Shown here: positions 1-64,000 of the stretch, one piece after another
How positions within the stretch are numbered: the stretch's first letter is position 1
Layout: each line of letters begins with the position of its first letter
Assembly: GCF_012027615.1 (NCBI RefSeq)
Contig: NZ_SNUT01000007.1
Coordinates: 1-64,000 of the forward strand
DNA length: 64,000 nt
Origin: Thermococcus sp. 21S7
GTDB lineage: Archaea; Methanobacteriota_B; Thermococci; Thermococcales; Thermococcaceae
Direction of reading: 5' to 3'
Position numbers and translations under genes: made by a program
The notes under the pieces: model-generated
Database searches by the model: none
What the model was told of the DNA's origin: nothing
The model's input: only the letters and a program-made list of their open reading frames with translations

Positions 1-64
1 TATGAATATGGAGCCCCAAGCAAAGACTAGGAAAGCCAGAGCGCCTGCGTCCATCTTCATCACC

Positions 65-1648
65 TCAGACCTTTATGAGCACCTCGTTCTTTGCAAGCTC
101 CTCGCCGTACTTCTTCTTGATGGCCATGTATGCCTCGATGGCACCGATGATGAGGATTATGAGGATCACTATCCTCGCCCTGGTGATGAGGCTGACGACC
201 TCAGGTGTGTAGTCGTAGCCGAGAACCTGCGTAACGTAGGCCTCTGAGACGCTGAATGCACCCATCTTGGCGTAGTTCCAGGTGTTTCCTCCAAGGAGGA
301 ACAGCATGAAGAGCGGCGCTATGTAGACCATGATTGGCTTGTACCATTCCGGCACTTTCATGAAGGCACCCTTGTGGAGCTCCTCCCAGAAGTTGTCGGG
401 CTTGAAGAGCCAGACTGCAACGATGACGTCGAAGAGACCGAGGATGACGAGGAAGTAGCTGCCGACCCACATGTCAAGCTCGCTGAGGTATGCGAGGGTG
501 CTGTCAAGGGCAACCGGCAGTCCGAGCAGGAACAGGAATCCAAAGACCGCCCAGGTGCCTATCTTCCTGTCGAGGTGGATGTCCTCCTCCAGCATTGCCA
601 CGAGGTAGTTGTAGGTTGCGATGGCCGAAGTGAAGCCCGCGAACCAGAGGAGCAGGAACCACATTGCGCCGAATATCCTTCCACCAGCCATGTTCATGAA
701 GACGTTCGGCAGGGCCATGTAGGCCAGACCGACACCGGCCTTGGTGGCGGCGTCCGGACCCATGTAGGCAAAGGCTATCGGGATGGCGAGCGAGCCACCG
801 AGAATGACCTCAGCAAACTCGTTGAGTGAGACCGTTGCGAGACCGCTGAGGGCGACGTCATCCTCGGGACCGAGGTAGCTGGCGTAGTTGTGGATGATAC
901 CCATACCGAGGGACAGCGTGAAGAATATCTGTCCTGCCGCCGCCAGGCTGATCTTGAAGAAGTTCTGGCTTAGGGCTTGGAAGTTTGGCTTCCAGATGTA
1001 CTCCAGACCTTTGAGGGCGCTCCACTCGGGCTTGACCGGTGAACCAAGGGTCAGGGCCCTGATCACGAGGAGTATAGCAAACACGTAGAGGAGCGGCATC
1101 ATGACCTTGACCCAGCGCTCGATACCCTTGCTGACGCCCTGTCCGACCGCTATTCCGAGGAAGAGCATCGTCAATCCCCAGAAGAACAGCACTGACTTGG
1201 TGTCAGCGACGTAGTTGAGGAAGAACTGCACCGTGTCCTTGCCGAAGTAGGCCCCCGTAAGGCTGTAGTAGGTGTACGCTGCCGACCAACCGATGATCTG
1301 GTAGTAGTATGAGCTCAGCAGCGAAGCGACCGAGAACGCCAGCATTCCGCCGATAACGCCGAATATCAATGCGGTCTTGGGCTTGACGCTCTCCCTTGCC
1401 ATGAGGTAGAACATTGGGCCAATTGTACCGTGACCGTACTTACCACCGTAGCGACCGGTGGTCCACTCAACCCACATCACAGGGATTCCCAGCAGTACGA
1501 GCGCCAGGAAATATGGTATCATGAACGCTCCGCCACCGTTGCTGGCGAGCTGGTACGGGAACCTCCAGAAGTTACCAAGACCGATGGCGTTACCTGCCAT
1601 CGCTAAAATCAAACCAATCTTTGTAGCCCATTGATCTCTTTGTTCCAC
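65..1648 (-). CDS. Sodium-dependent (NSS/SNF family) transporter
   Basis: About 527 residues with roughly 12 hydrophobic segments. Near the N-terminus it has the family signature of TM1, an unwound glycine/asparagine stretch (GNAIGLGNFWRFPYQL), which in LeuT-type symporters forms the Na+ and substrate sites. The family imports amino acids or related small solutes with Na+ across the cytoplasmic membrane; the substrate cannot be read here. The frame is open further upstream, but the GTG at 1648 is chosen because a GGGGGTG ribosome binding site lies 6 nt before it and the protein then begins directly with the conserved N-terminus. A TATA-like TTTTTATAG on the minus strand at about 1730-1738 would start transcription near 1705. 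It is monocistronic, divergent from gdhA. Confidence 0.9.
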   Translation of the reverse strand: MEQRDQWATKIGLILAMAGNAIGLGNFWRFPYQLASNGGGAFMIPYFLALVLLGIPVMWVEWTTGRYGGKYGHGTIGPMFYLMARESVKPKTALIFGVIGGMLAFSVASLLSSYYYQIIGWSAAYTYYSLTGAYFGKDTVQFFLNYVADTKSVLFFWGLTMLFLGIAVGQGVSKGIERWVKVMMPLLYVFAILLVIRALTLGSPVKPEWSALKGLEYIWKPNFQALSQNFFKISLAAAGQIFFTLSLGMGIIHNYASYLGPEDDVALSGLATVSLNEFAEVILGGSLAIPIAFAYMGPDAATKAGVGLAYMALPNVFMNMAGGRIFGAMWFLLLWFAGFTSAIATYNYLVAMLEEDIHLDRKIGTWAVFGFLFLLGLPVALDSTLAYLSELDMWVGSYFLVILGLFDVIVAVWLFKPDNFWEELHKGAFMKVPEWYKPIMVYIAPLFMLFLLGGNTWNYAKMGAFSVSEAYVTQVLGYDYTPEVVSLITRARIVILIILIIGAIEAYMAIKKKYGEELAKNEVLIKV

Positions 1649-1916
1649 ACAATTCACCCCCGTTCTTAAATGTATGGGCTTTAGCACCCCGTGTACTGCG
1701 GCGGGGCATTATGTATAAGACAAGGCATTCTATAAAAAGCTTTCTAATAGCTTTTTTCGACAAAAGACGATTTACTCAAGCGTTAAACCCTGGTAGTCAC
1801 TCTCTCGTCATTTTTTTAATACGTTAAAAAAGCGTAAGCCCCTTCTTGGCATTGTGACAATTTAACGCCTAAAATGATGCAAAATGACGAATCTTCGCCC
1901 GTTCATAATCATCAAA

Positions 1917-1947
1917 GTATTTAACCAAAGGCGGTTACAGTTGTAAC
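1917..1947 (+). promoter_or_regulatory. TATA box and inverted repeat before candidate sRNA
   Basis: GTATTTAAC at 1917-1925 is a plausible archaeal TATA element placed 26-34 nt before the candidate C/D sRNA. Between it and the RNA lies a perfect inverted repeat, GTTACA-gt-TGTAAC (1934-1947), which would overlap the start site and could be a repressor operator. The boxes are seen; the function is inferred. Confidence 0.45.
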
Positions 1948-1950
1948 GGT

Positions 1951-2009
1951 GCCCGATGATTGGAACGAGAGTGATCTGAGGGGATGATGACCGACTTCTC
2001 GCTGAGGGC
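1951..2009 (+). ncRNA. Candidate C/D-box guide sRNA
   Basis: A 59-nt stretch has the layout of an archaeal C/D sRNA. GCCC at 1951-1954 can pair with GGGC at 2006-2009. A degenerate C box (AUGAUUG, 1956-1962) is followed by D' box CUGA (1976-1979), a perfect C' box AUGAUGA (1984-1990) and D box CUGA (2002-2005). The D' guide is about 13 nt and the D guide 11 nt (1991-2001), the usual sizes. Such RNAs bind L7Ae, Nop5 and fibrillarin and direct 2'-O-methylation of rRNA or tRNA. By the N+5 rule the D guide would target the A in CGAGAAGTCGG. I could not place that target. The imperfect C box is the main doubt. Confidence 0.55.
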
Positions 2010-2194
2010 GCTCGTTTCAACATCCTTTCATGCATTTATATTCAATGGTGTTTTTTTATGTGCGTCAATGTATAAAAAATCTTGGATGTACAGCCCTGTT
2101 TTTGTCCCGAAATTTCGGGAGGATTTTTCTTTTCGTCGAAAATTTCCGTACATAACTTTTTGTTTGAAATCAACCGTTCTCCTGCCTCCTTTAT
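2010..2194. other. Gene-free leader region with palindromes upstream of gdhA
   Basis: No convincing gene is visible here; an open frame from 1984 starts inside the sRNA and has no ribosome binding site. The region is AT-rich. It holds a perfect 16-bp palindrome TCCCGAAATTTCGGGA (2105-2120) and a second inverted repeat TTTTCGtCGAAAA (2130-2142), 75-100 bp upstream of the gdhA TATA box, both possible regulator sites. Confidence 0.5.
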
Positions 2195-2210
2195 CGAAAG
2201 GTTTATATAT
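2195..2210 (+). promoter_or_regulatory. gdhA promoter (BRE/TATA)
   Basis: CGAAAG followed by GTTTATATAT is a near-ideal archaeal BRE/TATA pair. Transcription would start about 25 nt later, giving a short leader that carries GAGGTGG at 2249-2255. This fits a highly expressed gene. Confidence 0.8.
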
Positions 2211-2260
2211 GCAAATGCCTAAGAGCCTATCGCAAATTACCGAAACCCGAGGTGGTAAAG

Positions 2261-3520
2261 ATGGTCGAGATTGACCCGTTTGAGATGGCCGTTCAGCAGC
2301 TCGAGAGGGCTGCCCAGTTCATGGACATAAGTGAAGAGGCCCTTGAGTGGCTCAAGAAGCCCATGAGGATTGTTGAGGTCAGCGTTCCGCTTGAAATGGA
2401 CGATGGTTCTGTTAAGGTTTTCACCGGTTTCCGCGTTCAGCACAACTGGGCCCGCGGTCCGACCAAGGGTGGTATCAGGTGGCACCCGGCCGAGACCCTC
2501 AGCACCGTTAAGGCCCTCGCCACCTGGATGACCTGGAAGGTCGCCGTTGTTGACCTCCCCTACGGTGGAGGTAAGGGCGGTATCATCGTCAACCCGAAGG
2601 AGCTCAGCGAGAGAGAGAAGGAGAGGCTCGCCAGGAACTACATAAGGGCCATCTACGACGTCATCAGCCCGTGGACCGACATTCCGGCCCCGGACGTTTA
2701 CACCAACCCGCAGATCATGGCCTGGATGATGGATGAGTACGAGGTCATCAGCAGGAGGAAGGGCCCGAGCTTCGGTATCATCACCGGCAAGCCGCCCGGA
2801 GTTGGCGGTATCGTCGCCAGGATGGACGCCACCGCCAGGGGTGCCAGCTTCACCGTCAGGGAAGCCGCCAAGGCCCTCGGCATGGACCTCAAGGGCAAGA
2901 CCATCGCCATCCAGGGTTACGGTAACGCCGGCTACTACATGGCCAAGATCATGAGCGAGGAGTACGGCATGAAGGTCGTCGCCGTCAGCGACAGCAAGGG
3001 CGGCATCTACAACCCGGACGGCCTCAACGCCGACGAGGTTCTCAAGTGGAAGCAGGAGCACGGCAGCGTTAAGGACTTCCCAGGCGCCCAGAACATCACC
3101 AACGAGGAGCTCCTTGAGCTTGAGGTCGACGTCCTCGCCCCGAGCGCCATCGAGGGTGTCATCACCAAGGACAACGCCGACAAGATCAAGGCCAAGATCG
3201 TCGCCGAGCTCGCCAACGGCCCGACCACCCCGGAGGCCGACGAGATCCTCCACGAGAAGGGCGTCCTCATCATACCGGACTTCCTCTGTAACGCCGGCGG
3301 TGTTACCGTCAGCTACTTTGAGTGGGTCCAGAACATCAACGGCTTCTACTGGACCGTCGAGGAGACCAGGAAGAGGCTCGACGACAAGATGACCAAGGCC
3401 TTCTGGGACGTCTACAACACCCACAAGGAGAAGAACATCCCGATGAGGGATGCCGCCTACGTTGTCTCCGTCCAGAGGGTCTACGACGCCATGAAGCACC
3501 GCGGATGGGTGAAGAAGTGA
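2261..3520 (+). CDS. gdhA: Glutamate dehydrogenase
   Basis: 419 residues, the normal length for hexameric Thermococcales GDH. It interconverts glutamate and 2-oxoglutarate plus ammonia using NAD(P), in the cytoplasm. The N-terminal substrate domain carries PYGGGKGG with the catalytic lysine at residue 105; the Rossmann domain has GYGNAGYY near residue 215, and the C-terminal half has the conserved [12 protein letters not shown] segment. The ATG at 2261 is preferred over the in-frame ATG at 2252 because GAGGTGG stands 5 nt before it and homologues begin MVE.DPFE. Codon use is extremely biased toward C/G endings (AAG, GAG, CTC, ATC), as expected for one of the most abundant proteins of these cells. 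It has a strong promoter of its own. Confidence 0.98.
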
Positions 3521-3578
3521 TTTCTTCTCCCCCTTTTCTATTCGTTCCTGCTCTTCTAATGAAATGCTGGAGAACGTT

Positions 3579-3941
3579 CTAGAGCTTTTTGCCCCGTTCC
3601 TGGTAGAGCCTCGATATCGCCTGCATCGCGGCCGCGACCATTATTCCCGTCATTATCATTCCCAGTATCGGCAGTACGAAGGCGCAGAGGAGCTTTGATA
3701 TCGGTGTTGTGGGGGTTATGTCCCCGTAGCCGACGGTGAAGGCGGAGATGAAGGCGAAGTAGATTCCGTTGCCAATTTTTAGGGACTCCTGAAATGCGAG
3801 CACCACGCCAAAAGTGACTATCAGGGTAAAGAGGCCGAGGAGAATGCTTTTGACGTAGTAAAGAACCTTCAAAAATTCGTGAAGGAAGGTGCGAAAGCCT
3901 ATGAGCTCGATTTCGAGTCCTTCCTCCGTCTCCTTCTCCAT
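3579..3941 (-). CDS. Small two-TM potassium channel
   Basis: 120 residues with a transmembrane helix (about 32-52), a pore loop with selectivity filter TVGYGD (residues 69-74) and a second helix (about 82-108). This is the minimal Ion_trans_2 pore, without an RCK or cyclic-nucleotide domain, so gating must be intrinsic or by a partner. Four copies would form a K+-selective pore in the cytoplasmic membrane. It starts 4 nt after the stop of the upstream gene at 3946 and is probably co-transcribed and coupled with it. The acidic N-terminus (MEKETEEGLEIE) precedes the first helix and could contact that partner; this is inference. Confidence 0.9.
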   Translation of the reverse strand: MEKETEEGLEIELIGFRTFLHEFLKVLYYVKSILLGLFTLIVTFGVVLAFQESLKIGNGIYFAFISAFTVGYGDITPTTPISKLLCAFVLPILGMIMTGIMVAAAMQAISRLYQERGKKL

Positions 3942-3945
3942 TCCG

Positions 3946-5109
3946 TCACACCTTCGCCCAGTACTCCTTCTCCTCGACCATCGCCCTTATCATCTCGTCC
4001 TCGTCCTTGAACATCGTCCTCCGCGATGGGTTCTGCATGCCGTAGAACTCCATGAACGGGCTCGGGCGGCGCTTGAACGGGTAGTAGAGATATATTGCCG
4101 CCAGCGTCCTGTACGCCTCGGCCATCTCGCTGATAACGCCGGCGGAAACGCCTTCCGCGTAGTGGTAAACCGCTATGGCCTTGCTGACGTCGACGAGGTT
4201 GAAGTCCCTCTCTACGAGCTGGCGCCTCAGTATGTCCGTGGCCTGCTCTATGTCCCCCCTGTCGAGCTCCTCCACCTGTTCCCCATCCAGGAGGTGTTTG
4301 ATTTTGATGCGCGTTATCGAGGGGTCTCTGTTGACCTGCGCGTCGTACTCTGCAACCACCCACCAGTCGTCCAGTGCCCCGGGATCGAGAACCGTGAAGT
4401 GCCCGCTCAGCTTGTTGTAGAAGTCCCTCACCCTGTGGTAGTACTCCTCCTCGTGGCCGGTCATCGGGTAGCTGAGATAAACCAGCGGCTTCTCGGCCTC
4501 GTGGAATATCAGGTCGAGGAAGACCTCGTAGGGGTGCCTTATGCCGAACTGGAGGATGTAGCGAACCTCGATGCCTTCTTTCTTCAGCTCGTGTATCAGG
4601 GTCTTGACGTGGTTTATGGCGTCCTCGCGCCACATGACGAGGGTGGTGAGCTTTATGTTCTCCTGGTTCTCGCCGAAGCGCTCGAACCATTCCGGGTCGT
4701 TGATGATGCGCCTCCTGACCGAGAGGACGTCATCGAGGACTATTATCACGCGGTTCGGCCTCAGAAGCTTCAGATTGCTGGTCGTGAAGCCTATAACGCT
4801 TCCGCTTCCCCAGCGGAAGAGGCTCGGCGTTGAAACGAGATGGAACTTTTCCTCGCTTTCATCTATCTCATTTCTTATTCTATTGAAAGCCTCGTCCCGT
4901 ATCTCGTTCATCAAATCCTGGTGGTTTATGGCGAAGTCGAGAACGTTCTTCCTCGTTATCTTGACGCCCAGCTCCTTTCCGACCTCCCGGATGTAGTCGA
5001 AGACGTGGTAGTAGGCGTGGCTCTCTCCGTCGGCGAGTTTCAGCGCCTCGGTTATGTACTCATCGCGCCCGTTGAGCGGCGGCCCTGTGAGCAGGATAAC
5101 TTCCTTCAT
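3946..5109 (-). CDS. Nucleotide-kinase-like protein, two-part
   Basis: 387 soluble residues. The N-terminus (VILLTGPPLNGRDEYI) looks like the P-loop of an adenylate-kinase-type NTPase, but the expected GK[ST] is replaced by GRD, so nucleotide binding may be altered. Around residues 215-260 the sequence LVYLSYPMTGHEEEYY followed by a VLDPGALDDWW segment resembles the substrate end of nucleoside 2-deoxyribosyltransferase-like folds; this is a weak motif match. A conserved archaeal gene of unknown function is the safest label. It leads a two-gene unit with the K+ channel 4 nt downstream. Its start (ATG) follows GGTGGTACG, and a TATA element shared with the divergent psmB promoter lies at 5151-5160. 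Confidence 0.7.
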   Translation of the reverse strand: MKEVILLTGPPLNGRDEYITEALKLADGESHAYYHVFDYIREVGKELGVKITRKNVLDFAINHQDLMNEIRDEAFNRIRNEIDESEEKFHLVSTPSLFRWGSGSVIGFTTSNLKLLRPNRVIIVLDDVLSVRRRIINDPEWFERFGENQENIKLTTLVMWREDAINHVKTLIHELKKEGIEVRYILQFGIRHPYEVFLDLIFHEAEKPLVYLSYPMTGHEEEYYHRVRDFYNKLSGHFTVLDPGALDDWWVVAEYDAQVNRDPSITRIKIKHLLDGEQVEELDRGDIEQATDILRRQLVERDFNLVDVSKAIAVYHYAEGVSAGVISEMAEAYRTLAAIYLYYPFKRRPSPFMEFYGMQNPSRRTMFKDEDEMIRAMVEEKEYWAKV

Positions 5110-5146
5110 CGTACCACCCCACTGCGTCTAAACGTAGGCTTCGGAC

Positions 5147-5160
5147 GAAACCTTTAAATA
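5147..5160. promoter_or_regulatory. Divergent promoter psmB / 5109 gene
   Basis: GAAACCTTTAAATA is a BRE/TATA for the plus strand, about 70 nt before psmB. Its reverse, TATTTAAAGG, is equally acceptable as a TATA box for the minus-strand gene starting at 5109. One AT-rich core may serve both directions. Confidence 0.55.
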
Positions 5161-5227
5161 CTATTCCCCTAAACTGGCGTTGTAGAAGTTCTTCTATTCT
5201 AAAAACATACCAGCAGGGGTGTTGTAA

Positions 5228-5839
5228 TTGGCTGAAAAGCTAAAGGGAACGACTACGGTCGGCATTGTATGTAAGGACGGCGTCGTCCTAGCGGCGGACA
5301 GGAGGGCATCGCTCGGCAACATGGTGCTTTCAGAGAGCGTTACCAAGGTCTTCCAGATAGACGACCATCTGGCCTTGGCCGGTGCTGGGAGCGTTGGAGA
5401 CATACTCTCGCTCGTTAGGCTTCTGAGGGCTGAGGCCAAGCTGTACAGGGCGAAGGTTGGGTATGAAATGAGCGTGAAAGCCCTTGCTACGCTGACTTCT
5501 AACATCCTTCACGGCAACAGGTTCATGCCGTACTTCGGGTGGTTTCTCATAGCCGGCCACGACGAGAAGCCCGGACTGTACTCGATAGACATGGCCGGGG
5601 GTATTACCGAGGATAAGTTCACCGCCGCGGGCTCTGGGATGGAGTTTGCCTTCGCGGTACTGGAGGATAGCTACACCGAGGACATTAAGCTGGAAGAGGG
5701 CGTAAAACTTGCCCTCCGGGCGATAAAAGCCGCCACAAGGCGCGATGTTTTCACGGGGGATGGAATAACCCTTGTTACTGTGACAAAAGATGGCTACCGG
5801 GAGCTGAGCAAGGAGGAGATGAAGGCTCTTCTAAAGTGA
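5228..5839 (+). CDS. psmB: Proteasome beta subunit
   Basis: 203 residues. A short propeptide (MAEKLKG) is followed by TTTVGI: autocleavage after G7 would expose Thr8 as the N-terminal nucleophile. Counting from it, Asp17, Arg19 and Lys33 fall at the canonical 20S active-site positions, so the subunit should be catalytic. It forms the inner rings of the archaeal 20S proteasome in the cytoplasm. The start is TTG at 5228 with GGGGTG about 8 nt upstream. fttA begins about 10 nt after its stop, so the two are probably one transcript; the same pair is adjacent in Thermococcus genomes. Thermococcales often carry a second beta subunit elsewhere. Confidence 0.95.
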
Positions 5840-5849
5840 GGTGGTGACT

Positions 5850-7796
5850 TTGATAAGGAGAGAAACTTTCGTTGATGACATCTTACGGGACATAAAGGCT
5901 GTGATAAGCCAGATGGTTCCCAGGGAGGCTAGGATAACCGACGTCGAGTTCGAAGGGCCGGAGCTGGTCATATACGTCAAGAACCCTGAGGCCATAATGC
6001 AGGACGGAGAGCTCATCAAGAACCTTGCCAAGGTGCTCAAGAAGCGCATCAGCGTTCGCCCTGACCCGGAGGTTCTTCTCCCTCCGGAGAGGGCCGAGGA
6101 GATGATAAAGCAGCTCGTTCCGCCTGAGGCAGAGATAACCAACGTTAGCTTTGACCCATCCGTTGGGGAGGTTCTCATAGAGGCCAAGAAGCCCGGCCTC
6201 GTCATAGGAAAGAACGGCGAAACCCTGAGACTCATAACCCAGAGGGTTCACTGGGCGCCGCGCGTCATAAGGACTCCCCCGCTCCAGAGCCAGACCATCT
6301 ACTCCATAAGGCAGATACTCCAGGCCGAGGCGAAGGACAGGAGGAAGTTCCTCAGACAGGTTGGGAGGAACATCTACCGCAAGCCCGAGCTGAAGAGCGA
6401 GTGGATTAGAATTACCGGCCTTGGGGGCTTCCGCGAGGTTGGAAGGAGCGCGCTCCTTGTCCAAACCAACGAGAGCTATGTTCTGGTTGACTTCGGCGTT
6501 AACATAGCCGCGCTGAGGGACCCCAAGAAGGCTTTTCCACACTTTGAGGCGCCGGAGTTCAGGTACGTCCTCGATGCCGGCCTGCTCGACGCCATCATCA
6601 TAACCCACGCTCACCTCGACCACAGCGGAATGCTGCCGTACCTCTTCCGCTACAAGCTCTTCGACGGGCCGATATACACCACCCCCCCGACCAGGGACCT
6701 GATGGTACTCCTCCAGCAGGACTTCATCGAGATACAGCAGATGAACGGTGTTGAGCCGTTGTACCGCCCGAGGGACATCAAGGAGGTCATCAAGCACACC
6801 ATAACCCTAGACTACGGTGAGGTCAGGGACATAGCCCCGGACATGAGGCTTACCCTCCACAACGCCGGCCACATCCTCGGCTCGTCCATCGTCCACCTCC
6901 ACATAGGCAACGGTCTCCACAACATAGCCATAACCGGCGACTTCAAGTTCATCCCAACGAGGCTCTTCGAGCCCGCTGTGAGCAGATTCCCGAGGCTTGA
7001 GACGCTCGTCATGGAGTCCACATACGGTGGAAGCAACGACTACCAGATGCCTCGCGAAGAAGCCGAGAAGCGCCTGATAGAAGTCATCCACCAGACGATA
7101 AGGAGAAAGGGCAAAGTCCTGATTCCGGCGATGGCGGTCGGTAGGGCACAGGAGATAATGATGGTCTTGGAGGAGTACGCCCGCGTTGGCGGCATAGAAG
7201 TGCCCATATACCTCGATGGAATGATATGGGAAGCTACTGCAATCCACACGGCCTACCCTGAGTACCTCAGCAAGCACCTGCGCGAGCAGATATTCCACGA
7301 GGGCTACAACCCGTTCCTCAACCCGATATTCAAGAGCGTCGCCAACAGCAGGGAGAGGCAGGACATTATAGACTCCGGCGAGCCGGCCATAATCATAGCG
7401 ACCTCGGGCATGCTCGTCGGCGGTCCGAGCGTGGAGTACTTCAAACAGCTCGCCCCGGATCCGAAGAACAGCATGGTGTTCGTCAGCTACCAGGCCGAAG
7501 GAACCCTCGGAAGGCAGGTTCAGAGGGGACTCCGCGAGATACCGCTGGTCGGAGAGGGCGGAAAGACGGAGGTAGTCAAGGTCAACATGGAGGTACACAC
7601 CATAGACGGCTTCTCCGGTCACGCCGACAGGCGGGAGCTGATAAGCTACATAGCGAGGCTGAGACCGAGGCCGGAGCGCGTCATAACGGTTCACGGCGAG
7701 CCCCACAAGTGCCTTGACCTGAGCACCAGCATCCACAAGAAGTTCGGCCTGTCGACGAGGGCTCCCAACAACCTCGACGCCATAAGGCTGAAGTGA
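5850..7796 (+). CDS. fttA: Transcription termination factor FttA (aCPSF1)
   Basis: 648 residues. Two N-terminal KH-type RNA-binding domains (about 1-145; GLVIGKNGETL is the GxxG loop) precede a metallo-beta-lactamase domain with HAHLDH (residues 253-258, zinc ligands) and a beta-CASP domain. Conserved downstream motifs include ATSGMLVGGPS, SGHADR and VHGEP. The family is the archaeal CPSF73 homologue that cleaves nascent RNA at U-rich sites and releases RNA polymerase together with Spt4/5. The frame is open from GTG 5841, but TTG 5850 is preferred: GGTGGTG lies 3-9 nt before it and homologues begin MIRRETFVDD. It directly follows psmB. Confidence 0.95.
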   Translation: MIRRETFVDDILRDIKAVISQMVPREARITDVEFEGPELVIYVKNPEAIMQDGELIKNLAKVLKKRISVRPDPEVLLPPERAEEMIKQLVPPEAEITNVSFDPSVGEVLIEAKKPGLVIGKNGETLRLITQRVHWAPRVIRTPPLQSQTIYSIRQILQAEAKDRRKFLRQVGRNIYRKPELKSEWIRITGLGGFREVGRSALLVQTNESYVLVDFGVNIAALRDPKKAFPHFEAPEFRYVLDAGLLDAIIITHAHLDHSGMLPYLFRYKLFDGPIYTTPPTRDLMVLLQQDFIEIQQMNGVEPLYRPRDIKEVIKHTITLDYGEVRDIAPDMRLTLHNAGHILGSSIVHLHIGNGLHNIAITGDFKFIPTRLFEPAVSRFPRLETLVMESTYGGSNDYQMPREEAEKRLIEVIHQTIRRKGKVLIPAMAVGRAQEIMMVLEEYARVGGIEVPIYLDGMIWEATAIHTAYPEYLSKHLREQIFHEGYNPFLNPIFKSVANSRERQDIIDSGEPAIIIATSGMLVGGPSVEYFKQLAPDPKNSMVFVSYQAEGTLGRQVQRGLREIPLVGEGGKTEVVKVNMEVHTIDGFSGHADRRELISYIARLRPRPERVITVHGEPHKCLDLSTSIHKKFGLSTRAPNNLDAIRLK

Positions 7797-7802
7797 TGTC
7801 CG

Positions 7803-9137
7803 ATGCAGGTTCGCTGTCCGAGCTGCGGGAGGCTCCACTCCTCCCTTATTCCCTTGACCTGCTCCTGCGGTGAACCCCTTGGAATAACCTACGACTACGA
7901 GGGTGTGAACGTTTCTGCCTGGAGGGACAGGAAACCCGGTGTCTGGAGGTATCGGGAGCTTCTTCCCGATGTAAAGCAGATCATCAGCCTGAACGAGGGC
8001 GGAACGCCCCTGCTGAGAGCCAAGCTCGGCGAGGAACTCGGTCTGAACGTGTTCATCAAGGACGAGACCCGGAACCCCACGGGCTCATTCCGCGACAGGC
8101 TCATCACCGTTGCCCTCTCTTACGGCCTCCCCCATGCCGAGAACGGTTTCGTGGTTGCGAGCAACGGGAACGCGGCAGCTTCCCTTGCCGCTTACTCCGC
8201 GAGGGCAGGGGTCGATGCCTACACGGTCGTGCCCAGGCTGATAGAGTCCGGAAAGCTCAACCAGATAGTGGCCTTCGGTGCCAAGGTTATACGCTACGGC
8301 GAGAGCGTTGATGAGGGCATAAGCTACGCGGAGGGACTGGCTGAGGGGAAGGGGCTCTACAACGTAACGCCCGAGAGCAACATCATTGGCCTTGAGGGGC
8401 AGAAAACGCTCGCCTTTGAACTCTGGGAGGAGCTGAATCCAACCCACGTGGTGGTCCCAACCGGCAGCGGAAGCAACCTCTACAGCATCTACAAGGGGTT
8501 CGTTGAGCTCATGGAGGTGGGCGCCATTGAGGAGATGCCCAGGCTCATAGCGGTGCAGGCCGAAAAGTGCTCCCCCATAGCGAGCGAAATCTTGGGCGTT
8601 GAGCCGAGGGCGGAGCCGACCAAGGCCCTGGCGCTCTACGTGAAGAACCCCGTGATGAAGGAGCTCGCACTTCGGGCCATACACGAGACCGGCGGAACCG
8701 CGGTGATGGTAGGCGAGGATGAACTCGACCTCGGGCAGAGACTGCTCGCCGGCGAGGGGGTCTTCGCGGAGTACGCTTCGGCGGTAATAGTTCCCGCCCT
8801 GCTCAAGCTGGCGGAGGAGAACTACTTTGAGAGGGACGACAGGATAGCGCTCATCGTGACCAGCTCGGGCCTCAAAGGGCACTACTCCGAAACCAGGGAG
8901 AAGTTCAGCATAGGCGGGACGAAGCTCGACATCCTGAGGCTCCTCAGCGGGAAGGTGATGTACGGCTACGAGATATGGGAGGCCCTTGAGAGGCCCCTGA
9001 AGTATCAGGCCGTATACCAGCACCTCCGCGAGCTTGAGAGCCTGGGTCTGATAGGTGAATCCCACAGAAAGGGCAGACGCGTCTACTACCGGCTGACGGA
9101 TAAGGGCCGCAGGTTCCTGGAGACACTGTCCGGATAG
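7803..9137 (+). CDS. Threonine-synthase-like protein fused to winged helix, PLP lysine missing
   Basis: 444 residues in three parts. A zinc-ribbon-like start (Cys5, Cys8, Cys20, Cys22) is followed by a fold-type II PLP domain of the threonine synthase family (about 60-365; phosphate loop VASNGNAA, later VPTGSGSNL). The C-terminal end (about 372-444: DILRLLSG..YGYEIWEAL, then a basic wing and LTDKGRRFL) looks like a PadR-type winged helix. The family motif NPTGSFKDR reads NPTGSFRDR: the lysine that holds PLP is Arg97 (codon CGC, 8091-8093). Without it normal threonine synthase chemistry is not expected. The combination suggests a ligand-sensing regulator; the database name threonine synthase would mislead. 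It follows fttA by 6 nt. Confidence 0.85.
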   Translation: MQVRCPSCGRLHSSLIPLTCSCGEPLGITYDYEGVNVSAWRDRKPGVWRYRELLPDVKQIISLNEGGTPLLRAKLGEELGLNVFIKDETRNPTGSFRDRLITVALSYGLPHAENGFVVASNGNAAASLAAYSARAGVDAYTVVPRLIESGKLNQIVAFGAKVIRYGESVDEGISYAEGLAEGKGLYNVTPESNIIGLEGQKTLAFELWEELNPTHVVVPTGSGSNLYSIYKGFVELMEVGAIEEMPRLIAVQAEKCSPIASEILGVEPRAEPTKALALYVKNPVMKELALRAIHETGGTAVMVGEDELDLGQRLLAGEGVFAEYASAVIVPALLKLAEENYFERDDRIALIVTSSGLKGHYSETREKFSIGGTKLDILRLLSGKVMYGYEIWEALERPLKYQAVYQHLRELESLGLIGESHRKGRRVYYRLTDKGRRFLETLSG

Positions 9138-9185
9138 CGGAAAGGTTTTAAAAGGTCTTTTTAAAGCTAAGCGTAGGTGAAGAAC

Positions 9186-9530
9186 GTGGAGCTGGCAATT
9201 GAACATAAGTTTTCACTCTCAGTTTACCTGTGGGGACTCATCTGTGGGCTCGCGAGTGGCGTAGCCGCCGCGAAGTTTCAGTACGGTTGGATGATAGGTA
9301 TTGCCATGTTCTTGGTCACCGATAAGGTAGTCATGGCCATCATAAAGGAGCTACCGCCCGACATTGAGGAAGAGCGTCTGATACTCAGGAAAGCCTTCTG
9401 GGGCTGGTTCATGTTCTGGCTGTACTTCACGATGTTCAGCTACACCCTGATGGTCAACTTCCAGCCCCAGTTCTATTCAAACCAGAGCCTGCTGTATCAG
9501 CTCACACAGAACGGAACGGTGATGGGGTGA
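9186..9530 (+). CDS. Conserved small membrane protein
   Basis: About 114 residues with a short N-terminal cytoplasmic end, two closely spaced hydrophobic segments (about 14-48), an acidic loop (PPDIEEERLILRK) and a third segment (about 75-98). I do not recognise a family. The frame also has a GTG at 9177; GTG 9186 is chosen because GGTGA lies 5 nt upstream. TATA-like elements GGTTTTAAAAGG and CTTTTTAAAG (9143-9166) would give a very short leader. The stop is 4 nt before rpiA, whose ribosome binding site lies within the end of this gene, so the two are co-transcribed. Confidence 0.65.
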   Translation: MELAIEHKFSLSVYLWGLICGLASGVAAAKFQYGWMIGIAMFLVTDKVVMAIIKELPPDIEEERLILRKAFWGWFMFWLYFTMFSYTLMVNFQPQFYSNQSLLYQLTQNGTVMG

Positions 9531-9534
9531 TCCC

Positions 9535-10215
9535 ATGGAGGAGTTCAAAAGGGCCGTCGCGAGGGAGGCGCTGAAGTTCATCGAGGACGATATGATAGTC
9601 GGCCTCGGCACCGGCTCAACCACCGCCTACTTCATCGAGTACCTCGGCAAGCTCATCATGGAGGAGGAGCTTGAGATTTACGGTGTTCCCACCTCCTACC
9701 AGGCCAGACTCCTGGCCATTGAGAACGGTGTGCCCGTTGTCGGCCTGGACGAAGTCGATGCGATTGACATCGCCGTTGACGGCGCCGATGAGGTTGACCC
9801 GCACCTCAACCTCATCAAGGGCCGCGGTGCGGCGCTCACCATGGAGAAGATAATCGAGTACAGAGCAGGAACTTTCCTCGTCCTCGTTGACGAGAGCAAG
9901 CTTGTCGAGAGGCTCGGCCAGAAGATGCCGGTTCCCATCGAGGTCATCCCGGCAGCCTGGCGCGCCATAGCCGAGGAGATAGAGGTCTTCAACGCCACCG
10001 CTGAGCTGAGGATGGCGAGCAAGAAGGACGGGCCGGTTGTTACGGACAACGGCAACTTCATCCTCGACGCCAGGTTCCACCGCATAGACGACCCGCTCGA
10101 CCTTGAGATAGAGCTCAACAACATCCCAGGCGTCGTTGAGAACGGCATCTTCGCGGACATAGCAGACATAGTCCTCGTCGGCACCAAGGACGGAGTTAAG
10201 AGGATGGAGCGGTGA
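9535..10215 (+). CDS. rpiA: Ribose-5-phosphate isomerase A
   Basis: 226 residues, usual length. It interconverts ribose 5-phosphate and ribulose 5-phosphate in the cytoplasm, supplying pentose for nucleotides. Signatures: GLGTGSTTAYFI (phosphate loop), DGADEVDPHLNLIKGRGAAL (catalytic Asp and Glu region) and VDESKLVERLG. Start ATG with GGGGTGA 5 nt upstream. It is the last gene before the integrated element; a pyrimidine-rich stretch (10216-10240) after the stop may terminate transcription. Confidence 0.96.
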   Translation: MEEFKRAVAREALKFIEDDMIVGLGTGSTTAYFIEYLGKLIMEEELEIYGVPTSYQARLLAIENGVPVVGLDEVDAIDIAVDGADEVDPHLNLIKGRGAALTMEKIIEYRAGTFLVLVDESKLVERLGQKMPVPIEVIPAAWRAIAEEIEVFNATAELRMASKKDGPVVTDNGNFILDARFHRIDDPLDLEIELNNIPGVVENGIFADIADIVLVGTKDGVKRMER

Positions 10216-10249
10216 ATTTGCCTTTCTTCCCTTTGGATTTCCCTGAGTT

Positions 10250-10259
10250 AAATTTATAA
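10250..10259 (+). promoter_or_regulatory. Original tRNA-Leu promoter, now displaced
   Basis: AAATTTATAAG is a good TATA element 35-44 nt before the first base of the truncated tRNA-Leu copy at 10294, the normal spacing for archaeal tRNA genes. After integration it drives only the tRNA fragment and integrase remnant, while the intact tRNA lies 1.85 kb downstream. Confidence 0.65.
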
Positions 10260-10291
10260 GCCTGCCCTGGGTTACTATTCTCGAACATCCA

Positions 10292-10335
10292 GCGCGGGGG
10301 TTGCCGAGCCTGGTCAAAGGCGGTGGACTCAAGAT
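10292..10335 (+). repeat. Left att copy: truncated tRNA-Leu 5' half
   Basis: 44 bases identical to 12143-12186. It holds tRNA-Leu bases from the acceptor 5' strand through the D arm to the anticodon loop (10294-10335), then diverges into integrase C-terminal sequence. It cannot form a tRNA. Confidence 0.92.
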
Positions 10336-10828
10336 AGGCTTTTTTCGCCGAATGAAGGCCTCTCCAGTCAGAATGACAACAAAGAAGAGCCACGCGCCGA
10401 TAACGTTTTTACAGGAAAGGCTTTGATAGACTCAACGGCCAAGATCCATTATGGTCGTGATAGACAGAAATACGTCGAATGGGTGAAGCGGCGCACGCCG
10501 AGCATGGCCAGGAAGTACATTCCCATGCTGGATAAGTTCCTCTGGGGGAAGAAGGCCAATACTCCCGAAGAGCTTCGCCGGATTGTTGAGTCAATTCCTC
10601 CGACTAGGAACGGCCTTCCCAACCGGCACGCTTACCTCGCGATACGGAGTTACATCAACTTCTTGGTGGATACAGGGAAGATTAGGAAGAGTGAGGCCAT
10701 TGACCTGCAATGAGTTAATGAGGCTGAAGTATTTACTGATGAGGTATCAGCCAATGGACGAGAGAACGCTGTCCTTAGCGGTTTATGCTGTCGGGATGCT
10801 TGTCGGATATCGGTGTTTTAAGTCCTGA
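10336..10828 (+). pseudogene. Integrase C-terminal fragment, Int(C), decayed
   Basis: Continues in frame from the left att (codon after GAT at 10333-10335) for 125 codons to a stop at 10711. It includes a core-binding, SAM-like helical region (DRQKYVEWVKRRTPSMARKY, later RHAYLAIRSYINFLVDTGK). Just past the stop another frame carries DERTLSLAVYAVGMLVGYR, which looks like the start of the catalytic domain with its first arginine box. A frameshift near 10700 followed by deletion therefore removed the tyrosine-recombinase active site. Together with Int(N) about 232 codons can be rebuilt, clearly short of a full enzyme. Confidence 0.8.
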
Positions 10829-10963
10829 TTCTTCTCTTTTTCGTCGCTTGTCGTTCTAGGCGTCACGGTCCTGGTCGAGATCTCGAAAGGACCAGAGCAA
10901 AAAGAAGGCACGAGAAGGCTTTTTTAGTGCTCAAAAAAGAGCGTTACGACAGGCGTCGAGGCT
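10829..10963. other. Unassigned remnant between Int(C) and toxin gene
   Basis: No intact gene. A plus-strand frame without start encodes a very basic, charged stretch and may be debris of the element. TTTTTT (about 10919-10925) and AAAAAA (about 10933-10939) with GC-rich flanks could form a hairpin ending the minus-strand toxin transcript. Confidence 0.3.
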
Positions 10964-11455
10964 TTAGCTTATCCCGTATTTCTCCCTGATGTGCTTCAGG
11001 AACTCTCCGGCAGTGAGAATGTAAAACCAGTGTCTCTTGAGGTTGAACCTGAGCGTCTTTTCATTCCTCAGGCTCACTAAGTGCTCCGTGTTCATACTGA
11101 TTAGATAGCGAGCCTTGGAGGCGTAAACTACGTTGAGGAACTTGACGTCGTCCAAGTGGCCGACGGCCTTGACTATCTTAGGATCTTCCTCGAACTTCAC
11201 GCGGGGAGAAACCTTCTTAGTGTGGTTTTGGACGAGGTTGTAAATGGCCTTGGCCTTCTCAGGTTTCCCAACAAGGAGTCCAATGATTGCAAGGGTTTCC
11301 TTCATCTCCCTCAGGGTCTCCTTTGAACCGTAATTTTGAAGGGTTGAGGCCCTAAGAAGCTCAAGAATCCTGATGGCTGGACTTCGAGAGGGGTCCTTGG
11401 TCTTCAGAGCACTGATTAGAATTGAGGTGTCGAGGACGACCTTGAGCTGGACCAT
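10964..11455 (-). CDS. PIN-domain toxin-like protein, element cargo
   Basis: 163 residues. The start VVLDTSILISAL carries the first PIN acidic residue; a later block (HLDDVKFLNVVYASKARYLISMN) supplies the central and C-terminal acidic positions. PIN proteins are Mg2+-dependent ribonucleases, and in VapC toxins cleave tRNA or rRNA. Its ATG immediately follows the TGA of the upstream gene (11456), so translation is probably coupled, as in toxin-antitoxin pairs. It lies inside the tRNA-Leu element, antisense to the integrase halves, and may have favoured retention of the remnant (inference). Confidence 0.75.
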   Translation of the reverse strand: MVQLKVVLDTSILISALKTKDPSRSPAIRILELLRASTLQNYGSKETLREMKETLAIIGLLVGKPEKAKAIYNLVQNHTKKVSPRVKFEEDPKIVKAVGHLDDVKFLNVVYASKARYLISMNTEHLVSLRNEKTLRFNLKRHWFYILTAGEFLKHIREKYGIS

Positions 11456-11737
11456 TCAAATCACTCCGAGTTTTTTCAGCTTCCGCTCGATGCGGTGGAA
11501 CTTTTTAAGCTCTCTCCTGGCCAGTTCAAGGAGTTCCATAGTGCTTAAGTTTGCGGTTCTTTTGTCTTTCAGGATTATCTTCCAGGCCTTTTCGTCGCTC
11601 ATGGGTTTGTCCATTTCACTCATTAATTCTCTCACTTGAAAGAACCAGATGATGTCCTCTGGCTTTTCCTTCGTGGCCTTGGCGAGGCCGTCAATTACTG
11701 ACTCGAAGACTCGCCTATCAACGGCTTTTACCGCCAT
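11456..11737 (-). CDS. Putative antitoxin of PIN toxin
   Basis: 93 charged residues, mostly helical by appearance, with a lysine-rich C-terminus (ARRELKKFHRIERKLKKLGV) that could wrap the toxin. No AbrB, MetJ or PHD signature is evident, so the DNA-binding class is unknown. It directly precedes the PIN gene with no gap and has GGTGAGAG before its ATG. The assignment as antitoxin rests on order, size and coupling. Confidence 0.6.
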   Translation of the reverse strand: MAVKAVDRRVFESVIDGLAKATKEKPEDIIWFFQVRELMSEMDKPMSDEKAWKIILKDKRTANLSTMELLELARRELKKFHRIERKLKKLGVI

Positions 11738-11833
11738 GCTCTCACCGGGTTATAGTTCGTGAGGGGATAGATTAACTTTGTGGTGGTTTCTGGCCGATTC
11801 TCCAGGGTGTCGGGGGGAAGGGTTTTTAGGCCA

Positions 11834-11846
11834 AAAATTTATAAAG
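11834..11846 (+). promoter_or_regulatory. Promoter of Int(N), possible driver of tRNA-Leu
   Basis: AAAAATTTATAAAG is a strong TATA element ending 20 nt before the ATG at 11866, giving a nearly leaderless integrase transcript. No other TATA element is visible between here and the intact tRNA at 12145, so this promoter may also transcribe the tRNA. Confidence 0.6.
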
Positions 11847-12142
11847 TCTGTTGGGTGTTTTCGTCATGGTAAAATCGGGTGGTGTGTACGTACACTCCCA
11901 AGCGATCGAGAAGGAGCAGGTCGGAGCAGGGAAGCGGAGGCGTCCGAGGCGCCTTTCCCCGCGTCTGTACATTACGCTACCGCCAGAAATCTATCGGAAG
12001 GCCAAGGAGCGCTGGGATAACGTGAGCCGAATCATTGCGAGCCTGCTTGAGGTGGCTTTGTCAGAGGATTTGACGGTCGAGGAGGTCGTGACGGCCGTAA
12101 CGCTCCTTAGGAGTGGCGCTTTGGTGGTGAATTCGCCTGTTG

Positions 12143-12186
12143 GCGCGGGGGTTGCCGAGCCTGGTCAAAGGCGGTGGACTCAAGAT
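12143..12186 (+). repeat. Right att copy within intact tRNA-Leu
   Basis: 44 bases identical to 10292-10335. Here the repeat is continued by the 3' half of the tRNA, so integration restored a complete tRNA at the right end of the element. Confidence 0.92.
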
Positions 12187-12232
12187 CCACTCCCGCAGGG
12201 GTTCAGGGGTTCAAATCCCCTCCCCCGCACCA
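12145..12232 (+). tRNA. tRNA-Leu (anticodon CAA)
   Basis: 88 nt including an encoded CCA. The acceptor GCGGGGG pairs with CCCCCGC, discriminator A. Anticodon stem GTGGA/TCCAC encloses loop CTCAAGA, giving anticodon CAA (reads UUG). A class II variable arm (CCC..GGG) and a T arm AGGGG-TTCAAAT-CCCCT follow. It is the target of the integrated element, and its natural upstream promoter is now at 10250. No TATA box lies in the 100 nt before it, which is coding sequence of Int(N). Confidence 0.97.
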
Positions 12233-12334
12233 GAGACTCTGTTTTCCCGTATTTATAACTCGGGTCAATTGGTCCTTGTGAATTTTTTAGAATTTCTGGA
12301 GGGCTGAGAAAAATAATAAAAAATCGCCGCCATA

Positions 12335-13003
12335 TCAAACCTTAATCGGCGCGCCGAAGGCCCTGTCGCCGGCGTCTCCAAGGCCGGGAAGGATGTACCC
12401 GTGGTCGTTGAGCTCCCTATCTATGGCCGCTACGAACATCTCGACGTCCGGGTGGGCTTCCTTTATCCTGCTTATTCCCTCCGGAGCCGCGAGAACGCCA
12501 ACTATGACGTAGCGCTTGGCCTTCCCGTACTTCTTGACCTCTTCGAGAACCTTGATGAGCGTTGAGCCGGTTGCTATCATCGGGTCAGCTACGATGACGG
12601 TGTCCTCCTCCCTTATCTGCGGTACCTTGACGTACCTCATCTCTATCTCGAACTTCGGTGCCTTTCCGCGGGAGGCCGAAACGATGCCAACGCGGGCATG
12701 GTCGAGAACCTTGATGAGGCCCTCCATGAGGGGTATCGCCGCGCGGAGAACGGTGATTATGACGACGTTGCGCCTGTCCTTGACTATCGTTCCGGTGGTC
12801 TCCTCAAGCGGCGTCTTTATCGGAACCTTCTCGACCTCCATCGTCTTTGTCAGCTCGTAGGCCATGTAGCGGCCGAGCTTGACGAGACCCTTTCTGAAGG
12901 CTATCGGCCCCGTTCTCTCGTCCCTCAGCTCCGTCAGAATCTCCATGATGAACGGGGAGTCTTCAAAGGAGTAGACACCTTTCCACCGCTTGTCCTCTAT
13001 CAT
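12335..13003 (-). CDS. upp: Uracil phosphoribosyltransferase
   Basis: 222 residues. It converts uracil and PRPP to UMP for pyrimidine salvage in the cytoplasm. The PRPP loop [14 protein letters not shown] and the C-terminal uracil-binding segment [16 protein letters not shown] are present. The frame is open upstream, but the ATG at 13003 follows GGTGAG by 4 nt, and homologues begin near this point. A TATA-like CTAATAAACC lies about 30-40 nt upstream on the minus strand. Confidence 0.96.
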
Positions 13004-13053
13004 CGCTCTCACCGGTGGTTGGTCTGGGGAAGGGTTTATTAGCCTTCCGGCTG

Positions 13054-14538
13054 TCAAGCCGTGGCCTTCTCGGGCTCGGTTTTTGCCTTCTCTTCGATTA
13101 TCCGCCTCATCCACGTTCCGCGCAGGAACCAGGCGAGGGCGACTATCGCGGCTATAAAGTTGCTCATTCCCATGCCAAAGAACACTCCCCTGCTCGTGAA
13201 GTCGAAGAGTTCCGCGAGGGGAATTCTAACCGAGATGACCCTGTGGACAACAGGTACCATCATGGAGAAAGCCAGGGCTGGAATGTAGCCGAAGGCGTAG
13301 CTGAGCGGAATCCTCAGACCCCAGAGACGGAATATGCCGAGGGCCATGCTCTTCTTGGTGTGGCCGGCGGAGCTGAAGGTTCTGTTCACGACTATGAAGA
13401 TACCGTTGAAGAACGGCACCGATATGAGGAAGTACTTCATAACGACTCCGCTCTCCTTAATAACGGCTGGATCGTTGAGGAACACGCGGAATATTTCGAC
13501 GCGGAAGACCCCGATCAGCAGTATCGCGAGGCTCGCTATGGCGAAGTTTATGACCATCGTCCTCTCGGCTATCCTCTTGGCCCTTTCGTAGTTCTCCGCC
13601 CCAACGTTCTGGGCTATCATTGTGCCCATGGCCATGCTTATACCGCGCGAAATGCTCGTTAGGAAGTTCACCAGTCTGGTGGTTATAACGTAGGCGGCGT
13701 AGGTGACATCGCCGAAGCCGAAGATTATCCTCGTGAGGATGACGAACCCAAAGCTGTTCGCCGACTGGCCAATGCTCGAAGGCAGGCCCACCTTGAATAT
13801 CCTCCGGTAGAACTCGAAGTCGGGCTTAAGGCTCTCAAGGCTCAAGCTCAGTCCAACCCTATCGGTGAACAGGAGGTAGAGTCCGATGAGGGCTCCCACT
13901 AAGTTGGCAAAAACCGTCGCTATGGCCGCTCCGGCGACGCCCAGCTCTGGGAAGCCGAGCCATCCGAATATGAGTATCGGGTCGAGGATTATGTTTACCG
14001 CCACCGTGAGGAGGGTTATCTTGACGGGCGTTTTCGTGTCTCCCGTCGCCCTTACGAGGGCTCCGAAGGCCATGAACGTAAAGGAGAACGGGATGCCGAG
14101 GAATATTATCGTCGCGTAGGTGAGCGAGTACGGATAGACGTTCTCGCTGACCTTCATGAAATGCAGGGCGTACGGCAGGAGGAGCGTCCCGATTACGGCA
14201 GTCGCCGTCGCGAAGAACAGCATGAGCGAGTAGAGGGCTCCGGCAGAGCGGTTGGCCTTCCCGTACTCCCCCGCCCCGATGTACTGCCCGACGAAGGCGA
14301 AGCCCGCCGTCGTGAAGCCCATACCCAGGGCCATGAGGGTTCCTATTATCGGCCAGGTGACGCCCGGGGCTGAGAGCGCTTCCCTCCCGAGTTTCCCGAG
14401 CCAGAAGGTGTCCGTGATGTTATAAACAACCTGGACTAGGTTGTTGACGATAAGCGGGCCCGCCAGAACGAGGAGTGTCTTTTCTATGGGCCCGTTCAGT
14501 ATCTCCTCACGCATCCTCTGGATTTTCTCGTCCCTCAT
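13054..14538 (-). CDS. MATE family efflux transporter (copy 1)
   Basis: 494 residues, about 12 transmembrane segments in two homologous halves, typical of the multidrug and toxic compound extrusion family, which exports cationic or organic compounds using Na+ or H+. The N-terminal segment ([24 protein letters not shown]) and the [23 protein letters not shown] block closely match the adjacent gene at 14577, so the two are tandem paralogues. TTG 14544 is an alternative start. The TATA box TTTATATATC at 14563-14574 places transcription start at about 14543, so the mRNA is leaderless or nearly so. Confidence 0.93.
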
Positions 14539-14562
14539 GTCCAATCAGACCGCAATCGAAAC

Positions 14563-14576
14563 GGTGATATATAAAG
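14563..14576 (-). promoter_or_regulatory. TATA box of MATE copy 1
   Basis: AGCTTTATATATC read on the minus strand abuts the stop codon of MATE copy 2 (14577). It gives the downstream paralogue its own promoter although the two genes are only 38 bp apart. Confidence 0.65.
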
Positions 14577-15971
14577 CTACCCCTTCTCCTCTATGATGCG
14601 GCTCATCCAGCTCCCGGTCAGGAACCACGCGAGCGCGACAACCGCGCCGAGAACGTTGCTCAGACCCATTCCCAGCCACATCCCGGCCGTGTCCTTCACG
14701 AGGATTCCGAGGCCGTAGCTGAGGGGAAGTCTCAGCACCCATAGGCGGAGCATGCTCAGCACCATGCTCTTCTTGGTGTGGCCGGAGCTCTGAAAGACGT
14801 TGTTTACCGCCGAGAATATTCCGAAGAACGGCAGCGACGCGGAGAAGTACTTGACGACCTTTGCGCTTTCCGCTATTATCGCGGGGTCGTTGATGAAGAA
14901 GCTGAATATTTCCACACGGAAGAATGCGAAGAGGAGCGTTCCGACGCTCAGGATGGCGAAGTTTATCGCCATCGTCTTCTCGGCTATGGTTTTGGCCCTC
15001 TCGTAGAGCCTTGCCCCAACGGTCTGGCCGACCATCGTGCCCATAGCCATGCTTATTCCGTCCGAAAAGGCGAACATGAAGTTGGTGAGCCTGTTGGTTA
15101 TCGAATACGTAGCGAAGGCCACATCCGCCTCGCCGAACTGACCGCCAAGGGTGAAGATTATCCTGGCGAGTATGACGAAACCAAGGGCGGTGGTCGATGA
15201 ACCAACGCTTGAGGGTATGCCAACGCGGAAGATGCGCTTGTAAAAGGGCCAGTCCGGCTTCAGGCCCTCAACCGTGAGGTGTATTCCCACCTTCCCCTTG
15301 AAGAGGAGGTATCCGCCAACGAGTGAGCCAAGGCTGTTGGAGAGCATCGTGGCTACGGCAGCACCGACGACTCCGAGCTCCGGAAAGCCCGCCCAGCCAA
15401 AGATGAAGAACGGGTCCAGGACTAGGTTGAGGAGTACGGTGGCTATGTTTATCTTAACGGGCGTTTTGGTGTCTCCTATGGCCCTCAGGAGGAAGTTGAA
15501 GGCGAAGAGCGTGAAGGCGAAGGGTATCCCTGCGAAGATGACGCGGGTGTAGTCGAGTGCGTAGGGGTAAACGGTCTCGCTCACGTTCATGAACTGGAGG
15601 AGGTACGGGGCGGAGATAACGCCGAATATCCCAACGCCGATGGCGAAGAACATCATGAGGGAGTAGAGCGCCCCCGCGGCACGGTTTGCCTTTTCGTACT
15701 CCCTTGCCCCGACGTACTGGCTGACGAAGGCGAAGCCCGCCGTGGCGAACCCCATTCCAATGGCCATGAAGAACCAGACGAGGGGCCACGCCGTCCCAGG
15801 TGCCGCAAGCTCCTCCCTTCCAAGCTTTCCAAGCCAGTACGTGTCGGTGAGGTTGTATAGAACCTGCACGAGCTGATTTATGATTAAAGGATAGGCTAAC
15901 AGGATGAGCGTTTTAACTATCGGCCCGTTGAGTATCTGTTCGCGCATGGCATCTACTTTCTCGCCCTTCAT
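14577..15971 (-). CDS. MATE family efflux transporter (copy 2)
   Basis: 464 residues with the same two-half MATE architecture as its downstream neighbour; shared blocks include [33 protein letters not shown] and GHTKKSMVLSMLRLWVLRLPLSY. Substrate unknown. The start ATG at 15971 lies about 25 nt below a TATA element (CTTTTTATACC on the minus strand, 15992-16004), again predicting an almost leaderless mRNA. The pair probably arose by local duplication and then diverged. Confidence 0.93.
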   Translation of the reverse strand: MKGEKVDAMREQILNGPIVKTLILLAYPLIINQLVQVLYNLTDTYWLGKLGREELAAPGTAWPLVWFFMAIGMGFATAGFAFVSQYVGAREYEKANRAAGALYSLMMFFAIGVGIFGVISAPYLLQFMNVSETVYPYALDYTRVIFAGIPFAFTLFAFNFLLRAIGDTKTPVKINIATVLLNLVLDPFFIFGWAGFPELGVVGAAVATMLSNSLGSLVGGYLLFKGKVGIHLTVEGLKPDWPFYKRIFRVGIPSSVGSSTTALGFVILARIIFTLGGQFGEADVAFATYSITNRLTNFMFAFSDGISMAMGTMVGQTVGARLYERAKTIAEKTMAINFAILSVGTLLFAFFRVEIFSFFINDPAIIAESAKVVKYFSASLPFFGIFSAVNNVFQSSGHTKKSMVLSMLRLWVLRLPLSYGLGILVKDTAGMWLGMGLSNVLGAVVALAWFLTGSWMSRIIEEKG

Positions 15972-16027
15972 TGAGACGGCTATCGAAACGTTGGTATAAA
16001 AAGTTTATTGTGGATAAAAGAACCATC

Positions 16028-16441
16028 TCAGGGAAGAACGTGAACGTCGAGATTCAGGAAATGTCTATCAAATGTGTAGATTTCGTTGATGCCCAGTTCC
16101 TTCATCTTCAAATAAGCCAGGGCGTCGTTTACGCTGATTCTCCTCTTGGATGCCACGAGGGTGGCTTTTAAGTAGTCCTCCGGAGTGACTGAAAGAATAT
16201 GAACGTTGTCCGCCGTGAGCAACTCTTCAATGAAAGCCAGTGCTGTGGATAGGTTTACTTTGGCTTCTATTATGTTGGCAACCTCACTTAGATGCACAAC
16301 AGTGGTAGCTACCTCCTCCCCGTCTTCAATTCTCCTCAGGATCCTCATTGCCCGCGTTTTTCTTTCAAGAACCTCTTCTGGAAGGTTCGGCCTTGACCTC
16401 AACAGGGCGTACAGGAAGACGTTGGCGTCTATGAACCTCAT
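16028..16441 (-). CDS. VapC-type PIN toxin
   Basis: 137 residues. MRFIDANVFLYALL holds the first catalytic aspartate; later acidic positions lie near LSEVANII and in ISVNDALAYLKMKELG, with YTFDRHFLNL at the end. This full PIN set implies an Mg2+-dependent RNase. It starts 9 nt after the stop of an AbrB-type antitoxin gene, forming a classical VapBC operon in antitoxin-toxin order. It is unrelated in sequence to the PIN protein in the tRNA-Leu element. Confidence 0.88.
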   Translation of the reverse strand: MRFIDANVFLYALLRSRPNLPEEVLERKTRAMRILRRIEDGEEVATTVVHLSEVANIIEAKVNLSTALAFIEELLTADNVHILSVTPEDYLKATLVASKRRISVNDALAYLKMKELGINEIYTFDRHFLNLDVHVLP

Positions 16442-16450
16442 CCTGACACC

Positions 16451-16672
16451 TCAGTAGAGGCTTTCCAGGAGCTCTTTTTCAACGTCGGTTCCTTTAATCT
16501 CGGCATCAATTATGTTAAAAAACTTGGAGAGCCTTGGTTTCTTCCGGGGGATTATCTCGATCCTGTCATCAAGCTCAATTAGAATGACCTCATTTCCCCA
16601 CCTCTCACGCCAGCTCTTTGGCAGGACAAGTCTTCCCTGGGGATCAATTTTTTTGACTTCCACAGTGGTCAT
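16451..16672 (-). CDS. VapB antitoxin, AbrB/SpoVT type
   Basis: 73 residues. The N-terminal VKKIDPQGRLVLPKSWRERW is the swapped-hairpin AbrB DNA-binding motif; the C-terminal tail (IKGTDVEKELLESLY) should bind the toxin. It starts with ATG after GGTGATT and has a TATA-like TTGTATAAGC about 20 nt upstream. Antitoxins of this type usually repress their own operon. Confidence 0.88.
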   Translation of the reverse strand: MTTVEVKKIDPQGRLVLPKSWRERWGNEVILIELDDRIEIIPRKKPRLSKFFNIIDAEIKGTDVEKELLESLY

Positions 16673-16773
16673 GTAATCACCATTAGCTTATACAAACTGG
16701 GACAAAATAAGGCTTTTGGTATGGAGGAAAACTTCAACCTCAAAAACGAATGAAGAGAAAAGGGAAGAAGGCT

Positions 16774-19125
16774 TCACTCGAAGAGGGCCTTCCTGGCGGC
16801 CTCAAGCCTGAGCCTGGCCTCTTCCCTGGCAACGGTCTTCCTGACAAGCTCGACGGCGTCCGGGTTGGCGCTGACGCTGTCGATGCCGAGCCTGACGAGG
16901 AGCTTGACCATCCTCGGGTCGCTGCCGGCCTGGCCGCAGATGCTGGTCTCGACGCCGTACTTCTTGCAGGTCTTGATGACGTTCTCGATGAGCTTGAGCA
17001 CTGCCGGGTGCTTCTCGTCGTAGAGCTTAAACACTCTCTCGTTGTCCCTGTCGATGGCGAGGGTGTACTGGGTGAGGTCGTTGGTACCGAAGCTGATGAA
17101 GTCGATGCCCTCCTTGATGAGGTCCTCGATGATGAGGGCGCTGGCCGGGGTCTCGATCATGACGCCCCACTCGACGTCCTTGTGCGGAACGAGGCCGACC
17201 TCAAGGGCGATCTCCTTGGCCTTCCTAATCTGCTCCGGGTGGCTGACGAGCGGGAGCATGACGCCGATGTTGTCGTAGCCCTCGTCGACGAGCCTCTTGA
17301 TGGCCTTGAACTCGGCCCTGAGGAGCTCCGGCTGGTCGAGACCGCGCCTGATGCCTCTCCAGCCGAGCATCGGGTTCCTCTCGTCCGGCTCCTCCTCTCC
17401 GCCCGGAAGCTCGCGGAACTCGTTGGTTGGGGCGTCGAGGGTCCTGTACCAGACGCGCCTCGGGTAGAAGGCCTCGACGACGGTCCTGATGCCCTCGACG
17501 AGCTTCTCGACGAGCTCCTCCTCCTTGCCCTCCCTGATGAACTTGATCGGGTGGGCACCGATGCCGAGGATCATGTGCTCGGCCCTGAGGAGACCGACAC
17601 CGTCGGCGCCGGTGGCTGCAGCGCGCTCAGCGACCTCCGGCATGGAGACGTTGACCTTGACCTCGGTGGCGGTGACGAGCGGGGCACCGGCAACGACGAC
17701 CTGGCCTCCGGCCTTCTCTTCCTCCTCCTTCTTGACGAGGCTCTTGACTATGCCCTCGTAGACGACACCCCTGGTACCGTCGACGGTGACGAGCATGCCG
17801 TCCTTGAGGAGCTTGGTGGCCTCCTTGGTACCGACGACGGCCGGGATGCCGAGCTCCCTACTAACGATGGCGGCGTGGCAGGTCCTTCCGCCCTCGTCGG
17901 TGACGATTGCGCTGGCCCTCTTCATGGCCGGAACCATGTCCGGGTTGGTCATGGTGGTGACGAGAACGTCGCCCTCCTTGACCTTGTCGATCTCGCTTGC
18001 CTCGAATATGACGACAACCTTACCGGCACCAACGCCGGGTGAAGCTCCAAGACCCTTGAGAAGGACGTTCATCTCCTCGGTCATCTCAGCCTCCTCCGTC
18101 TTGACCTCCTCCTTAAGGGTGGTGATCGGCCTGCTCTGAACGATGTAGAGCTTGCCGTCGTCCTTGTCGTAGGCCCACTCGATGTCCTGCGGCCAGCCGT
18201 AGTGCTCCTCGATCTTGGCACCGATCTTGGCAACCTCGATGATCTGCTCCTCGGTGAGAACCTGCTTCTCAACCCACTCCGGGCCGAGGAAGTCGGCGAC
18301 CTTGACGTAGATGGTGCCCTTGCCGGTCTCCGGGTTGCGGACGACCATGACCTCCTTCTTGGCGATGTACTTCTCCTTTATCTTCCAGGTGCCCTTCTCG
18401 ACGATGTACTCGTCCGGGGAAACGCTGCCGCTGACGACGGCCTCACCGAGGCCCCAAGCGGCGTTGATCATTATCTCGCTCCTGTCGTTGGTGACCGGGT
18501 TGGCGGTGAACATGACACCGCTGGTCTCACTGTTGACCATCTTCTGGACGACGGCGCTGAGGTAGACCTTGCTGTGGTCGAAGCCCTGCTTGGCCCTGTA
18601 GAAGGTGGCTCTAGCCGTCCAGAGGCTGGCCCAGCACTTCTTGACCTTGTCTATAACGTCGTCAACACCGTAGACGTCGAGGTAGGTCTCCTGCTGGCCG
18701 GCGAAGCTGGCCTCGGGGAGGTCCTCAGCGGTGGCAGAAGAGCGAACGGCAACGTAAACGGCATCCTTGCTGAACCTCTGGGAAAGCTCCTTGTAAGCCT
18801 TCTCAATCTCTTCGGCGATCTCCGGGAGCATCGGAAGCTCGATTATCTTCTGTCTGATCTTAGCGGTGTTCTCCTGGAGCTGTTTGGAGTCATCAACGTT
18901 GGTCTCGGCGATGACGCCCATAATCCACTCCTGGAGGGTCTTACCATCCTCAAGCTTGACGTTCTCAACGAAGTACTTGTATGCCTCGGCGGTAACACAG
19001 AAGCCGGGCGGAACCGGAATACCGGCGTTGGTCATTTCCCCAAGGTTGGCACCCTTTCCGCCAACAAGAGCGACGTCGCCCTTTCCGAGTTCCTCAAACC
19101 ATCTTATAAATTTGTATTCGCTCAT
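16774..19125 (-). CDS. ppsA: Phosphoenolpyruvate synthase
   Basis: 783 residues. It forms phosphoenolpyruvate from pyruvate and ATP, the first committed step of gluconeogenesis; in Thermococcales it may also run toward pyruvate. Order: ATP-binding domain (about 15-335; GGKGANLGEM at the start), swivelling domain with catalytic His417 (GGRTCHAAIVSRELG), and a C-terminal TIM barrel with ICGQAGSDP (Cys730). Start ATG after GGAGGGAT. Codon bias is strong and its antisense frames are long, indicating high expression. The promoter is described separately. Confidence 0.97.
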   Translation of the reverse strand: MSEYKFIRWFEELGKGDVALVGGKGANLGEMTNAGIPVPPGFCVTAEAYKYFVENVKLEDGKTLQEWIMGVIAETNVDDSKQLQENTAKIRQKIIELPMLPEIAEEIEKAYKELSQRFSKDAVYVAVRSSATAEDLPEASFAGQQETYLDVYGVDDVIDKVKKCWASLWTARATFYRAKQGFDHSKVYLSAVVQKMVNSETSGVMFTANPVTNDRSEIMINAAWGLGEAVVSGSVSPDEYIVEKGTWKIKEKYIAKKEVMVVRNPETGKGTIYVKVADFLGPEWVEKQVLTEEQIIEVAKIGAKIEEHYGWPQDIEWAYDKDDGKLYIVQSRPITTLKEEVKTEEAEMTEEMNVLLKGLGASPGVGAGKVVVIFEASEIDKVKEGDVLVTTMTNPDMVPAMKRASAIVTDEGGRTCHAAIVSRELGIPAVVGTKEATKLLKDGMLVTVDGTRGVVYEGIVKSLVKKEEEEKAGGQVVVAGAPLVTATEVKVNVSMPEVAERAAATGADGVGLLRAEHMILGIGAHPIKFIREGKEEELVEKLVEGIRTVVEAFYPRRVWYRTLDAPTNEFRELPGGEEEPDERNPMLGWRGIRRGLDQPELLRAEFKAIKRLVDEGYDNIGVMLPLVSHPEQIRKAKEIALEVGLVPHKDVEWGVMIETPASALIIEDLIKEGIDFISFGTNDLTQYTLAIDRDNERVFKLYDEKHPAVLKLIENVIKTCKKYGVETSICGQAGSDPRMVKLLVRLGIDSVSANPDAVELVRKTVAREEARLRLEAARKALFE

Positions 19126-19143
19126 GCGAATCCCTCCACAATC

Positions 19144-19182
19144 TTTTACTGCGGGTGATATATCGAGGGTTCATATTTAAAA
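19144..19182 (-). promoter_or_regulatory. ppsA promoter with TGR-like motif
   Basis: On the minus strand TTTTAAATATG (19172-19182) is the likely TATA box. Directly downstream, TATCAC-n5-GTAAAA (19144-19160) matches the Thermococcales glycolytic regulator motif TATCACn5GTGATA at 10 of 12 positions. In known cases a site below TATA represses and a site above activates gluconeogenic genes, so this position is unexpected for ppsA. Confidence 0.4.
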
Positions 19183-19260
19183 TTAACTATCCAAGGCTGT
19201 TCTCTGGCGTACATGAATGAAAAAGAAGGCAAATGTGTCCATTAGTAGAATAAGGTTACC

Positions 19261-20655
19261 CTAAAACTTTCTGACATAAACAATAAAGTTCCCGTTTTGG
19301 AATTCCTTTGCAATCCGATAGTTGCCGCTGCTCTCTATGTTGAGTTCTGGATCAGATTTCACGCGGACTATGACATCATAGCGGCCCTCTGAGATGCGCT
19401 CCCGCACCTGCGGGACGTCCATTATCACCTGAATGGTGGCGTCCGGATAGTAGAGGCCTGCCATTGTGTACATCTTCTGCGAGACGAGCAGCCAGTCCGC
19501 GGGATAGTTCTTGGAGGCGTACTCAAAAACCTCCACGTAGATTGCTCCCTGCTTGTCCCAATCGTCCTTGAGGGCCGAGGCGTCCCCCCAGATGGGCACT
19601 AGGAAGAGCACTAGGAGCAGGACGGCAACGTGCTTTTTGTATTCCCCTGCTCTGGTGGCTTCTGAGAGGACATTTGAGATTCCCCACAGCCCATGGGCAG
19701 CCAGGAGCGCCAGCGCAGGCGAGAGGAATGTTATGAACCTCTCCTCCTTGTGGGTCACAGTCATTATGCCGAGCAGGCCCACGAAGAGCCAGCTAATCAG
19801 GAGCCAGCCCTCTTCGTCTTTCTTGAGCAGGACGAAGCCTATGGCCGCAAGGAGGGCGATTACTCCTATGGTGTTGATGAGCATCCCGATATAGTCAAAG
19901 GCCGATACGGGGGGTGCGTTGGTCACGTACTGGGTTGCAACGCTGAAGGGTTTGAAGGCTCCGCCGTAGTGGATGTGTCCCATGTACAGCCAGGGAAGGA
20001 GCGTTATCGCCAGCAGGGCGAAGCCGATGGGGTACTCCCTCTTCTTTACCCATTCCCAGTGCTCGGTCAGGTACAGGTACGCCACCGTAACCCCGATTAT
20101 TGACAGACCGGTGTACCTGGTGAGTATCGCTATTCCCGCCACGATGAAGGAGAGGTATAACCTCCAGGTGGAACCGTTTTTCCTGCCGGTGTACAGGAGG
20201 TAGATGGACAGGGTGTAGAAGAAGGTGAACTCGCTGTGGACGAGTTCCCTGGTTCCCATAGCGAACGCCAGGGGGTTGAAGATGTAGAGTGCAGCCGCCA
20301 GAATGGCCTTCACTTCATCGTTCCACATCCTGAGGGCGAAGAGGTAGGTGAGGCCGGCCGTAAGCGAGTAGAAAACTGCCGACACCAGCCGGGCGAGGGT
20401 CACGTGATGTTCCGGCGAGAAAAACCTGAAGAGTACGGTGAGGGTGTAGACGTAAACGGGCGGGCGGTACATCATGTAAACGCCCTGGTACGTGTAGTTT
20501 GTTATTCCGTGGAGGAGGTTTCTGGCAATGTCGATGTAGAGTGCTCCGTCGTAGGTTATGGTCTTTGAGGGGAGCGCTATAACTGCCAGAATTAGGGTGA
20601 AGAGTGATATCCCTGCGCTTACTAAAAACTCTCGGTTTCCCGAAATTCTCCTCAT
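19261..20655 (-). CDS. GT-C (PMT/ArnT-like) membrane glycosyltransferase
   Basis: 464 residues with about ten transmembrane segments. After the first helix an external loop has TYDGALYIDIARN, the acidic motif used by dolichyl-phosphate-sugar-dependent GT39/ArnT-like enzymes; RPPVYVY and RLVSAVFYSL further fit that fold. A C-terminal soluble portion (about 370-464) faces outside. Likely role: transfer of a sugar from a polyprenyl-phosphate donor to a lipid or protein on the outer face of the membrane. A TATA element TGTTTAAATAGC precedes it. It lies beside a second GT-C protein and a polymerase-like protein, suggesting a surface-glycan locus. Confidence 0.8.
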   Translation of the reverse strand: MRRISGNREFLVSAGISLFTLILAVIALPSKTITYDGALYIDIARNLLHGITNYTYQGVYMMYRPPVYVYTLTVLFRFFSPEHHVTLARLVSAVFYSLTAGLTYLFALRMWNDEVKAILAAALYIFNPLAFAMGTRELVHSEFTFFYTLSIYLLYTGRKNGSTWRLYLSFIVAGIAILTRYTGLSIIGVTVAYLYLTEHWEWVKKREYPIGFALLAITLLPWLYMGHIHYGGAFKPFSVATQYVTNAPPVSAFDYIGMLINTIGVIALLAAIGFVLLKKDEEGWLLISWLFVGLLGIMTVTHKEERFITFLSPALALLAAHGLWGISNVLSEATRAGEYKKHVAVLLLVLFLVPIWGDASALKDDWDKQGAIYVEVFEYASKNYPADWLLVSQKMYTMAGLYYPDATIQVIMDVPQVRERISEGRYDVIVRVKSDPELNIESSGNYRIAKEFQNGNFIVYVRKF

Positions 20656-20721
20656 GTCAACCCCTGTTACTCATACGGGTGTTGCTATTTAAACATTTCG
20701 AAATTTAAAAAGTTAAAAGGA

Positions 20722-23181
20722 TCAGTTAAACCTCGGCATGGGGTGGGCACTGAGGAGTTCGTTCAGCATGTCTATAGCGTCCTCCTTCCCGTAGGCGTAG
20801 CCGAAGTAGCGGTACATTGTGAGCACCGCGTCAAGGGGATGAACCTCCCTGTTGGGGTCGAACGTATCCTCAATGAACCTGAGCGTCTTCTCTTCGGCTT
20901 CCGTGAGTCCGGCCACGTGGTAGATGTAAACCATCTGAGCGTAGGTCGCCCTGGAATACGCGTATTCGTATTTCTCTGCCTTGAGCTTTCCGTTCTCCTC
21001 CTGCTCTCCAGTCATCCACTGGGCTGCCTTTTTAACGGAGTCCAGAACGCTTTCGTTGCCCGTCAGCTGATAGTACCTCGCCAGGCTGGAGGCGACCGCT
21101 ATGGTTGTGCCGAGGTTGTCGTTCCAGCTCCCGTCCCCCCTCTGCTCCTTCAGCAGCTGGTTGACGATGTTCTTCTCCGTCGTGGCGTTCAATATGCCGA
21201 GATCCTTGTAAACTGGAAGCATGAGGGCGTTCGTTACCATTCCCCCGTGCTGGTCCTTGGGGGTCGTCATAAAGAAGTCTCCGCGTTCCCTGTCCTTCAG
21301 CAGCTTGAGCGACCTCTCCTTTCCGTCGAAGTTAACGTCCTTCAGGGGTTCGAGGGTGTACGAGGTGTACAGCGTGAAGTCGTTGGGTGGAACCCCCCAG
21401 GGGAACGCTCCGTTCTCCATCTCCTTGTACGAAAGCCAGCGAAGGAGCCAGTCCCTTCTTGCCTTGAAGCTCTCATCGCCGGTCTTCTTGTAAAGGCGCG
21501 AGTACAGGTCAACCATCCACGCGTTGAGGTTGAAGTACGCCTTGTATCTGCTGTCGAAGTCCGCGTAGTTGTAACCGGTCCAGAACTTCTCCAAGAAGTT
21601 CACCAGCGGGGAGTATTCGCCTGTGTAGTTAACTGGAAGCGGCTGCTCGATCCGTAGATCCGGCTCCGGGATGAAGCGGTATATAACGGAATTTCCGTTG
21701 CAGAACTCCAGCTTGAAGTGGGTGTCGTAGGGGGCGTACTCCATGAGGCCGTAGCGGATGAGGCCGTATGAATAGCGCCTCCTATCAACGAAGATGTAGC
21801 TCACGTTGTATTTTTTCATGAGGTAGTACGCCCATTCCCTCTGGTTTGAGCTGAACATCACGACGTGGTCAAAGTACGCCTGTGTGGCCTCCCGCACCGT
21901 CGGAGCCTCGCCGAAGAAGCCCTGGTAGACCTTCTTCCAGATAACGACGTCCTTCCTCTTTGTGTTGCCTATAAGCAGATACCCCATGTCCCACCAGACC
22001 AGTATCGTGGCGTTTTCCGGCGTGTTCTGGGTTATCCACTCGTAGGCCTCTTTATCGCTCACCGTGGGTGCTTCAACGTATTTATAGGCTCCGTAAACGC
22101 CCTGGGCGAGGGGGGAGACCAGAATTAGCAGAATTATGAACGAGGTGAGCCACCTCTTCTTTGACACATCCCGTATCCACTCCGCACCGAAGCCCCTGAC
22201 GCCCTCGAAGGCTTTTCTGAGCGTTGGACCTATGGCAGGGAATATGACATCGATGAGGTACTCGGCGGCCATTGCGGAGAGGGGTATGGCCGCGTAGGGG
22301 TCACGGAAGCGGAAGGAGATTCCGCCGGCGAATATGAACCCCCACGCCCACAGAACAAAGCCACGTCTTATGCCCCCTCGCCTGAAGTAGTACGGACTCG
22401 CTATTGCCCCGAAAACGAGCTGAACAACTCCTATCCATTTGAAGTATCCGAGGAAGCTGACCTCGCTCCTCTGGAGCCTCAGAGCGAGCTCTCCCAGCGT
22501 GGAGTGTATGAAAGAGACCTGTGTGTACGCCAGGACCGCAACCACCGCGAGGGCCACGAAGTAGTGGAGATGCCTCTTTATGAAATCCCACCAGTACGAG
22601 ACGAGCACGAGGAGCGCGGCTAGAACGAAGAATATCCATCCCCTGTGGGTTATCATGTACAAGGCAAAGACCAGGGCCAGCGGGATTAGGTCCCGGATTT
22701 TCTTCGATTTAAGGAGCCTTATCCCAAAGAGCATGCTGAGGGAGAACAGGAACAGTCCCAGGTTCTCGGGTATGTACAGGCTCGTTCTGTAGATGAAGTT
22801 CGGAGCGAACGCCAGAAGGGTCACGGCGAGGAGTGCACGCTTTTTGTCCTCCATGAGCTCCTTGAAGGCGAGATAGAAGCCCAGAACGGCCAGGGTGCCG
22901 TAGACCGCTGGGAGAACGAAGAACAGGTAGTCCGAGGGGAAAATCTTGTAGAACGCGGCCCCGATTATGTGGAACATGGGGGGGTAGCTGTATGCCCGGA
23001 GGCCGAGCAGGGATGGGATATCCTTGGATATTGAGCCCAGGCCGTAGTGGACGATTCTCAGGGTTATATCCTTGTGGAGGTATTCATCGTAAGTGGCAAG
23101 CAGGAGCGTCCTGTGAGGTATCATCCTGATGATGAAGGACGCGATAAGAAGCAGCGGGAGGTAGAGGCTCTCCTTTTTCAT
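20722..23181 (-). CDS. GT-C/STT3-like membrane protein with alpha-toroid C-terminal domain
   Basis: 819 residues. The N-terminal half (about 1-365) has 10-12 transmembrane helices; the first outer loop carries TYDEYLHKD, an acidic catalytic motif. Next (about 390-400) ILVWWDMGYLLIG resembles the WWDYG region of STT3/AglB oligosaccharyltransferases, with Met for Tyr. The remaining 300 residues are soluble with repeated helical motifs (EQRGDGSWNDNLGT, then a further repeat at RATYAQMVYIYHV), like alpha/alpha barrels of cyclase or glycosidase folds. It is probably a glycan-transfer enzyme with an added sugar- or lipid-binding domain. ATG after GAGGGGTG. Confidence 0.75.
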   Translation of the reverse strand: MKKESLYLPLLLIASFIIRMIPHRTLLLATYDEYLHKDITLRIVHYGLGSISKDIPSLLGLRAYSYPPMFHIIGAAFYKIFPSDYLFFVLPAVYGTLAVLGFYLAFKELMEDKKRALLAVTLLAFAPNFIYRTSLYIPENLGLFLFSLSMLFGIRLLKSKKIRDLIPLALVFALYMITHRGWIFFVLAALLVLVSYWWDFIKRHLHYFVALAVVAVLAYTQVSFIHSTLGELALRLQRSEVSFLGYFKWIGVVQLVFGAIASPYYFRRGGIRRGFVLWAWGFIFAGGISFRFRDPYAAIPLSAMAAEYLIDVIFPAIGPTLRKAFEGVRGFGAEWIRDVSKKRWLTSFIILLILVSPLAQGVYGAYKYVEAPTVSDKEAYEWITQNTPENATILVWWDMGYLLIGNTKRKDVVIWKKVYQGFFGEAPTVREATQAYFDHVVMFSSNQREWAYYLMKKYNVSYIFVDRRRYSYGLIRYGLMEYAPYDTHFKLEFCNGNSVIYRFIPEPDLRIEQPLPVNYTGEYSPLVNFLEKFWTGYNYADFDSRYKAYFNLNAWMVDLYSRLYKKTGDESFKARRDWLLRWLSYKEMENGAFPWGVPPNDFTLYTSYTLEPLKDVNFDGKERSLKLLKDRERGDFFMTTPKDQHGGMVTNALMLPVYKDLGILNATTEKNIVNQLLKEQRGDGSWNDNLGTTIAVASSLARYYQLTGNESVLDSVKKAAQWMTGEQEENGKLKAEKYEYAYSRATYAQMVYIYHVAGLTEAEEKTLRFIEDTFDPNREVHPLDAVLTMYRYFGYAYGKEDAIDMLNELLSAHPMPRFN

Positions 23182-23236
23182 TCCACGACACCCCTCAAGT
23201 TTTTAAGTCCTTCTCTTAACATTAATTGGTGGTAAA

Positions 23237-24298
23237 GTGAGGGGGTTAAAAATCTTTAGCCTTGCCTTCTTTTCGTACCTCGCCATTTCACTGTACGCCA
23301 ACTATTTCGACGGGGAGCTTGCAAGGGTCATATACTCTCGCGGTTTGGAGCCTTCAATGCTCCTTCTGGGGGCGGTTTACGCCGTTGCGTTCTTCTCGGT
23401 ATTTGCTCTGGGATACGTTTCCCAGATAAAGCTCAGCCCGGCTTTTTTAGCGGTACTCTTCCTGGTGCTTTCCTTCCATGACTTTCCCGTGATTCCAGCC
23501 CTGGCGGCCCTGATTTTGACTGCCTACCGGTTGGGGATAAGCCCCTTTCGGGTGTTTCCTCACATATCCCTCCTCGTTGCCCTGCTGATTCCCATCAGCC
23601 TCTATGCTGTAATCGGCGTTCCGTTCTTCGAGCGTGCCCTCAGGTACGAGCTCGTCGGCCCCCTGGTGCTGGCCGCCATTCTGGCCGTCATAGGGATGGC
23701 GTACTCCAGGGTTTCCCTTCGATGGAAGACCATCCTGATGGTAGTTTATTCTACCCTGTTCTTTCTGGGCACGTTCCGTTCCCTCGTCCTCCTGGTGTAC
23801 ATCTCATACTTTCTGGTGGTCTACCTGGACTATCCAGAGCTCAGGAGATGGCTGGCTGCCCTCAGCGCGGTCCCCGTTCTCTTGATACTCTGCATGAGTG
23901 GGGGTTTGGGGGGGATGTTAATACGCATTGGTTTTACCTTCATGACTTTTCACAACCTCGTTCGCCTTTCGCTTCCCTGGGGCTTCTTCCATGGCTCGCT
24001 GCTCTTCAGCGATAACCCCCGCCATCTGGTGGCTTCCCTGTTCGGCGCTTCCACCAATTATACGTACTTCTTTTTTGGCCAGCCTATAGCGGATTTTGGC
24101 ATACTGGGGATTTTGGAGGCGTTTCTGCTCGGAACCCTTCTCTACAACAGTGAACGGAGCAAAGAAAGCTTCGTGGTGGTGTTATCTCTGATGCTGTACT
24201 CCCTGGATCCCGGGGTGGACGCGTTTGTGTTACTGTTTGTAGTGGGTATCCTTTTGTTTTCGGAACTTGATAAGCGGTTAAAAGTTAATGTCGAGTAA
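23237..24298 (+). CDS. Polytopic membrane protein, O-antigen-polymerase-like
   Basis: 353 residues, almost entirely hydrophobic, with about ten to twelve helices and one larger outer loop near residues 245-290 (SDNPRHLVASLFGASTNYTYFF). That layout resembles Wzy-type polymerases or EpsG-like proteins, but no diagnostic motif is seen. GTG start with GGTGGT 3 nt upstream; TATA GTTTTTAAGT at about 23199-23208. It is divergent from the GT-C/STT3-like gene with only 55 bp between them, supporting a shared role in surface polysaccharide. Confidence 0.55.
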   Translation: MRGLKIFSLAFFSYLAISLYANYFDGELARVIYSRGLEPSMLLLGAVYAVAFFSVFALGYVSQIKLSPAFLAVLFLVLSFHDFPVIPALAALILTAYRLGISPFRVFPHISLLVALLIPISLYAVIGVPFFERALRYELVGPLVLAAILAVIGMAYSRVSLRWKTILMVVYSTLFFLGTFRSLVLLVYISYFLVVYLDYPELRRWLAALSAVPVLLILCMSGGLGGMLIRIGFTFMTFHNLVRLSLPWGFFHGSLLFSDNPRHLVASLFGASTNYTYFFFGQPIADFGILGILEAFLLGTLLYNSERSKESFVVVLSLMLYSLDPGVDAFVLLFVVGILLFSELDKRLKVNVE

Positions 24299-24372
24299 CG
24301 TCGCCTGGCGTCCTAAAACATTCTCCCTAGGTAGCCCATGTAGTGTATGGGTTGCTGCATAACTCCGCGGTG

Positions 24373-24387
24373 CGAAACATTTATATC
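24373..24387 (+). promoter_or_regulatory. Promoter of secreted protease
   Basis: GCGAAACATTTATATC is a strong BRE/TATA pair about 50 nt before the start codon. The transcript would have a leader of about 25 nt carrying GGAGGTGG. Confidence 0.7.
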
Positions 24388-24436
24388 GATGCCCCCGGTA
24401 GAATAAGGATGAACATTACGACCCGGAGGTGGCAGG

Positions 24437-27400
24437 ATGAATAGGAAGGCCTTGAGTCTTTTGATTGTAGTAGTGATGTTGTTGGCAGTAGTTCCAGCGG
24501 CACTTTCAACGAGTATCCCAACACCGCCAGTTAATGCATTGAATCCTTCACTTGGAGAACAGGTTTCAGTTGATGTCCCTGGACTTCACAAGACCGGTTT
24601 AATCTGGGTATCCCCCGAGAAGTATGCTAAAGTTACGGGCATCAACTTCAAAACCCTCGATGCTAGAGCTTTTGAGGAAGCCCTCAGGAATGCTCCGTTC
24701 TATCCCGGAAAAACCGCTCCTTTGGCGGAAGGTGGCAGCCTTGCCCTGCCCGCCCAGTCTCTGCCCCCGAGGACTTTTAACAGCCTGTATCTTCCCCCAA
24801 TTGGGAATCAAGGAGGCGTCGGTTCCTGTAATGCCTGGAGCTCCACGTACTACGTCTGGACGTACATGCTAAACTGGTGGAGAAACAACCCGTATCCGAG
24901 TTCCTTTGATGTCATAATGAACCCGACGTTCACTTACAACCTAATAAACGGTGGCTATGACGATGGAAGTATCCCCTACGATGCTATGAATCTAATATCC
25001 ACCGTCGGTGCCGTGCCATATAACGAGTTTCCAGTTTACACCGGTGGTCCTGGGGTTGACCCAGATAACTACGCTTGGGTCTGGCCAAACCTCAGCCAGT
25101 GGATGATGGCGCCCCACAACAGCGCTGATTCTTACACATACTTGGGAGGTCATTACATTAATGTTCCGGGAGACTGGTACGTAATTGACCTGAGCAATGA
25201 CACTCAGTGGGAATACTTGAAGGGACTTCTAGCCTCTGGCTACGTGGTTCAGTTTGCTTATCCAGTAAACCTCGTGTTCTACATTGCTACGGATATGGAC
25301 GCCTCGTCATTTCTCAGGTGGCTCAACACACTAGCGAACAGGACTGGAAACCAGACATTTGTTGAATATGTTAAAGAGCACTTCACAGAGAATCAGACAT
25401 TTGTTCAGGAGGCAAACTACTACTTCAGCTATGATAAGTACACTATAACGAACTCTATGGTGGACTGGGCATTCGATACTTGGTTTGACGTATGGGAAAA
25501 GTATTATAAAATTAAATACAACAAAACCGCCCCATTTGTCTTTGGCGGCCACGCCGTTACGATTGTTGGTTACGACGACAGTAAACAGACAACCGATGGG
25601 AATGGAGTCCTAATAATTGCCAACTCGTGGGGTTCTGACTGGGGTGACCATGGATACTTCTACATAAGCTATGATGCTGCTAGGTTTGGTAGTGCATACA
25701 GGAATTCCAACGGGAGGGCGTGGGTCTATGTTCCCAAGGCTGCAGATTACACCCCAAGTCTCATGGCCGTCGTTGGAATAGAGCACCCGATTAGGGGAGA
25801 GACCTTTGATGGGGTGACGATATTTGACGACAATGCAAGCGCTGGTTATCCTGTACTAGCAGTTCCTAAGCGTACTGGTCTTCCAGTTGGAGTTATGGTT
25901 GACGGGGAGAACTATTACATTCCGTTCATGGACTTCATGATTAATGAGTTCTGGTTCCCTATTCAGTTGCTTCCACAGGGCTTTAACTACACCAACTATA
26001 CACTACTTAGCCAGTATCTCGTTGCGTTCACTCGTGCATATGCCCAGCAGAAGAATATGACTTACGAGGAGGCTCTGGAGGACCTTTGGTATCCCCATGC
26101 TCACCCCTACCCTGACAGTCCTATGGCGTTCGACGTCACTGACTTGCTGGATTACATCAGGTATCTAGTTTCGAATTCGGATGTCGCCCCAATGTATGCC
26201 ACATTTTATGTTAACGTTAGTGATGGACTTCCGGACGATATTGCAGGGGATGTCTACAACTTCACGTTGCTCATTAACATCAACAACCACTATGTTCCAA
26301 TTGCATCACTAAACCAGACGATCTCAATTCCAGATGGTGGAAACACCTTGGTCGCACTGAGGGTCCCGGTCGTCAAGTATGAAAACGCTCCAACCAATGT
26401 CACTGTCAACTACGGTTCCTTTGACGTTAGTGTCTTCAGCCTTGTCCCACTCCAGAATGCCACGGTCGTCATCGATGATAAGAGCTACCCGCTCAGCGCC
26501 GAGGATGGTGGCTACTACTACTACGCCACTGGAATCGCTCAGAAGCTTAAACTTCCTGCCGGAACTTACAACTACACCGTCGTCGTTACCTACCCGAACG
26601 GCAAGGAGGTTACCCTTCCACAGAGAACGGTTACCATTAAGGAGCCAGTTGTTTACATCCAGTCCCCAGAACCTAACGTGTACAACACCAGTGAGATTAC
26701 GGTCTCCGTTAAAGTAGTCGATGCCCTCAACGTAGAGAACGTCACCGCTGAAGTCAATGGCAGGGAATATTCCCTCACGTACAACGCTACCCTCGGTCTT
26801 TACACCGGAATTCTGAACCTTACCAATGGTTCATACACTATGACAGTCACGGCCGTTGATGAGGAAGGTAACAGCGGTGTTGCTACTGTCCACTTTGTCA
26901 TCCACACCGAAGCAAAGATCGAGGAAATCTCTGTTAACAATGAAACCAACGTAACCGTTGGAGTCGTTGGTGGAAGTGCCGACGTCAGTGTCAAAGACGG
27001 CACCATCGTCGCTGACGTCGCCACTTCAGAGGGAAGCGTTCAGGTCGAAGTTCCTGTGGTGAACAATGCCCCATCCGTGATGGTCAATGTAACCGCGGTT
27101 AACAAAGTGGCAAGTGGCGAGAGCAATGTCAGCCTTGTGGCTGGCTGGAACACCAGTGTTGAAGTATTCGAGCCCGAAGAAGAGTTCGTTAAGACCGAGG
27201 ACAACAAGAAGATATACTCCGTAACCCTGAGAGCCAACGTTAGCCTTGGAGAGAACGGTGTCGCCGTTATTGCGCTGAGAGACATAAACATAAGCAAGGT
27301 GTATGTCCTGAAGAACGGTCAGAAGATTCAGCTCACCACGGACAGGGACAACCCACTTGGATATTACTACGTCCAGAATGGCATCGTTTTCGTCGTACTC

Positions 27401-27772
27401 AAGCAGGACCCGGTGATCGAGGCTGATGGCACTAAAGTCGTACCCGTTCCAAGGCAGGAGCAGGGAATCTCCCTGGCCGCTCTCAACTTCCTTGGCTACC
27501 GCTGGTACCACATGTACCGCGAGCAGTTCGAGGAGCTCTACAACAAGTCCCTTGAGCTGAACATCAGCAACGAAACCCTTGCCGAGGCCCTCAAGCTCCA
27601 CAACGAAGCGGCGGAGTACTACAAGCAGGTGCTCGACCTCATAGGCAGCGACAACGTTTTCGACCACCTCATGGACATAAGAATCCTCTCACCACTCAGA
27701 AAAGCCTACCTGGCGGAGATAAAAGCTGTGAAGCTACTGAAAGAAGCCATTGAAGAGGCAGAGGGCTCTTGA
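24437..27772 (+). CDS. Secreted papain-like (C1) cysteine protease, large
   Basis: 1111 residues with a signal peptide (MNRKALSLLIVVVMLLAVVPAALS). The catalytic domain (about 110-440) has the oxyanion Gln and nucleophile Cys in PPIGNQGGVGSCNAWSSTYY, His in GGHAVTIVGYDD and Asn in IIANSWGSDWGDHGYF, a complete C1A active site. It is interrupted by a large Asn-rich insertion. Ig/Big-like beta domains (about 650-820), a further beta region, and an amphipathic helical C-terminus (about 1035-1111) follow. Many N-x-S/T sequons suggest glycosylation. Base composition is visibly more AT-rich than neighbours until about 27430, then GC-rich, hinting at a mosaic origin. No membrane anchor is seen, so it is secreted or S-layer bound. 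Confidence 0.9.
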   Translation: MNRKALSLLIVVVMLLAVVPAALSTSIPTPPVNALNPSLGEQVSVDVPGLHKTGLIWVSPEKYAKVTGINFKTLDARAFEEALRNAPFYPGKTAPLAEGGSLALPAQSLPPRTFNSLYLPPIGNQGGVGSCNAWSSTYYVWTYMLNWWRNNPYPSSFDVIMNPTFTYNLINGGYDDGSIPYDAMNLISTVGAVPYNEFPVYTGGPGVDPDNYAWVWPNLSQWMMAPHNSADSYTYLGGHYINVPGDWYVIDLSNDTQWEYLKGLLASGYVVQFAYPVNLVFYIATDMDASSFLRWLNTLANRTGNQTFVEYVKEHFTENQTFVQEANYYFSYDKYTITNSMVDWAFDTWFDVWEKYYKIKYNKTAPFVFGGHAVTIVGYDDSKQTTDGNGVLIIANSWGSDWGDHGYFYISYDAARFGSAYRNSNGRAWVYVPKAADYTPSLMAVVGIEHPIRGETFDGVTIFDDNASAGYPVLAVPKRTGLPVGVMVDGENYYIPFMDFMINEFWFPIQLLPQGFNYTNYTLLSQYLVAFTRAYAQQKNMTYEEALEDLWYPHAHPYPDSPMAFDVTDLLDYIRYLVSNSDVAPMYATFYVNVSDGLPDDIAGDVYNFTLLININNHYVPIASLNQTISIPDGGNTLVALRVPVVKYENAPTNVTVNYGSFDVSVFSLVPLQNATVVIDDKSYPLSAEDGGYYYYATGIAQKLKLPAGTYNYTVVVTYPNGKEVTLPQRTVTIKEPVVYIQSPEPNVYNTSEITVSVKVVDALNVENVTAEVNGREYSLTYNATLGLYTGILNLTNGSYTMTVTAVDEEGNSGVATVHFVIHTEAKIEEISVNNETNVTVGVVGGSADVSVKDGTIVADVATSEGSVQVEVPVVNNAPSVMVNVTAVNKVASGESNVSLVAGWNTSVEVFEPEEEFVKTEDNKKIYSVTLRANVSLGENGVAVIALRDINISKVYVLKNGQKIQLTTDRDNPLGYYYVQNGIVFVVLKQDPVIEADGTKVVPVPRQEQGISLAALNFLGYRWYHMYREQFEELYNKSLELNISNETLAEALKLHNEAAEYYKQVLDLIGSDNVFDHLMDIRILSPLRKAYLAEIKAVKLLKEAIEEAEGS

Positions 27773-27773
27773 G

Positions 27774-27794
27774 CCTTTTTGATTTTTTCTTTCC
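27774..27794 (+). terminator. T-rich terminator after protease gene
   Basis: CCTTTTTGATTTTTTCTTTCC directly follows the stop codon. U-rich runs without a hairpin are the usual archaeal termination signal, at which FttA and intrinsic termination act. Confidence 0.6.
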
Positions 27795-27840
27795 CCAACA
27801 CTTTTAAACCATCGGACGTTTCTCCCTCCGGTGTCGCTCC

Positions 27841-28140
27841 ATGATATACGTCAAGGTGTACAGGGTTCAGGGGGAAGTCCTCCTGGCTGCATGCGACGAG
27901 GAACTCCTGGGAAGGACCTTCAGGGAGGGCGAACTGAAGCTTGAGGTGAAGGAGCGCTTCTATAAAGGCGAACTTATTGATGAGGATGTCCTTGGCTCAT
28001 TGCTTGAGGAGGCCACGATAGCAAACCTGACGGGGGAAAGGTGTGTCTCCAAGGCGATGGAGCTGGGTTACGTGGATGAGGAACGCGTCCTGAGGATTGC
28101 GGGCGTGCCCCACGCGCAGATGGCAAAGCTCTTCCTGTGA
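27841..28140 (+). CDS. DUF424 family protein
   Basis: 99 residues. The family pattern is evident: VYRVQGEVLLAACDEELLGRTF, then FYKGELI, ANLTGERCVSKAMELGYV and the C-terminal GVPHAQMAKL. DUF424 is a small archaeal-specific family of unknown function, widely conserved, with a known fold but no assigned reaction. TATA CACTTTTAAAC lies about 35 nt upstream. The Nmd3-like gene follows 45 bp later; its TATA box begins within a few bases of this stop, so the two may be transcribed separately. Confidence 0.85.
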   Translation: MIYVKVYRVQGEVLLAACDEELLGRTFREGELKLEVKERFYKGELIDEDVLGSLLEEATIANLTGERCVSKAMELGYVDEERVLRIAGVPHAQMAKLFL

Positions 28141-28184
28141 TTAGGTTTTTAAACTCCCTTCCTCACTCCTCCCAGGTGGGAGGG

Positions 28185-29351
28185 ATGAGCGAGAGGTTCT
28201 GCTACAGATGCGGGATAAGCGAGAGCGATGGAGGGCCGCTGATAGACGGCCTCTGCCAGGTTTGTTACCGGAAGGAGAATCCCGTTCTGCTCATTGAAGA
28301 CGAGATAAACACCGAACTCTGCCAGAACTGCGGGAGCTACAGAAAGAGGGGCGTCTGGGTTGATCCGGCGAGTTATGACCTTGAGGAGCTTATATTCGAG
28401 GTTGCAGATAACGCCCTGCTGGAGACGGTCGGGGACTCACTGGACGGGAGGGTAAGGGAGTTTGAGATAGTCTCCTCCGAGGAGCTCGCCGAGACGGTCG
28501 AGCTTCCGGTCGGAAAGGCCCTCGTTTCCTTCCGGCCCGTTGACTGGCACATAGAGTACTTCCCGGCGATAATCACCTACGAGGTCAGGGTCAGGGCGAG
28601 GATACACGAGCTTCAGCGCGAGCTTCACGACGAGACCAAACACGTTACCGTCTATGTCCGCCAGACCGTCTGTCCGCGCTGTTCCAAGTTCCTCGGCGGC
28701 TACTTCGAGGCCATACTCCAGGTCCGCGCCGAGGGCAGGCCGCTGACTGAGGAGGAACGGAAGGCCATAGGAAAGCTCGTCGAGGAGAAGGTAGACGAGA
28801 TAATGCGCAGGGACCGGATGGGCTTCATCCAGGACACGATAGAGAAGGAGGAAGGCCTGGACTTCTACATGGGGTCAACCAGCTCCGCCAGGAAGCTGGC
28901 GCAGGCGATAAGGGAGCGCTTTGGCGGAACAATAAGCGAGGCCTACGAACTCGTTGGGGTTGACAGGCAGACGAGCAGGGAAGTGTACAGGACGAGCGTG
29001 AGCGTGAGGATCCCCAAGTTTCAGAAGGGAGACCTGGTAACGGACAGGGGCGGCAACGTCTACGAGGTCGAGCGGGTTGACGGCAAGGGCATGAGCATGA
29101 GAAACCTGGCCACCCGCGAGAGCGAATACCGCGACTGGAAGACCGTTAAGCGCGAGGGCATGGATGTGGTTGAGGGCGAGAGGAGCGAGGCGATGGTGAC
29201 GAGCGTAACGCCGAGAGAAGTCCAGCTCATGGACATGGAAACCTACGAGACCTACGAACTCGAAAAACCCCCAATGGAGCTCAGAGAGGGGGAGGTCTAC
29301 CGCATGGTAGAGGTCAGGGGCAGGAAGTACTTCCTGGACAGGAAGGAATGA
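28185..29351 (+). CDS. Nmd3 family ribosome-associated protein
   Basis: 388 residues. The N-terminus carries two zinc-ribbon-like pairs (CYRCGISE..CQVCYRKE, later CQNCGSYRKRG and CPRCSKFLGGY), as in Nmd3, the eukaryotic 60S export adaptor. The archaeal homologue has no nuclear export role; it is thought to act in large-subunit maturation or quality control. The C-terminal beta-rich part (KFQKGDLVTDRGGNVYEVERV) looks OB/SH3-like. The start is ATG 28185, not the upstream in-frame ATG, because GGTGGGAGGG immediately precedes it and the zinc ribbon then begins the protein. TATA GGTTTTTAAAC at 28144-28153. Confidence 0.88.
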   Translation: MSERFCYRCGISESDGGPLIDGLCQVCYRKENPVLLIEDEINTELCQNCGSYRKRGVWVDPASYDLEELIFEVADNALLETVGDSLDGRVREFEIVSSEELAETVELPVGKALVSFRPVDWHIEYFPAIITYEVRVRARIHELQRELHDETKHVTVYVRQTVCPRCSKFLGGYFEAILQVRAEGRPLTEEERKAIGKLVEEKVDEIMRRDRMGFIQDTIEKEEGLDFYMGSTSSARKLAQAIRERFGGTISEAYELVGVDRQTSREVYRTSVSVRIPKFQKGDLVTDRGGNVYEVERVDGKGMSMRNLATRESEYRDWKTVKREGMDVVEGERSEAMVTSVTPREVQLMDMETYETYELEKPPMELREGEVYRMVEVRGRKYFLDRKE

Positions 29352-29368
29352 CCGTTCCCTCCGCCAAT

Positions 29369-29391
29369 CTTTTTAACCTTAGGTTTTGAAC
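29369..29391 (+). promoter_or_regulatory. SurR-type site below TATA of sulfur reductase gene
   Basis: CTTTTTAACC (29369-29378) is the TATA element. GTTTTGAAC (29383-29391) fits the SurR core GTTn3AAC and lies between TATA and the start site, where binding should block transcription. SurR releases DNA when oxidised by sulfur, so this predicts induction by elemental sulfur. Confidence 0.7.
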
Positions 29392-29408
29392 CTCTTCTGG
29401 TGATGCTC

Positions 29409-30734
29409 ATGGAGAAGACGGTGGTCATCATAGGCGGCGGAGCGGCCGGAATGAGCGCGGCTTCGCGCGTTAAAAAGCTCAAACCCGCGTGGGACGTCAA
29501 GGTCTTCGAGGCTACGGAGTGGGTCAGCCACGCCCCCTGCGGAGTGCCCTACGTCGTTGAGGGCGTCTCGCCGAAGGAGAAGCTCATGCACTACCCGCCA
29601 GAGGTATTCATCAAGAAGAGGGGAATAGACCTCCACATGAAGGCCGAGGTCATAGAGGTCGAACAGGGAAGCGTCCGCGTCAGGGAAGAGGATGGGGAGC
29701 ACACCTACGAGTGGGACTACCTCGTCTTCGCCAACGGTGCCTCGCCACAGGTTCCCGCGCTTGAGGGCTGTGGGCTTGAAGGCGTCTTTACAGCTGACCT
29801 TCCCCCTGATGCCGTTGCCATAACCGAGTACATGGAGAAGCACGACGTTAAAGACGTTGTTGTTATTGGAACGGGCTACATCGCCCTTGAAATGGCTGAG
29901 GCCTTCGTCGCGAGGGGCAAGAACGTTACACTCATTGGAAGGAGCGAAAGGGTTCTGAGGAAAACCTTTGACAAGGAGATTACCGAGGTCGTTGAGGAGA
30001 AGCTCAAAGCCCACCTCAACCTCCGCCTTCAGGAACTGACGATGCGCTTTGAGGGCAACGGCCGGGTCGAGAAAGTTATCACCGATGCCGGGGAGTACCC
30101 CGCGGATATGGTGATCGTGGCGACGGGCATAAAGCCGAACACGGAACTCGCTAGAGAGCTGGGGGTCAGGATTGGAGAGACCGGGGCGATATGGACCAAC
30201 GAGAGGATGGAAACCAGCGTCGAGAACGTCTACGCCGCCGGTGACGTCGCCGAGACGAGGCACCTGATAACCGGCAGGCGCGTCTGGATACCGCTTGCCC
30301 CGCCCGGAAACAAGATGGGATACGTTGCCGGAAGCAACATTGCGGGGCGGGACGTAATCTTCCCGGGCGTTCTTGGGACGAGCATAACCAAGTTCCTTGA
30401 CCTGGAGATTGGAAAGACGGGTCTAACTGAGGCCGAAGCTATTAAGGAAGGCTACGACGTCAGAACCGCGTTCATAAAGGCCAGAACAAAGCCCCACTAC
30501 TACCCCGGCGCCAGGGACATATGGCTCAAGGGCGTCGTCGACAACGAGACGAACAGACTCCTCGGTGTCCAGGCCGTCGGCGCCGAGATACTGCCCAGGA
30601 TAGACACTGCTGCAACTATGCTCACCGCGGGCTTCACGACCAGGGATGTCTTCTTCACGGACTTGGCATATGCACCGCCCTTCGCCCCCGTCTGGGATCC
30701 GCTAATAGTCCTCGCCAGGGTTCTGAAGTTCTGA
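29409..30734 (+). CDS. nsr: CoA-disulfide reductase / NAD(P)H sulfur oxidoreductase
   Basis: 441 residues, FAD-dependent disulfide reductase fold. FAD site [14 protein letters not shown] at the N-terminus, redox Cys44 in [12 protein letters not shown](P) site [17 protein letters not shown] near residue 155, second FAD motif [10 protein letters not shown], and the C-terminal dimer segment [17 protein letters not shown] that supplies the catalytic tyrosine. The family reduces CoA disulfide or, with CoA, elemental sulfur using NAD(P)H. It closely resembles, from memory, the Pyrococcus sulfur oxidoreductase. ATG 29409 chosen since GGTGATG precedes it; GTG 29400 and ATG 29403 are in frame. The SurR-type site supports a sulfur role. 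Confidence 0.88.
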
Positions 30735-30746
30735 ACCTTCTCCTTC

Positions 30747-31991
30747 TCACTTTTTCAGCAGGGCAAGGCTTCCTCCAATCAGGGCAAGCCCGAGGCCAAA
30801 CGCCGCACCAAATCCCGCCGATGATATGAGTGCCCCGCTTATGGCGCTGCCCGTGATGTATCCCGCCGAGCTGACGACGTTGTAAGTCCCCATTGCACTG
30901 CCCTTCTCCTTTTCTCCCGCCCTCTCGCTCACTATGGCAGTCGAGGAGATTCCGATGAAGGCCCAGGAGTAGCCCGCAAGGATGTAAGAGGCGAAAGCCA
31001 GCGGGAGCAGCGCCGGGGAGAGCAGGGCTCCTAGCACCATCGTAGCGAAGGCCCCGGCGCGGAGGAGCAGTCCCTTTCTCAGGACTCCCTCCTTTTCTCT
31101 CCCCATCGCGGCCCCGACGCGGGTGTAGTTCATCGCCGAGACCGCGGAGTTGGCTATGAGTGCCAGGTACACAACCTCCCTCGTGTAGCCCTCACTCGTG
31201 AGGAGCACCGGCATCTGGGGGAAGTAGATACCAGCTGAGACCCAGAAGAGCAGGAAGGCTACGTAGAACCTCCCCAGGCCCTCTGGAAGGCTGAGGTTGG
31301 TGTGGAGTATGAAGCTGGGGAAGTAGCGGGCCTTTTCGACGACGTAGTTGCCGAACGCTTTGATAGCCCGTCTGTTGATGTATATCGGAGCCTCCCGTAT
31401 CATCCGCTCCCCCATGAAGAACGAGGGCAGGCCCAGGATGGCGAAGGCGAGGAACAGCTGGGGCATGGTCAGGAACCTCGACAGGCCGAAACCGAGAACC
31501 AGTCCGAGAACCCACCCCCAGCCGCTTATCTCGTTGAACTTGCCGATGGCGTGGTCCCAGCTGTGCTTCCTGACGCTCCTCAGCACGAGGGCTATGGGGA
31601 CCGATAGGGTTGAGGCGAGGAAAAATGCGTATACCGTGTTTACCGCGATGAGCTGGGCGGGGGTCTTCACGAAGGCCATCGCGGTGAGGAAGAGCGGGAC
31701 GCTGGCAAAGCCGAGGAGTATGAACGGCTTCCTCCGCAGTGTCCTGTCGCTCACCCTGCCCCAGAACAGCGCGCCGAGCATAGAGGCCAGGCTCCCGAGG
31801 GCGAAGGTCAGTCCAACGGTTGAGGCGTTTCCCCCGAGTTCCAGAAGGTACAGGCTAACCAGGGCTGAGCTTCCGCCGGTGGCAACCTTGAACGGCACGA
31901 AGGAGTAGAACCACCTGGGCATCTTGGGGATGTAGCGGTAGCGGTTTGCGACCGATGCGTTCCTCACCGCGACGGCAACTCTCTGGCTCAT
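30747..31991 (-). CDS. Major facilitator superfamily transporter
   Basis: 414 residues with about 12 transmembrane helices. The loop between helices 2 and 3 has GRVSDRTLRRKP, the MFS signature motif A, and a repeat-like GREKEGVLRKG occurs in the second half. Substrate unknown. The frame is open 44 codons further, but ATG 31991 follows AAGGTGAG and the upstream stretch lacks membrane character. TATA CTTTTTAAGCC at about 32030 on the minus strand. Convergent with the sulfur reductase gene. Confidence 0.88.
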   Translation of the reverse strand: MSQRVAVAVRNASVANRYRYIPKMPRWFYSFVPFKVATGGSSALVSLYLLELGGNASTVGLTFALGSLASMLGALFWGRVSDRTLRRKPFILLGFASVPLFLTAMAFVKTPAQLIAVNTVYAFFLASTLSVPIALVLRSVRKHSWDHAIGKFNEISGWGWVLGLVLGFGLSRFLTMPQLFLAFAILGLPSFFMGERMIREAPIYINRRAIKAFGNYVVEKARYFPSFILHTNLSLPEGLGRFYVAFLLFWVSAGIYFPQMPVLLTSEGYTREVVYLALIANSAVSAMNYTRVGAAMGREKEGVLRKGLLLRAGAFATMVLGALLSPALLPLAFASYILAGYSWAFIGISSTAIVSERAGEKEKGSAMGTYNVVSSAGYITGSAISGALISSAGFGAAFGLGLALIGGSLALLKK

Positions 31992-32112
31992 TTTTCTCAC
32001 CTTGAGGCCTTCGGGAGGCCGGTTTGGCTTAAAAAGATTCGTGACGCAGGGCATACCGTAATGTCCAGAATGGTTCATTTTGGGGGCACGGAATAAAAGG
32101 AATAAGAAACCC

Positions 32113-32853
32113 TCATATTTCAAGGACGTATTTCCGGCTCTCGTCGGAGAAGCCCCTGAAGCAGCCGAGCTTCAGATGAAGTATCGCCCTCTCAACCTTC
32201 ACGACCTTCATCGAGGCTACGTGGGTCACCCCGGTGCCCCTGAGGAACTCCGGGAGAATCTGTCCAGTGGGACCGGTCAGCAGGAAAATTCTGGCGTTTT
32301 TTGCCCTGTCGAGGAGCATGTCAATGGTTCCGTTGATTATGCAGGTGGCGCTCGCCATCACGGCGTCCACCTCCGGCAGGAGCCAGTACTCCAGGGAATC
32401 GCTCAGCGTTTCCCTGTCCCAGAGCTTCGGGTTTCTCTCGAAGACGTAGAGCTTGAAGCCCCTCTCCCGCAGGGCCCTGACTATCGGCGGCATGTTTCCG
32501 ATGACCGCTACCTTTTCGATGTCGCCGTCGAGCAGTTCCACGGCGTCGATCCACTCTGCACTGCTGAGGTCAATGTAGTACTGGGAAACCGCGTTTATCG
32601 CCGCCAGACCGAGGGACCTCTCGATGACGTTGAGGCTGTCGGCCCTTTCAATGAACGCCTCCAGAGCGGGTTCCTCGATGGAGTTGTCGAACCTCTGTAT
32701 CTCCTCGGGGAGGGTCATGGTGACACCGAGGGCTTTTCCCTTCTTTCCTTCAATCAGCACGTAGGTGTAGGGCAGACCGAAGGAGAAGTCCAGAACCTTG
32801 AGCTCCTCGTCGATGGCTTTCAGGGCCTTTTTCTTAAATTCGGTCAGCAGCAT
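32113..32853 (-). CDS. DUF364 family (putative heavy-metal chelation) protein
   Basis: 246 residues. The N-terminal part (DFSFGLPYTYVLIEG..ALGVTMTLPEE) fits the DUF4213 domain and the C-terminal Rossmann-like part (KVAVIGNMPPIVRALRERGFKLYVFERNP, later ASATCIINGTIDMLLDRA, LTGPTGQILPEFL) fits DUF364, a family tentatively linked to metal chelation from structure. It is cytoplasmic. It lies 9 nt after the SUOX-fold lipoprotein gene at 32863 and ends that transcript, next to a FecBCD importer, consistent with handling of an imported metal or metal-ligand complex (inference). Confidence 0.78.
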   Translation of the reverse strand: MLLTEFKKKALKAIDEELKVLDFSFGLPYTYVLIEGKKGKALGVTMTLPEEIQRFDNSIEEPALEAFIERADSLNVIERSLGLAAINAVSQYYIDLSSAEWIDAVELLDGDIEKVAVIGNMPPIVRALRERGFKLYVFERNPKLWDRETLSDSLEYWLLPEVDAVMASATCIINGTIDMLLDRAKNARIFLLTGPTGQILPEFLRGTGVTHVASMKVVKVERAILHLKLGCFRGFSDESRKYVLEI

Positions 32854-32862
32854 ACGAACACC

Positions 32863-33657
32863 TCATTTTTCAACTTTAATCCCCTTCAGGTTGTCTATTC
32901 CCATCTCGGGTATTTTGAACCTTCCGTCTTCGTAGACCACCAGGGGGTTCTTTTCGAGGACGCTTTCCAGGGGGTACCTCATCCGTCCGTTCTCCGTTAC
33001 GAAGACGATGTTTTTTGCCGTCTCCTTCATTATCGCTTTATCCAGGATGTCTCCGAGTCTTGCCGAGTTGTTCTCCCTTTTTACGATGGCGTCTACCCCT
33101 CGGAAGATATTGAGCGTTCTTGGTGAGAAGTAGAGTATGTTGAACACCTCCCCGTAGACGGAGAGACACTCTTCCTTCCGCACGAATTCAACGACGCGAA
33201 TCTTTTTGATCCAGTTGCAGCGGCAGCCGTAGCTCAGGTCGACGATGAGCTTTATCGGCGCATCGTTTCCCTGGAGTGGATTTCCGTCCACGTATAGGGC
33301 CAGAATCATCTTCGTGTAATACGGGATGCTCACCAGGTACAGGTCATCGGAGACGAAGTTTATAACGTCTCCTTTTCCGAGCTTCTGGGGTGGGACGCCC
33401 CTCCACACCCTCGTCTTCCCGATGGATAGGTCTTTGTCGGTTATCTCTTCCATAGGCATCTCCCCGAGTTCATCAAGATTGTACTCAGTGACGTTCTCGC
33501 CGCTTATGACGTAGACCGTCCAGTTCGAATAGTCGCTAGTTGAGACGTTGAGGGGCACTAACGTGGGAGCCGTCGTTTCCCTGGTGTTCCCTGGGTTTAT
33601 GCAGCCGAGGGAAAATGCGAGGATGATGAGGAGGATTGGAAGAACTGTTCGCTTCAT
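32863..33657 (-). CDS. Lipoprotein with sulfite-oxidase-like (molybdopterin) domain
   Basis: 264 residues. Signal with lipobox (LAFSLGC, Cys19) predicts an outer-face lipid anchor. The body follows the Oxidored_molyb fold pattern: a YNLDELGEMP strand-helix, RVWRGVPPQKL, then LALYVDGNPL, PIKLIVDL and a C-rich SYGCRCNWIKKIRVVEF ending. The catalytic cysteine pattern of true sulfite oxidases cannot be confirmed, and the copy is divergent. Its role is more likely ligand binding than catalysis (inference). It starts 4 nt after the stop of a second lipoprotein of the same fold (33662). Confidence 0.65.
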   Translation of the reverse strand: MKRTVLPILLIILAFSLGCINPGNTRETTAPTLVPLNVSTSDYSNWTVYVISGENVTEYNLDELGEMPMEEITDKDLSIGKTRVWRGVPPQKLGKGDVINFVSDDLYLVSIPYYTKMILALYVDGNPLQGNDAPIKLIVDLSYGCRCNWIKKIRVVEFVRKEECLSVYGEVFNILYFSPRTLNIFRGVDAIVKRENNSARLGDILDKAIMKETAKNIVFVTENGRMRYPLESVLEKNPLVVYEDGRFKIPEMGIDNLKGIKVEK

Positions 33658-33661
33658 GGAA

Positions 33662-34492
33662 TCACCCTATCACGATTTCCCTCAGGTCCTTTACCCAGGT
33701 CCTGCTCGGCTCACCGGGAATTACCACCCTGAAGTTAGGGGTGAGTATTGCTTTATCGTTCCCGTAGACTTCCATGAAATCGAGCGTGGCGCTGTATCCA
33801 TCCTTTGCCGTGAAGGTTATGTTCACAGCATCGTCATCGGGACGGGCCTTATCGAGGAGGAGCTTTAACGGAACGCCGCTGAAGGTTACGTTCTCTCCTT
33901 TCAGTTCTACAGTCACGTTCATCCCAAAGGAATTCATCAGCTCGGTGATGTCTTCCCGGGTCACCACAACCGTCACTTTGGTCTTTCCGTGTACCACCAC
34001 TGCGCTCTCGTCCCCGATCAGCTTAATTTCGCTCAGCCATTTGAGCCACAGCTTTCCTGGTTGGTCGGGTATGACGAGCTTGATCGGGCCGCCGTTGTCC
34101 GGGCCGAGAGGCTCCCCGTTCTCCTCCCAGCAGAGGTAGGCGTTCTTTAAATCGTCCATGCTCAGCGTTATCTCGTAGCCATCCTCCGCCCTGAACCTAA
34201 CCCACTTGACCCTGCTCTCTTCAATCCCCAGCTTCTCAAACACCCTTTTGAGTGGAACCCCCACGTATGTGTTGTTTATCTTGGTTCCGGTTGACTTCAC
34301 GAGGGTTGCGTTGAACTTCACACCGCCCAGGGACTGGAGCTCGGCAAGGGTTATCTCCTCAGAGGTAATCCCGCTGATGTGTACTGTGGGCGTCTCCTTA
34401 GCGGGAGATGCGGGCGTGGAGGTTGTTGTCCCGGAAGTTATGCAGCCACAGGCGAGTACGACCAGGATCAGAAGGCCGAGGAGCTTCTTCAT
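33662..34492 (-). CDS. Lipoprotein with two SUOX-like domains
   Basis: 276 residues with lipobox VLACGC. Two tandem domains (about 38-155 and 165-276) repeat the same pattern: a TLAEL-type start, YVGVPLKRVFEKL / FSGVPLKLLLDKA, then RAEDGYEITLS / TAKDGYSATLD, and a C-terminal WLKWLSEIKLIG / WVKDLREIVIG strand. This is the PF00174-type fold seen in molybdopterin oxidoreductases, here duplicated and without an obvious cofactor cysteine. ATG 34492 is used since GGTGGT precedes it. It has its own TATA (34523-34532) and heads the transcript 34492-32113. Confidence 0.68.
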   Translation of the reverse strand: MKKLLGLLILVVLACGCITSGTTTSTPASPAKETPTVHISGITSEEITLAELQSLGGVKFNATLVKSTGTKINNTYVGVPLKRVFEKLGIEESRVKWVRFRAEDGYEITLSMDDLKNAYLCWEENGEPLGPDNGGPIKLVIPDQPGKLWLKWLSEIKLIGDESAVVVHGKTKVTVVVTREDITELMNSFGMNVTVELKGENVTFSGVPLKLLLDKARPDDDAVNITFTAKDGYSATLDFMEVYGNDKAILTPNFRVVIPGEPSRTWVKDLREIVIG

Positions 34493-34522
34493 TGGAACCA
34501 CCATACCCTATGCACTCCGGTT

Positions 34523-34532
34523 CTTATATAAC
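34523..34532 (-). promoter_or_regulatory. Promoter of the lipoprotein/DUF364 unit
   Basis: GTTATATAAG on the minus strand is a strong TATA element, 31 nt before the ATG. It separates the lipoprotein-DUF364 transcript from the upstream ABC transporter operon. Confidence 0.65.
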
Positions 34533-34559
34533 ATTTCTGTTTAATGATCTCGCTAACCG

Positions 34560-35357
34560 TTAAATAGAAATATTTTCCATCCCTGGGCAGTCCGCCACTT
34601 TTTGGGGAAGAACTATCGGTAGCCCGTCAACCTTTGAGAGCCTCACACGGAGTCCGTAGAGAAGGTTCATCGTTTCCTCGGTTATCACCTCCTCCGCTTT
34701 ACCGTGTGCCAGAATCTGGCCCCCTTTCATCAGAAAAACCTCGTCACAAAAAATGAGCGCGAGGTTGGGGTCGTGGAGCGAGAGCAGGATGAGCTTTCCA
34801 AGCTTTCTCGCAATCTTCTCTATAACGGAGAGAACTACTAGCTGGTTTCTGAAGTCCAAGAACGAAGTTGGTTCATCGAATATTAGCAGCCTTCCCTCCT
34901 GGGCAACTGCCCTGGCGATTATAACGAGCCTTTTCTGGCCGCCGCTGAGTGAGGTGAACTTTCTGTCGGCTAGGTCTTCAATTCCCAGGGCCCTGAGGGC
35001 TTTCCATGCCCTTCTCTCGTCGTTCCTATCCGGCCCAGTAAACACGTTCACGTGGGGATTGCGTCCCATCAGGACGACCTCGAATACAGTGTACGGAAAG
35101 GCTATCGAGAATTCCTGTGGGGCGTACGAGACAAGCCTCGCCCTCTCTTTAAAATCCATCCTTATCATGTCTATGCCGTCCAGCTCGATGCTTCCTCTCC
35201 GCGGACTGAGAATCCCCGCGATGCACTTAAGGAGCGTTGATTTTCCTGCCCCGTTTGGCCCAAGGAGGCACCCAACACCCTTTTCAAGTTTAAACGTGAT
35301 TCCTTTGAGTACGCTGTTGTTGCGGTAGGAGAATTCCAAGTCCTCAACCTTCAGCAT
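34560..35357 (-). CDS. FecE/BtuD-type ABC ATPase
   Basis: 265 residues. Walker A GPNGAGKS, signature LSGGQKR, Walker B LLIFDEPTSFLD and switch His in LSLHDPNLAL are all present, so it should be active. It matches ATPases of iron-siderophore, heme and cobalamin importers. ATG 35357 follows GGAGGG and overlaps the 3' end of the permease gene by 14 bp. It is the last gene of the binding protein-permease-ATPase operon. Confidence 0.93.
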   Translation of the reverse strand: MLKVEDLEFSYRNNSVLKGITFKLEKGVGCLLGPNGAGKSTLLKCIAGILSPRRGSIELDGIDMIRMDFKERARLVSYAPQEFSIAFPYTVFEVVLMGRNPHVNVFTGPDRNDERRAWKALRALGIEDLADRKFTSLSGGQKRLVIIARAVAQEGRLLIFDEPTSFLDFRNQLVVLSVIEKIARKLGKLILLSLHDPNLALIFCDEVFLMKGGQILAHGKAEEVITEETMNLLYGLRVRLSKVDGLPIVLPQKVADCPGMENISI

Positions 35358-36288
35358 GCTCCCTCCTCCTGGAGAGTATCGCCACAAGGATTGGTGCGCC
35401 GACCAGGGATGTTACAACTCCTACCGGGAGTTCGGCGGAGGTTAGTGTTCTGGCCACGTCGTCGCAGATTACCAGCAGTATGGCGCCTGTGAATACCGCC
35501 GCCGGAACGAGCTTCCTGTTGTCGTAGCCGACCAGAAGCCTGGCTATGTGGGGGGAGACGAGACCGACCCACCCGATTATCCCGCCGATGGCGGTTGCGG
35601 CAGAAACGGCGAGCGTTGCCAGTCCGATAATGAGCTTCTTGTAAAAAGAAACGTTTACCCCGAGGGCCTTTGCCTCATCGTCTCCGAGCGAGAGGATGTT
35701 GAAGACCCACCTGAGGGTGGTGAGGCCTATTATTCCGATGACCATTGGGATGGAGAAGAACTTCAAGTCCGCCCACCGGATTCCCGCGAAGCTTCCAAGG
35801 AGCCAGAACACCATGGTTGGAAGCTGGTCGTAGGGGTCGGCCAAGTACTTTGCCATGCCAACGAGTGCCGAGAAGAAGGCCGAGACGGCTATCCCCGCCA
35901 GCAAAAGTCCGACGATATCGTCTCCTACCAGCCTGCTCGTTCTGTATGCAATGAACACTGCGGCGATGCCGAAAACGAAAGCCAGGGTCTGAACGAGGTA
36001 GGGGTTGAACGTGAAGAGCAATATCGCGAGAACGGCACCAAAGGCCGCCCCGCTGGTCACACCGAGTATGTTTGGACCTGCCAGATGATTCCTGAAGACG
36101 TTTTGAAAGGAGAGGCCTGCGACGGATAGGGATGCCCCAACCAGGGATGCCCCGACGATCCTCGGGAGTCTCACATCAACGAGTATCGTCCTGGCTAGCC
36201 CGTTCATGTTGAGGGGATTGAATGTGAGCCTTCCGATGAGCAGGGAGATGGCCAGAACAAGGAGATAGAGAAAGATGAAACGCCTCAA
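35344..36288 (-). CDS. FecCD-type ABC permease
   Basis: 314 residues with about nine to ten helices. Typical family blocks: LVDVRLPRIVGASLVGASLSVAG near the start and a GLVSPHIARLLVGYDNR coupling helix near the end. It would form a homodimeric channel for a chelate or cofactor. TTG start at 36288 overlaps the stop of the binding-protein gene by 4 bp (TTGA) with GGTGATG upstream, showing tight coupling. Substrate unknown. Confidence 0.92.
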   Translation of the reverse strand: MRRFIFLYLLVLAISLLIGRLTFNPLNMNGLARTILVDVRLPRIVGASLVGASLSVAGLSFQNVFRNHLAGPNILGVTSGAAFGAVLAILLFTFNPYLVQTLAFVFGIAAVFIAYRTSRLVGDDIVGLLLAGIAVSAFFSALVGMAKYLADPYDQLPTMVFWLLGSFAGIRWADLKFFSIPMVIGIIGLTTLRWVFNILSLGDDEAKALGVNVSFYKKLIIGLATLAVSAATAIGGIIGWVGLVSPHIARLLVGYDNRKLVPAAVFTGAILLVICDDVARTLTSAELPVGVVTSLVGAPILVAILSRRREHAEG

Positions 36289-37877
36289 TCCACATCACCA
36301 ACCAGTGGTACCTCTGTGATACCTATTCCGAAGAACCGCTCGTAGAAGTCGCTGGCCTCTTTTCTTACGTCCAGGTCTGTAAAGAGTTCTGGATGGAGAA
36401 CCTTGGCCGTCCAGTACAGGCCGAGGATCCACTTTGGAGCGGGATAATCCCAGCTCTCGCCATCGTTTGGCATGGCGTAGATTCTTCCCTCCTTCACTGC
36501 CTTTATCTCACTCCATGCGGGGTCTTTGAGGATGTCCTCCTTTATCTTCGTGCTCGGATACGCCGGGGAGTATCCCACCACTATTATGACGTCGGGATTC
36601 CATTTGGCAACCTGTTCGACGTTAACCACGTTCCATCCGCCGGGCAGTTCCTTGGAGACGCTGATTCCCCCGGCCATCTCTATCAGCCTGTTCTGGAAGT
36701 ACTCCTGCCCCGGCGCCTTGAACGCCTTGCTCTTCATGCTGTACATCAGCAGAAGAACCCTCGGTCTCTGATCCTCGCTGAGGTTTGATGTTCTGTTCGT
36801 CACTTTCTCCATGGCCTTCCGGTAGTATGTCGCCACATCCTTCGCTTTTTCCTCTTTTCCCAGGACCTTACCCATTATCTCAAGGCTTTTCAGGTAGTTT
36901 TCCACTGTTTCTAGGTCGAGGGCTATCACCGGAACGTCCAGACTCTCGATGGCGTCGTCAACCCTGCTGTCGCCCCATGCCGCAGTAAAAACGATGTCTG
37001 GGTTGAGCCTCTTGATTTCCTCGACGTTGGCGCTCTTGGGGTCGCCCGCAAGGACTATCCTGTCCTTTGCATCCGGGTCGATCAGCTGTATGAACCTGTC
37101 TTTCATGACCAGTGGCGTTCCTCCAACGACCTTCTTCCCGTCCCCCAGCAGATAGACCATCTGGGCCGCCAGTCCGTAGATGGCCACTATCCTGTCCACC
37201 GGCTGGGAAACCTTAATCTCCTTCCCTCTGAAATCCATGACCTCAATGTATCCGGTTTTCTCTCCCGGCGTCGGACCCTCCGCCGATTTTATGACCTCTA
37301 TTCTGACGACTGCCTTTACCCAGGTGTTTCCGGGCGTTATGTAGCCACCCTTCCCGATGACTGCCATCTGGAGGGGGTATACCTTCCCATCAAGTTCGAA
37401 CTCTATCGGTTTTCCGTTGAACTCGTAGGCGATTATTGGAGTCACGCTTCCATTTGTGGGGTTCCCGTTTTGATCCATTGTTTCTATTCCCCTTCCCGTT
37501 ACGAAGTCGTGGCTTACCACGATCGAGTACCCGTCGGCGGCGACTATCCTGATACTGTATTCATCGGAGAGTCCGCCAACGAGGTTTACAAGCTCTTTCA
37601 GGGGGACTCCCTTGTAAGTGCCTACCCCCTTTATCGAGCCGAGCTTTGTTTTGTAACCTCCGGTACCCTCGACTTGGGGGAGCTTTCTTAGTTCATCGAG
37701 GGTTAGATTCTTCTCTCCCGAGGGTCCAACCAGAGTTAGAACTGCCGCCCCTTTCTCCGCTGGAGCAACGGTGGATGTTGAACTCGTCGGAGAAGAGGGG
37801 TTGCCGTTTATGCATCCGCTTGACACGATTCCAAGCAGGAGAACCCAAATCACAAGCAGTCCCGCGTATCTCCTCAT
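36285..37877 (-). CDS. ABC substrate-binding lipoprotein with N-terminal SUOX-like domain
   Basis: 530 residues. Lipobox (GIVSSGC), then a SUOX-like domain (about 45-215: TLDELRKLPQVEG, YKGVPLKELV, VAADGYSIVVSH, GNTWVKAVVRIEVI), followed by a cobalamin/iron-type periplasmic-binding domain (about 225-500: VDRIVAIYGLAAQMVYLLGDG, EIKRLNPDIVFTAAW, WNPDVIIVVGYSP). Such a fusion means the fold found in the two neighbouring lipoproteins is physically part of the importer. ATG 37877 follows GGTGACGG; the longer frame lacks a signal at its start. TATA TGTTTAAATTC at about 37909-37919. First gene of the ABC operon. Confidence 0.85.
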   Translation of the reverse strand: MRRYAGLLVIWVLLLGIVSSGCINGNPSSPTSSTSTVAPAEKGAAVLTLVGPSGEKNLTLDELRKLPQVEGTGGYKTKLGSIKGVGTYKGVPLKELVNLVGGLSDEYSIRIVAADGYSIVVSHDFVTGRGIETMDQNGNPTNGSVTPIIAYEFNGKPIEFELDGKVYPLQMAVIGKGGYITPGNTWVKAVVRIEVIKSAEGPTPGEKTGYIEVMDFRGKEIKVSQPVDRIVAIYGLAAQMVYLLGDGKKVVGGTPLVMKDRFIQLIDPDAKDRIVLAGDPKSANVEEIKRLNPDIVFTAAWGDSRVDDAIESLDVPVIALDLETVENYLKSLEIMGKVLGKEEKAKDVATYYRKAMEKVTNRTSNLSEDQRPRVLLLMYSMKSKAFKAPGQEYFQNRLIEMAGGISVSKELPGGWNVVNVEQVAKWNPDVIIVVGYSPAYPSTKIKEDILKDPAWSEIKAVKEGRIYAMPNDGESWDYPAPKWILGLYWTAKVLHPELFTDLDVRKEASDFYERFFGIGITEVPLVGDVD

Positions 37878-38010
37878 AACCGTCACCGGGGGAATACACA
37901 CCGTTGGGAATTTAAACATTTTGAGTAAATAATTTTGTTAAAGAAAACGGATCTGTTTTCAAAAGCGACCCAAAAGTTTAAATTTTGTTTCATATGCAAC
38001 TATTATCTGT

Positions 38011-38151
38011 ATGGAGCGGAAACTTGCCGTCGCCTTCGTCCTGTTCATCGTGTTCACATCCCTTCCGTTTCTGGTTAGGTTGGCCGAGGACAGAGTGTCC
38101 TTGTCGCCGGTATCCCCCGGCCTGCCTTCGGCTCCGGTAAACGGGACTTAC
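38011..38151 (+). pseudogene. 5' part of secreted small-protein gene, disrupted by IS
   Basis: 47 codons: a signal-anchor (AVAFVLFIVFTSLPFLVRLA) and a short linker ending VNGTY. The IS left end follows the TTAC at 38148-38151, so the frame runs into the element and stops. TATA AGTTTAAATTT at 37975-37984 precedes it. The missing part resumes in frame at 39619. Before insertion the protein would have been about 123 residues. Confidence 0.78.
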
Positions 38152-38167
38152 ATTTTTCTTTTGAAAG

Positions 38168-38187
38168 CCTCGCCGTTCACGGCGGGG
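38168..38187 (+). repeat. IS left-end hairpin
   Basis: CCTCGCCG-TTCA-CGGCGGGG, eight pairs including one G-T, TTCA loop. It mirrors the right-end hairpin and is probably the left transposase recognition structure. Confidence 0.75.
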
Positions 38188-38266
38188 ATGCAATAAACCC
38201 CCCAATAGGCCTTTAAACAGGAAAGCAATCTTTTTTTAAAACCCAAAAACCATACCATACTTTGAA

Positions 38267-39631
38267 ATGAAGCGGACAGTAACAGTCAAACTCCAACCCT
38301 CAAAGGAGCAAGCAAAAATCCTCTTCGAATTAGCCGACACTGGAGCTAAAGTCTGGAACAGAGTAAACTACCTAAGGAGACAACAATTCTTCCAAGAGCA
38401 AATCGTGGACTTCAACACAACAGAGAAAACCGTTTATGAAGAGTTTAAACGGGAAATCGGCTCTGCAACCGTCCAGCAAATAGCGAGAAAAAACTCTGAA
38501 GCATGGCGTTCATTCTTCTCCCTCCTCCGGAAAAAGCGGAATGGTGAACTCCCCTCTTGGCTTAAGCCAAAACCACCAAACTATCTCAAAGAAGACGGAA
38601 AGAGGAAACCCTTAATCGTTCTCAGAAACGACCAATACAAGATTGAAGGGAACAAACTTATCCTCAAAGGCCTCGGCAAGTTCAAACGCCTTGAAATCCA
38701 ATTCAAGGGTGGAATTCACCTGAAGGGGAAGCAAGGTCGCTTAGAAATCACTTATGACACCGTTAAGAGAAAATGGTATGCTCACGTAAGCCTCACAGTC
38801 GAGGAAAAACTCGAAGGTGTGGAGTGGATTAAACTTCCGAGAACTCCTAATGGAGACCTCTCCGCTGGAATAGACTTGGGAGTAAACAATTTGATGGCCA
38901 TTTATGTGGAGAATGGAGAAAGCTCCCTCGTGAATGGAAGACCGTTAAAGTGCATTGATTTTTACTGGAGGAAAAAGATTGCCGACTACCAGTCAAAACT
39001 CAATAAGAGCGGGGCCAAAACGAGTAGGAAACTCAAAAGAATGCATGAGAAGGCTAAACTTCAGGCAAAGCACTACATTAACACGGCGGTAAGACAAACG
39101 GTTAAGAAGCTCTACGATTTGGGAGTTAGTAGAATTGTCGTTGGTTATCCAAAAGGTATTGCCAGAAACTCCGAGAGAGGAGCAAAACAAAACTTCCTCC
39201 TTTCTCACGTCTGGCGTTTTAATTACGTTATCAAACGCCTCACAGAGGTTGCGGAAGAGTATGGTATTCAAGTTGTGCTTGTTGGTGAGGCTTTCACTTC
39301 TAAAACGTGCCCTGTTTGCGGGAAGCCCCACAAGGGGGCTCGCTTCGTTCGTGGATTATTTAAGTGTCCCGCAACGGGGCTTGTTTTTAACGCGGACTTG
39401 GTTGGAGCGTTTAATATCTTGAAGAAGGTTGTTAAAACCATAACCCCGAATTTGAGCGGTCTTTACGCTCAGAGGAGGGGTAACGGGGGGAAGGCCCTCC
39501 CCGAGGGGCTGAAAAGCCCATTTTTATTGGGTTTTGGTGAAACCCCCTCAAACCTCTCCACCCTTGAGTTAGGGGGTTCCTCGTTGGAACCCCCGCCCTT
39601 CAGGGCGGGGAGGAGGTCAGCGGCACTGTGA
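38267..39631 (+). CDS. tnpB: TnpB RNA-guided nuclease
   Basis: 454 residues. RuvC-I Asp in AGIDLGVNNLMAI, RuvC-II Glu in VLVGEAFTSKTCPVCG and RuvC-III Asp in NADLVGAFNI are present, so nuclease activity is plausible. The zinc finger has CPVCG but its second half reads KCPATG, lacking the fourth cysteine. TnpB proteins use an RNA from the element's right end to cut DNA next to a TAM. The last four codons and the stop lie beyond the likely IS right end, so the C-terminus is supplied by the host gene. The start ATG has no clear ribosome binding site. Confidence 0.92.
   Translation: MKRTVTVKLQPSKEQAKILFELADTGAKVWNRVNYLRRQQFFQEQIVDFNTTEKTVYEEFKREIGSATVQQIARKNSEAWRSFFSLLRKKRNGELPSWLKPKPPNYLKEDGKRKPLIVLRNDQYKIEGNKLILKGLGKFKRLEIQFKGGIHLKGKQGRLEITYDTVKRKWYAHVSLTVEEKLEGVEWIKLPRTPNGDLSAGIDLGVNNLMAIYVENGESSLVNGRPLKCIDFYWRKKIADYQSKLNKSGAKTSRKLKRMHEKAKLQAKHYINTAVRQTVKKLYDLGVSRIVVGYPKGIARNSERGAKQNFLLSHVWRFNYVIKRLTEVAEEYGIQVVLVGEAFTSKTCPVCGKPHKGARFVRGLFKCPATGLVFNADLVGAFNILKKVVKTITPNLSGLYAQRRGNGGKALPEGLKSPFLLGFGETPSNLSTLELGGSSLEPPPFRAGRRSAAL
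39572..39610 (+). repeat. IS right end: two mutually exclusive hairpins
   Basis: GGGGGTTCC-n5-GGAACCCCC (39572-39594) and CCCCGCCC-TTCA-GGGCGGGG (39591-39610) share four C residues, so they cannot form together. The second is the DNA end hairpin; the first may belong to the guide RNA that starts inside tnpB and ends at the right border. Confidence 0.6.
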
Positions 39632-39849
39632 CTGCCGTGGATGAGGTTTCCAGGGTGGTGGTCGTTGACAACTACACCATTGAAATCCGCGGGAAATGGA
39701 CGGGGCCGGATGGGCTCACCTACAACTGGCGCGAGATGCTGGCCCTTTTGAAGCCGGGAGAGAGCGTTGAGATACTAGCCAGCGAGGAGGAGGGCTCGCT
39801 CAAGGCTGACGTGATAATCATCGATGGGAAGAGGTTCACGAGGGGATGA
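39619..39849 (+). pseudogene. 3' part of disrupted secreted small-protein gene
   Basis: 76 codons in the frame expected if TTAC (38151) were joined to AGC (39619): SGTVTAVDEVSRVVVVDNYT, then a YNWREMLALLKPGES segment and a DVIIIDGKRF strand, all beta-rich and OB-like. Its TGA overlaps the ATG of the next membrane protein gene (39846). A GTG at 39628 could allow a truncated product but without a signal peptide. Confidence 0.7.
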
Positions 39850-40094
39850 AGATGGGGCACGGCCTGAGAATGTGGGTCTCGCTGGTTCTCTTCGTCCTCT
39901 GGCTGGTAACTGGGATAACCGGTGTTATACTTCTTGTGGCTCCCCTGGCGGCCGAGCTGGGAGTCACCCTTCCCGTATCGCTGGCGGACACGCTCCACAT
40001 ATACCTCGGCTTCGCTTTCTTTGGCCTATCCTTCGTCCATATCGCCCTCAACTGGAGTGCAATGAAGGCGTACTTCCGGAGGCTCAGGGGTTAG
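39846..40094 (+). CDS. DUF4405-like small membrane protein
   Basis: 82 residues, two transmembrane helices. His residues in SLADTLHIYLGFAF and LSFVHIALNW match the DUF4405 pattern of cytochrome-b-like small proteins that may bind heme. ATG overlaps the upstream stop (ATGA), so it was translated together with the now disrupted gene. The IS insertion may reduce its expression through polarity. A membrane redox or sensing role is possible but unproven. Confidence 0.65.
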   Translation: MKMGHGLRMWVSLVLFVLWLVTGITGVILLVAPLAAELGVTLPVSLADTLHIYLGFAFFGLSFVHIALNWSAMKAYFRRLRG

Positions 40095-40139
40095 GCAAAA
40101 CCTTATACGCCTTTAGGTTAACCTAATTCTGGTGGTGAC

Positions 40140-41090
40140 ATGATAGCCTTCGGTCCGGTTCCATCGAGGAGGCTCGGTAAGAGTCTCGGGGTGAACAACA
40201 TACCCGACAAGGTCTGCTCCTACGCCTGCGTCTACTGCCAGATAGGCAGAACCCTGAGAATGGAGGTTGAGAGGAGGGCGTTCTACGAGCCGGAACTAAT
40301 CTTCGAGGATGTTTCGCGGAAGGTCGAGAAGGCCGAAGCGGCCGGGGAAAGGATAGACTACATCACCTTCGTTCCCGACGGAGAGCCTACGCTCGACGTA
40401 AACCTGTCCAGAGAGGTGGAGATGCTGAAAACCCTCGGGATAGCCCTGGCGATACTCACGAACTCCTCGCTGATATGGCGCGAGGACGTGAGGGAGGAGC
40501 TTTTTGAGTTCGACTTCGTCTCACTTAAGCTCGACGCAGTGAGCGAACCCCTCTGGCGCAGGGTGGACAGGCCCCACAGGAGCCTCTCACTTGAGAAAAT
40601 CCTCGACGGCATGCTGACCTTCGCGGACGGCTTCGAAGGAAAGCTCGTTACCGAGACCATGCTGATAAACGTTGATTACGACGGAGAGCTTGAGAAAATT
40701 GCTGACTTTCTGGCGGAGCTCAAGCCGGACAGGGCGTACATAGGAATCCCCACGAGGCCTCCTGCCGAACCGTGGGTCGAACCTGCGGGCGAGGAGACGA
40801 TACACGTCGCATACCAGCTGTTCAGCGAGCGCCTTGGGGAAGAGCGCGTCGAGTACCTAATAGGCTATGAGGGGAACGCCTTCGCCTCAACCGGAAACGT
40901 CGAGGAAGACCTGCTGAGCATAACCGCCGTGCACCCGATGAGGGATGAAGCCGTGAGGGAGCTTCTGAGAAAAGCTGGGGCCGGCTGGGACGTTGTGGAA
41001 GGGCTTATCCGGGACGGAAAGCTGATCGAACTCGAATACGGGGGAAGGCGCTTCTACATGCGCGCCCTCCCGAGCAGGAGAAAACCTTAA
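40140..41090 (+). CDS. Radical SAM protein with C-terminal winged helix
   Basis: 316 residues. The [4Fe-4S] motif is CSYACVYC (Cys26, Cys30, Cys33), with GEPTLD and LTNSSL as SAM-binding strands. The C-terminal 65 residues (AVHPMRDEAVRELLRKAGA..GKLIELEYGGRRFY) look like a winged helix. This is a conserved archaeal group of unknown substrate. TATA CCTTATACGC is about 35 nt upstream and GGTGGTGAC precedes the ATG. Confidence 0.85.
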   Translation: MIAFGPVPSRRLGKSLGVNNIPDKVCSYACVYCQIGRTLRMEVERRAFYEPELIFEDVSRKVEKAEAAGERIDYITFVPDGEPTLDVNLSREVEMLKTLGIALAILTNSSLIWREDVREELFEFDFVSLKLDAVSEPLWRRVDRPHRSLSLEKILDGMLTFADGFEGKLVTETMLINVDYDGELEKIADFLAELKPDRAYIGIPTRPPAEPWVEPAGEETIHVAYQLFSERLGEERVEYLIGYEGNAFASTGNVEEDLLSITAVHPMRDEAVRELLRKAGAGWDVVEGLIRDGKLIELEYGGRRFYMRALPSRRKP

Positions 41091-41122
41091 TTATCCGGCG
41101 GAAGACTCCGAGTGGGGAGAGC

Positions 41123-42568
41123 ATGTGCGAGTACGTCTATGAAAACGGAAGGAAATGCAGGCTGAAGCCCGTCGAGGGCTCGGCCTACTGCCCCCTCCAC
41201 ATCCCCTACGACGAGGGTGAGAGGCTTTTGGGGGATGAAATAAAGAGGGTGAAGGAGGAGGCTTTTCTTAAAAGGCTCAGGGCGGGCCAGACCTATTTTG
41301 AGGGCGTTTACCTCTACGACGTCAAAATAAGTGATTTCAAAGCCGAGAAGCCGATAGTCTTTAAAAACTCTCAGGTCAGGACGGTACTCTTCGACGGCGT
41401 TAGCGTGCCGGGTGTAACCTTCTACAACTCCACGGTGGGCAGGCTGGTCGTCTTTGAGAGCGAGCTTGGAACGTTCACCGTTCACGGCTCCCACGTTTTC
41501 GGTCTGAACCTGCTCCGCGTTGGGTTCTCCAACTCGGTCTACATCAGAAATTCGAGCGTTCGCTACGTCATGATAAACTCAACCGAGTACACAGGCAGGG
41601 GGGAGGAGGGCGAGAGGGAGTACGGGGAGCGCAGAACAGCCACCGGGAGGATAGAGCTGAGCGACCTGAGCGAAGTCCGCAGGATTGGAATAAACGTCCG
41701 CTATCCCCTCCTGCGGAAAATCCTTGAGGAGCACGGTGTAAAGCCATTCGAATCGCGCGAGAGGGCCGTTAAGGCCACCACCCTCGTTCTCAGGGACATA
41801 GGCTTCGACCAGTCGGCGCGCTTCAAGAGGCAGGTCAGGCTCAGCATAAGGCGGTTCCACGGCAACCTCGTGCTCGAAAACCTCAACGTCTTCGGCCACG
41901 CCGAAATCCTGGGGAGCTGGCTCAGGAATCCCGAGTTCGTGCACACCCGGGTCATGGGCAACCTGATATTCCGGAAAGTATCTTTCCACGGCGACTTTGC
42001 CTGGAACTCCACGGTTCTGCCCAACATCCCGGTGGAGCTCAACGTCGAGGGCTTCGTTGAAGTCGAGGACTGCAGGTTCGGCAACCACCGCGCGGCGGAG
42101 GTGCTCTACCGCCTCGCCAGGATAAGCTGGGAGCGGAACGGGGACTTCGAGAGGGCCGACCGCTACTACTACCTGGAGATGGTGGCCAAGAGGAACTCCC
42201 GGCTGAGCGGCAGGAGGAAGGGGATTAAGAGGCTCTTCGTGAGGATGGAGTCCGCCTTCGAGTGGCTCTTCGCGGATTTGACCTGCAAGTACGGCACCGA
42301 CTGGAAGAGGCCCATACTCATCTGGCTCGGCGCGGTCAACGTCTTCTTCCCTCTGCTATTCTTCCTGACGCGGAGCGTCGAAGGCATCTCTGGAACCCTG
42401 AGCTTCCTCGACTACGAATACTTCAGCGTTGTTACCGCGACGACCCTCGGGTACGGCGACTACCACCCGATAGGGGTGGGGAGGGTTATAGCCTCGGTCG
42501 AGGCCCTGTTTGGCATGTTTATGTGGGCGGTCTTCCTGACGGTGTTCGCGAGGAGGTACATGAGGTGA
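41123..42568 (+). CDS. Potassium-channel pore fused to pentapeptide-like and zinc N-terminal domains
   Basis: 481 residues. The start MCEYVYENGRKCRLKP..YCPLH gives a Cys2-Cys12-Cys23-His26 zinc site. Residues about 55-330 form irregular beta repeats with short aromatic/Val/Leu steps (VYLYDVKISDFKA, VTFYNSTVGRLVVFES, LVLENLNVFGHAEI), like a pentapeptide or right-handed beta helix. The C-terminus has two helices around TATTLGYGDYHP, a K+ selectivity filter. The soluble part is probably a cytoplasmic sensor. ATG after GGGGAGAG. The NAD-kinase-like gene starts 4 nt after its stop, suggesting an operon. Confidence 0.82.
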   Translation: MCEYVYENGRKCRLKPVEGSAYCPLHIPYDEGERLLGDEIKRVKEEAFLKRLRAGQTYFEGVYLYDVKISDFKAEKPIVFKNSQVRTVLFDGVSVPGVTFYNSTVGRLVVFESELGTFTVHGSHVFGLNLLRVGFSNSVYIRNSSVRYVMINSTEYTGRGEEGEREYGERRTATGRIELSDLSEVRRIGINVRYPLLRKILEEHGVKPFESRERAVKATTLVLRDIGFDQSARFKRQVRLSIRRFHGNLVLENLNVFGHAEILGSWLRNPEFVHTRVMGNLIFRKVSFHGDFAWNSTVLPNIPVELNVEGFVEVEDCRFGNHRAAEVLYRLARISWERNGDFERADRYYYLEMVAKRNSRLSGRRKGIKRLFVRMESAFEWLFADLTCKYGTDWKRPILIWLGAVNVFFPLLFFLTRSVEGISGTLSFLDYEYFSVVTATTLGYGDYHPIGVGRVIASVEALFGMFMWAVFLTVFARRYMR

Positions 42569-42572
42569 TACC

Positions 42573-43709
42573 ATGCGCGTTGGACTGATAATCAACCCCA
42601 TAGCTGGAATGGGCGGGAAGGTGGCATTGAAGGGCACGGACGGTGTCGTTGAGGAGGCGATAGAGCGGGGAGCAAGGCCCATCGCGGCCGACGTTGTGAG
42701 GCTTTTCCTCCACGAGCTGAGAAACTGCGCGGAGGTAAGGGATGTCGAGTTCTTAACCGGCCCCGATGGTCTGGGGGAAGAGGTTCTGGCGGAGTTCGAT
42801 TTTCCCCACGAGGTCATCAGACACAGGGATGTACGCTACCGCGAGGTTCTCGGCGTTAGGATTCCTGATACGAATGGCGACGACACGAAGGAACTCGTGA
42901 GGAGGATGCTTGGACGGGTTGAGCTGATAGTCTTCGCCGGCGGCGACGGAACCGCGAGGGACGTTTTCAGCGTCGCGGGAAGGGAGGTTCCGCTACTGGG
43001 CATTCCAACCGGCGTCAAGATGTACTCCGGAGTTTTTGCGTATTCACCGGAGGATGCCGCGAGGGTCTTGGTGGAGTTCCTCAGAGGGAACGCCAACCTG
43101 GGGGAGAGGGACGTGAGGGACATAGACGAGGATGCCTACAGGCACGATGAAGTTAAGGCGAGAACCTACGGAAGGGCCCTCGTCCCGGTGGTCGAGGCCC
43201 TGATCCAGGGCAGTAAGGAGAGGGTTCCCTTAGATGAAGAGGACGAACTTGATGCGATAGCGGAGGCAGTGATTGAGGAAATCCTTGAGAACGATGGAGT
43301 ATACTTCCTCGGTTCCGGCTCAACAATAAAACGAATAAAAGACGGGTTGGGCGTCAATGGAACGCTCCTTGGGGTCGATGTTGTGGAGGTCAGAAACGGT
43401 GAGGCCAGGCTCCTCGTTAAAGATGCCGCGGAGAAAGACCTGCTGAGGTTCGCGGGAGAGAACGCCAGAATCGTTGTAACAGTAATAGGTGGTCTTGGAT
43501 TCCTCTTCGGCAGGGGGAACCAGCAGTTCTCGGCGGAGGTTCTGCGGAGGATTTCCAAGGAGAACATAATCGTCGTGGCGACACCCTCCAAGCTCAGGAA
43601 CGGCCTCGTCAGGGTTTACACCGGCGACCGGGAGGTTGATGAGAAGTTACGCGGCTACATCCGCGTCCGCGTCAGCCCCTGGATGGAGAGGATGGTGAAG
43701 GTCGTTTAG
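42573..43709 (+). CDS. ATP-NAD kinase-like (AcoX-type) protein
   Basis: 378 residues. VGLIINPIAGMGG at the N-terminus and FAGGDGTARDVF (GGDGT motif) near residue 115 are the nucleotide-binding features of the NAD/diacylglycerol kinase superfamily; GIPTGVKMYSG and LGSGSTIKRI follow. This longer AcoX-like subgroup is not the housekeeping NAD kinase, and its substrate is unknown. It follows the channel gene by 4 nt with GGTGATACC before ATG. Confidence 0.85.
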   Translation: MRVGLIINPIAGMGGKVALKGTDGVVEEAIERGARPIAADVVRLFLHELRNCAEVRDVEFLTGPDGLGEEVLAEFDFPHEVIRHRDVRYREVLGVRIPDTNGDDTKELVRRMLGRVELIVFAGGDGTARDVFSVAGREVPLLGIPTGVKMYSGVFAYSPEDAARVLVEFLRGNANLGERDVRDIDEDAYRHDEVKARTYGRALVPVVEALIQGSKERVPLDEEDELDAIAEAVIEEILENDGVYFLGSGSTIKRIKDGLGVNGTLLGVDVVEVRNGEARLLVKDAAEKDLLRFAGENARIVVTVIGGLGFLFGRGNQQFSAEVLRRISKENIIVVATPSKLRNGLVRVYTGDREVDEKLRGYIRVRVSPWMERMVKVV

Positions 43710-43766
43710 ACGGGCGAACCAGAAGCCGTTTATAGAACCTTCCCCTATTCTTCACAGGTGAACCGT

Positions 43767-44666
43767 ATGAAGTACAGCAGTATAGCGGTTAGGCTCTTTG
43801 AGCGAAAGGGGGAGGAGGCCTTCTACGACCCCGTTTACCATGGAAGAACCCTCAAGATATTTGGCATGGATGAGTGGCCGGGAAAGGCGCTGAAGTACTT
43901 TGCGGATAGATACCGGGAGATTGATTACGGGGTCGTTATCTTTGACACCGAGGGAGACTTTCCAGAGGAAGGATTCGATACCATCATCAGGGTACGGGAC
44001 GGCCAGGGAACGGGTCTCGACCCCATAGTCCTCGCGAGGGAGGGCATTCTCGACGGCTACACCGCGGCGACGATAGTTCAGACCGTTTACGGGCTCGACA
44101 GAACCCTGACGGAAAGGCTCTACGCCGATTTCCTTGCCGGAAAGGTGAAGAGCGTTCCCGAGGCCATGAAGTCGGACGGAAAATACGCCGAGGTTATCCG
44201 GGAGAGCTACACACCCCTGGATGAGGCGTTCTATTCCGGAAAACCCCCTGAGTTCGGAAAGAACATCCTGGTGGGACTGGGAGAGACCTACAGCATAACC
44301 CTCGCGGGCATAGTGTTTCTGGTTGTGAGCGCGGTGGTCAGGCACAGGAGGAAGGCGATGATAGGCGTCAACGATGCCGCCGTCCTGGCCTACACCACGG
44401 CGGGCGGTGCTGCCATACCGCTGATAACCCGGCCAATGAGGGCGAGGGTTACGGTTCTCGCGACGCAGTACGCGATAGAGTCGATAATGAACCTGGCCGG
44501 CCCGAGCCTGGTCCTCTACCACGACCCGGATACCCAGAGCGTAATCTACGAGACGAACGGCGTCCCACCGGGCCCGATGAGGAAGCACGTCCACAAGGGG
44601 GAGGCGGCTTTCATCTACCGCACTCCGGAGACGATAAACGTCGAATGGGGAGAGTTTCCCCTCTGA
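43767..44666 (+). CDS. Conserved protein of unknown function
   Basis: 299 residues. I do not recognise the family. Visible features: an acidic, mixed alpha/beta N-terminal half (YGVVIFDTEGDFPEEGFDTI), a hydrophobic segment (ITLAGIVFLVVSAVV) that could be buried or membrane-inserted, and a conserved-looking C-terminal half (IGVNDAAVLAYTTAGGAAIP, GPSLVLYHDPDT, GVPPGPMRKHVHKGE). ATG 43767 is chosen because AGGTGA stands 6 nt upstream; GTG 43758 is also in frame. TATA GTTTATAGAA at about 43728-43737. Confidence 0.6.
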   Translation: MKYSSIAVRLFERKGEEAFYDPVYHGRTLKIFGMDEWPGKALKYFADRYREIDYGVVIFDTEGDFPEEGFDTIIRVRDGQGTGLDPIVLAREGILDGYTAATIVQTVYGLDRTLTERLYADFLAGKVKSVPEAMKSDGKYAEVIRESYTPLDEAFYSGKPPEFGKNILVGLGETYSITLAGIVFLVVSAVVRHRRKAMIGVNDAAVLAYTTAGGAAIPLITRPMRARVTVLATQYAIESIMNLAGPSLVLYHDPDTQSVIYETNGVPPGPMRKHVHKGEAAFIYRTPETINVEWGEFPL

Positions 44667-44713
44667 TTTACCTTTTCCAGAACGGCAGTCGTTCAAAAGG
44701 GAAAATAGGAAAA

Positions 44714-45910
44714 TCACCTCAGGCTCTTCACGAGTTCCTCCATGACGCCGAGGAAAGTCTCGACCTCTTCCACGCTGTTGTAAACGTGGAACGAGGCCCT
44801 AACCGTGCCGTTTATCCCGAGTCTCTTCATGACCGGCAGGGCACAGTGGTGGCCGGAGCGGACCATGATGTTGTGGTTGTCGAGAACCGCGGCAACGTCG
44901 TGGGGGTGAAGGCCGGGGACGTTGAAGCTCACCACACCGGCGTGCTTCTTCAGGTTCCTCGGCCCGTACCAGGGCACTTCAAGCTCATCAAGGCCCTCTG
45001 TTATCCTCTTGACCAGCTTGTGCTCCTGTCTCTCGATTTTGTCTATCCCTATTTTCTCGATGTACCTTATTCCCGCGGCGAGGCCTACCGCACCACCTAT
45101 GTTGGGCGTTCCGGCCTCGAACCTTTCCGGCGGCTCGGTCAGCTTGTAGCCCTCCAGCCCAACGTCCTCTATCGTTCCCCCGCCTATCAGAGGAGGCTCG
45201 AAAGCCTCGAAGAACTCCTCGTTGATGTAGAGAACGCCTATTCCCGTCGGTCCCATCGGCCCCTTGTGGCCGGAGAGTCCCAGGAAGTCCGCGTGGAGCT
45301 TCTTCACGTCCACCTCCATGTGGCCGGCGCTCTGGGCGGCATCGACGACGAATATCGCCCCCGCTTCCTTCGCCATCTTTCCGAGTTCCTCGACCTCGTG
45401 GATAACGCCGAGGGCGTTGGAGACGTGCTGAACCGCCACCAGCTTCGCCCCTTTGATCTTCTTCTCAGCGTCGCTCAGGTCGAGGTTGCCCTCGTCGTCG
45501 CCTTCTATGTACTCAAGCTTGAGGCCGAGCTTTTTCGCTAACCTCTGCCAGGGGAGCAAATCAGAGTGGTGCTCGTAGGGAGTCGTCACTATCTTGTCGC
45601 CGGGCTTGAAGAGATGCTCAAGGCCGAGAGCAACTAAATTGAGGCTCTCGCTCGTGTTCTTGGTGAAAACTATCTCCTCGAACTCCGCGTTGAGGAAATC
45701 GGCCGTCACCTTTCTGCTCTCCTCGTACTTGTGGGTCGCCATCTGGGAGAGCCTGTGTATCCCCCTGTGGACGTTGGCGCGGTACTTGAGGTAGTACTCG
45801 TCCATCGCCTCTACAACCGGCCTCGGCGTGAGCGAAGTGGCCGTGTTGTCGAAGTATATGACCTCCTCGGTCAGCGGGATGTCCTTCCTAACGTCCTCCG
45901 GAATCCTCAT
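44714..45910 (-). CDS. SufS-like cysteine desulfurase
   Basis: 398 residues, class V aminotransferase fold. The PLP lysine is in LGLSGHKGPMGPTG, and the persulfide cysteine in RSGHHCALP matches the SufS/CsdA arrangement. It releases sulfur from cysteine for Fe-S clusters or other thio-cofactors in the cytoplasm. Its start overlaps the stop of a small gene (45907) by 4 bp, so both are translated together. No scaffold genes are adjacent in this window. Confidence 0.92.
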   Translation of the reverse strand: MRIPEDVRKDIPLTEEVIYFDNTATSLTPRPVVEAMDEYYLKYRANVHRGIHRLSQMATHKYEESRKVTADFLNAEFEEIVFTKNTSESLNLVALGLEHLFKPGDKIVTTPYEHHSDLLPWQRLAKKLGLKLEYIEGDDEGNLDLSDAEKKIKGAKLVAVQHVSNALGVIHEVEELGKMAKEAGAIFVVDAAQSAGHMEVDVKKLHADFLGLSGHKGPMGPTGIGVLYINEEFFEAFEPPLIGGGTIEDVGLEGYKLTEPPERFEAGTPNIGGAVGLAAGIRYIEKIGIDKIERQEHKLVKRITEGLDELEVPWYGPRNLKKHAGVVSFNVPGLHPHDVAAVLDNHNIMVRSGHHCALPVMKRLGINGTVRASFHVYNSVEEVETFLGVMEELVKSLR

Positions 45911-46200
45911 GAAACCACCTCCAGAACTCCAGCGCAGTCGTAGATTATTCGAGCGAGCTCCTCACCCTTCTTTGAGTCCTCAAGGAGCTTGATTATTATC
46001 TTGCCGCTCGGATAGACGCTCGTTTCGTAACCATCCATTTCGAGAATGAGCATCATCCCCGGCAGGAGCTTCTTCACGGTGTAACCCTTCTCCTTCAGGC
46101 ACTGGGCGGTTCTCGTGAGGTCAACCTTCACCTTCCTGTCCCACGAGTAGCCGCTTATGACGACTCCCTTCATCGTTACACAGGGCTTTGCGATTATCAT
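45907..46200 (-). CDS. Small protein coupled to cysteine desulfurase
   Basis: 97 residues with two cysteines (AKPCVTMKG near the start, TAQCLKEKGY) and a third near the end (YDCAG). Alternating beta strands and a helix (ILEMDGYETSVYPSGKIIIK) recall a half TATA-binding-protein-like fold, but this is only impression. ATG 46200 is used because GGTGGGGGAG stands just before it. Overlap with the desulfurase suggests a sulfur-acceptor or regulator role (inference). TATA CCGTATAAGGC lies about 30 nt upstream. Confidence 0.6.
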   Translation of the reverse strand: MIIAKPCVTMKGVVISGYSWDRKVKVDLTRTAQCLKEKGYTVKKLLPGMMLILEMDGYETSVYPSGKIIIKLLEDSKKGEELARIIYDCAGVLEVVS

Positions 46201-46290
46201 CTCCCCCACCGGTCGAAATTAGAAAAAGAGCCTTATACGGCTTTCCCAAACCGAAGGTTAAGGACAAAAGTGGGAATTGTGAAAAGGGGC

Positions 46291-47307
46291 TCAGCAGACC
46301 CTCGGAACCGGGTCTCCGGCCGGCGGCTCAAGGAAGCGCTTTCCGCCTATGCCCGTCTCCACGAGAACCTTGCCCCTGTAGTCCCCTATGACATCGCCGA
46401 TTATCGCCGCGTTCTTCCCCCGCTCCGTGCTCCTCATCGCCTCCAGCGCTTTCTCCGCGTGCTCCCTTGGAACGATCATGACCACTTTGCCTTCGTTGGC
46501 GACATCGAAGGGGTTTATGCCCAGCATGTCGCTCGCCGCCCTGACCTCCGGCCTCACGGGCACGTCGGCCTCCCTTATGAGTATCCCGACGTCGGCCTTC
46601 CTCGCCATCTCGTTGAGGGCGTTGCTTAGTCCACCCCTCGTGGGGTCCTTCATGGCGTGTATGTTCTCCCAGCCGATTGCTTTAGCTACCGCCTCGACGA
46701 CCTCCCATACCGGTGCAACGTCGCTTTCAAGCTCGGTTTCGAAGGCTATACCCTCCCTGTGGCTCATCAGCGCTATCCCGTGGTCTCCGACCGTCCCGCT
46801 GACGAGAACAACGTCGCCCACCTTTGCCCCTGCATCGCTCACCGGCCTCTCCGCGATTCCGATTCCGGCGGTTATGACGAAGATGCCTATCCCGTCCTCG
46901 ACGACCTTGGTGTCGCCGGTGACGATGGGAACCGGCACCTCTTTGGCAGTCTCATCCATCGAGCGAAGGATTCTCTTCAGGTCCTCACTGTCGAAGCCTT
47001 CTCCAATTATCATGGAGTTGGCCAATGCTAAGGGCTTGGCCCCCATAACGGCCAGGTCGTTCACCGTTCCGCTTATGGCCAAGCGCCCGATGTCTCCTCC
47101 AGGGAAGAAGAGCGGCCTGACCGTGTGGCCGTCTATTGTAAACACAAGGTGCTTATCGCCGAGGGGTATCGTCGCACCGTCATCGAGCTGGTCGAGCCCT
47201 ATCCCTCCAGCCGATTTTAGGCTCAGGTTCTTCAGTATGACATCCCTGAGAAGTTCCTCCATTATTTCTCCACCGGCTCCGTGTTCGAGCTTTATCTTCT
47301 CAACCAT
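46291..47307 (-). CDS. hypE: Hydrogenase maturation protein HypE
   Basis: 338 residues of the PurM-like fold. It dehydrates the carbamoyl group that HypF attaches to its C-terminal cysteine, giving the cyanide ligand of [NiFe] hydrogenases. The required C-terminus is present: DPVPRVC. ATP site features GAGGEIMEEL and GDTKVVEDG are visible. It begins 4 nt after the stop of the HEPN-domain gene, so its transcript probably starts at the nucleotidyltransferase promoter upstream; no SurR site was seen directly before it. Confidence 0.95.
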   Translation of the reverse strand: MVEKIKLEHGAGGEIMEELLRDVILKNLSLKSAGGIGLDQLDDGATIPLGDKHLVFTIDGHTVRPLFFPGGDIGRLAISGTVNDLAVMGAKPLALANSMIIGEGFDSEDLKRILRSMDETAKEVPVPIVTGDTKVVEDGIGIFVITAGIGIAERPVSDAGAKVGDVVLVSGTVGDHGIALMSHREGIAFETELESDVAPVWEVVEAVAKAIGWENIHAMKDPTRGGLSNALNEMARKADVGILIREADVPVRPEVRAASDMLGINPFDVANEGKVVMIVPREHAEKALEAMRSTERGKNAAIIGDVIGDYRGKVLVETGIGGKRFLEPPAGDPVPRVC

Positions 47308-47310
47308 AAC

Positions 47311-47703
47311 TCATTCCTCCAAAAAGCCCTTGGATGAGAGGTAGTGCCTCGTAAATTCGAGGAATTCTTCGGCGCGCCTTATGTTCTCGCGCGCCTCTTC
47401 CTCGGTTATATCAACCACGAAGGAGTAATCCGCCGTCTGCCTAAGGTTAAACGCGGTTCTCAGATGCGTGAAAAACCTGTGAGGAACTTCTCCCGTCTTG
47501 ACGAACTCCCTTCCGAAGAGGGCTATGAGAGCGGAATGCTTTGAAACGCTGATGTCTTTCGTCAGCAGAATGGCCTCCGCACAGTAGAACATTGTGTAGT
47601 AGGCTCTTGAGAGGGCGAACCCATAGAAACCCCTTTCCAGCAGGGTTTTAGCCGCTTCAATGCTCTCCTGAGCTTTTTTTAGCATCTCTTCGTATCTGTT
47701 CAT
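47311..47703 (-). CDS. HEPN-domain protein (toxin-like partner)
   Basis: 130 residues, all helical. AYYTMFYCAEAIL in the first helices and the C-terminal ARENIRRAEEFLEFTRHYL are typical of HEPN proteins. The canonical RNase motif Rx4-6H is not obvious (only RFFTH), so RNase activity is uncertain. It overlaps the upstream MNT nucleotidyltransferase gene by 4 bp, the common HEPN-MNT arrangement, in which the nucleotidyltransferase can neutralise the HEPN toxin by AMPylation. Confidence 0.82.
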   Translation of the reverse strand: MNRYEEMLKKAQESIEAAKTLLERGFYGFALSRAYYTMFYCAEAILLTKDISVSKHSALIALFGREFVKTGEVPHRFFTHLRTAFNLRQTADYSFVVDITEEEARENIRRAEEFLEFTRHYLSSKGFLEE

Positions 47704-48026
47704 ACCTTAATACCCTCCACGTGAACGTTCTGAATCAGCGGGTCGTGCTCCATTCCTGGACTGATTGGATAAACGATGAGCGAAATAACGAGTCCCCTCT
47801 CCATGATGTACTTCTCCGTGACCTCGTTAAGCCTGTCGTGTTCATCGATTGTCAGCCTTCTTCTAACCACGACCAGCACATCAACGTCGCTGTCTTCCCT
47901 CGCCTCCCCCCTCGCATAGGAGCCGAAGAGGATGACCTCCACTAGGTCATCGCCCAGAATCTCCCGGAGCCGGGACTTCACCTCCTGGAGTATTTTTTCG
48001 AGGTCTTCCCTCTGGAGCGCCGGCAT
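47700..48026 (-). CDS. MNT-type nucleotidyltransferase (antitoxin-like)
   Basis: 108 residues. The catalytic motif FGSYARGEAREDSDVDVLV is intact (GS...DxD), as in minimal nucleotidyltransferases. It pairs with the HEPN gene downstream. A TATA-like GGATTTAACCC (about 48056-48066, minus strand) lies between it and the end of hypF. If this is a toxin-antitoxin pair, hypE is carried on the same transcript. Confidence 0.85.
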   Translation of the reverse strand: MPALQREDLEKILQEVKSRLREILGDDLVEVILFGSYARGEAREDSDVDVLVVVRRRLTIDEHDRLNEVTEKYIMERGLVISLIVYPISPGMEHDPLIQNVHVEGIKV

Positions 48027-48072
48027 TCACTACACCGTTTACATAGTTGTGTTTTTGGGTTAAATCCTTTCC

Positions 48073-50391
48073 TCACAGCATCAGGTCCTCCCTCGTGAGG
48101 TATCCCTCAAGGTACAGGCCGCCGAGGAAGGCCTGCCCGACGTTTATTCCGTTGTCCCCGCGCGGAACCTCGTGGGTCGTGTGGAACTTCAGGCCGGCAG
48201 CCTCGACGATCTTCCTGGCGGTCTTGACTATGAGTTCATTGAAGGCGACGCCGCCGCTTATTCCAACGTTCTTAACCCCAAACTCCCTCGCCCTATCTAT
48301 GGCCGTCTCCGCGAAAACCCGTCCGATGGCAAGGTGGGCCGAGTAGGCTATGTCCGCCGGACTAGCGGTGTCGATGACGTCGAGTGCCTGGACGAAGAGT
48401 TCCTCCACCCTTATTAGCTCGCCGTCGACTGGAACTTCGAACTTCAGGTCGTTCTTCCCGCGCATCGCGAAGCTCTCCAGCTTCATTGCCGGCTCGCCCT
48501 CGTAGTGCCTTCTGTAAGCCACGTTGAGGAGAACAGAGATGGCGTCGAGAACCCTGCCGGTTGAGGACGTGTAGCTAGTGTTGACCTCCTTCGCCAGCTG
48601 GGTCAGCACGACGTTGAACTCCACCCTCCCGTAGCGGAGGCTCTCGATGGCCTTTGGACAGCACCTCTCGATGATTCCTTCGAGCTCTTCGACGCCGTAG
48701 ACCTTGCTCAGGATGCCCATCAGGGCCCTCAGCGGGTAGTAGCTGGCCAAATCGCCGCCCGGGAGCGGGTAGTAGTCTATGTGAGCTAATCTCTCGACGT
48801 CCTCGTAGCTCAGGTATATTACCTCGCCGCCCCAGGTGTGGCCGTCCGCCCCGTAGCCGACGCCGTCAACGGCTATGCCTATCATCTCGTCCAGCTTTCT
48901 CTCAGCTAAAACGCTCGCTATGTGTGCGTAGTGGTGCTGCACCTGGAGGAACTCCACGTTTAGCTCATTTGCCATCTCCATGGCGAGCTTTGTCGTGTTG
49001 TAGCTCGGGTGGAGGTCTGCAACGATGAGGTCGAACTCGCTCACGCGGAGGATTCTCTTGAAGTGCTCTATGGCCTCCCCCATGAATTCGAGGACTTCAA
49101 CCTTCGAGGTGTTTCCGATGTACTGGCTGGGGTAGACTTTCCCGTTTTTGGCGACGCCAAAGGCGTTGAGAAGCTCCGCCCCGACGGCTAGGCCGCGGTA
49201 GTTGAAGGGTATCTCTATCGGCAGCGGCACGAAGCCGCGGGAGCGCCTTATCACCGCCCTCCTTCCGTTGACGAACCTGATGACGCTGTCGTCGGCCCTG
49301 TTGAGTATCTTCCTGTTGTGAAGGAGGAAGTAATCGGCGACATCCTTTAACTCCTCGAAGGCCCGGTCGTTGTCCTTGACCATCGGCATTCCCGGGTAGT
49401 TCGCAGAGGTCATGACGTAAACCCTGCTCTTGCTCCAGTGGAAGAGTATGTAATGAGTTCCCGCGTAGGGCAGCATAACGCCTATGGTATGAAGCCCCGG
49501 CGCGAGGCTCTCGGGGAGGGGGAAGGGTTCCTTCTTGCGGAGGGTTACTATCGGCCTCCTGTAGGAAGTCAGCTCCTCAAGTTCTTCTCTGCTTAAGAAG
49601 GCGAACTCCTCCACTGTCTCGACGTCCTTCGCCATTATCGCGAATGGCTTCTGCGGCCTGTGGGTTCTCCGCCTCAGCTCTGCAACAGCTTCCTCGTTGG
49701 TTGCGTCGCAGGCGAGGTGTATTCCTCCTATTCCCTTGATGGCGACGATGTAGCCCTTGTCTATCAGCTCTGCCGCCCTCTTCAGCGGGTCGCCGATGAT
49801 CTCCTCTCCATCGTTCGTGTAGAGGCGGTAGCTCGGCCCGCAGACCGGACAGCAGACGGGTTCGGCGTGATACCTCCTGTTGAGCGGGTCTTTGTACTCG
49901 CTCTCGCAGTAGTCGCACATCGGGAACTCTCTCATCGTGGTGTTGATTCTATCGTAGGGCAAATCCTCGATGATTGTAAACCTGGGCCCGCAGTTGGTGC
50001 AGACGATGAATGGGTACATGTAGCGCTTGTCCGTCGGGTCAAAAAGCTCCCTCAGACAGTCGTCGCATATAGCTATGTCGGGCGGGATTATCGAATCCCC
50101 TCCTTCCCCGCCCTGGGAGCTCTTCTCGATGTAGAAGCGGTCGAAGCCCTGGGGTGGAAGCTCCTTCTTCTTTATCATCTCTATCCGCGCGAGCGGGGGG
50201 AGCTTCTCCCTGAGGTCTCGCAGAAAAGCCGCTATATCCTCCTCCCTGCCCTCGACTACTATCTCAACTCCAGCATCGCCGAGGTTCTTGACGTAGCCCC
50301 GCAGGTTGTTTTCGTGGGCGATTCTGTAGACGAAGGGCCGAAATCCGACGGCCTGAACGATGCCCTGAACGTGAAGTCGGTAGGCCTTCAT
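48073..50391 (-). CDS. hypF: Carbamoyltransferase HypF
   Basis: 772 residues. Order: acylphosphatase domain (YRLHVQGIVQAVGFRPFVYR, about 1-90), two C4 zinc fingers (CDDCLRELF...CTNCGPRF and CDYCESEY...CCPVCGP, about 105-190), a YrdC-like domain, and a Kae1-like C-terminal domain (VQHHYAHIASVLAE, AVDGVGYGADGHTWGGEV, SGGVAFNELI). It forms carbamoyl-adenylate and loads HypE on the way to the CN ligand. The frame is open much further upstream, but ATG 50391 follows GGTGAGAGG and fits the family start. SurR-type sites lie upstream of its TATA box. Confidence 0.95.
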   Translation of the reverse strand: MKAYRLHVQGIVQAVGFRPFVYRIAHENNLRGYVKNLGDAGVEIVVEGREEDIAAFLRDLREKLPPLARIEMIKKKELPPQGFDRFYIEKSSQGGEGGDSIIPPDIAICDDCLRELFDPTDKRYMYPFIVCTNCGPRFTIIEDLPYDRINTTMREFPMCDYCESEYKDPLNRRYHAEPVCCPVCGPSYRLYTNDGEEIIGDPLKRAAELIDKGYIVAIKGIGGIHLACDATNEEAVAELRRRTHRPQKPFAIMAKDVETVEEFAFLSREELEELTSYRRPIVTLRKKEPFPLPESLAPGLHTIGVMLPYAGTHYILFHWSKSRVYVMTSANYPGMPMVKDNDRAFEELKDVADYFLLHNRKILNRADDSVIRFVNGRRAVIRRSRGFVPLPIEIPFNYRGLAVGAELLNAFGVAKNGKVYPSQYIGNTSKVEVLEFMGEAIEHFKRILRVSEFDLIVADLHPSYNTTKLAMEMANELNVEFLQVQHHYAHIASVLAERKLDEMIGIAVDGVGYGADGHTWGGEVIYLSYEDVERLAHIDYYPLPGGDLASYYPLRALMGILSKVYGVEELEGIIERCCPKAIESLRYGRVEFNVVLTQLAKEVNTSYTSSTGRVLDAISVLLNVAYRRHYEGEPAMKLESFAMRGKNDLKFEVPVDGELIRVEELFVQALDVIDTASPADIAYSAHLAIGRVFAETAIDRAREFGVKNVGISGGVAFNELIVKTARKIVEAAGLKFHTTHEVPRGDNGINVGQAFLGGLYLEGYLTREDLML

Positions 50392-50423
50392 TCCTCTCAC
50401 CGGATTTTTTTCACACTCCAAAG

Positions 50424-50457
50424 CCTTTATAGATTTCCAAAACCAAAAGTTAAAAAC
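50424..50457 (-). promoter_or_regulatory. hypF promoter with full SurR motif
   Basis: On the minus strand GTT-TTT-AAC-TTTTG-GTT (50441-50457) fits the extended SurR consensus GTTn3AACn5GTT exactly. It ends 7 bp before the TATA element ATCTATAAAGG (50424-50434), an activating position. Confidence 0.8.
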
Positions 50458-50466
50458 GGGAGTGGA

Positions 50467-50483
50467 GTTTTCAACCTTTGGTG
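50467..50483 (+). promoter_or_regulatory. Second SurR-like site upstream of hypF
   Basis: GTT-TTC-AAC-CTTTG-GTG fits the extended SurR consensus with one mismatch and lies 10 bp from the first site, next to the hypD stop. Two sites may bind cooperatively. Confidence 0.55.
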
Positions 50484-51602
50484 TTAGAACAAAGCTCCGT
50501 ATTTGTAGAATATTGAGCACGTTCCCTCGTAGGAGACCATGCACGGCCCTATCGGACTCCGCGGCGTGCAGGTCTTGCCGAAGTGCGGGCACTGCGGGGG
50601 TAGCGCCAGACCGCGAAGGATGGCGCCGCAGATGCAGCCCTTTTCGAGGTCCGGGAGCTCGGGAACCTCCGGGTCGTAGTACGTCCTTATCTCCAGGTCC
50701 TTCCACTCCTTCCTAAGCTCAAGTCCGCTTTCGGGTATGGTTCCGAGGGCGCGCCACTTGGCATCCGTAACTTCGAAGAACTTCTCAATGAGCCTCTGGG
50801 CCGTTACGTTGCCTTCGTACCGGACGGCGCGGGTGTACTCGTTGAGTATCTTCACTTCGCTGTTCTTAACCATTCGTATGAGGAGCAGAACCGCCATCAG
50901 CATGTCCACCGGCTCGAAGCCCGCTATGACCTGAGGTATGCCGTAGTCGGTCGTTATGTACTCCCAGCCCCTCACGCCGATTATTGTGGAGACGTGTCCG
51001 GGGTCGATGAGACCGTGGAAGCGCGTTCCGGCCTTCACGAGGGCCTCAACGGCAGGGGGAGTCAGGCGGTGGACGGAGTATATCTTGAAGTTTTCAAGCC
51101 CTTCTTCCACGACGGCGTTCAGCATTCCGGCCGCGGGGGCGGTGGTGGTCTCGAAGCCGGGGCTGAAGTGAACGACGGTTCTCTCCGGGTTCTCTTTGGC
51201 TATCTTGTAGGTGTCGAATATGGAGTAAACCACTCTCACGTCGTAGCCCTCGCCCCGCAAATCCGCGAAGCTCCCTAGGGGAGTCGGGATTTTGTACATG
51301 TCGCCGAAGGTGGTCAGGATTATCCTGTCTCCCTCAGCGTAGGCCTCCTTCATAATCTCGCGCATCTTGACGATATCCTCGACGGGGGTTATACAGACCG
51401 GACAGCCCGGACCGCTAACTATCTTGACGTTCTCGGGCAAAAGAGAGCGTATTCCGGAGCGGGTTACGGTGTCCTCGTGGGTTCCGCAGACGTGCATGAA
51501 GCGAAGCTCATCGAGGCCCTTCGCCTCCTCGCGTATCTTCCTCACGACCTTCTGGGCCAGCTCCCTGTCCTTGAAGGCGTTCAGGACGTCGGTCACGTTC
51601 AT
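50484..51602 (-). CDS. hypD: Hydrogenase maturation protein HypD
   Basis: 372 residues. It is the Fe-S scaffold on which the Fe(CN)2CO unit is built with HypC. Conserved cysteines: FMHVCGTHE, VSGPGCPVCITP, then the C-terminal set GCICGAIL, CPHFGKTCTPRSPIGPCM and YEGTCSIFYKY that binds the [4Fe-4S] cluster. ATG 51602 follows TGGAGGG and overlaps the hypC stop by 4 bp. The next gene hypF has its own promoter. Confidence 0.96.
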   Translation of the reverse strand: MNVTDVLNAFKDRELAQKVVRKIREEAKGLDELRFMHVCGTHEDTVTRSGIRSLLPENVKIVSGPGCPVCITPVEDIVKMREIMKEAYAEGDRIILTTFGDMYKIPTPLGSFADLRGEGYDVRVVYSIFDTYKIAKENPERTVVHFSPGFETTTAPAAGMLNAVVEEGLENFKIYSVHRLTPPAVEALVKAGTRFHGLIDPGHVSTIIGVRGWEYITTDYGIPQVIAGFEPVDMLMAVLLLIRMVKNSEVKILNEYTRAVRYEGNVTAQRLIEKFFEVTDAKWRALGTIPESGLELRKEWKDLEIRTYYDPEVPELPDLEKGCICGAILRGLALPPQCPHFGKTCTPRSPIGPCMVSYEGTCSIFYKYGALF

Positions 51603-51823
51603 CCCTCCAGCGCCCGCTCGACCTCTGCCCACGCCTCTAGTATCTCCAGCGCCCTCTCTTCGTCGAGTCTCTCTATTGCAAAGCCGGTGTGGACTATGAC
51701 GTAGTCCCCGACCCCGACCTCTGGAAGCAGGTCGAGGCGGACTTCCCTTCTCACGCCTCCAAAATCAACGATCGCGACTTTTCCATTTATTTCGATGATC
51801 CTTCCGGGTATCGCCAGACACAT
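51599..51823 (-). CDS. hypC: Hydrogenase maturation chaperone HypC
   Basis: 74 residues. It starts [12 protein letters not shown] with the essential Cys2 after the initiator Met, which carries the iron unit with HypD. OB-like beta fold: [26 protein letters not shown]. First gene of the hypCD unit. Its promoter shares a SurR site with divergent mobA. Confidence 0.95.
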
Positions 51824-51853
51824 TTCTTTTCACCAATGATACTTCAGCGGGTG

Positions 51854-51906
51854 CTTTTTTAGGCCTTTCCGGAACCATAGGTTTCCAACCGTCAACCCTA
51901 AAAGCC
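51854..51906. promoter_or_regulatory. Shared hypC/mobA promoter region with SurR motif
   Basis: GTT-GGA-AAC-CTATG-GTT on the minus strand (51873-51889) fits the extended SurR consensus exactly. The hypC TATA element CCTAAAAAAG (51854-51863, minus) lies about 10 bp to one side and the mobA element CCCTAAAAGCC (51896-51906, plus) about 7 bp to the other. One site could activate both. Confidence 0.75.
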
Positions 51907-51924
51907 TGGAATCCAACGGGTATC

Positions 51925-52539
51925 ATGCTCGGGGTGGTTCTTGCAGGGGGTAGGAGTAGGCGCTTTGGGGGCGACAAGCTCCTCTTTCGGATAGGTGGGA
52001 AGCCGCTCATCTCGTACACTCTTGAGAGAATCGAGTCGGCGTCGCTGATCGAGGAAGTCGTTATCGTGGCATCGTCCGCCAACGCGGAGAGGCTTAGAAA
52101 CCTCGGCTACTGTGTGGTGGTTGATGATCTCTCCATCGGACCCATGGGCGGGGTATATACTGCGTTGGATTTCGGCGATGCGTTCGTCGTCGCGGGGGAC
52201 ATGCCGCTCATCGTCCCGGAATTCGTTGACTTCATAATCCGGAAATTCCTCGGAAGTGGAAAGCTCGCCTGCGTCCCTCGCTGGCCCAATGGATATCTTG
52301 AACCCCTTCACGCGACCTACTCAAAGGCATTTCGCCGGATCTTTGAGGAAAGAATACGCTGCGGGGACTATTCGCTGAACGGTGCGGTACGCTCCGCCGA
52401 TGTATGCTACCTGGATGTGGGGAATCTGCCCCCCCTCTGGAAGGAAAGCTTCTTCAACGTCAACCGTCGGAGCGACCTCAGAAGACTCCTCGGACGGGGC
52501 CAGGGTGACTTCCTCTTTCCACAATCCCACTCTGAATGA
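51925..52539 (+). CDS. mobA: Molybdopterin-guanine dinucleotide synthesis MobA-like protein
   Basis: 204 residues. [19 protein letters not shown] is the nucleotidyltransferase P-loop of Mob[12 protein letters not shown] is the metal-binding motif. MobA adds GMP to molybdopterin; in Thermococcales the metal is usually tungsten. Transcription from the TATA at 51896-51906 would begin at the ATG, so the mRNA is probably leaderless; no ribosome binding site is seen. It lies between hyp genes and shares their SurR site. Confidence 0.85.
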
Positions 52540-52542
52540 GGG

Positions 52543-53031
52543 TCAGTTTTCCCTAACCTCGATTTCATTGAGACCCTCGGCCAGCGATTCTGCGAGTGTT
52601 TTCGCCCGTTCGATTATAACATCGCTCGGCTCCTGGAAGAGGCCCAGAACGGCAGGCTGGCAGCCAATGAGAACGAACTCCGTGTTGAGGCGCATCTTCA
52701 GGTATCCCACTAGAACCTTGAGCGGCAGGCTGTGTGTCGAGACAGCCTCTCCGAGAGTCCCCTCTGGGTCGGCGATTATGACCTCTCCGTGTTCCCCTCC
52801 GAAGTCAACCGCATCCACGAAGACCACCAGATCAGGCTCGAATTTTGTTATCCTCCCTGTGTAGCTCTCCGGGACCTCGCCGCAGTTGAGGATGAGAACG
52901 TTTGGGTTGTTCACCAGTTCCTTCAGCCTCTCGGCGACTATGACGCCGAAGGCATCGTCCCCCCTAACCTCGTTCCCTATTCCGCAGACGACGACCCGTT
53001 TGGCCCTTCTGAGGAGTTCGAGGAGTTCCAT
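52543..53031 (-). CDS. Hydrogenase maturation protease (HycI/HyaD family)
   Basis: 162 residues. VVCGIGNEVRGDDAFG carries the first Ni-ligand acidic residue; VVFVDAVDFG and VSTHSLPL supply the other metal-binding Asp and His. These proteases remove the C-terminal extension of the [NiFe] large subunit after Ni insertion. It ends 3 bp from the convergent mobA stop. AGGTGA precedes the ATG. Which hydrogenase it processes cannot be told here. Confidence 0.92.
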   Translation of the reverse strand: MELLELLRRAKRVVVCGIGNEVRGDDAFGVIVAERLKELVNNPNVLILNCGEVPESYTGRITKFEPDLVVFVDAVDFGGEHGEVIIADPEGTLGEAVSTHSLPLKVLVGYLKMRLNTEFVLIGCQPAVLGLFQEPSDVIIERAKTLAESLAEGLNEIEVREN

Positions 53032-53077
53032 AGTTTCACCTTTGGCCGTTTTAGAATGAAGAAAAGAAAACCCTTCG

Positions 53078-53806
53078 CTAAATCCTCTCCGCGACCTCCC
53101 GTATCCTCTCCGCGAAGGCCGTCCTCAGGAGCTCATCGGGCTTTCCTATCTTGTCTTCCAAGTCCCTGTACATCGGTATGCCGGTCAGATATGGCACGCC
53201 GAACCTCTTGGCCAGCTCCTCTATGTCTTTCTCCTCGTCCAGCTTGAGGTTCTCGACGATTCCGAGGATTCTGTATTCCCTCTCCCTCAGAACCTCGATG
53301 AGCTTTCTGACGACGTTAATGGCCAGCTTTGACGGTGTTGCCACCACAATGAATTCACCCTTCTTGAGGAAGCGCATGACGTCGAGGAACTGGTCGCCGA
53401 GGCCGGGCGGCATGTCTATGATGAGGTAGTCCAGATCGTCCCAGCGGGTTATCGTGAGGAGTTCTATGAGGGCGTCGCTGACCTCCATACCCCTCATGGG
53501 CGTCGGCTTGTCCTCGGAGTAGTAGACGATGCTCATAAACTTTATCCCGTGAACCGTCGGCGGGATTACGCCGTACTCCTCCTCGGGGAACTCCTTTGGC
53601 TCGAAGCCGAGGATGACGTGGTCGCTCGCTCCGTGGAAGTCGAGGTCAAGGAGGCCGACCTTGTAACCTTTCTCCGCCAGAACGAGGGCGAGGGTTGTTG
53701 AGACGAGCGACTTTCCAACCCCGCCCTTCCCGCTGACGACGGGGATTATGCGCTTCACCTTCTCAAGCCTGCCCTCTATGCCCTTGACGCGCGGGTCAAC
53801 TATCAT
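53078..53806 (-). CDS. hypB: MRP/MinD-type ATPase, probable archaeal HypB
   Basis: 242 residues. Deviant Walker A VVSGKGGVGKSLVS, DLDFHGASDH and LIIDMPPGLGDQF are those of MRP/NBP35/MinD ATPases, not of the GTPase HypB of bacteria. In Thermococcus the partner of HypA for nickel insertion is known to be an ATPase of this type, and the gene here overlaps hypA by 4 bp, which supports HypB over an Fe-S carrier. The frame is open upstream, but ATG 53806 follows GGAGGGAGAGG. Confidence 0.85.
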   Translation of the reverse strand: MIVDPRVKGIEGRLEKVKRIIPVVSGKGGVGKSLVSTTLALVLAEKGYKVGLLDLDFHGASDHVILGFEPKEFPEEEYGVIPPTVHGIKFMSIVYYSEDKPTPMRGMEVSDALIELLTITRWDDLDYLIIDMPPGLGDQFLDVMRFLKKGEFIVVATPSKLAINVVRKLIEVLREREYRILGIVENLKLDEEKDIEELAKRFGVPYLTGIPMYRDLEDKIGKPDELLRTAFAERIREVAERI

Positions 53807-54222
53807 GCCTCTCCCTCCTTCTCGATCTTTATGCCGCTTATGTAGACTCCCCTCCCTTGGACGACTTCGAAGTCCCTGCTTCCGCACTTCGGACAGGCGA
53901 GGAAGGCGTGCACAACCTCAGGAATGAAGTGTATGTCCTCCTTTATGCGCTCGTCGAAGTTCCCTTTGACTTCCTTCAGCTTCCACTCGTGGCCGCAGTC
54001 TCGGCACTTAAAAACTGCCTCCTCCTCGATGAACTCTATCTTTGCTCCCTCTCCAATGGTCCCTTTTAGAAGCTCCTTCATTGCGAACTCAACTATCTCG
54101 GCGTTGACGTCCTGAAGTTCGCCGAGAACGACCTGAACGGCGAGGAGCTTGGATGCGCCCTCTTTTTGCGCGTAATCCAGGGCTGTTCTAACTATCCCAT
54201 CGGCGAGTGCCCACTCATGCAT
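53803..54222 (-). CDS. hypA: Nickel-insertion protein HypA
   Basis: 139 residues, beginning MHEWALADGIV, the N-terminal Met-His-Glu nickel site. A zinc site is formed by CRDCGHEW and CPKCGSRD, with a 40-residue insertion between the pairs that is typical of Thermococcales HypA. It delivers Ni to the hydrogenase large subunit with HypB. ATG 54222 is used since GGAGGGAT precedes it. Transcription depends on a TATA with a SurR site above it. Confidence 0.95.
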   Translation of the reverse strand: MHEWALADGIVRTALDYAQKEGASKLLAVQVVLGELQDVNAEIVEFAMKELLKGTIGEGAKIEFIEEEAVFKCRDCGHEWKLKEVKGNFDERIKEDIHFIPEVVHAFLACPKCGSRDFEVVQGRGVYISGIKIEKEGEA

Positions 54223-54255
54223 GAGTATCCCTCCGTTCAGATTTAGGTTCATGGA

Positions 54256-54288
54256 GCTTAAAAATGAACGGGTTTCAAACCTTGGGTT
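54256..54288. promoter_or_regulatory. hypA promoter with full SurR motif
   Basis: GTT-TCA-AAC-CTTGG-GTT (54272-54288, plus orientation) fits the extended SurR consensus exactly. The minus-strand TATA TTTTTAAGC (54256-54264) lies 7 bp beyond it toward hypA. The site overlaps the end of the upstream membrane protein gene. Confidence 0.75.
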
Positions 54289-55207
54289 CACTGGCTTTCA
54301 TTTTCCTCAGCTTCCATGCGAGAAGGGCGAAGGTGGCCACGCCGAGGAGGGCCTCGCCTCTCACGCCGTTGAACTCCAGGATTATGTCGTAGGGCACGAA
54401 CCAGAAGGCTAGAAAGCCAATGGCGAGAGCGTACTTCCCCCTTTCGTCCAGGCGGGCCGGCGTGGAGTAGAAGTGGAGGGCCCCCAGAAGCCCGAGGATA
54501 GAAGGCACGACGGGATGCACCGGGGAATGGGGGAAGGCCGTGAATATAAAGAACAGCGCGAAGGAAACCGCGAAGCCGTAAACGAAGGGATGGCCCCTCG
54601 GAATGCTGCGCTTGAAGAGGGCCTCCCTTTTTACCCGCCTTGCGAGGAGCAGCAGGAGTACCGTGAGGACGATGGTGAGGGAGTACTGGACTGCCGGCGG
54701 ACGGTAGGGAACGAGGAAGACGAAGAACACCACCGCGGAGACGCCGAAGGCTAGGAGTGCTGTCGTTGTCCCCCTCCTTCCCAGGAGCCTTTCATTTGAG
54801 AACTCCGGGTAGAGGGCATCGACGACCATTATCGGTATCGCTATGCTCATAAGGGAATGAAATATCGTCAGCCACACCGCCCAGACTGCGTTCACGCCCC
54901 AGACGCGGCCGTAAACGCTGAAAACATCCAGGTCCGGCCACTCTGGGTTGAACCAGGACTTTATGACGAGTCCCTCCTCCACGATGCCGTAGACGAAGCC
55001 GAGGAGCATGAGCCTAACGTAGTTCCTCCCCCACCGAACCCACGCCTCCCTGACAAGGAGAACACCGGCACCGTAGTAGGCCCACAGGAACGGAAACGAG
55101 AGGGGGTTCGTGAGGACTTCAAGCGGTGGAGTCGAACCGCTCAGCACTTCGGCGAAGAAGGGCGAGATTAGCGAGAGGATTAAAGCCACCTTGGTCTTTC
55201 TCTCCAT
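54275..55207 (-). CDS. Polytopic membrane protein, CPBP-protease-like features
   Basis: 310 residues with eight or more helices. GFVYGIVEEGLVIKSWF contains a Glu-Glu pair in a helix, followed later by LTIFHSLMSIAIPI with a His; this spacing recalls CPBP/CAAX-type intramembrane proteases, but the EExxxR form is not met (EEGLVIK), so function remains open. TATA GGTATAAATGCC is shared as a divergent element with the lipoprotein gene at 55267. Confidence 0.55.
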   Translation of the reverse strand: MERKTKVALILSLISPFFAEVLSGSTPPLEVLTNPLSFPFLWAYYGAGVLLVREAWVRWGRNYVRLMLLGFVYGIVEEGLVIKSWFNPEWPDLDVFSVYGRVWGVNAVWAVWLTIFHSLMSIAIPIMVVDALYPEFSNERLLGRRGTTTALLAFGVSAVVFFVFLVPYRPPAVQYSLTIVLTVLLLLLARRVKREALFKRSIPRGHPFVYGFAVSFALFFIFTAFPHSPVHPVVPSILGLLGALHFYSTPARLDERGKYALAIGFLAFWFVPYDIILEFNGVRGEALLGVATFALLAWKLRKMKASEPKV

Positions 55208-55228
55208 GCTTTAACTTGGAGGGATAGG

Positions 55229-55240
55229 CATTTATACCTT
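55229..55240. promoter_or_regulatory. Divergent TATA element
   Basis: GCATTTATACC on the plus strand and GGTATAAATGC on the minus strand both resemble TATA boxes, between genes starting at 55207 (minus) and 55267 (plus). Confidence 0.5.
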
Positions 55241-55266
55241 GTCCCTGAGGGGATATGGGGTTGCAC

Positions 55267-56223
55267 ATGAGAATATTTTCAGCCGTGGTCGTCCTCATTC
55301 TCCTGGTGTTCCTGTCCGGGTGCATCGGCTCGGGCCAGTCACAGACCACTACCCTGAGTCCCGACCGGCTTGCCTCAATCCCCCGAGGGGCCGTTAAAGT
55401 AACGCCCAAAACCGACGTTTTTCCCCCGGTCATCCATTCCGACGAGTGGGAGAAACCGGTGCCACTGGAAGGTCCCATAAACACTGCCGGCGCCGAGGAT
55501 TCGCCCTTCGTGACGCCGGATGGGAAAAATCTCTACTTCTTCTTTACGCCCGATGTCAACGTTCCGCCTCAGAAACAGCTCGTGGACGGGGTCACGGGGG
55601 TATGGTGGTCGCGAAAGGTCAACGGGAAATGGACGGAGCCTGTAAGGGTTGTGCTGGGGAGCACGGAGTCCCTCGACGGGGCGGTCTTCATACTGAACGA
55701 CACGATGTGGTTCGCCTCGGTCAGAAAGGGGAACTACGGGGAGGTGGACATCTACACGGCGAGGTTCAAGGACGGCCGGTGGACGGACGTAAAAAACGCC
55801 GGTGAGCTTTTGAACAAAATCTACGATGTGGGGGAGCTCTGCATCAGCCCCGACGGCAGAACGATGTACTACGGCTGCGGTGGCGACATATGCGTGATGG
55901 ACTACGTAAACGGTTCGTGGGTGAACCCCAGGAAGGTGCCGAACGTAAACAGCGAGCTGAACGAGGACCAGCCCTTCATAACGCCCGACGGCAGGGAGCT
56001 ATGGTTTACGGGGCAGAGCAGGCTCGGTTATCCGGGTCCAGCGATATTCCGCTCGGTGTGGAACGGCAACGGGTGGGGCAAACCCGAGGAAATCATCTCG
56101 AACTTTGCCGGGGAGCCGGCACTGGACGCCGAGGGGAACGTATACTTCGTGCACCACTTCTTCACGAAGGACATGAAGATGATAGAGGCGGACATCTACG
56201 TTGCCTACAAGAAGAAAAGCTGA
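55267..56223 (+). CDS. Lipoprotein with PD40/TolB-like beta-propeller
   Basis: 318 residues. Lipobox in VFLSGCIG predicts anchoring to the outer face of the membrane. The body has repeated blades with the PD40 pattern: FVTPDGKNLYFFF, CISPDGRTMYYGC and FITPDGRELWFTG. Such propellers bind proteins or glycans; no catalytic site is recognised. ATG 55267 is preferred over 55255 because the signal then starts normally (MRIFSAVVV) and GGGG lies within the correct distance. Confidence 0.8.
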   Translation: MRIFSAVVVLILLVFLSGCIGSGQSQTTTLSPDRLASIPRGAVKVTPKTDVFPPVIHSDEWEKPVPLEGPINTAGAEDSPFVTPDGKNLYFFFTPDVNVPPQKQLVDGVTGVWWSRKVNGKWTEPVRVVLGSTESLDGAVFILNDTMWFASVRKGNYGEVDIYTARFKDGRWTDVKNAGELLNKIYDVGELCISPDGRTMYYGCGGDICVMDYVNGSWVNPRKVPNVNSELNEDQPFITPDGRELWFTGQSRLGYPGPAIFRSVWNGNGWGKPEEIISNFAGEPALDAEGNVYFVHHFFTKDMKMIEADIYVAYKKKS

Positions 56224-56235
56224 GGCGTGAGGAGG

Positions 56236-57234
56236 TCAGCCCAGGAGGAAGTGCCTCACCGTTTTTACCCCCGTGACCAGCCATATCGCCAGGAGGAGCC
56301 AGTAGAGGACGAATCCAAAGTCGGTGATGGCGTTTATCCCGAATGTGGTCCCCACGTTGAAGGTCGCGCTGACGTAGGCCCCGAGCGGGAATATGAAGGC
56401 CCACCAGGCGAGGCTGTAGGGGAGGTTGAGCTTCCTGACGTAGTGGAGCGTCATCAGGATTGCCATGACGAGCCACCACACGCCGAAGCCCCAGAAGAGC
56501 AGGCCAAAGGCCAGGAAAGGCTCCTTCACCGTTATGAAGCCGCTCGCCTTTATTAGCGCGTAGAGCGTGCTCGTTCCAGCTCCGATGGGTCCGAGGTTTA
56601 TCCATATCGAGGGGGCTATTCCGCAGGGCATCGGCTCGTGGCGAATGAAGCGGAACATCACCAGTGCGAACAGGGCCAGGTAGAGGAAGAAGCCGGAGCC
56701 CCAGGCGAAGATGTTGATGAAGGCAATAATTTCCCTCGCCGTTCCGCTCGCCAGCGTCATCAGCTTGGCGCCGCTTATCGGGATGACTATCAGGCCCACG
56801 GGCGGGATGAACCACGCTGGGGTTATGGCCTTGGTGTCTATGCCTTCGCAGGTGAAGAAGAGGTACGGGATGAGGAACGCAAAGAATACCGTTAGCGGAA
56901 CGCCGGCCAGCCAGAACACCCACGCGAGTGCGGTGTTTTTGAGAACCAGGAGGTAATCCGCGGAGAGAATCAGCATGGCTATCGCGATGGTGCCGTAGAA
57001 GTTGCCGAGGACTGGGTGGTGGAGGTCCCTGAGGGCGTCTTCCCTATATTTGAGCCACCTCAGAACCCAGGGCACCAGCAGGACGAAGAACAAAACCGTG
57101 TTGAGGTAAGTCAGGAACTCTGCAAAGTTTCCGAGGATCGGGAGTTTGCCGGAGTAGGCCTTGCTCACGAGGGTCAGGGCGCCCGTTCCCATAACGCTCG
57201 CGAACCAGCTCGGCGCGAAGTCTTTGATTCCCAT
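56236..57234 (-). CDS. TDT/SLAC1 family transporter
   Basis: 332 residues with ten predicted helices. Start WFASVMGTGALTLVS and blocks PPVGLIVIPISGA, GIAPSIWINLGPIGAG, FPLGAYVSATF fit the tellurite-resistance/dicarboxylate (TehA/SLAC1/Ssu1) family, which includes anion channels and sulfite or malate exporters. Substrate unknown; in a sulfur-reducing archaeon sulfite or dicarboxylate would be candidates. It ends 12 bp from the convergent lipoprotein stop. Confidence 0.85.
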   Translation of the reverse strand: MGIKDFAPSWFASVMGTGALTLVSKAYSGKLPILGNFAEFLTYLNTVLFFVLLVPWVLRWLKYREDALRDLHHPVLGNFYGTIAIAMLILSADYLLVLKNTALAWVFWLAGVPLTVFFAFLIPYLFFTCEGIDTKAITPAWFIPPVGLIVIPISGAKLMTLASGTAREIIAFINIFAWGSGFFLYLALFALVMFRFIRHEPMPCGIAPSIWINLGPIGAGTSTLYALIKASGFITVKEPFLAFGLLFWGFGVWWLVMAILMTLHYVRKLNLPYSLAWWAFIFPLGAYVSATFNVGTTFGINAITDFGFVLYWLLLAIWLVTGVKTVRHFLLG

Positions 57235-57277
57235 ACGACCACCAATTAAATGAAAAAAATTTCATTTAAAAACTTTT

Positions 57278-57649
57278 TCACTTGTGTTTAGTCGCCTCTA
57301 TCCTCTCCCTCCAGTGGGGGTCGACCTCAAGAACCTGGTGTATGAAGGCCTCAACGACGTCTTTGACCCTTCCGTAGGCCCCGGTAACGACGGTTATCCC
57401 GAGGCTCTCGAAGTATGCCATTGCCTTCCTGCCCATGCCGTAGGCAAGCACAACTTCCCCACCGTGCTCCTTCACGAAGTTTGGAATGTCACCCGGGCCG
57501 TGCTCTTCGAAGGGAACCTCGACGACTTCGGCGCCCTTGATGGTGCCGTCATCAACCTCAACGAACGCGAAATATTTCGCCCGGCCGAAGTGTTCGCAGA
57601 CCTCGCTCTCCAGCCCTCTCCCATCCTTCAGGGGAACCGCGATTCTCAT
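57278..57649 (-). CDS. NifX/NifB-like dinitrogenase iron-molybdenum cofactor family protein
   Basis: 123 residues. MRIAVPLKDGRGLESEVCEHFGRAKYFAFVEVD and GEVVLAYGMGRKAMAYFESLGI are the two hallmarks of the RNase-H-like Nitro_FeMo-Co fold. No nif genes are present; archaeal stand-alone members are thought to bind Fe-S or Mo/W-Fe clusters. It starts with ATG after GGTGAT. The promoter has a perfect 14-bp palindrome next to its TATA box. Confidence 0.88.
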   Translation of the reverse strand: MRIAVPLKDGRGLESEVCEHFGRAKYFAFVEVDDGTIKGAEVVEVPFEEHGPGDIPNFVKEHGGEVVLAYGMGRKAMAYFESLGITVVTGAYGRVKDVVEAFIHQVLEVDPHWRERIEATKHK

Positions 57650-57679
57650 GGGATCACCACTATTATGAAAAAGCGTTCA

Positions 57680-57704
57680 AATATAAAGTTTGTGCATATG
57701 CACA
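57680..57704 (-). promoter_or_regulatory. Promoter with palindromic operator, NifX-like gene
   Basis: Minus-strand TATA ACTTTATATTT (57680-57689) is directly preceded by the perfect palindrome TGTGCATATGCACA (57691-57704). A dimeric regulator there would cover the BRE. Confidence 0.65.
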
Positions 57705-57724
57705 CTTTTTCTTGGACACCAAAG

Positions 57725-57749
57725 GTTGATAACACCTAGCTTAAAAAAG
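57725..57749 (+). promoter_or_regulatory. SurR-core site and TATA before FmdE gene
   Basis: GTTGATAAC (57725-57733) fits GTTn3AAC; the third element is one base off (GCT). A TATA-like GCTTAAAAAAG (57739-57749) follows after 5 bp, as at the hyp promoters. A further core, GTTAAAAAC, is at 57751-57759. Confidence 0.5.
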
Positions 57750-57788
57750 CGTTAAAAACGTGTTACTTAATTCCGGTTTGGTGATACA

Positions 57789-58484
57789 ATGCTCGCTCTC
57801 AAGGGGCTTGTGAAGGCAGGCGACGCCAGGGGAATCCTGGAGTACGGGAGGGAGTTCCACGGTCACGTGTGTCCATACCTGGCGCTCGGGATTCGAGCGT
57901 CGCTGGTGGCTATGGACGAACTCGGTGTCGGGAGGCTCGACTATTCGGGAAGCGTCGACGAGTCCATTCTGGCTATAGTCGAGGTCAACAGTTGCTTCAC
58001 CGACGGCGTTCAGGTGACGACGGGTTGCACCCTGGGAAACAACTCACTGGTCTACCTCGACCTCGGAAAGACCGCCCTCACCCTCGTCAAGCGCTCCGAC
58101 TGGGAAGGCGTCAGGGTCTACGCCGACGCCGAGAGGCTGAGGAAGTACTACCCTTCCGGAGCCACTGAGCTGTTCAACAGGGTCGTAAGGGAACGAAAGG
58201 GGACTGAGGAGGAGCGGAGACGCCTCTGGGAACTCTGGGAGGAGATAGCATACACCATGCTGGAACTCCCGAAGGAGGAGTTCAAGATTGACCGCGTTAA
58301 GGTTCCCCCGATAGAGCAGGCGCCGATAGTGGAAAGCGTCCGCTGCTCGAAGTGCGGGGAGCTGGTTATGGAGACAAGGGCTGTTTACATAAACGACGAG
58401 CCCTTCTGCCTCCGCTGCGCGGGAGAGTCCTACCGTGCGGTAATCGGGAGGGGAATAGTGAAGGTCTCGCCGAGGGGGTGCTGA
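57789..58484 (+). CDS. FmdE family protein with C-terminal zinc ribbon
   Basis: 231 residues. [21 protein letters not shown] and [22 protein letters not shown] are the FmdE motifs with metal-binding His/Cys. The C-terminal [14 protein letters not shown] is a zinc ribbon. FmdE was named from formylmethanofuran dehydrogenase operons but occurs widely without it; no such enzyme is expected in Thermococcus. It starts an operon with a FecBCD-type importer (next gene 1 nt later), so it may bind the imported metal or cofactor. GGTGAT precedes ATG. Confidence 0.88.
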
Positions 58485-58485
58485 G

Positions 58486-59607
58486 ATGAGGAGGTTCCTT
58501 GCCCTGTTTCTAATCCTGCTGGTGGTTTCAATAAGCGGCTGTATCGGGAGCAGCACTGGAACTGGGGAAACCGGAAAGGCCACGATAACCGTCACGGACG
58601 CCCTCGGGAGGAGCGTCGAGGTTCCGGCGAAGGTGAGCCGGATCGTTGCCGTTGGCCCCGGTGCGCTGAGGCTCGTGGTTTATCTGAACGCGAGCGATAT
58701 GGTGGTCGGGGTTGAGGACTTCGAGAAGCGCTACAACTTCGGAAGGCCCTACATAATAGCCCACCCCGAACTCAGGGAGCTGCCGACCGTCGGGCCGGGC
58801 GGGCCGGGCAAGCTGCCGGACTTCGAGGCGCTCATAGAGCTGAAGCCCGACGTTATCTTCATAACCTACGTGGACAAGAAGACGGCCAACGATATACAGG
58901 CCAAGACCGGAATCCCCGTCGTCGTCCTCAGCTACGGCCAGCTGGTGACCTTCGAGGACGAGGAACTCTTCAAGTCCCTCGAACTGGCGGGCAGGATACT
59001 CGGAAGGGAGGATAGGGCTAGGGAGGTCATAGACTTCATCAATGCCACCCAGAATGACCTGATGAAGCGCACGGCCGACGTTGAACCGAAGACGGTCTTC
59101 GTCGGTGGGATAGGATACAAGGGCGCCCACGGAATTGAGAGCACGAAGGCCAGCTACCCGCCATTCATCGTCGTTCACGCCAAGAACGTTGCCGACGAGC
59201 TTGGAACCGGCCACCAGTTCATCGACAAGGAGAAGCTCCTGGAGTGGCAGCCTGAGTACATCTTCATCGACGAGGGCGGCCTTAAGCTCATCCTCGACGA
59301 TTACTCGAAGAACCCGGACTTCTACGCCTCCCTAAAGGCCGTCAAAGAGGGCAACGTCTACGGCATACTCCCATACAACTTCTACACCACAAACGTTGGA
59401 ACTGCCCTGGCCGATGCGTACTTCATCGGAAAGGTGCTCTATCCCGAGAGGTTCAGCGACGTCGACCCTGCGAAGAAGGCCGACGAGATATACTCCTTCC
59501 TGCTCGGAAAGCCGGTTTACGGCACCATGAAGGAGCAGTTCGGCGGCTTTGGAAAGATAGACCTCTCCAACGGAACGGTTAAATACTCACTGCCGACCTC
59601 ACCGTGA
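58486..59607 (+). CDS. FecB/BtuF-type ABC substrate-binding lipoprotein
   Basis: 373 residues. Lipobox VSISGC, then a class III periplasmic-binding fold: [55 protein letters not shown] and [15 protein letters not shown]. Unlike the protein at 36285 it has no SUOX domain. It follows FmdE directly and precedes its permease with a TGATG overlap. Ligand unknown; iron chelates, heme, corrinoid or tungstate-type ligands remain possible. Confidence 0.9.
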
Positions 59608-60647
59608 TGAAAATGGACTACGAGGGCTACGTAGCCAGGAAACTGTCCATCGGCCTTTTCATTCTTCTTTCCATCCTCGCGGTTAGCCTTTACTCCCTCT
59701 CCCACGGTGCCTACTTCCTCTCTGTGAGGGAGGTCGTTGATGCGCTCCTCGGCGGCGGAACGGACAGTTCCAGGCTGATAGTCTGGAACATACGGATGCC
59801 GAGGATAGTTGCAGGCATTCTGGTCGGTGCCTCCCTGGCGGTGGCGGGTGCCGTCATGCAGGGCTTTCTGAGGAATCCCCTGGCCACTCCGTTCACTATG
59901 GGCGTCTCCCATGGGGCGATGTTCGGGGCTTCCCTCGCGATACTCCTGGGGGCAGGCTATGCAGAGAGTTCCGGGAGGATTTCGCTTGACAACCCCTACA
60001 CCGTTGTGCTCTTTGCCTTCATCGGCGCCATAAGCGCCACGGCGGTGATTCTTGCACTGGCGAGGCTGAAGGGACTCAGTCCGGAGGCCATAATTCTGGC
60101 GGGAGTTGCCATGAGTTCACTCTTCGTTGCGCTGACGACCCTCGTTCAGTACTTCGCCGACGAGCTTCAGCTTTCCGCCATGGTCTACTGGAGCTTTGGA
60201 GACCTTGGGAGGGCCACCTGGCGGGAAAACGCGATAATGCTCGCTGTGTTTGTTCCGGTTTTTGCCTACTTCGTCGTTAAGCGCTGGGATCTCAACGCCT
60301 CGGTCATGGGGGACGACGTCGCCAAGAGCGTTGGGGTTGAGGTTGAGAGGGTTCGCCTTATCTCGACCTTCCTGGCGGCGCTGATAACCGCCGTGAGCGT
60401 TGCTTTCGTCGGTGTCATCGGCTTCGTCGGCCTCATAGCGCCCCACGCCATCAGGCTCGTCGCCGGTGGCGACTATCGCTTCCTCATCCCCCTGTCGGCC
60501 CTCGCCGGCGCCCTGCTGCTGGTGGCCGCGGATACGATTGCCAGGCTGGTGCTGTCCCCGATGATTCTCCCGGTTGGTATAGTGACCTCTTTCCTCGGTG
60601 CTCCCACCTTTATATACCTCCTGATGAGGATGGAGGGACGGAGATGA
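59607..60647 (+). CDS. FecCD-type ABC permease
   Basis: 346 residues, about ten helices. IWNIRMPRIVAGILVGASLAVAGAVMQGFLRNPLATP is the characteristic FecCD block (shown here only by its ends VWNIRMP and NPLATP) and GLIAPHAIRLVAGGDYR the coupling helix. ATG 59607 overlaps the binding-protein stop (TGATG); GTG 59604 and ATG 59613 are alternatives. The downstream ATPase gene overlaps by 4 bp. Confidence 0.92.
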   Translation: MKMDYEGYVARKLSIGLFILLSILAVSLYSLSHGAYFLSVREVVDALLGGGTDSSRLIVWNIRMPRIVAGILVGASLAVAGAVMQGFLRNPLATPFTMGVSHGAMFGASLAILLGAGYAESSGRISLDNPYTVVLFAFIGAISATAVILALARLKGLSPEAIILAGVAMSSLFVALTTLVQYFADELQLSAMVYWSFGDLGRATWRENAIMLAVFVPVFAYFVVKRWDLNASVMGDDVAKSVGVEVERVRLISTFLAALITAVSVAFVGVIGFVGLIAPHAIRLVAGGDYRFLIPLSALAGALLLVAADTIARLVLSPMILPVGIVTSFLGAPTFIYLLMRMEGRR

Positions 60648-61429
60648 AGGCCCTACGTGTGAGGAATCTCCGCTTCACCTACAACGGCTCCGAGGTTCTT
60701 AGGGGCATTGACCTTGAGGTGGAGGCGGGCGAGTTCGTGGCGATACTAGGCCCGAACGGTGCCGGAAAGTCAACCTTCCTCAAGTGCATCGGGGGCATTC
60801 TGGACTGCGGCACCGTTGAAGTGTTTGAGCGCCCCGTGATGGAGTATCCGAGGGATGAACTGGCGAGGGTTCTTGCCTACGTGCCCCAGAGGTACGAACC
60901 GGGTTTCATGACGGTTTTTGACACCGTTCTGCTCGGCAGGAGGCCCTACATGGGGCTGAGGCCATCGAAGCGGGACGTTGAGACCGTGAGAAGAATCCTC
61001 AGAAAGATGGGCATAGAGGGCCTTGCGCTGAAGCCAACCAACAGGCTGAGCGGCGGCGAACTCCAGAAGGTGAGCATCGCGAGGGCCCTGGCTCAGGAGC
61101 CCAGAATACTCCTAATGGACGAGCCGACCAACAACCTTGACATCAGGAGCCAGCTGGAGGTAATGGAAACGGCGAGGACGTTTGCGGAGGAGGGGGGAAC
61201 GTCGGTCGTGGTCATGCACGACGTCAACCTCGCCCTTCGCTTCGCCGGAAGGTTCGTCTTCATGAAGAATGGGAGGGTCGTAGCCGACGGCGGGAGGGAG
61301 ATACTGGAGCCTGATCTCTTCGAAGAGGTCTACGGCGTGAAGGTTATGATAGAAGAGGTGGGGGGAATCCCCGTCGTGGTTCCCCTCTCACATCTCGGCC
61401 TCGCCGAGGAACTCAAGCAGGTCGAGTAG
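60644..61429 (+). CDS. FecE/BtuD-type ABC ATPase
   Basis: 261 residues. Walker A GPNGAGKST, signature LSGGELQK, Walker B ILLMDEPTNNLD and switch His in VVMHDVNLAL. It energises the FmdE-linked importer. Its last 42 bp overlap the convergent TPR gene, so both C-termini are encoded on opposite strands of the same DNA. Confidence 0.93.
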   Translation: MKALRVRNLRFTYNGSEVLRGIDLEVEAGEFVAILGPNGAGKSTFLKCIGGILDCGTVEVFERPVMEYPRDELARVLAYVPQRYEPGFMTVFDTVLLGRRPYMGLRPSKRDVETVRRILRKMGIEGLALKPTNRLSGGELQKVSIARALAQEPRILLMDEPTNNLDIRSQLEVMETARTFAEEGGTSVVVMHDVNLALRFAGRFVFMKNGRVVADGGREILEPDLFEEVYGVKVMIEEVGGIPVVVPLSHLGLAEELKQVE

Positions 61430-62347
61430 GCGCGGATCTTTGACGCTTTCTATGGCCTTCCCTGCCTCCTTCGCCTCAATCTTGCCGTCCTTGTAGAGTG
61501 CTATCGCCTTTACGGCTTCAAAGAAGTCGCTCAGCTCAGGGAGCGCCCTGGCGAACATGTCCATGTGCAGGTAAACCGTCTCGAAGTCGTCCTCAAGGAA
61601 CAGCTGCCAGAGGACATCCATCAGGGAGCCGAAGGCTACCTCCTCGTAGTCGCTCCCCTTCGCGTGGACGAGCGCGTAGAGGCACTCCTGCAAAGCCGCA
61701 TCGTAGTTCTCGTCCTCCTCGAATATCTCCTCAAAGCTGAGGTGTATCTCAACGAGGAGGTCGCTCTTGTCCAGAACCTTCGGGAGGAGGCCTGCGAGCA
61801 TGGCCTTTGCCTCGTAGGTCTCCCCGGATTCAAAGAGAACGTATGCCTTGTGGATGGCTATCCTCAGAACCTCGTCCTCGTTTCCGAGTTCGCGGTGTAT
61901 CTCCTCGGCCTTCTCCATAAGTTCGATGGCCTTCTCGTACTCCTGAAGTTCCTCGTGGATGAGCGCCATGGCGTAGTAGATTTTCGCTATGTTTCCCCTG
62001 TTGCCCTTCTCCGTCTCCTCCTCCAAGAGGGCTCGGTAGAGTTCGAGGCTCTTCTCCAGCTCCCCTATGAGGTAGTAGAGGTCGGCCAGCTCGAACTTTA
62101 CGTCGAATGTGTCCTTCTCCTCGGCCATCTTCTCGAACTCGCTCAGCTTCTCCACACCGAGGAGTTCGTGGGAGTAGTAAACGGTGAGCTTGTACAGTTC
62201 GAAATCACCACACTCCAGGGCGAGCTTTTCGGCCTTTTCGAGGACCTCCTTAAGCTCCTCGTCGCCCAGCTCGTCAACCCTGTGGTACAGAAGGGTTGCA
62301 ACCTTTTTGCAATCCTTTTCCTCGATTGCCTTCAGAATCTCCTCCAT
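61388..62347 (-). CDS. TPR-repeat protein
   Basis: 319 residues, entirely helical and acidic. Repeats such as FELADLYYLIGELEKSLELY, YYAMALIHEELQEYEKAIEL and HKAYVLFESGETYEAKAML follow the 34-residue TPR pattern. It is likely a cytoplasmic protein-protein scaffold; the partner is unknown. Start ATG follows GAGGTGTTCTGAG; TATA GAGTATTTAATGC lies about 30 nt upstream on the minus strand. Confidence 0.82.
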   Translation of the reverse strand: MEEILKAIEEKDCKKVATLLYHRVDELGDEELKEVLEKAEKLALECGDFELYKLTVYYSHELLGVEKLSEFEKMAEEKDTFDVKFELADLYYLIGELEKSLELYRALLEEETEKGNRGNIAKIYYAMALIHEELQEYEKAIELMEKAEEIHRELGNEDEVLRIAIHKAYVLFESGETYEAKAMLAGLLPKVLDKSDLLVEIHLSFEEIFEEDENYDAALQECLYALVHAKGSDYEEVAFGSLMDVLWQLFLEDDFETVYLHMDMFARALPELSDFFEAVKAIALYKDGKIEAKEAGKAIESVKDPRLLDLLEFLGEAEM

Positions 62348-62416
62348 CTCAGAACACCTCAGAATAATAACAGTTTCAGAGTATTTAATGCTTTGGCAGA
62401 AATTAAATGGAGAAGA

Positions 62417-64000
62417 CTAGCGCCTCCTCCAAAGGACCAGGATTGCGGCCAGAACGACGACTATTCCCGGTCCGCATGTGCCCCCCGACTCGGTCGGGGA
62501 TGGCTGGGTGCTGGAGGAACTCGTCTCTGAAGGGCCCGTTTCCTCGCCCGGCGTGCTTGACGTCGTTCCTGATGGTGTGGCAGTTGGGGCTTCGGTTGAT
62601 GTCGTTTCCGTTGGCGAGGGGCTCTCCGCGGCTCCAACCGTTATGGTGATCCTCCTGACGTCCTCTCCTCCCAGGTTGTCCCTCACCTTCAGGGTCACCG
62701 TGTAGTTGCCGGCGCTTGAGTAGGTGTGAACGGGTTCGGCCTCGCTGGAGGTGCTCCCGTCTCCAAAGTCCCAGCTCCAGCCCACTATATTCCCGTCCCT
62801 GTCGTAGGACTTGTCCGCGAAGCTTATCTCCTCCCCGGCCTTCGGTTCCTTTGGCAGGAACGTGAAGTCAGCCGTCGGCGGATAGTTCCGCGGCTCCACG
62901 GTTATCTCCTTGTAGTAGGTTCCCTTCAGTCCGCTTTCGTCTTCGACTGTTAGCATTACCGTGTACGAGCCAGGGTTTGTATACGTGTGCCTCGGATTCC
63001 TTTCGGTTGAAGTGCTTCCGTCGCCGAAGTTCCAGCTCCACCTGGCAACGCTTCCGTCCGGGTCTATGGAGCTGTCCGTGAAGCGCACCTCGTCTCCTGC
63101 CTTAATCTCTGCGGGCGAGTAGCTGAAGAGCGCCGCTGGCTTCTCGTTCGGTTTGACGTTTACCGATGCCTTGCAGGTGGCGTTGGCATTCAGGGGGTCG
63201 TAGACGGTCAGGGTGACCTTGTAGTTCCCCTCCTCGCGGTAGATGTGCTTTGTCTCTGTGCCGTTGCCCTCTGTGGAGTAGCCGTCTCCAAAGTCAATCT
63301 CCCACCTCATGGAGCCGTTCTCCGGGTCGTTTAGATCCAGGTCGAAGTCAACTTCAAGCGGAAGCTTTCCGGAGCTTGGAGAGGCTGAAATCGAACACTC
63401 CGGCGGCTTGTTCATGAGCAGCAGGGCATGGTAGTCTATCGTGAAGAAGCCGAAGTTTATCAGTATCGGGCTTCCGCTCCTTGTCTCGTAGTGCTCCCCC
63501 TTGCTGGGCACGAGGAAGTCGAGAACCAGATGTCCGTCCTCGCTGTCGAGGTAGATAACTCCGGTTGCGTTGTACCACATGCTCGGGTCGCTTATGCCGC
63601 CCTTGTAGACAACCTTGACGCTGGTTTCGTTGGAAACGGTCACCTCATGAGTCGTTACCCTCTCATAGCCGTAGCTGCCTTCAATTTTCATATCGAGGCT
63701 TGAGGTGGGTGAGGTGTAGCCCCCTCCGATGCCGATGGAAACGCCGACGTTGAAGGTGTTCCTGCTCTTCGTCCAGCCCAGCTCCTTGACTGCCCTCTCG
63801 TAGGAGCTACCCACCTGACCGACCTCCATGGTGAAGGTGTCGAGGAGGTTCCCGGGCTCGTAGTTCTTCAGCTCGTTGAGGTTCTCAGGGTAGGTGTTTA
63901 TATCCCCAATCTCGTGCAGGTCCGACTTGTAGTTCTGGAAGTGGACGTGGGGCGGCCCCTTGGGAACAGTCACGAGTATGTACTGCTGCTCGCCGTTCAC
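62417..64000 (-). CDS. PKD-repeat surface protein with CGP-type C-terminal anchor (5' end outside window)
   Basis: The last 527 residues are present; the start lies beyond the window. At least three PKD domains are seen by their WxFGDG or IDFGDG cores: IDFGDGYST, WNFGDGSTST and WDFGDGSTSS, each followed by a Y-x-V-x-L-x-V strand. A Thr/Ser/Pro-rich linker (about 65 residues) leads to GGTCGPGIVVVLAAILVLWRRR, shown by the CGPG core, hydrophobic segment and basic end of the CGP-CTERM sorting signal of Thermococcales. The N-terminal region is beta-rich and unidentified. It is a cell-surface protein, possibly for adhesion or substrate binding. Confidence 0.88.
   Translation of the reverse strand: MNGEQQYILVTVPKGPPHVHFQNYKSDLHEIGDINTYPENLNELKNYEPGNLLDTFTMEVGQVGSSYERAVKELGWTKSRNTFNVGVSIGIGGGYTSPTSSLDMKIEGSYGYERVTTHEVTVSNETSVKVVYKGGISDPSMWYNATGVIYLDSEDGHLVLDFLVPSKGEHYETRSGSPILINFGFFTIDYHALLLMNKPPECSISASPSSGKLPLEVDFDLDLNDPENGSMRWEIDFGDGYSTEGNGTETKHIYREEGNYKVTLTVYDPLNANATCKASVNVKPNEKPAALFSYSPAEIKAGDEVRFTDSSIDPDGSVARWSWNFGDGSTSTERNPRHTYTNPGSYTVMLTVEDESGLKGTYYKEITVEPRNYPPTADFTFLPKEPKAGEEISFADKSYDRDGNIVGWSWDFGDGSTSSEAEPVHTYSSAGNYTVTLKVRDNLGGEDVRRITITVGAAESPSPTETTSTEAPTATPSGTTSSTPGEETGPSETSSSSTQPSPTESGGTCGPGIVVVLAAILVLWRRR

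Follow-up and report, generated by a model that had tools for sequence, protein, structure and literature searches.

A threonine synthase-like protein with a winged helix as a probable regulator of vitamin B6 supply in archaea

What is the function of a protein annotated as threonine synthase when the Schiff-base lysine is missing and a winged helix has been added? This question is raised by a gene of Thermococcus sp. 21S7 located at positions 7,803 to 9,137 of the window (the whole stretch of 64,000 nucleotides that was analyzed). Its open reading frame begins with ATG and encodes 444 amino acids, and the family annotation is “threonine synthase” (NF004170/PRK05638). The earlier note on this DNA had pointed out an arginine at the position of the lysine and a PadR-like winged helix at residues 372 to 444, and had suggested that the enzyme domain now senses PLP, threonine, or a phospho-amino acid. 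Both observations were confirmed, and the gene very probably no longer encodes an enzyme.

Architecture of the protein and loss of the Schiff-base lysine

The protein matches the NCBIfam model NF004170 from end to end (741 bits versus a cut-off of 421). Near its N terminus is a ribbon-like cysteine cluster (CPSC...CSCG, residues 5 to 23; positions 7,815 to 7,871, on the forward strand like all protein features given here), which is common to other archaeal ThrC-like proteins and in which C5, C8, and C22 are invariant among 49 fused homologues. The proposed sensor is a PALP domain, characteristic of fold-type II PLP enzymes (residues 61 to 353; positions 7,983 to 8,861; Pfam PF00291, 6e-66). 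A flexible interdomain linker (residues 359 to 371; positions 8,877 to 8,915) leads to the PadR-type winged helix (residues 372 to 444; positions 8,916 to 9,134), which is the proposed DNA-binding domain and matches Pfam PF03551 at residues 377 to 440 (2e-9, 37.6 bits versus a gathering score of 27). An AlphaFold2 model computed from an alignment of the 49 fused homologues has a pLDDT of 90.9, with a disordered linker (pLDDT below 50 at residues 359 to 369) and a separate winged helix of H-H-H-E-E-H topology at residues 372 to 443. In known PadR proteins, the C terminus forms a small helical dimerisation domain, which is absent from this model because the chain stops one helix past the wing. 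The closest solved folds found by Foldseek are threonine synthases. The enzyme domain is therefore of the fold-type II threonine synthase type rather than a fold-type I aminotransferase, and the winged helix is PadR-type and C-terminal rather than GntR-type and N-terminal.

The lysine is replaced in the motif NPTGSFRDR, where the CGC codon at positions 8,091 to 8,093 encodes Arg97. A search for another thrC in the same genome, as the earlier note had proposed, was positive. Two more ThrC-like genes were found, both with an intact lysine: one carries NPTWSFKDR and scores above the cut-off of TIGR00260, and the other carries QPSGSFKDR and belongs to PRK08329.

Upstream of the regulator gene are psmB, which encodes the proteasome beta subunit (positions 5,228 to 5,839, forward strand; Pfam PF00227 and synteny), and the gene for aCPSF1/FttA (positions 5,841 to 7,796, forward strand; Pfam KH_TffA and Beta-Casp). 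Only 6 bp separate the aCPSF1/FttA stop from the regulator start, and co-transcription of these two genes is probable. The order psmB-aCPSF1-regulator is conserved in Thermococcaceae, genus g2 excepted, and is absent from the other Thermococci family that has the regulator (f2). Between the regulator gene and rpiA there is a small membrane-like open reading frame of 117 amino acids with no Pfam match (positions 9,177 to 9,530), whose position is conserved in most Thermococcaceae. Two neighboring small genes on the reverse strand (positions 10,964 to 11,737) read by eye as a PIN-domain toxin and its partner.

Of 115 Thermococci genomes, 69 have a match above the NF004170 cut-off. Among 64 complete Thermococci orthologues, position 97 is Arg in 63 and Lys in one (L047), and the surrounding KDETRNPTGSF-x-DR is invariant. 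Arg97 is thus neither a sequencing error nor a chance event. Across archaea, Arg is just one of several replacements. Fused proteins outside Thermococci carry R, V (L086), T (L133), L (L197), I (L199), Y (L185 and L186), F (L192), and in one case K (L132). All of the approximately 35 fused proteins examined from Thermoproteia (one class) lack Lys at this position and have R, Y, F, L, or I instead, whereas Lys is present in every sampled relative without a winged helix. The winged helix and the absence of the lysine thus go together in nearly all lineages, the exceptions being L047 and L132, the two fused proteins that combine Lys with the winged helix. As a group, the fused proteins occupy one side of a branch with an SH-aLRT support of 79 in a quick tree of the enzyme domain from which column 97 was left out, and 29 of 33 lie in a clade with a support of 99.

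Most other active-site residues are conserved, including N123, the PLP phosphate loop, and T353. The expected roles of these pocket residues, such as the contact of the asparagine with PLP O3', are established knowledge of the fold. Within the asparagine loop N121-G122-N123 (positions 8,163 to 8,171), N123 is kept, whereas residue 121 is D or N in 25 of 25 R-type regulators and S, T, or A in 17 of 17 enzymes. We infer that the regulator retains a PLP site that has lost the covalent anchor, and that the part of the pocket that receives the amino acid is altered. The proteins L197, L199, L133, and L086 form a divergent fused branch in which the lysine position is L, I, T, or V and the asparagine loop is partly changed. 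Because no ECF S-component was seen in the examined stretch for three of these four proteins, they may sense another ligand. The NF004170 “equivalog” (PRK05638) covers winged-helix proteins that mostly lack the lysine, and its name is probably wrong family-wide.

A palindrome at the pdxS and ECF S-component promoters

In Thermococcaceae, both pdxS and an ECF S-component gene have a relaxed palindrome, TCAAG-N6-CTTGA, immediately after the TATA box. Its cross-genus core, also just downstream of TATA, is TTTCAAGTT-NN-AACTTGAAA. The 21S7 sites read TTATATTCAAGTTTTTTCTTGAA upstream of pdxS and TAAAGTTATAACTTGA, with one mismatch to the consensus, upstream of the S-component gene. When the regions upstream of the S-component gene are aligned, the palindrome at the TATA box is kept in genomes with the regulator while its surroundings have diverged, and it is missing from genomes without the regulator. 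An initial form, TCAAGTT-N11-AACTTGA, was a genus-specific view with an exact match only at the ECF S-component gene and was set aside, and the N2 form generalised.

We then searched 42 genomes in full for TCAAGTTNNAACTTGA (the stricter form TCAAGTT-NN-AACTTGA), allowing at most one mismatch. Exact strict-form sites number 18, of which 17 are upstream of the S-component gene or pdxS. The remaining exact site (L312:1271, in genome G099) is 72 bp upstream of an apparent serS, a gene reading as seryl-tRNA synthetase. No exact strict palindrome was found in the 13 genomes of this search that lack the regulator. With the relaxed form and at most one mismatch, a site is present at pdxS in 22 of 22 regulator genomes versus 0 of 8 without (p 1.7e-7) and upstream of the ECF S-component gene in 32 of 38 versus 0 of 7 (p 3.8e-5), with the genomes treated as independent in both tests. 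The six regulator-bearing genomes without a good site at the latter gene are mostly Pyrococcus-like loci (genus g3), where the misses reflect degenerate sites or misplaced starts. Within the window, no relaxed palindrome with up to one mismatch was found near psmB-aCPSF1-regulator that would point to autoregulation. A site at position 35,284 was taken as coding, since the opposite strand reads by eye as an ABC-transporter ATPase.

On a tree of pdxS, the regulator state changes at least three times on starred branches, and four times most parsimoniously, which indicates repeated joint loss of the operator and the regulator. The tree is unrooted, and loss is the simpler reading because other genera have both the operator and the regulator. 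The L047 genome has the operator at both pdxS and the ECF S-component gene despite the Lys in its regulator, and sensing may therefore work with or without the lysine. In the complete genome G098, a frameshift splits the regulator gene (L063) while the palindromes at pdxS and the ECF S-component gene are still present. Either the gene became a pseudogene recently or the frameshift is a sequencing error.

The best solved relative of the 21S7 S-component is HmpT (4hzu_S, E 1e-19), and the runner-up is a riboflavin S-component (0.0025). Archaeal S-components match HmpT (4HZU) with E values of 1e-19 and 2e-13. The substrate extracted with HmpT was reported to be pyridoxamine (PMC4860826). Both archaeal S-component groups keep counterparts of its Tyr120, Asn140, and Gln143, and Glu41 is kept in Thermoproteia but is Asp in Thermococcus. 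His84 is replaced by Lys and Gln87 by Glu. In Thermococcus, three of the six HmpT ligand residues are identical. Since few S-component subfamilies have structures, HmpT as the nearest relative is no proof of the same substrate.

In Thermococcaceae, an S-component from the broad family to which those of Thermoproteia also belong is encoded by all 52 regulator genomes that are at least 90% complete versus 12 of 23 genomes without the regulator. The 21S7 S-component gene (L219:6712-8749; C5, approximately 178.7 to 180.7 kb) is directly downstream of a gene for a PLP-dependent class III aminotransferase and faces a deoC-like aldolase gene in convergent orientation. In Thermococcus without the regulator, the S-component gene is close behind the aminotransferase gene and has no promoter palindrome.

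The suggestion that the protein senses PLP, threonine, or a phospho-amino acid is supported by the loss of the lysine and the presence of the winged helix, which travel together across archaea. From that list, the position of the candidate operator at pdxS and the ECF S-component gene, and not at threonine genes, selects PLP or vitamin B6.

Gene context and co-occurrence in Thermoproteia

Fused proteins are found in 35 of the 229 Thermoproteia genomes sampled (one class), leaving 194 without. An ECF S-component homologue is encoded near the regulator in 21 of 33 loci, mostly directly adjacent and accompanied by ATPase and T genes. In two loci (L086 and L082), the ECF transporter is divergent from the regulator. 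A search based on an alignment of the S-components near the regulator detected homologues in 32 of 35 regulator genomes and 67 of 194 others. Three unrelated Thermoproteota (L086, L175, and L180) have Thi4-like genes, recognized by eye, at a distance of a few kilobases from the cluster of regulator and ECF genes. A common dyad or operator was looked for in the Thermoproteia promoters, and none was recognized.

In tests that treat genomes as independent and thus ignore phylogeny, PdxS, the synthase for PLP, is found in 2 of 35 regulator genomes versus 109 of 194 others (p 5.5e-9), ThiC in 3 of 35 versus 69 of 194 (p 1e-3), and RibH in 19 of 35 versus 134 of 194 (p 0.12). The PdxS coefficient is also dominant in a joint logistic fit (-2.8 versus -0.8 and -0.7). 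Riboflavin and thiamin were therefore rejected as the vitamin concerned because the associations of RibH and ThiC are weaker than that of PdxS.

Proposed function and comparison with known systems

A one-component regulator of vitamin B6 supply best explains what was observed on the fold, the lost lysine, the winged helix, the position of the operator, and the joint occurrence and joint loss. Judging from comparative sequence data, this protein probably represses pdxS and the HmpT-like ECF S-component gene of Thermococcaceae through the palindrome, with PLP as the most likely co-repressor. In archaea, a fold-type II enzyme of the threonine synthase type acquired a PadR-type winged helix at its C terminus, and the sequences show that its Schiff-base lysine was replaced. 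The Thermococcaceae regulator is predicted to bind TCAAG-N6-CTTGA as a dimer. Occupancy of a site abutting the TATA box would block initiation and so repress both genes. PLP would bind without a covalent bond in the pocket, which keeps N123, the phosphate loop, and T353 but not the lysine, and an ample supply of PLP would thereby turn off both its synthesis and its uptake. PLP is favored as a co-repressor because such feedback is the sensible direction of control. In Thermoproteia, the regulator is usually encoded near an ECF transporter and presumably controls uptake only, and most genomes with the regulator lack PdxS. Points against this reading are the two fused proteins with Lys, the operators that persist in G098 beside a frameshifted regulator gene, the six regulator genomes without a good S-component site, the mismatch in the 21S7 S-component site, and the lack of a recognized operator in Thermoproteia.

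Several other explanations share part of this evidence. The effector of a regulator of pdxS and the transporter could be threonine, phosphohomoserine, or a PLP-amino acid aldimine rather than free PLP, as might be expected from the threonine synthase ancestry and the retained PLP pocket, and bacterial GabR uses PLP plus GABA (PMC5320631). We consider this unlikely, given that the targets are B6 supply genes whose natural signal is PLP and that the S or T of the asparagine loop has become D or N. It is also conceivable that the palindrome belongs to another transcription factor with which the regulator merely co-occurs. The operator and the regulator gene are unlinked in Thermococcaceae, and two genomes (G073 and G024) keep the site with no regulator detected, although both are incomplete (73 and 78%). 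However, the joint absence of operator and regulator, with its repeated changes on the pdxS tree, and the independent proximity of the regulator gene to an ECF transporter in Thermoproteia make this explanation quite improbable.

A link of the regulated transporter and the effector to thiamin or hydroxymethylpyrimidine instead of vitamin B6 would agree with the depletion of ThiC in regulator genomes of Thermoproteia and with the Thi4-like genes near L086, L175, and L180. The operator at pdxS, the far stronger association with PdxS absence, and the use of a PLP-enzyme fold as the sensor render it very improbable. We give the least credence to a working threonine synthase in which Arg replaces Lys by an unusual mechanism and the winged helix is merely moonlighting. 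Such an enzyme would account for the full-length match to a model named threonine synthase, the conservation of most other active-site residues, and the Lys kept in L047 and L132. Yet the residues found in place of the lysine include V, T, L, I, Y, and F, none of which is capable of forming a Schiff base, residue 121 is changed in all R-type members, and 21S7 has its two Lys-bearing ThrC-like paralogues. The name “threonine synthase” for this family thus looks wrong, and the designation as a B6 regulator is provisional.

We found no publication on this regulator, nor any archaeal vitamin B6 regulator, in the open-access literature searched. The protein is likely the first archaeal B6 regulator and the first transcription factor with a lysine-less fold-type II PLP enzyme as its sensor, in which case the MocR/PdxR principle was reinvented independently on an unrelated fold in Thermococci and Thermoproteota. 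If so, the protein would explain how vitamin B6 is controlled in archaea and lead to an archaeal transporter of this vitamin. A widely used “threonine synthase” family would need to be renamed, and a PLP enzyme would have become a PLP sensor at least twice in evolution, on different folds. The proposal lends itself to precise tests because it names a single operator of 16 bp and just two target promoters in genera with working genetics (Thermococcus and Pyrococcus).

The proposed regulator resembles bacterial MocR/PdxR proteins in that a PLP-enzyme fold is joined to a winged helix. The earlier idea of a MocR-like protein built on fold-type II is supported by the fold, the winged helix, and the operator at pdxS and the ECF S-component gene. 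MocR/PdxR proteins combine a GntR-type HTH with a fold-type I aminotransferase, whereas the archaeal regulator is of fold-type II with a C-terminal PadR-type winged helix, mostly lacks the lysine, and has its operator next to the TATA box. PdxR regulons include pdxST, salvage, and transport (pdxU) genes (PMC5320631), and the archaeal candidate operator, known from comparative genomics, is similarly found at pdxS and the gene of a putative B6 transporter, the ECF S-component. MocR proteins are stated to be absent from archaea (PMC5320631), where de novo PLP synthesis has been reported via the PdxST route only (PMC9997740). With threonine synthase ThrC (NF004170, TIGR00260, and PDB 2d1f, 1uim, and 6cgq), the regulator shares the fold, most active-site residues, and the phosphate loop, but it differs by the missing Schiff-base lysine, the extra winged helix, and the changed residue 121. 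Its winged-helix domain is like that of the PadR family (PF03551), except that it is preceded by a large enzyme domain. BirA, NadR, and CysK-CymR also use a metabolic enzyme fold as a sensor for its own pathway, and CysK is likewise of fold-type II. However, BirA and NadR keep catalysis, and CysK is a separate, unfused partner of CymR.
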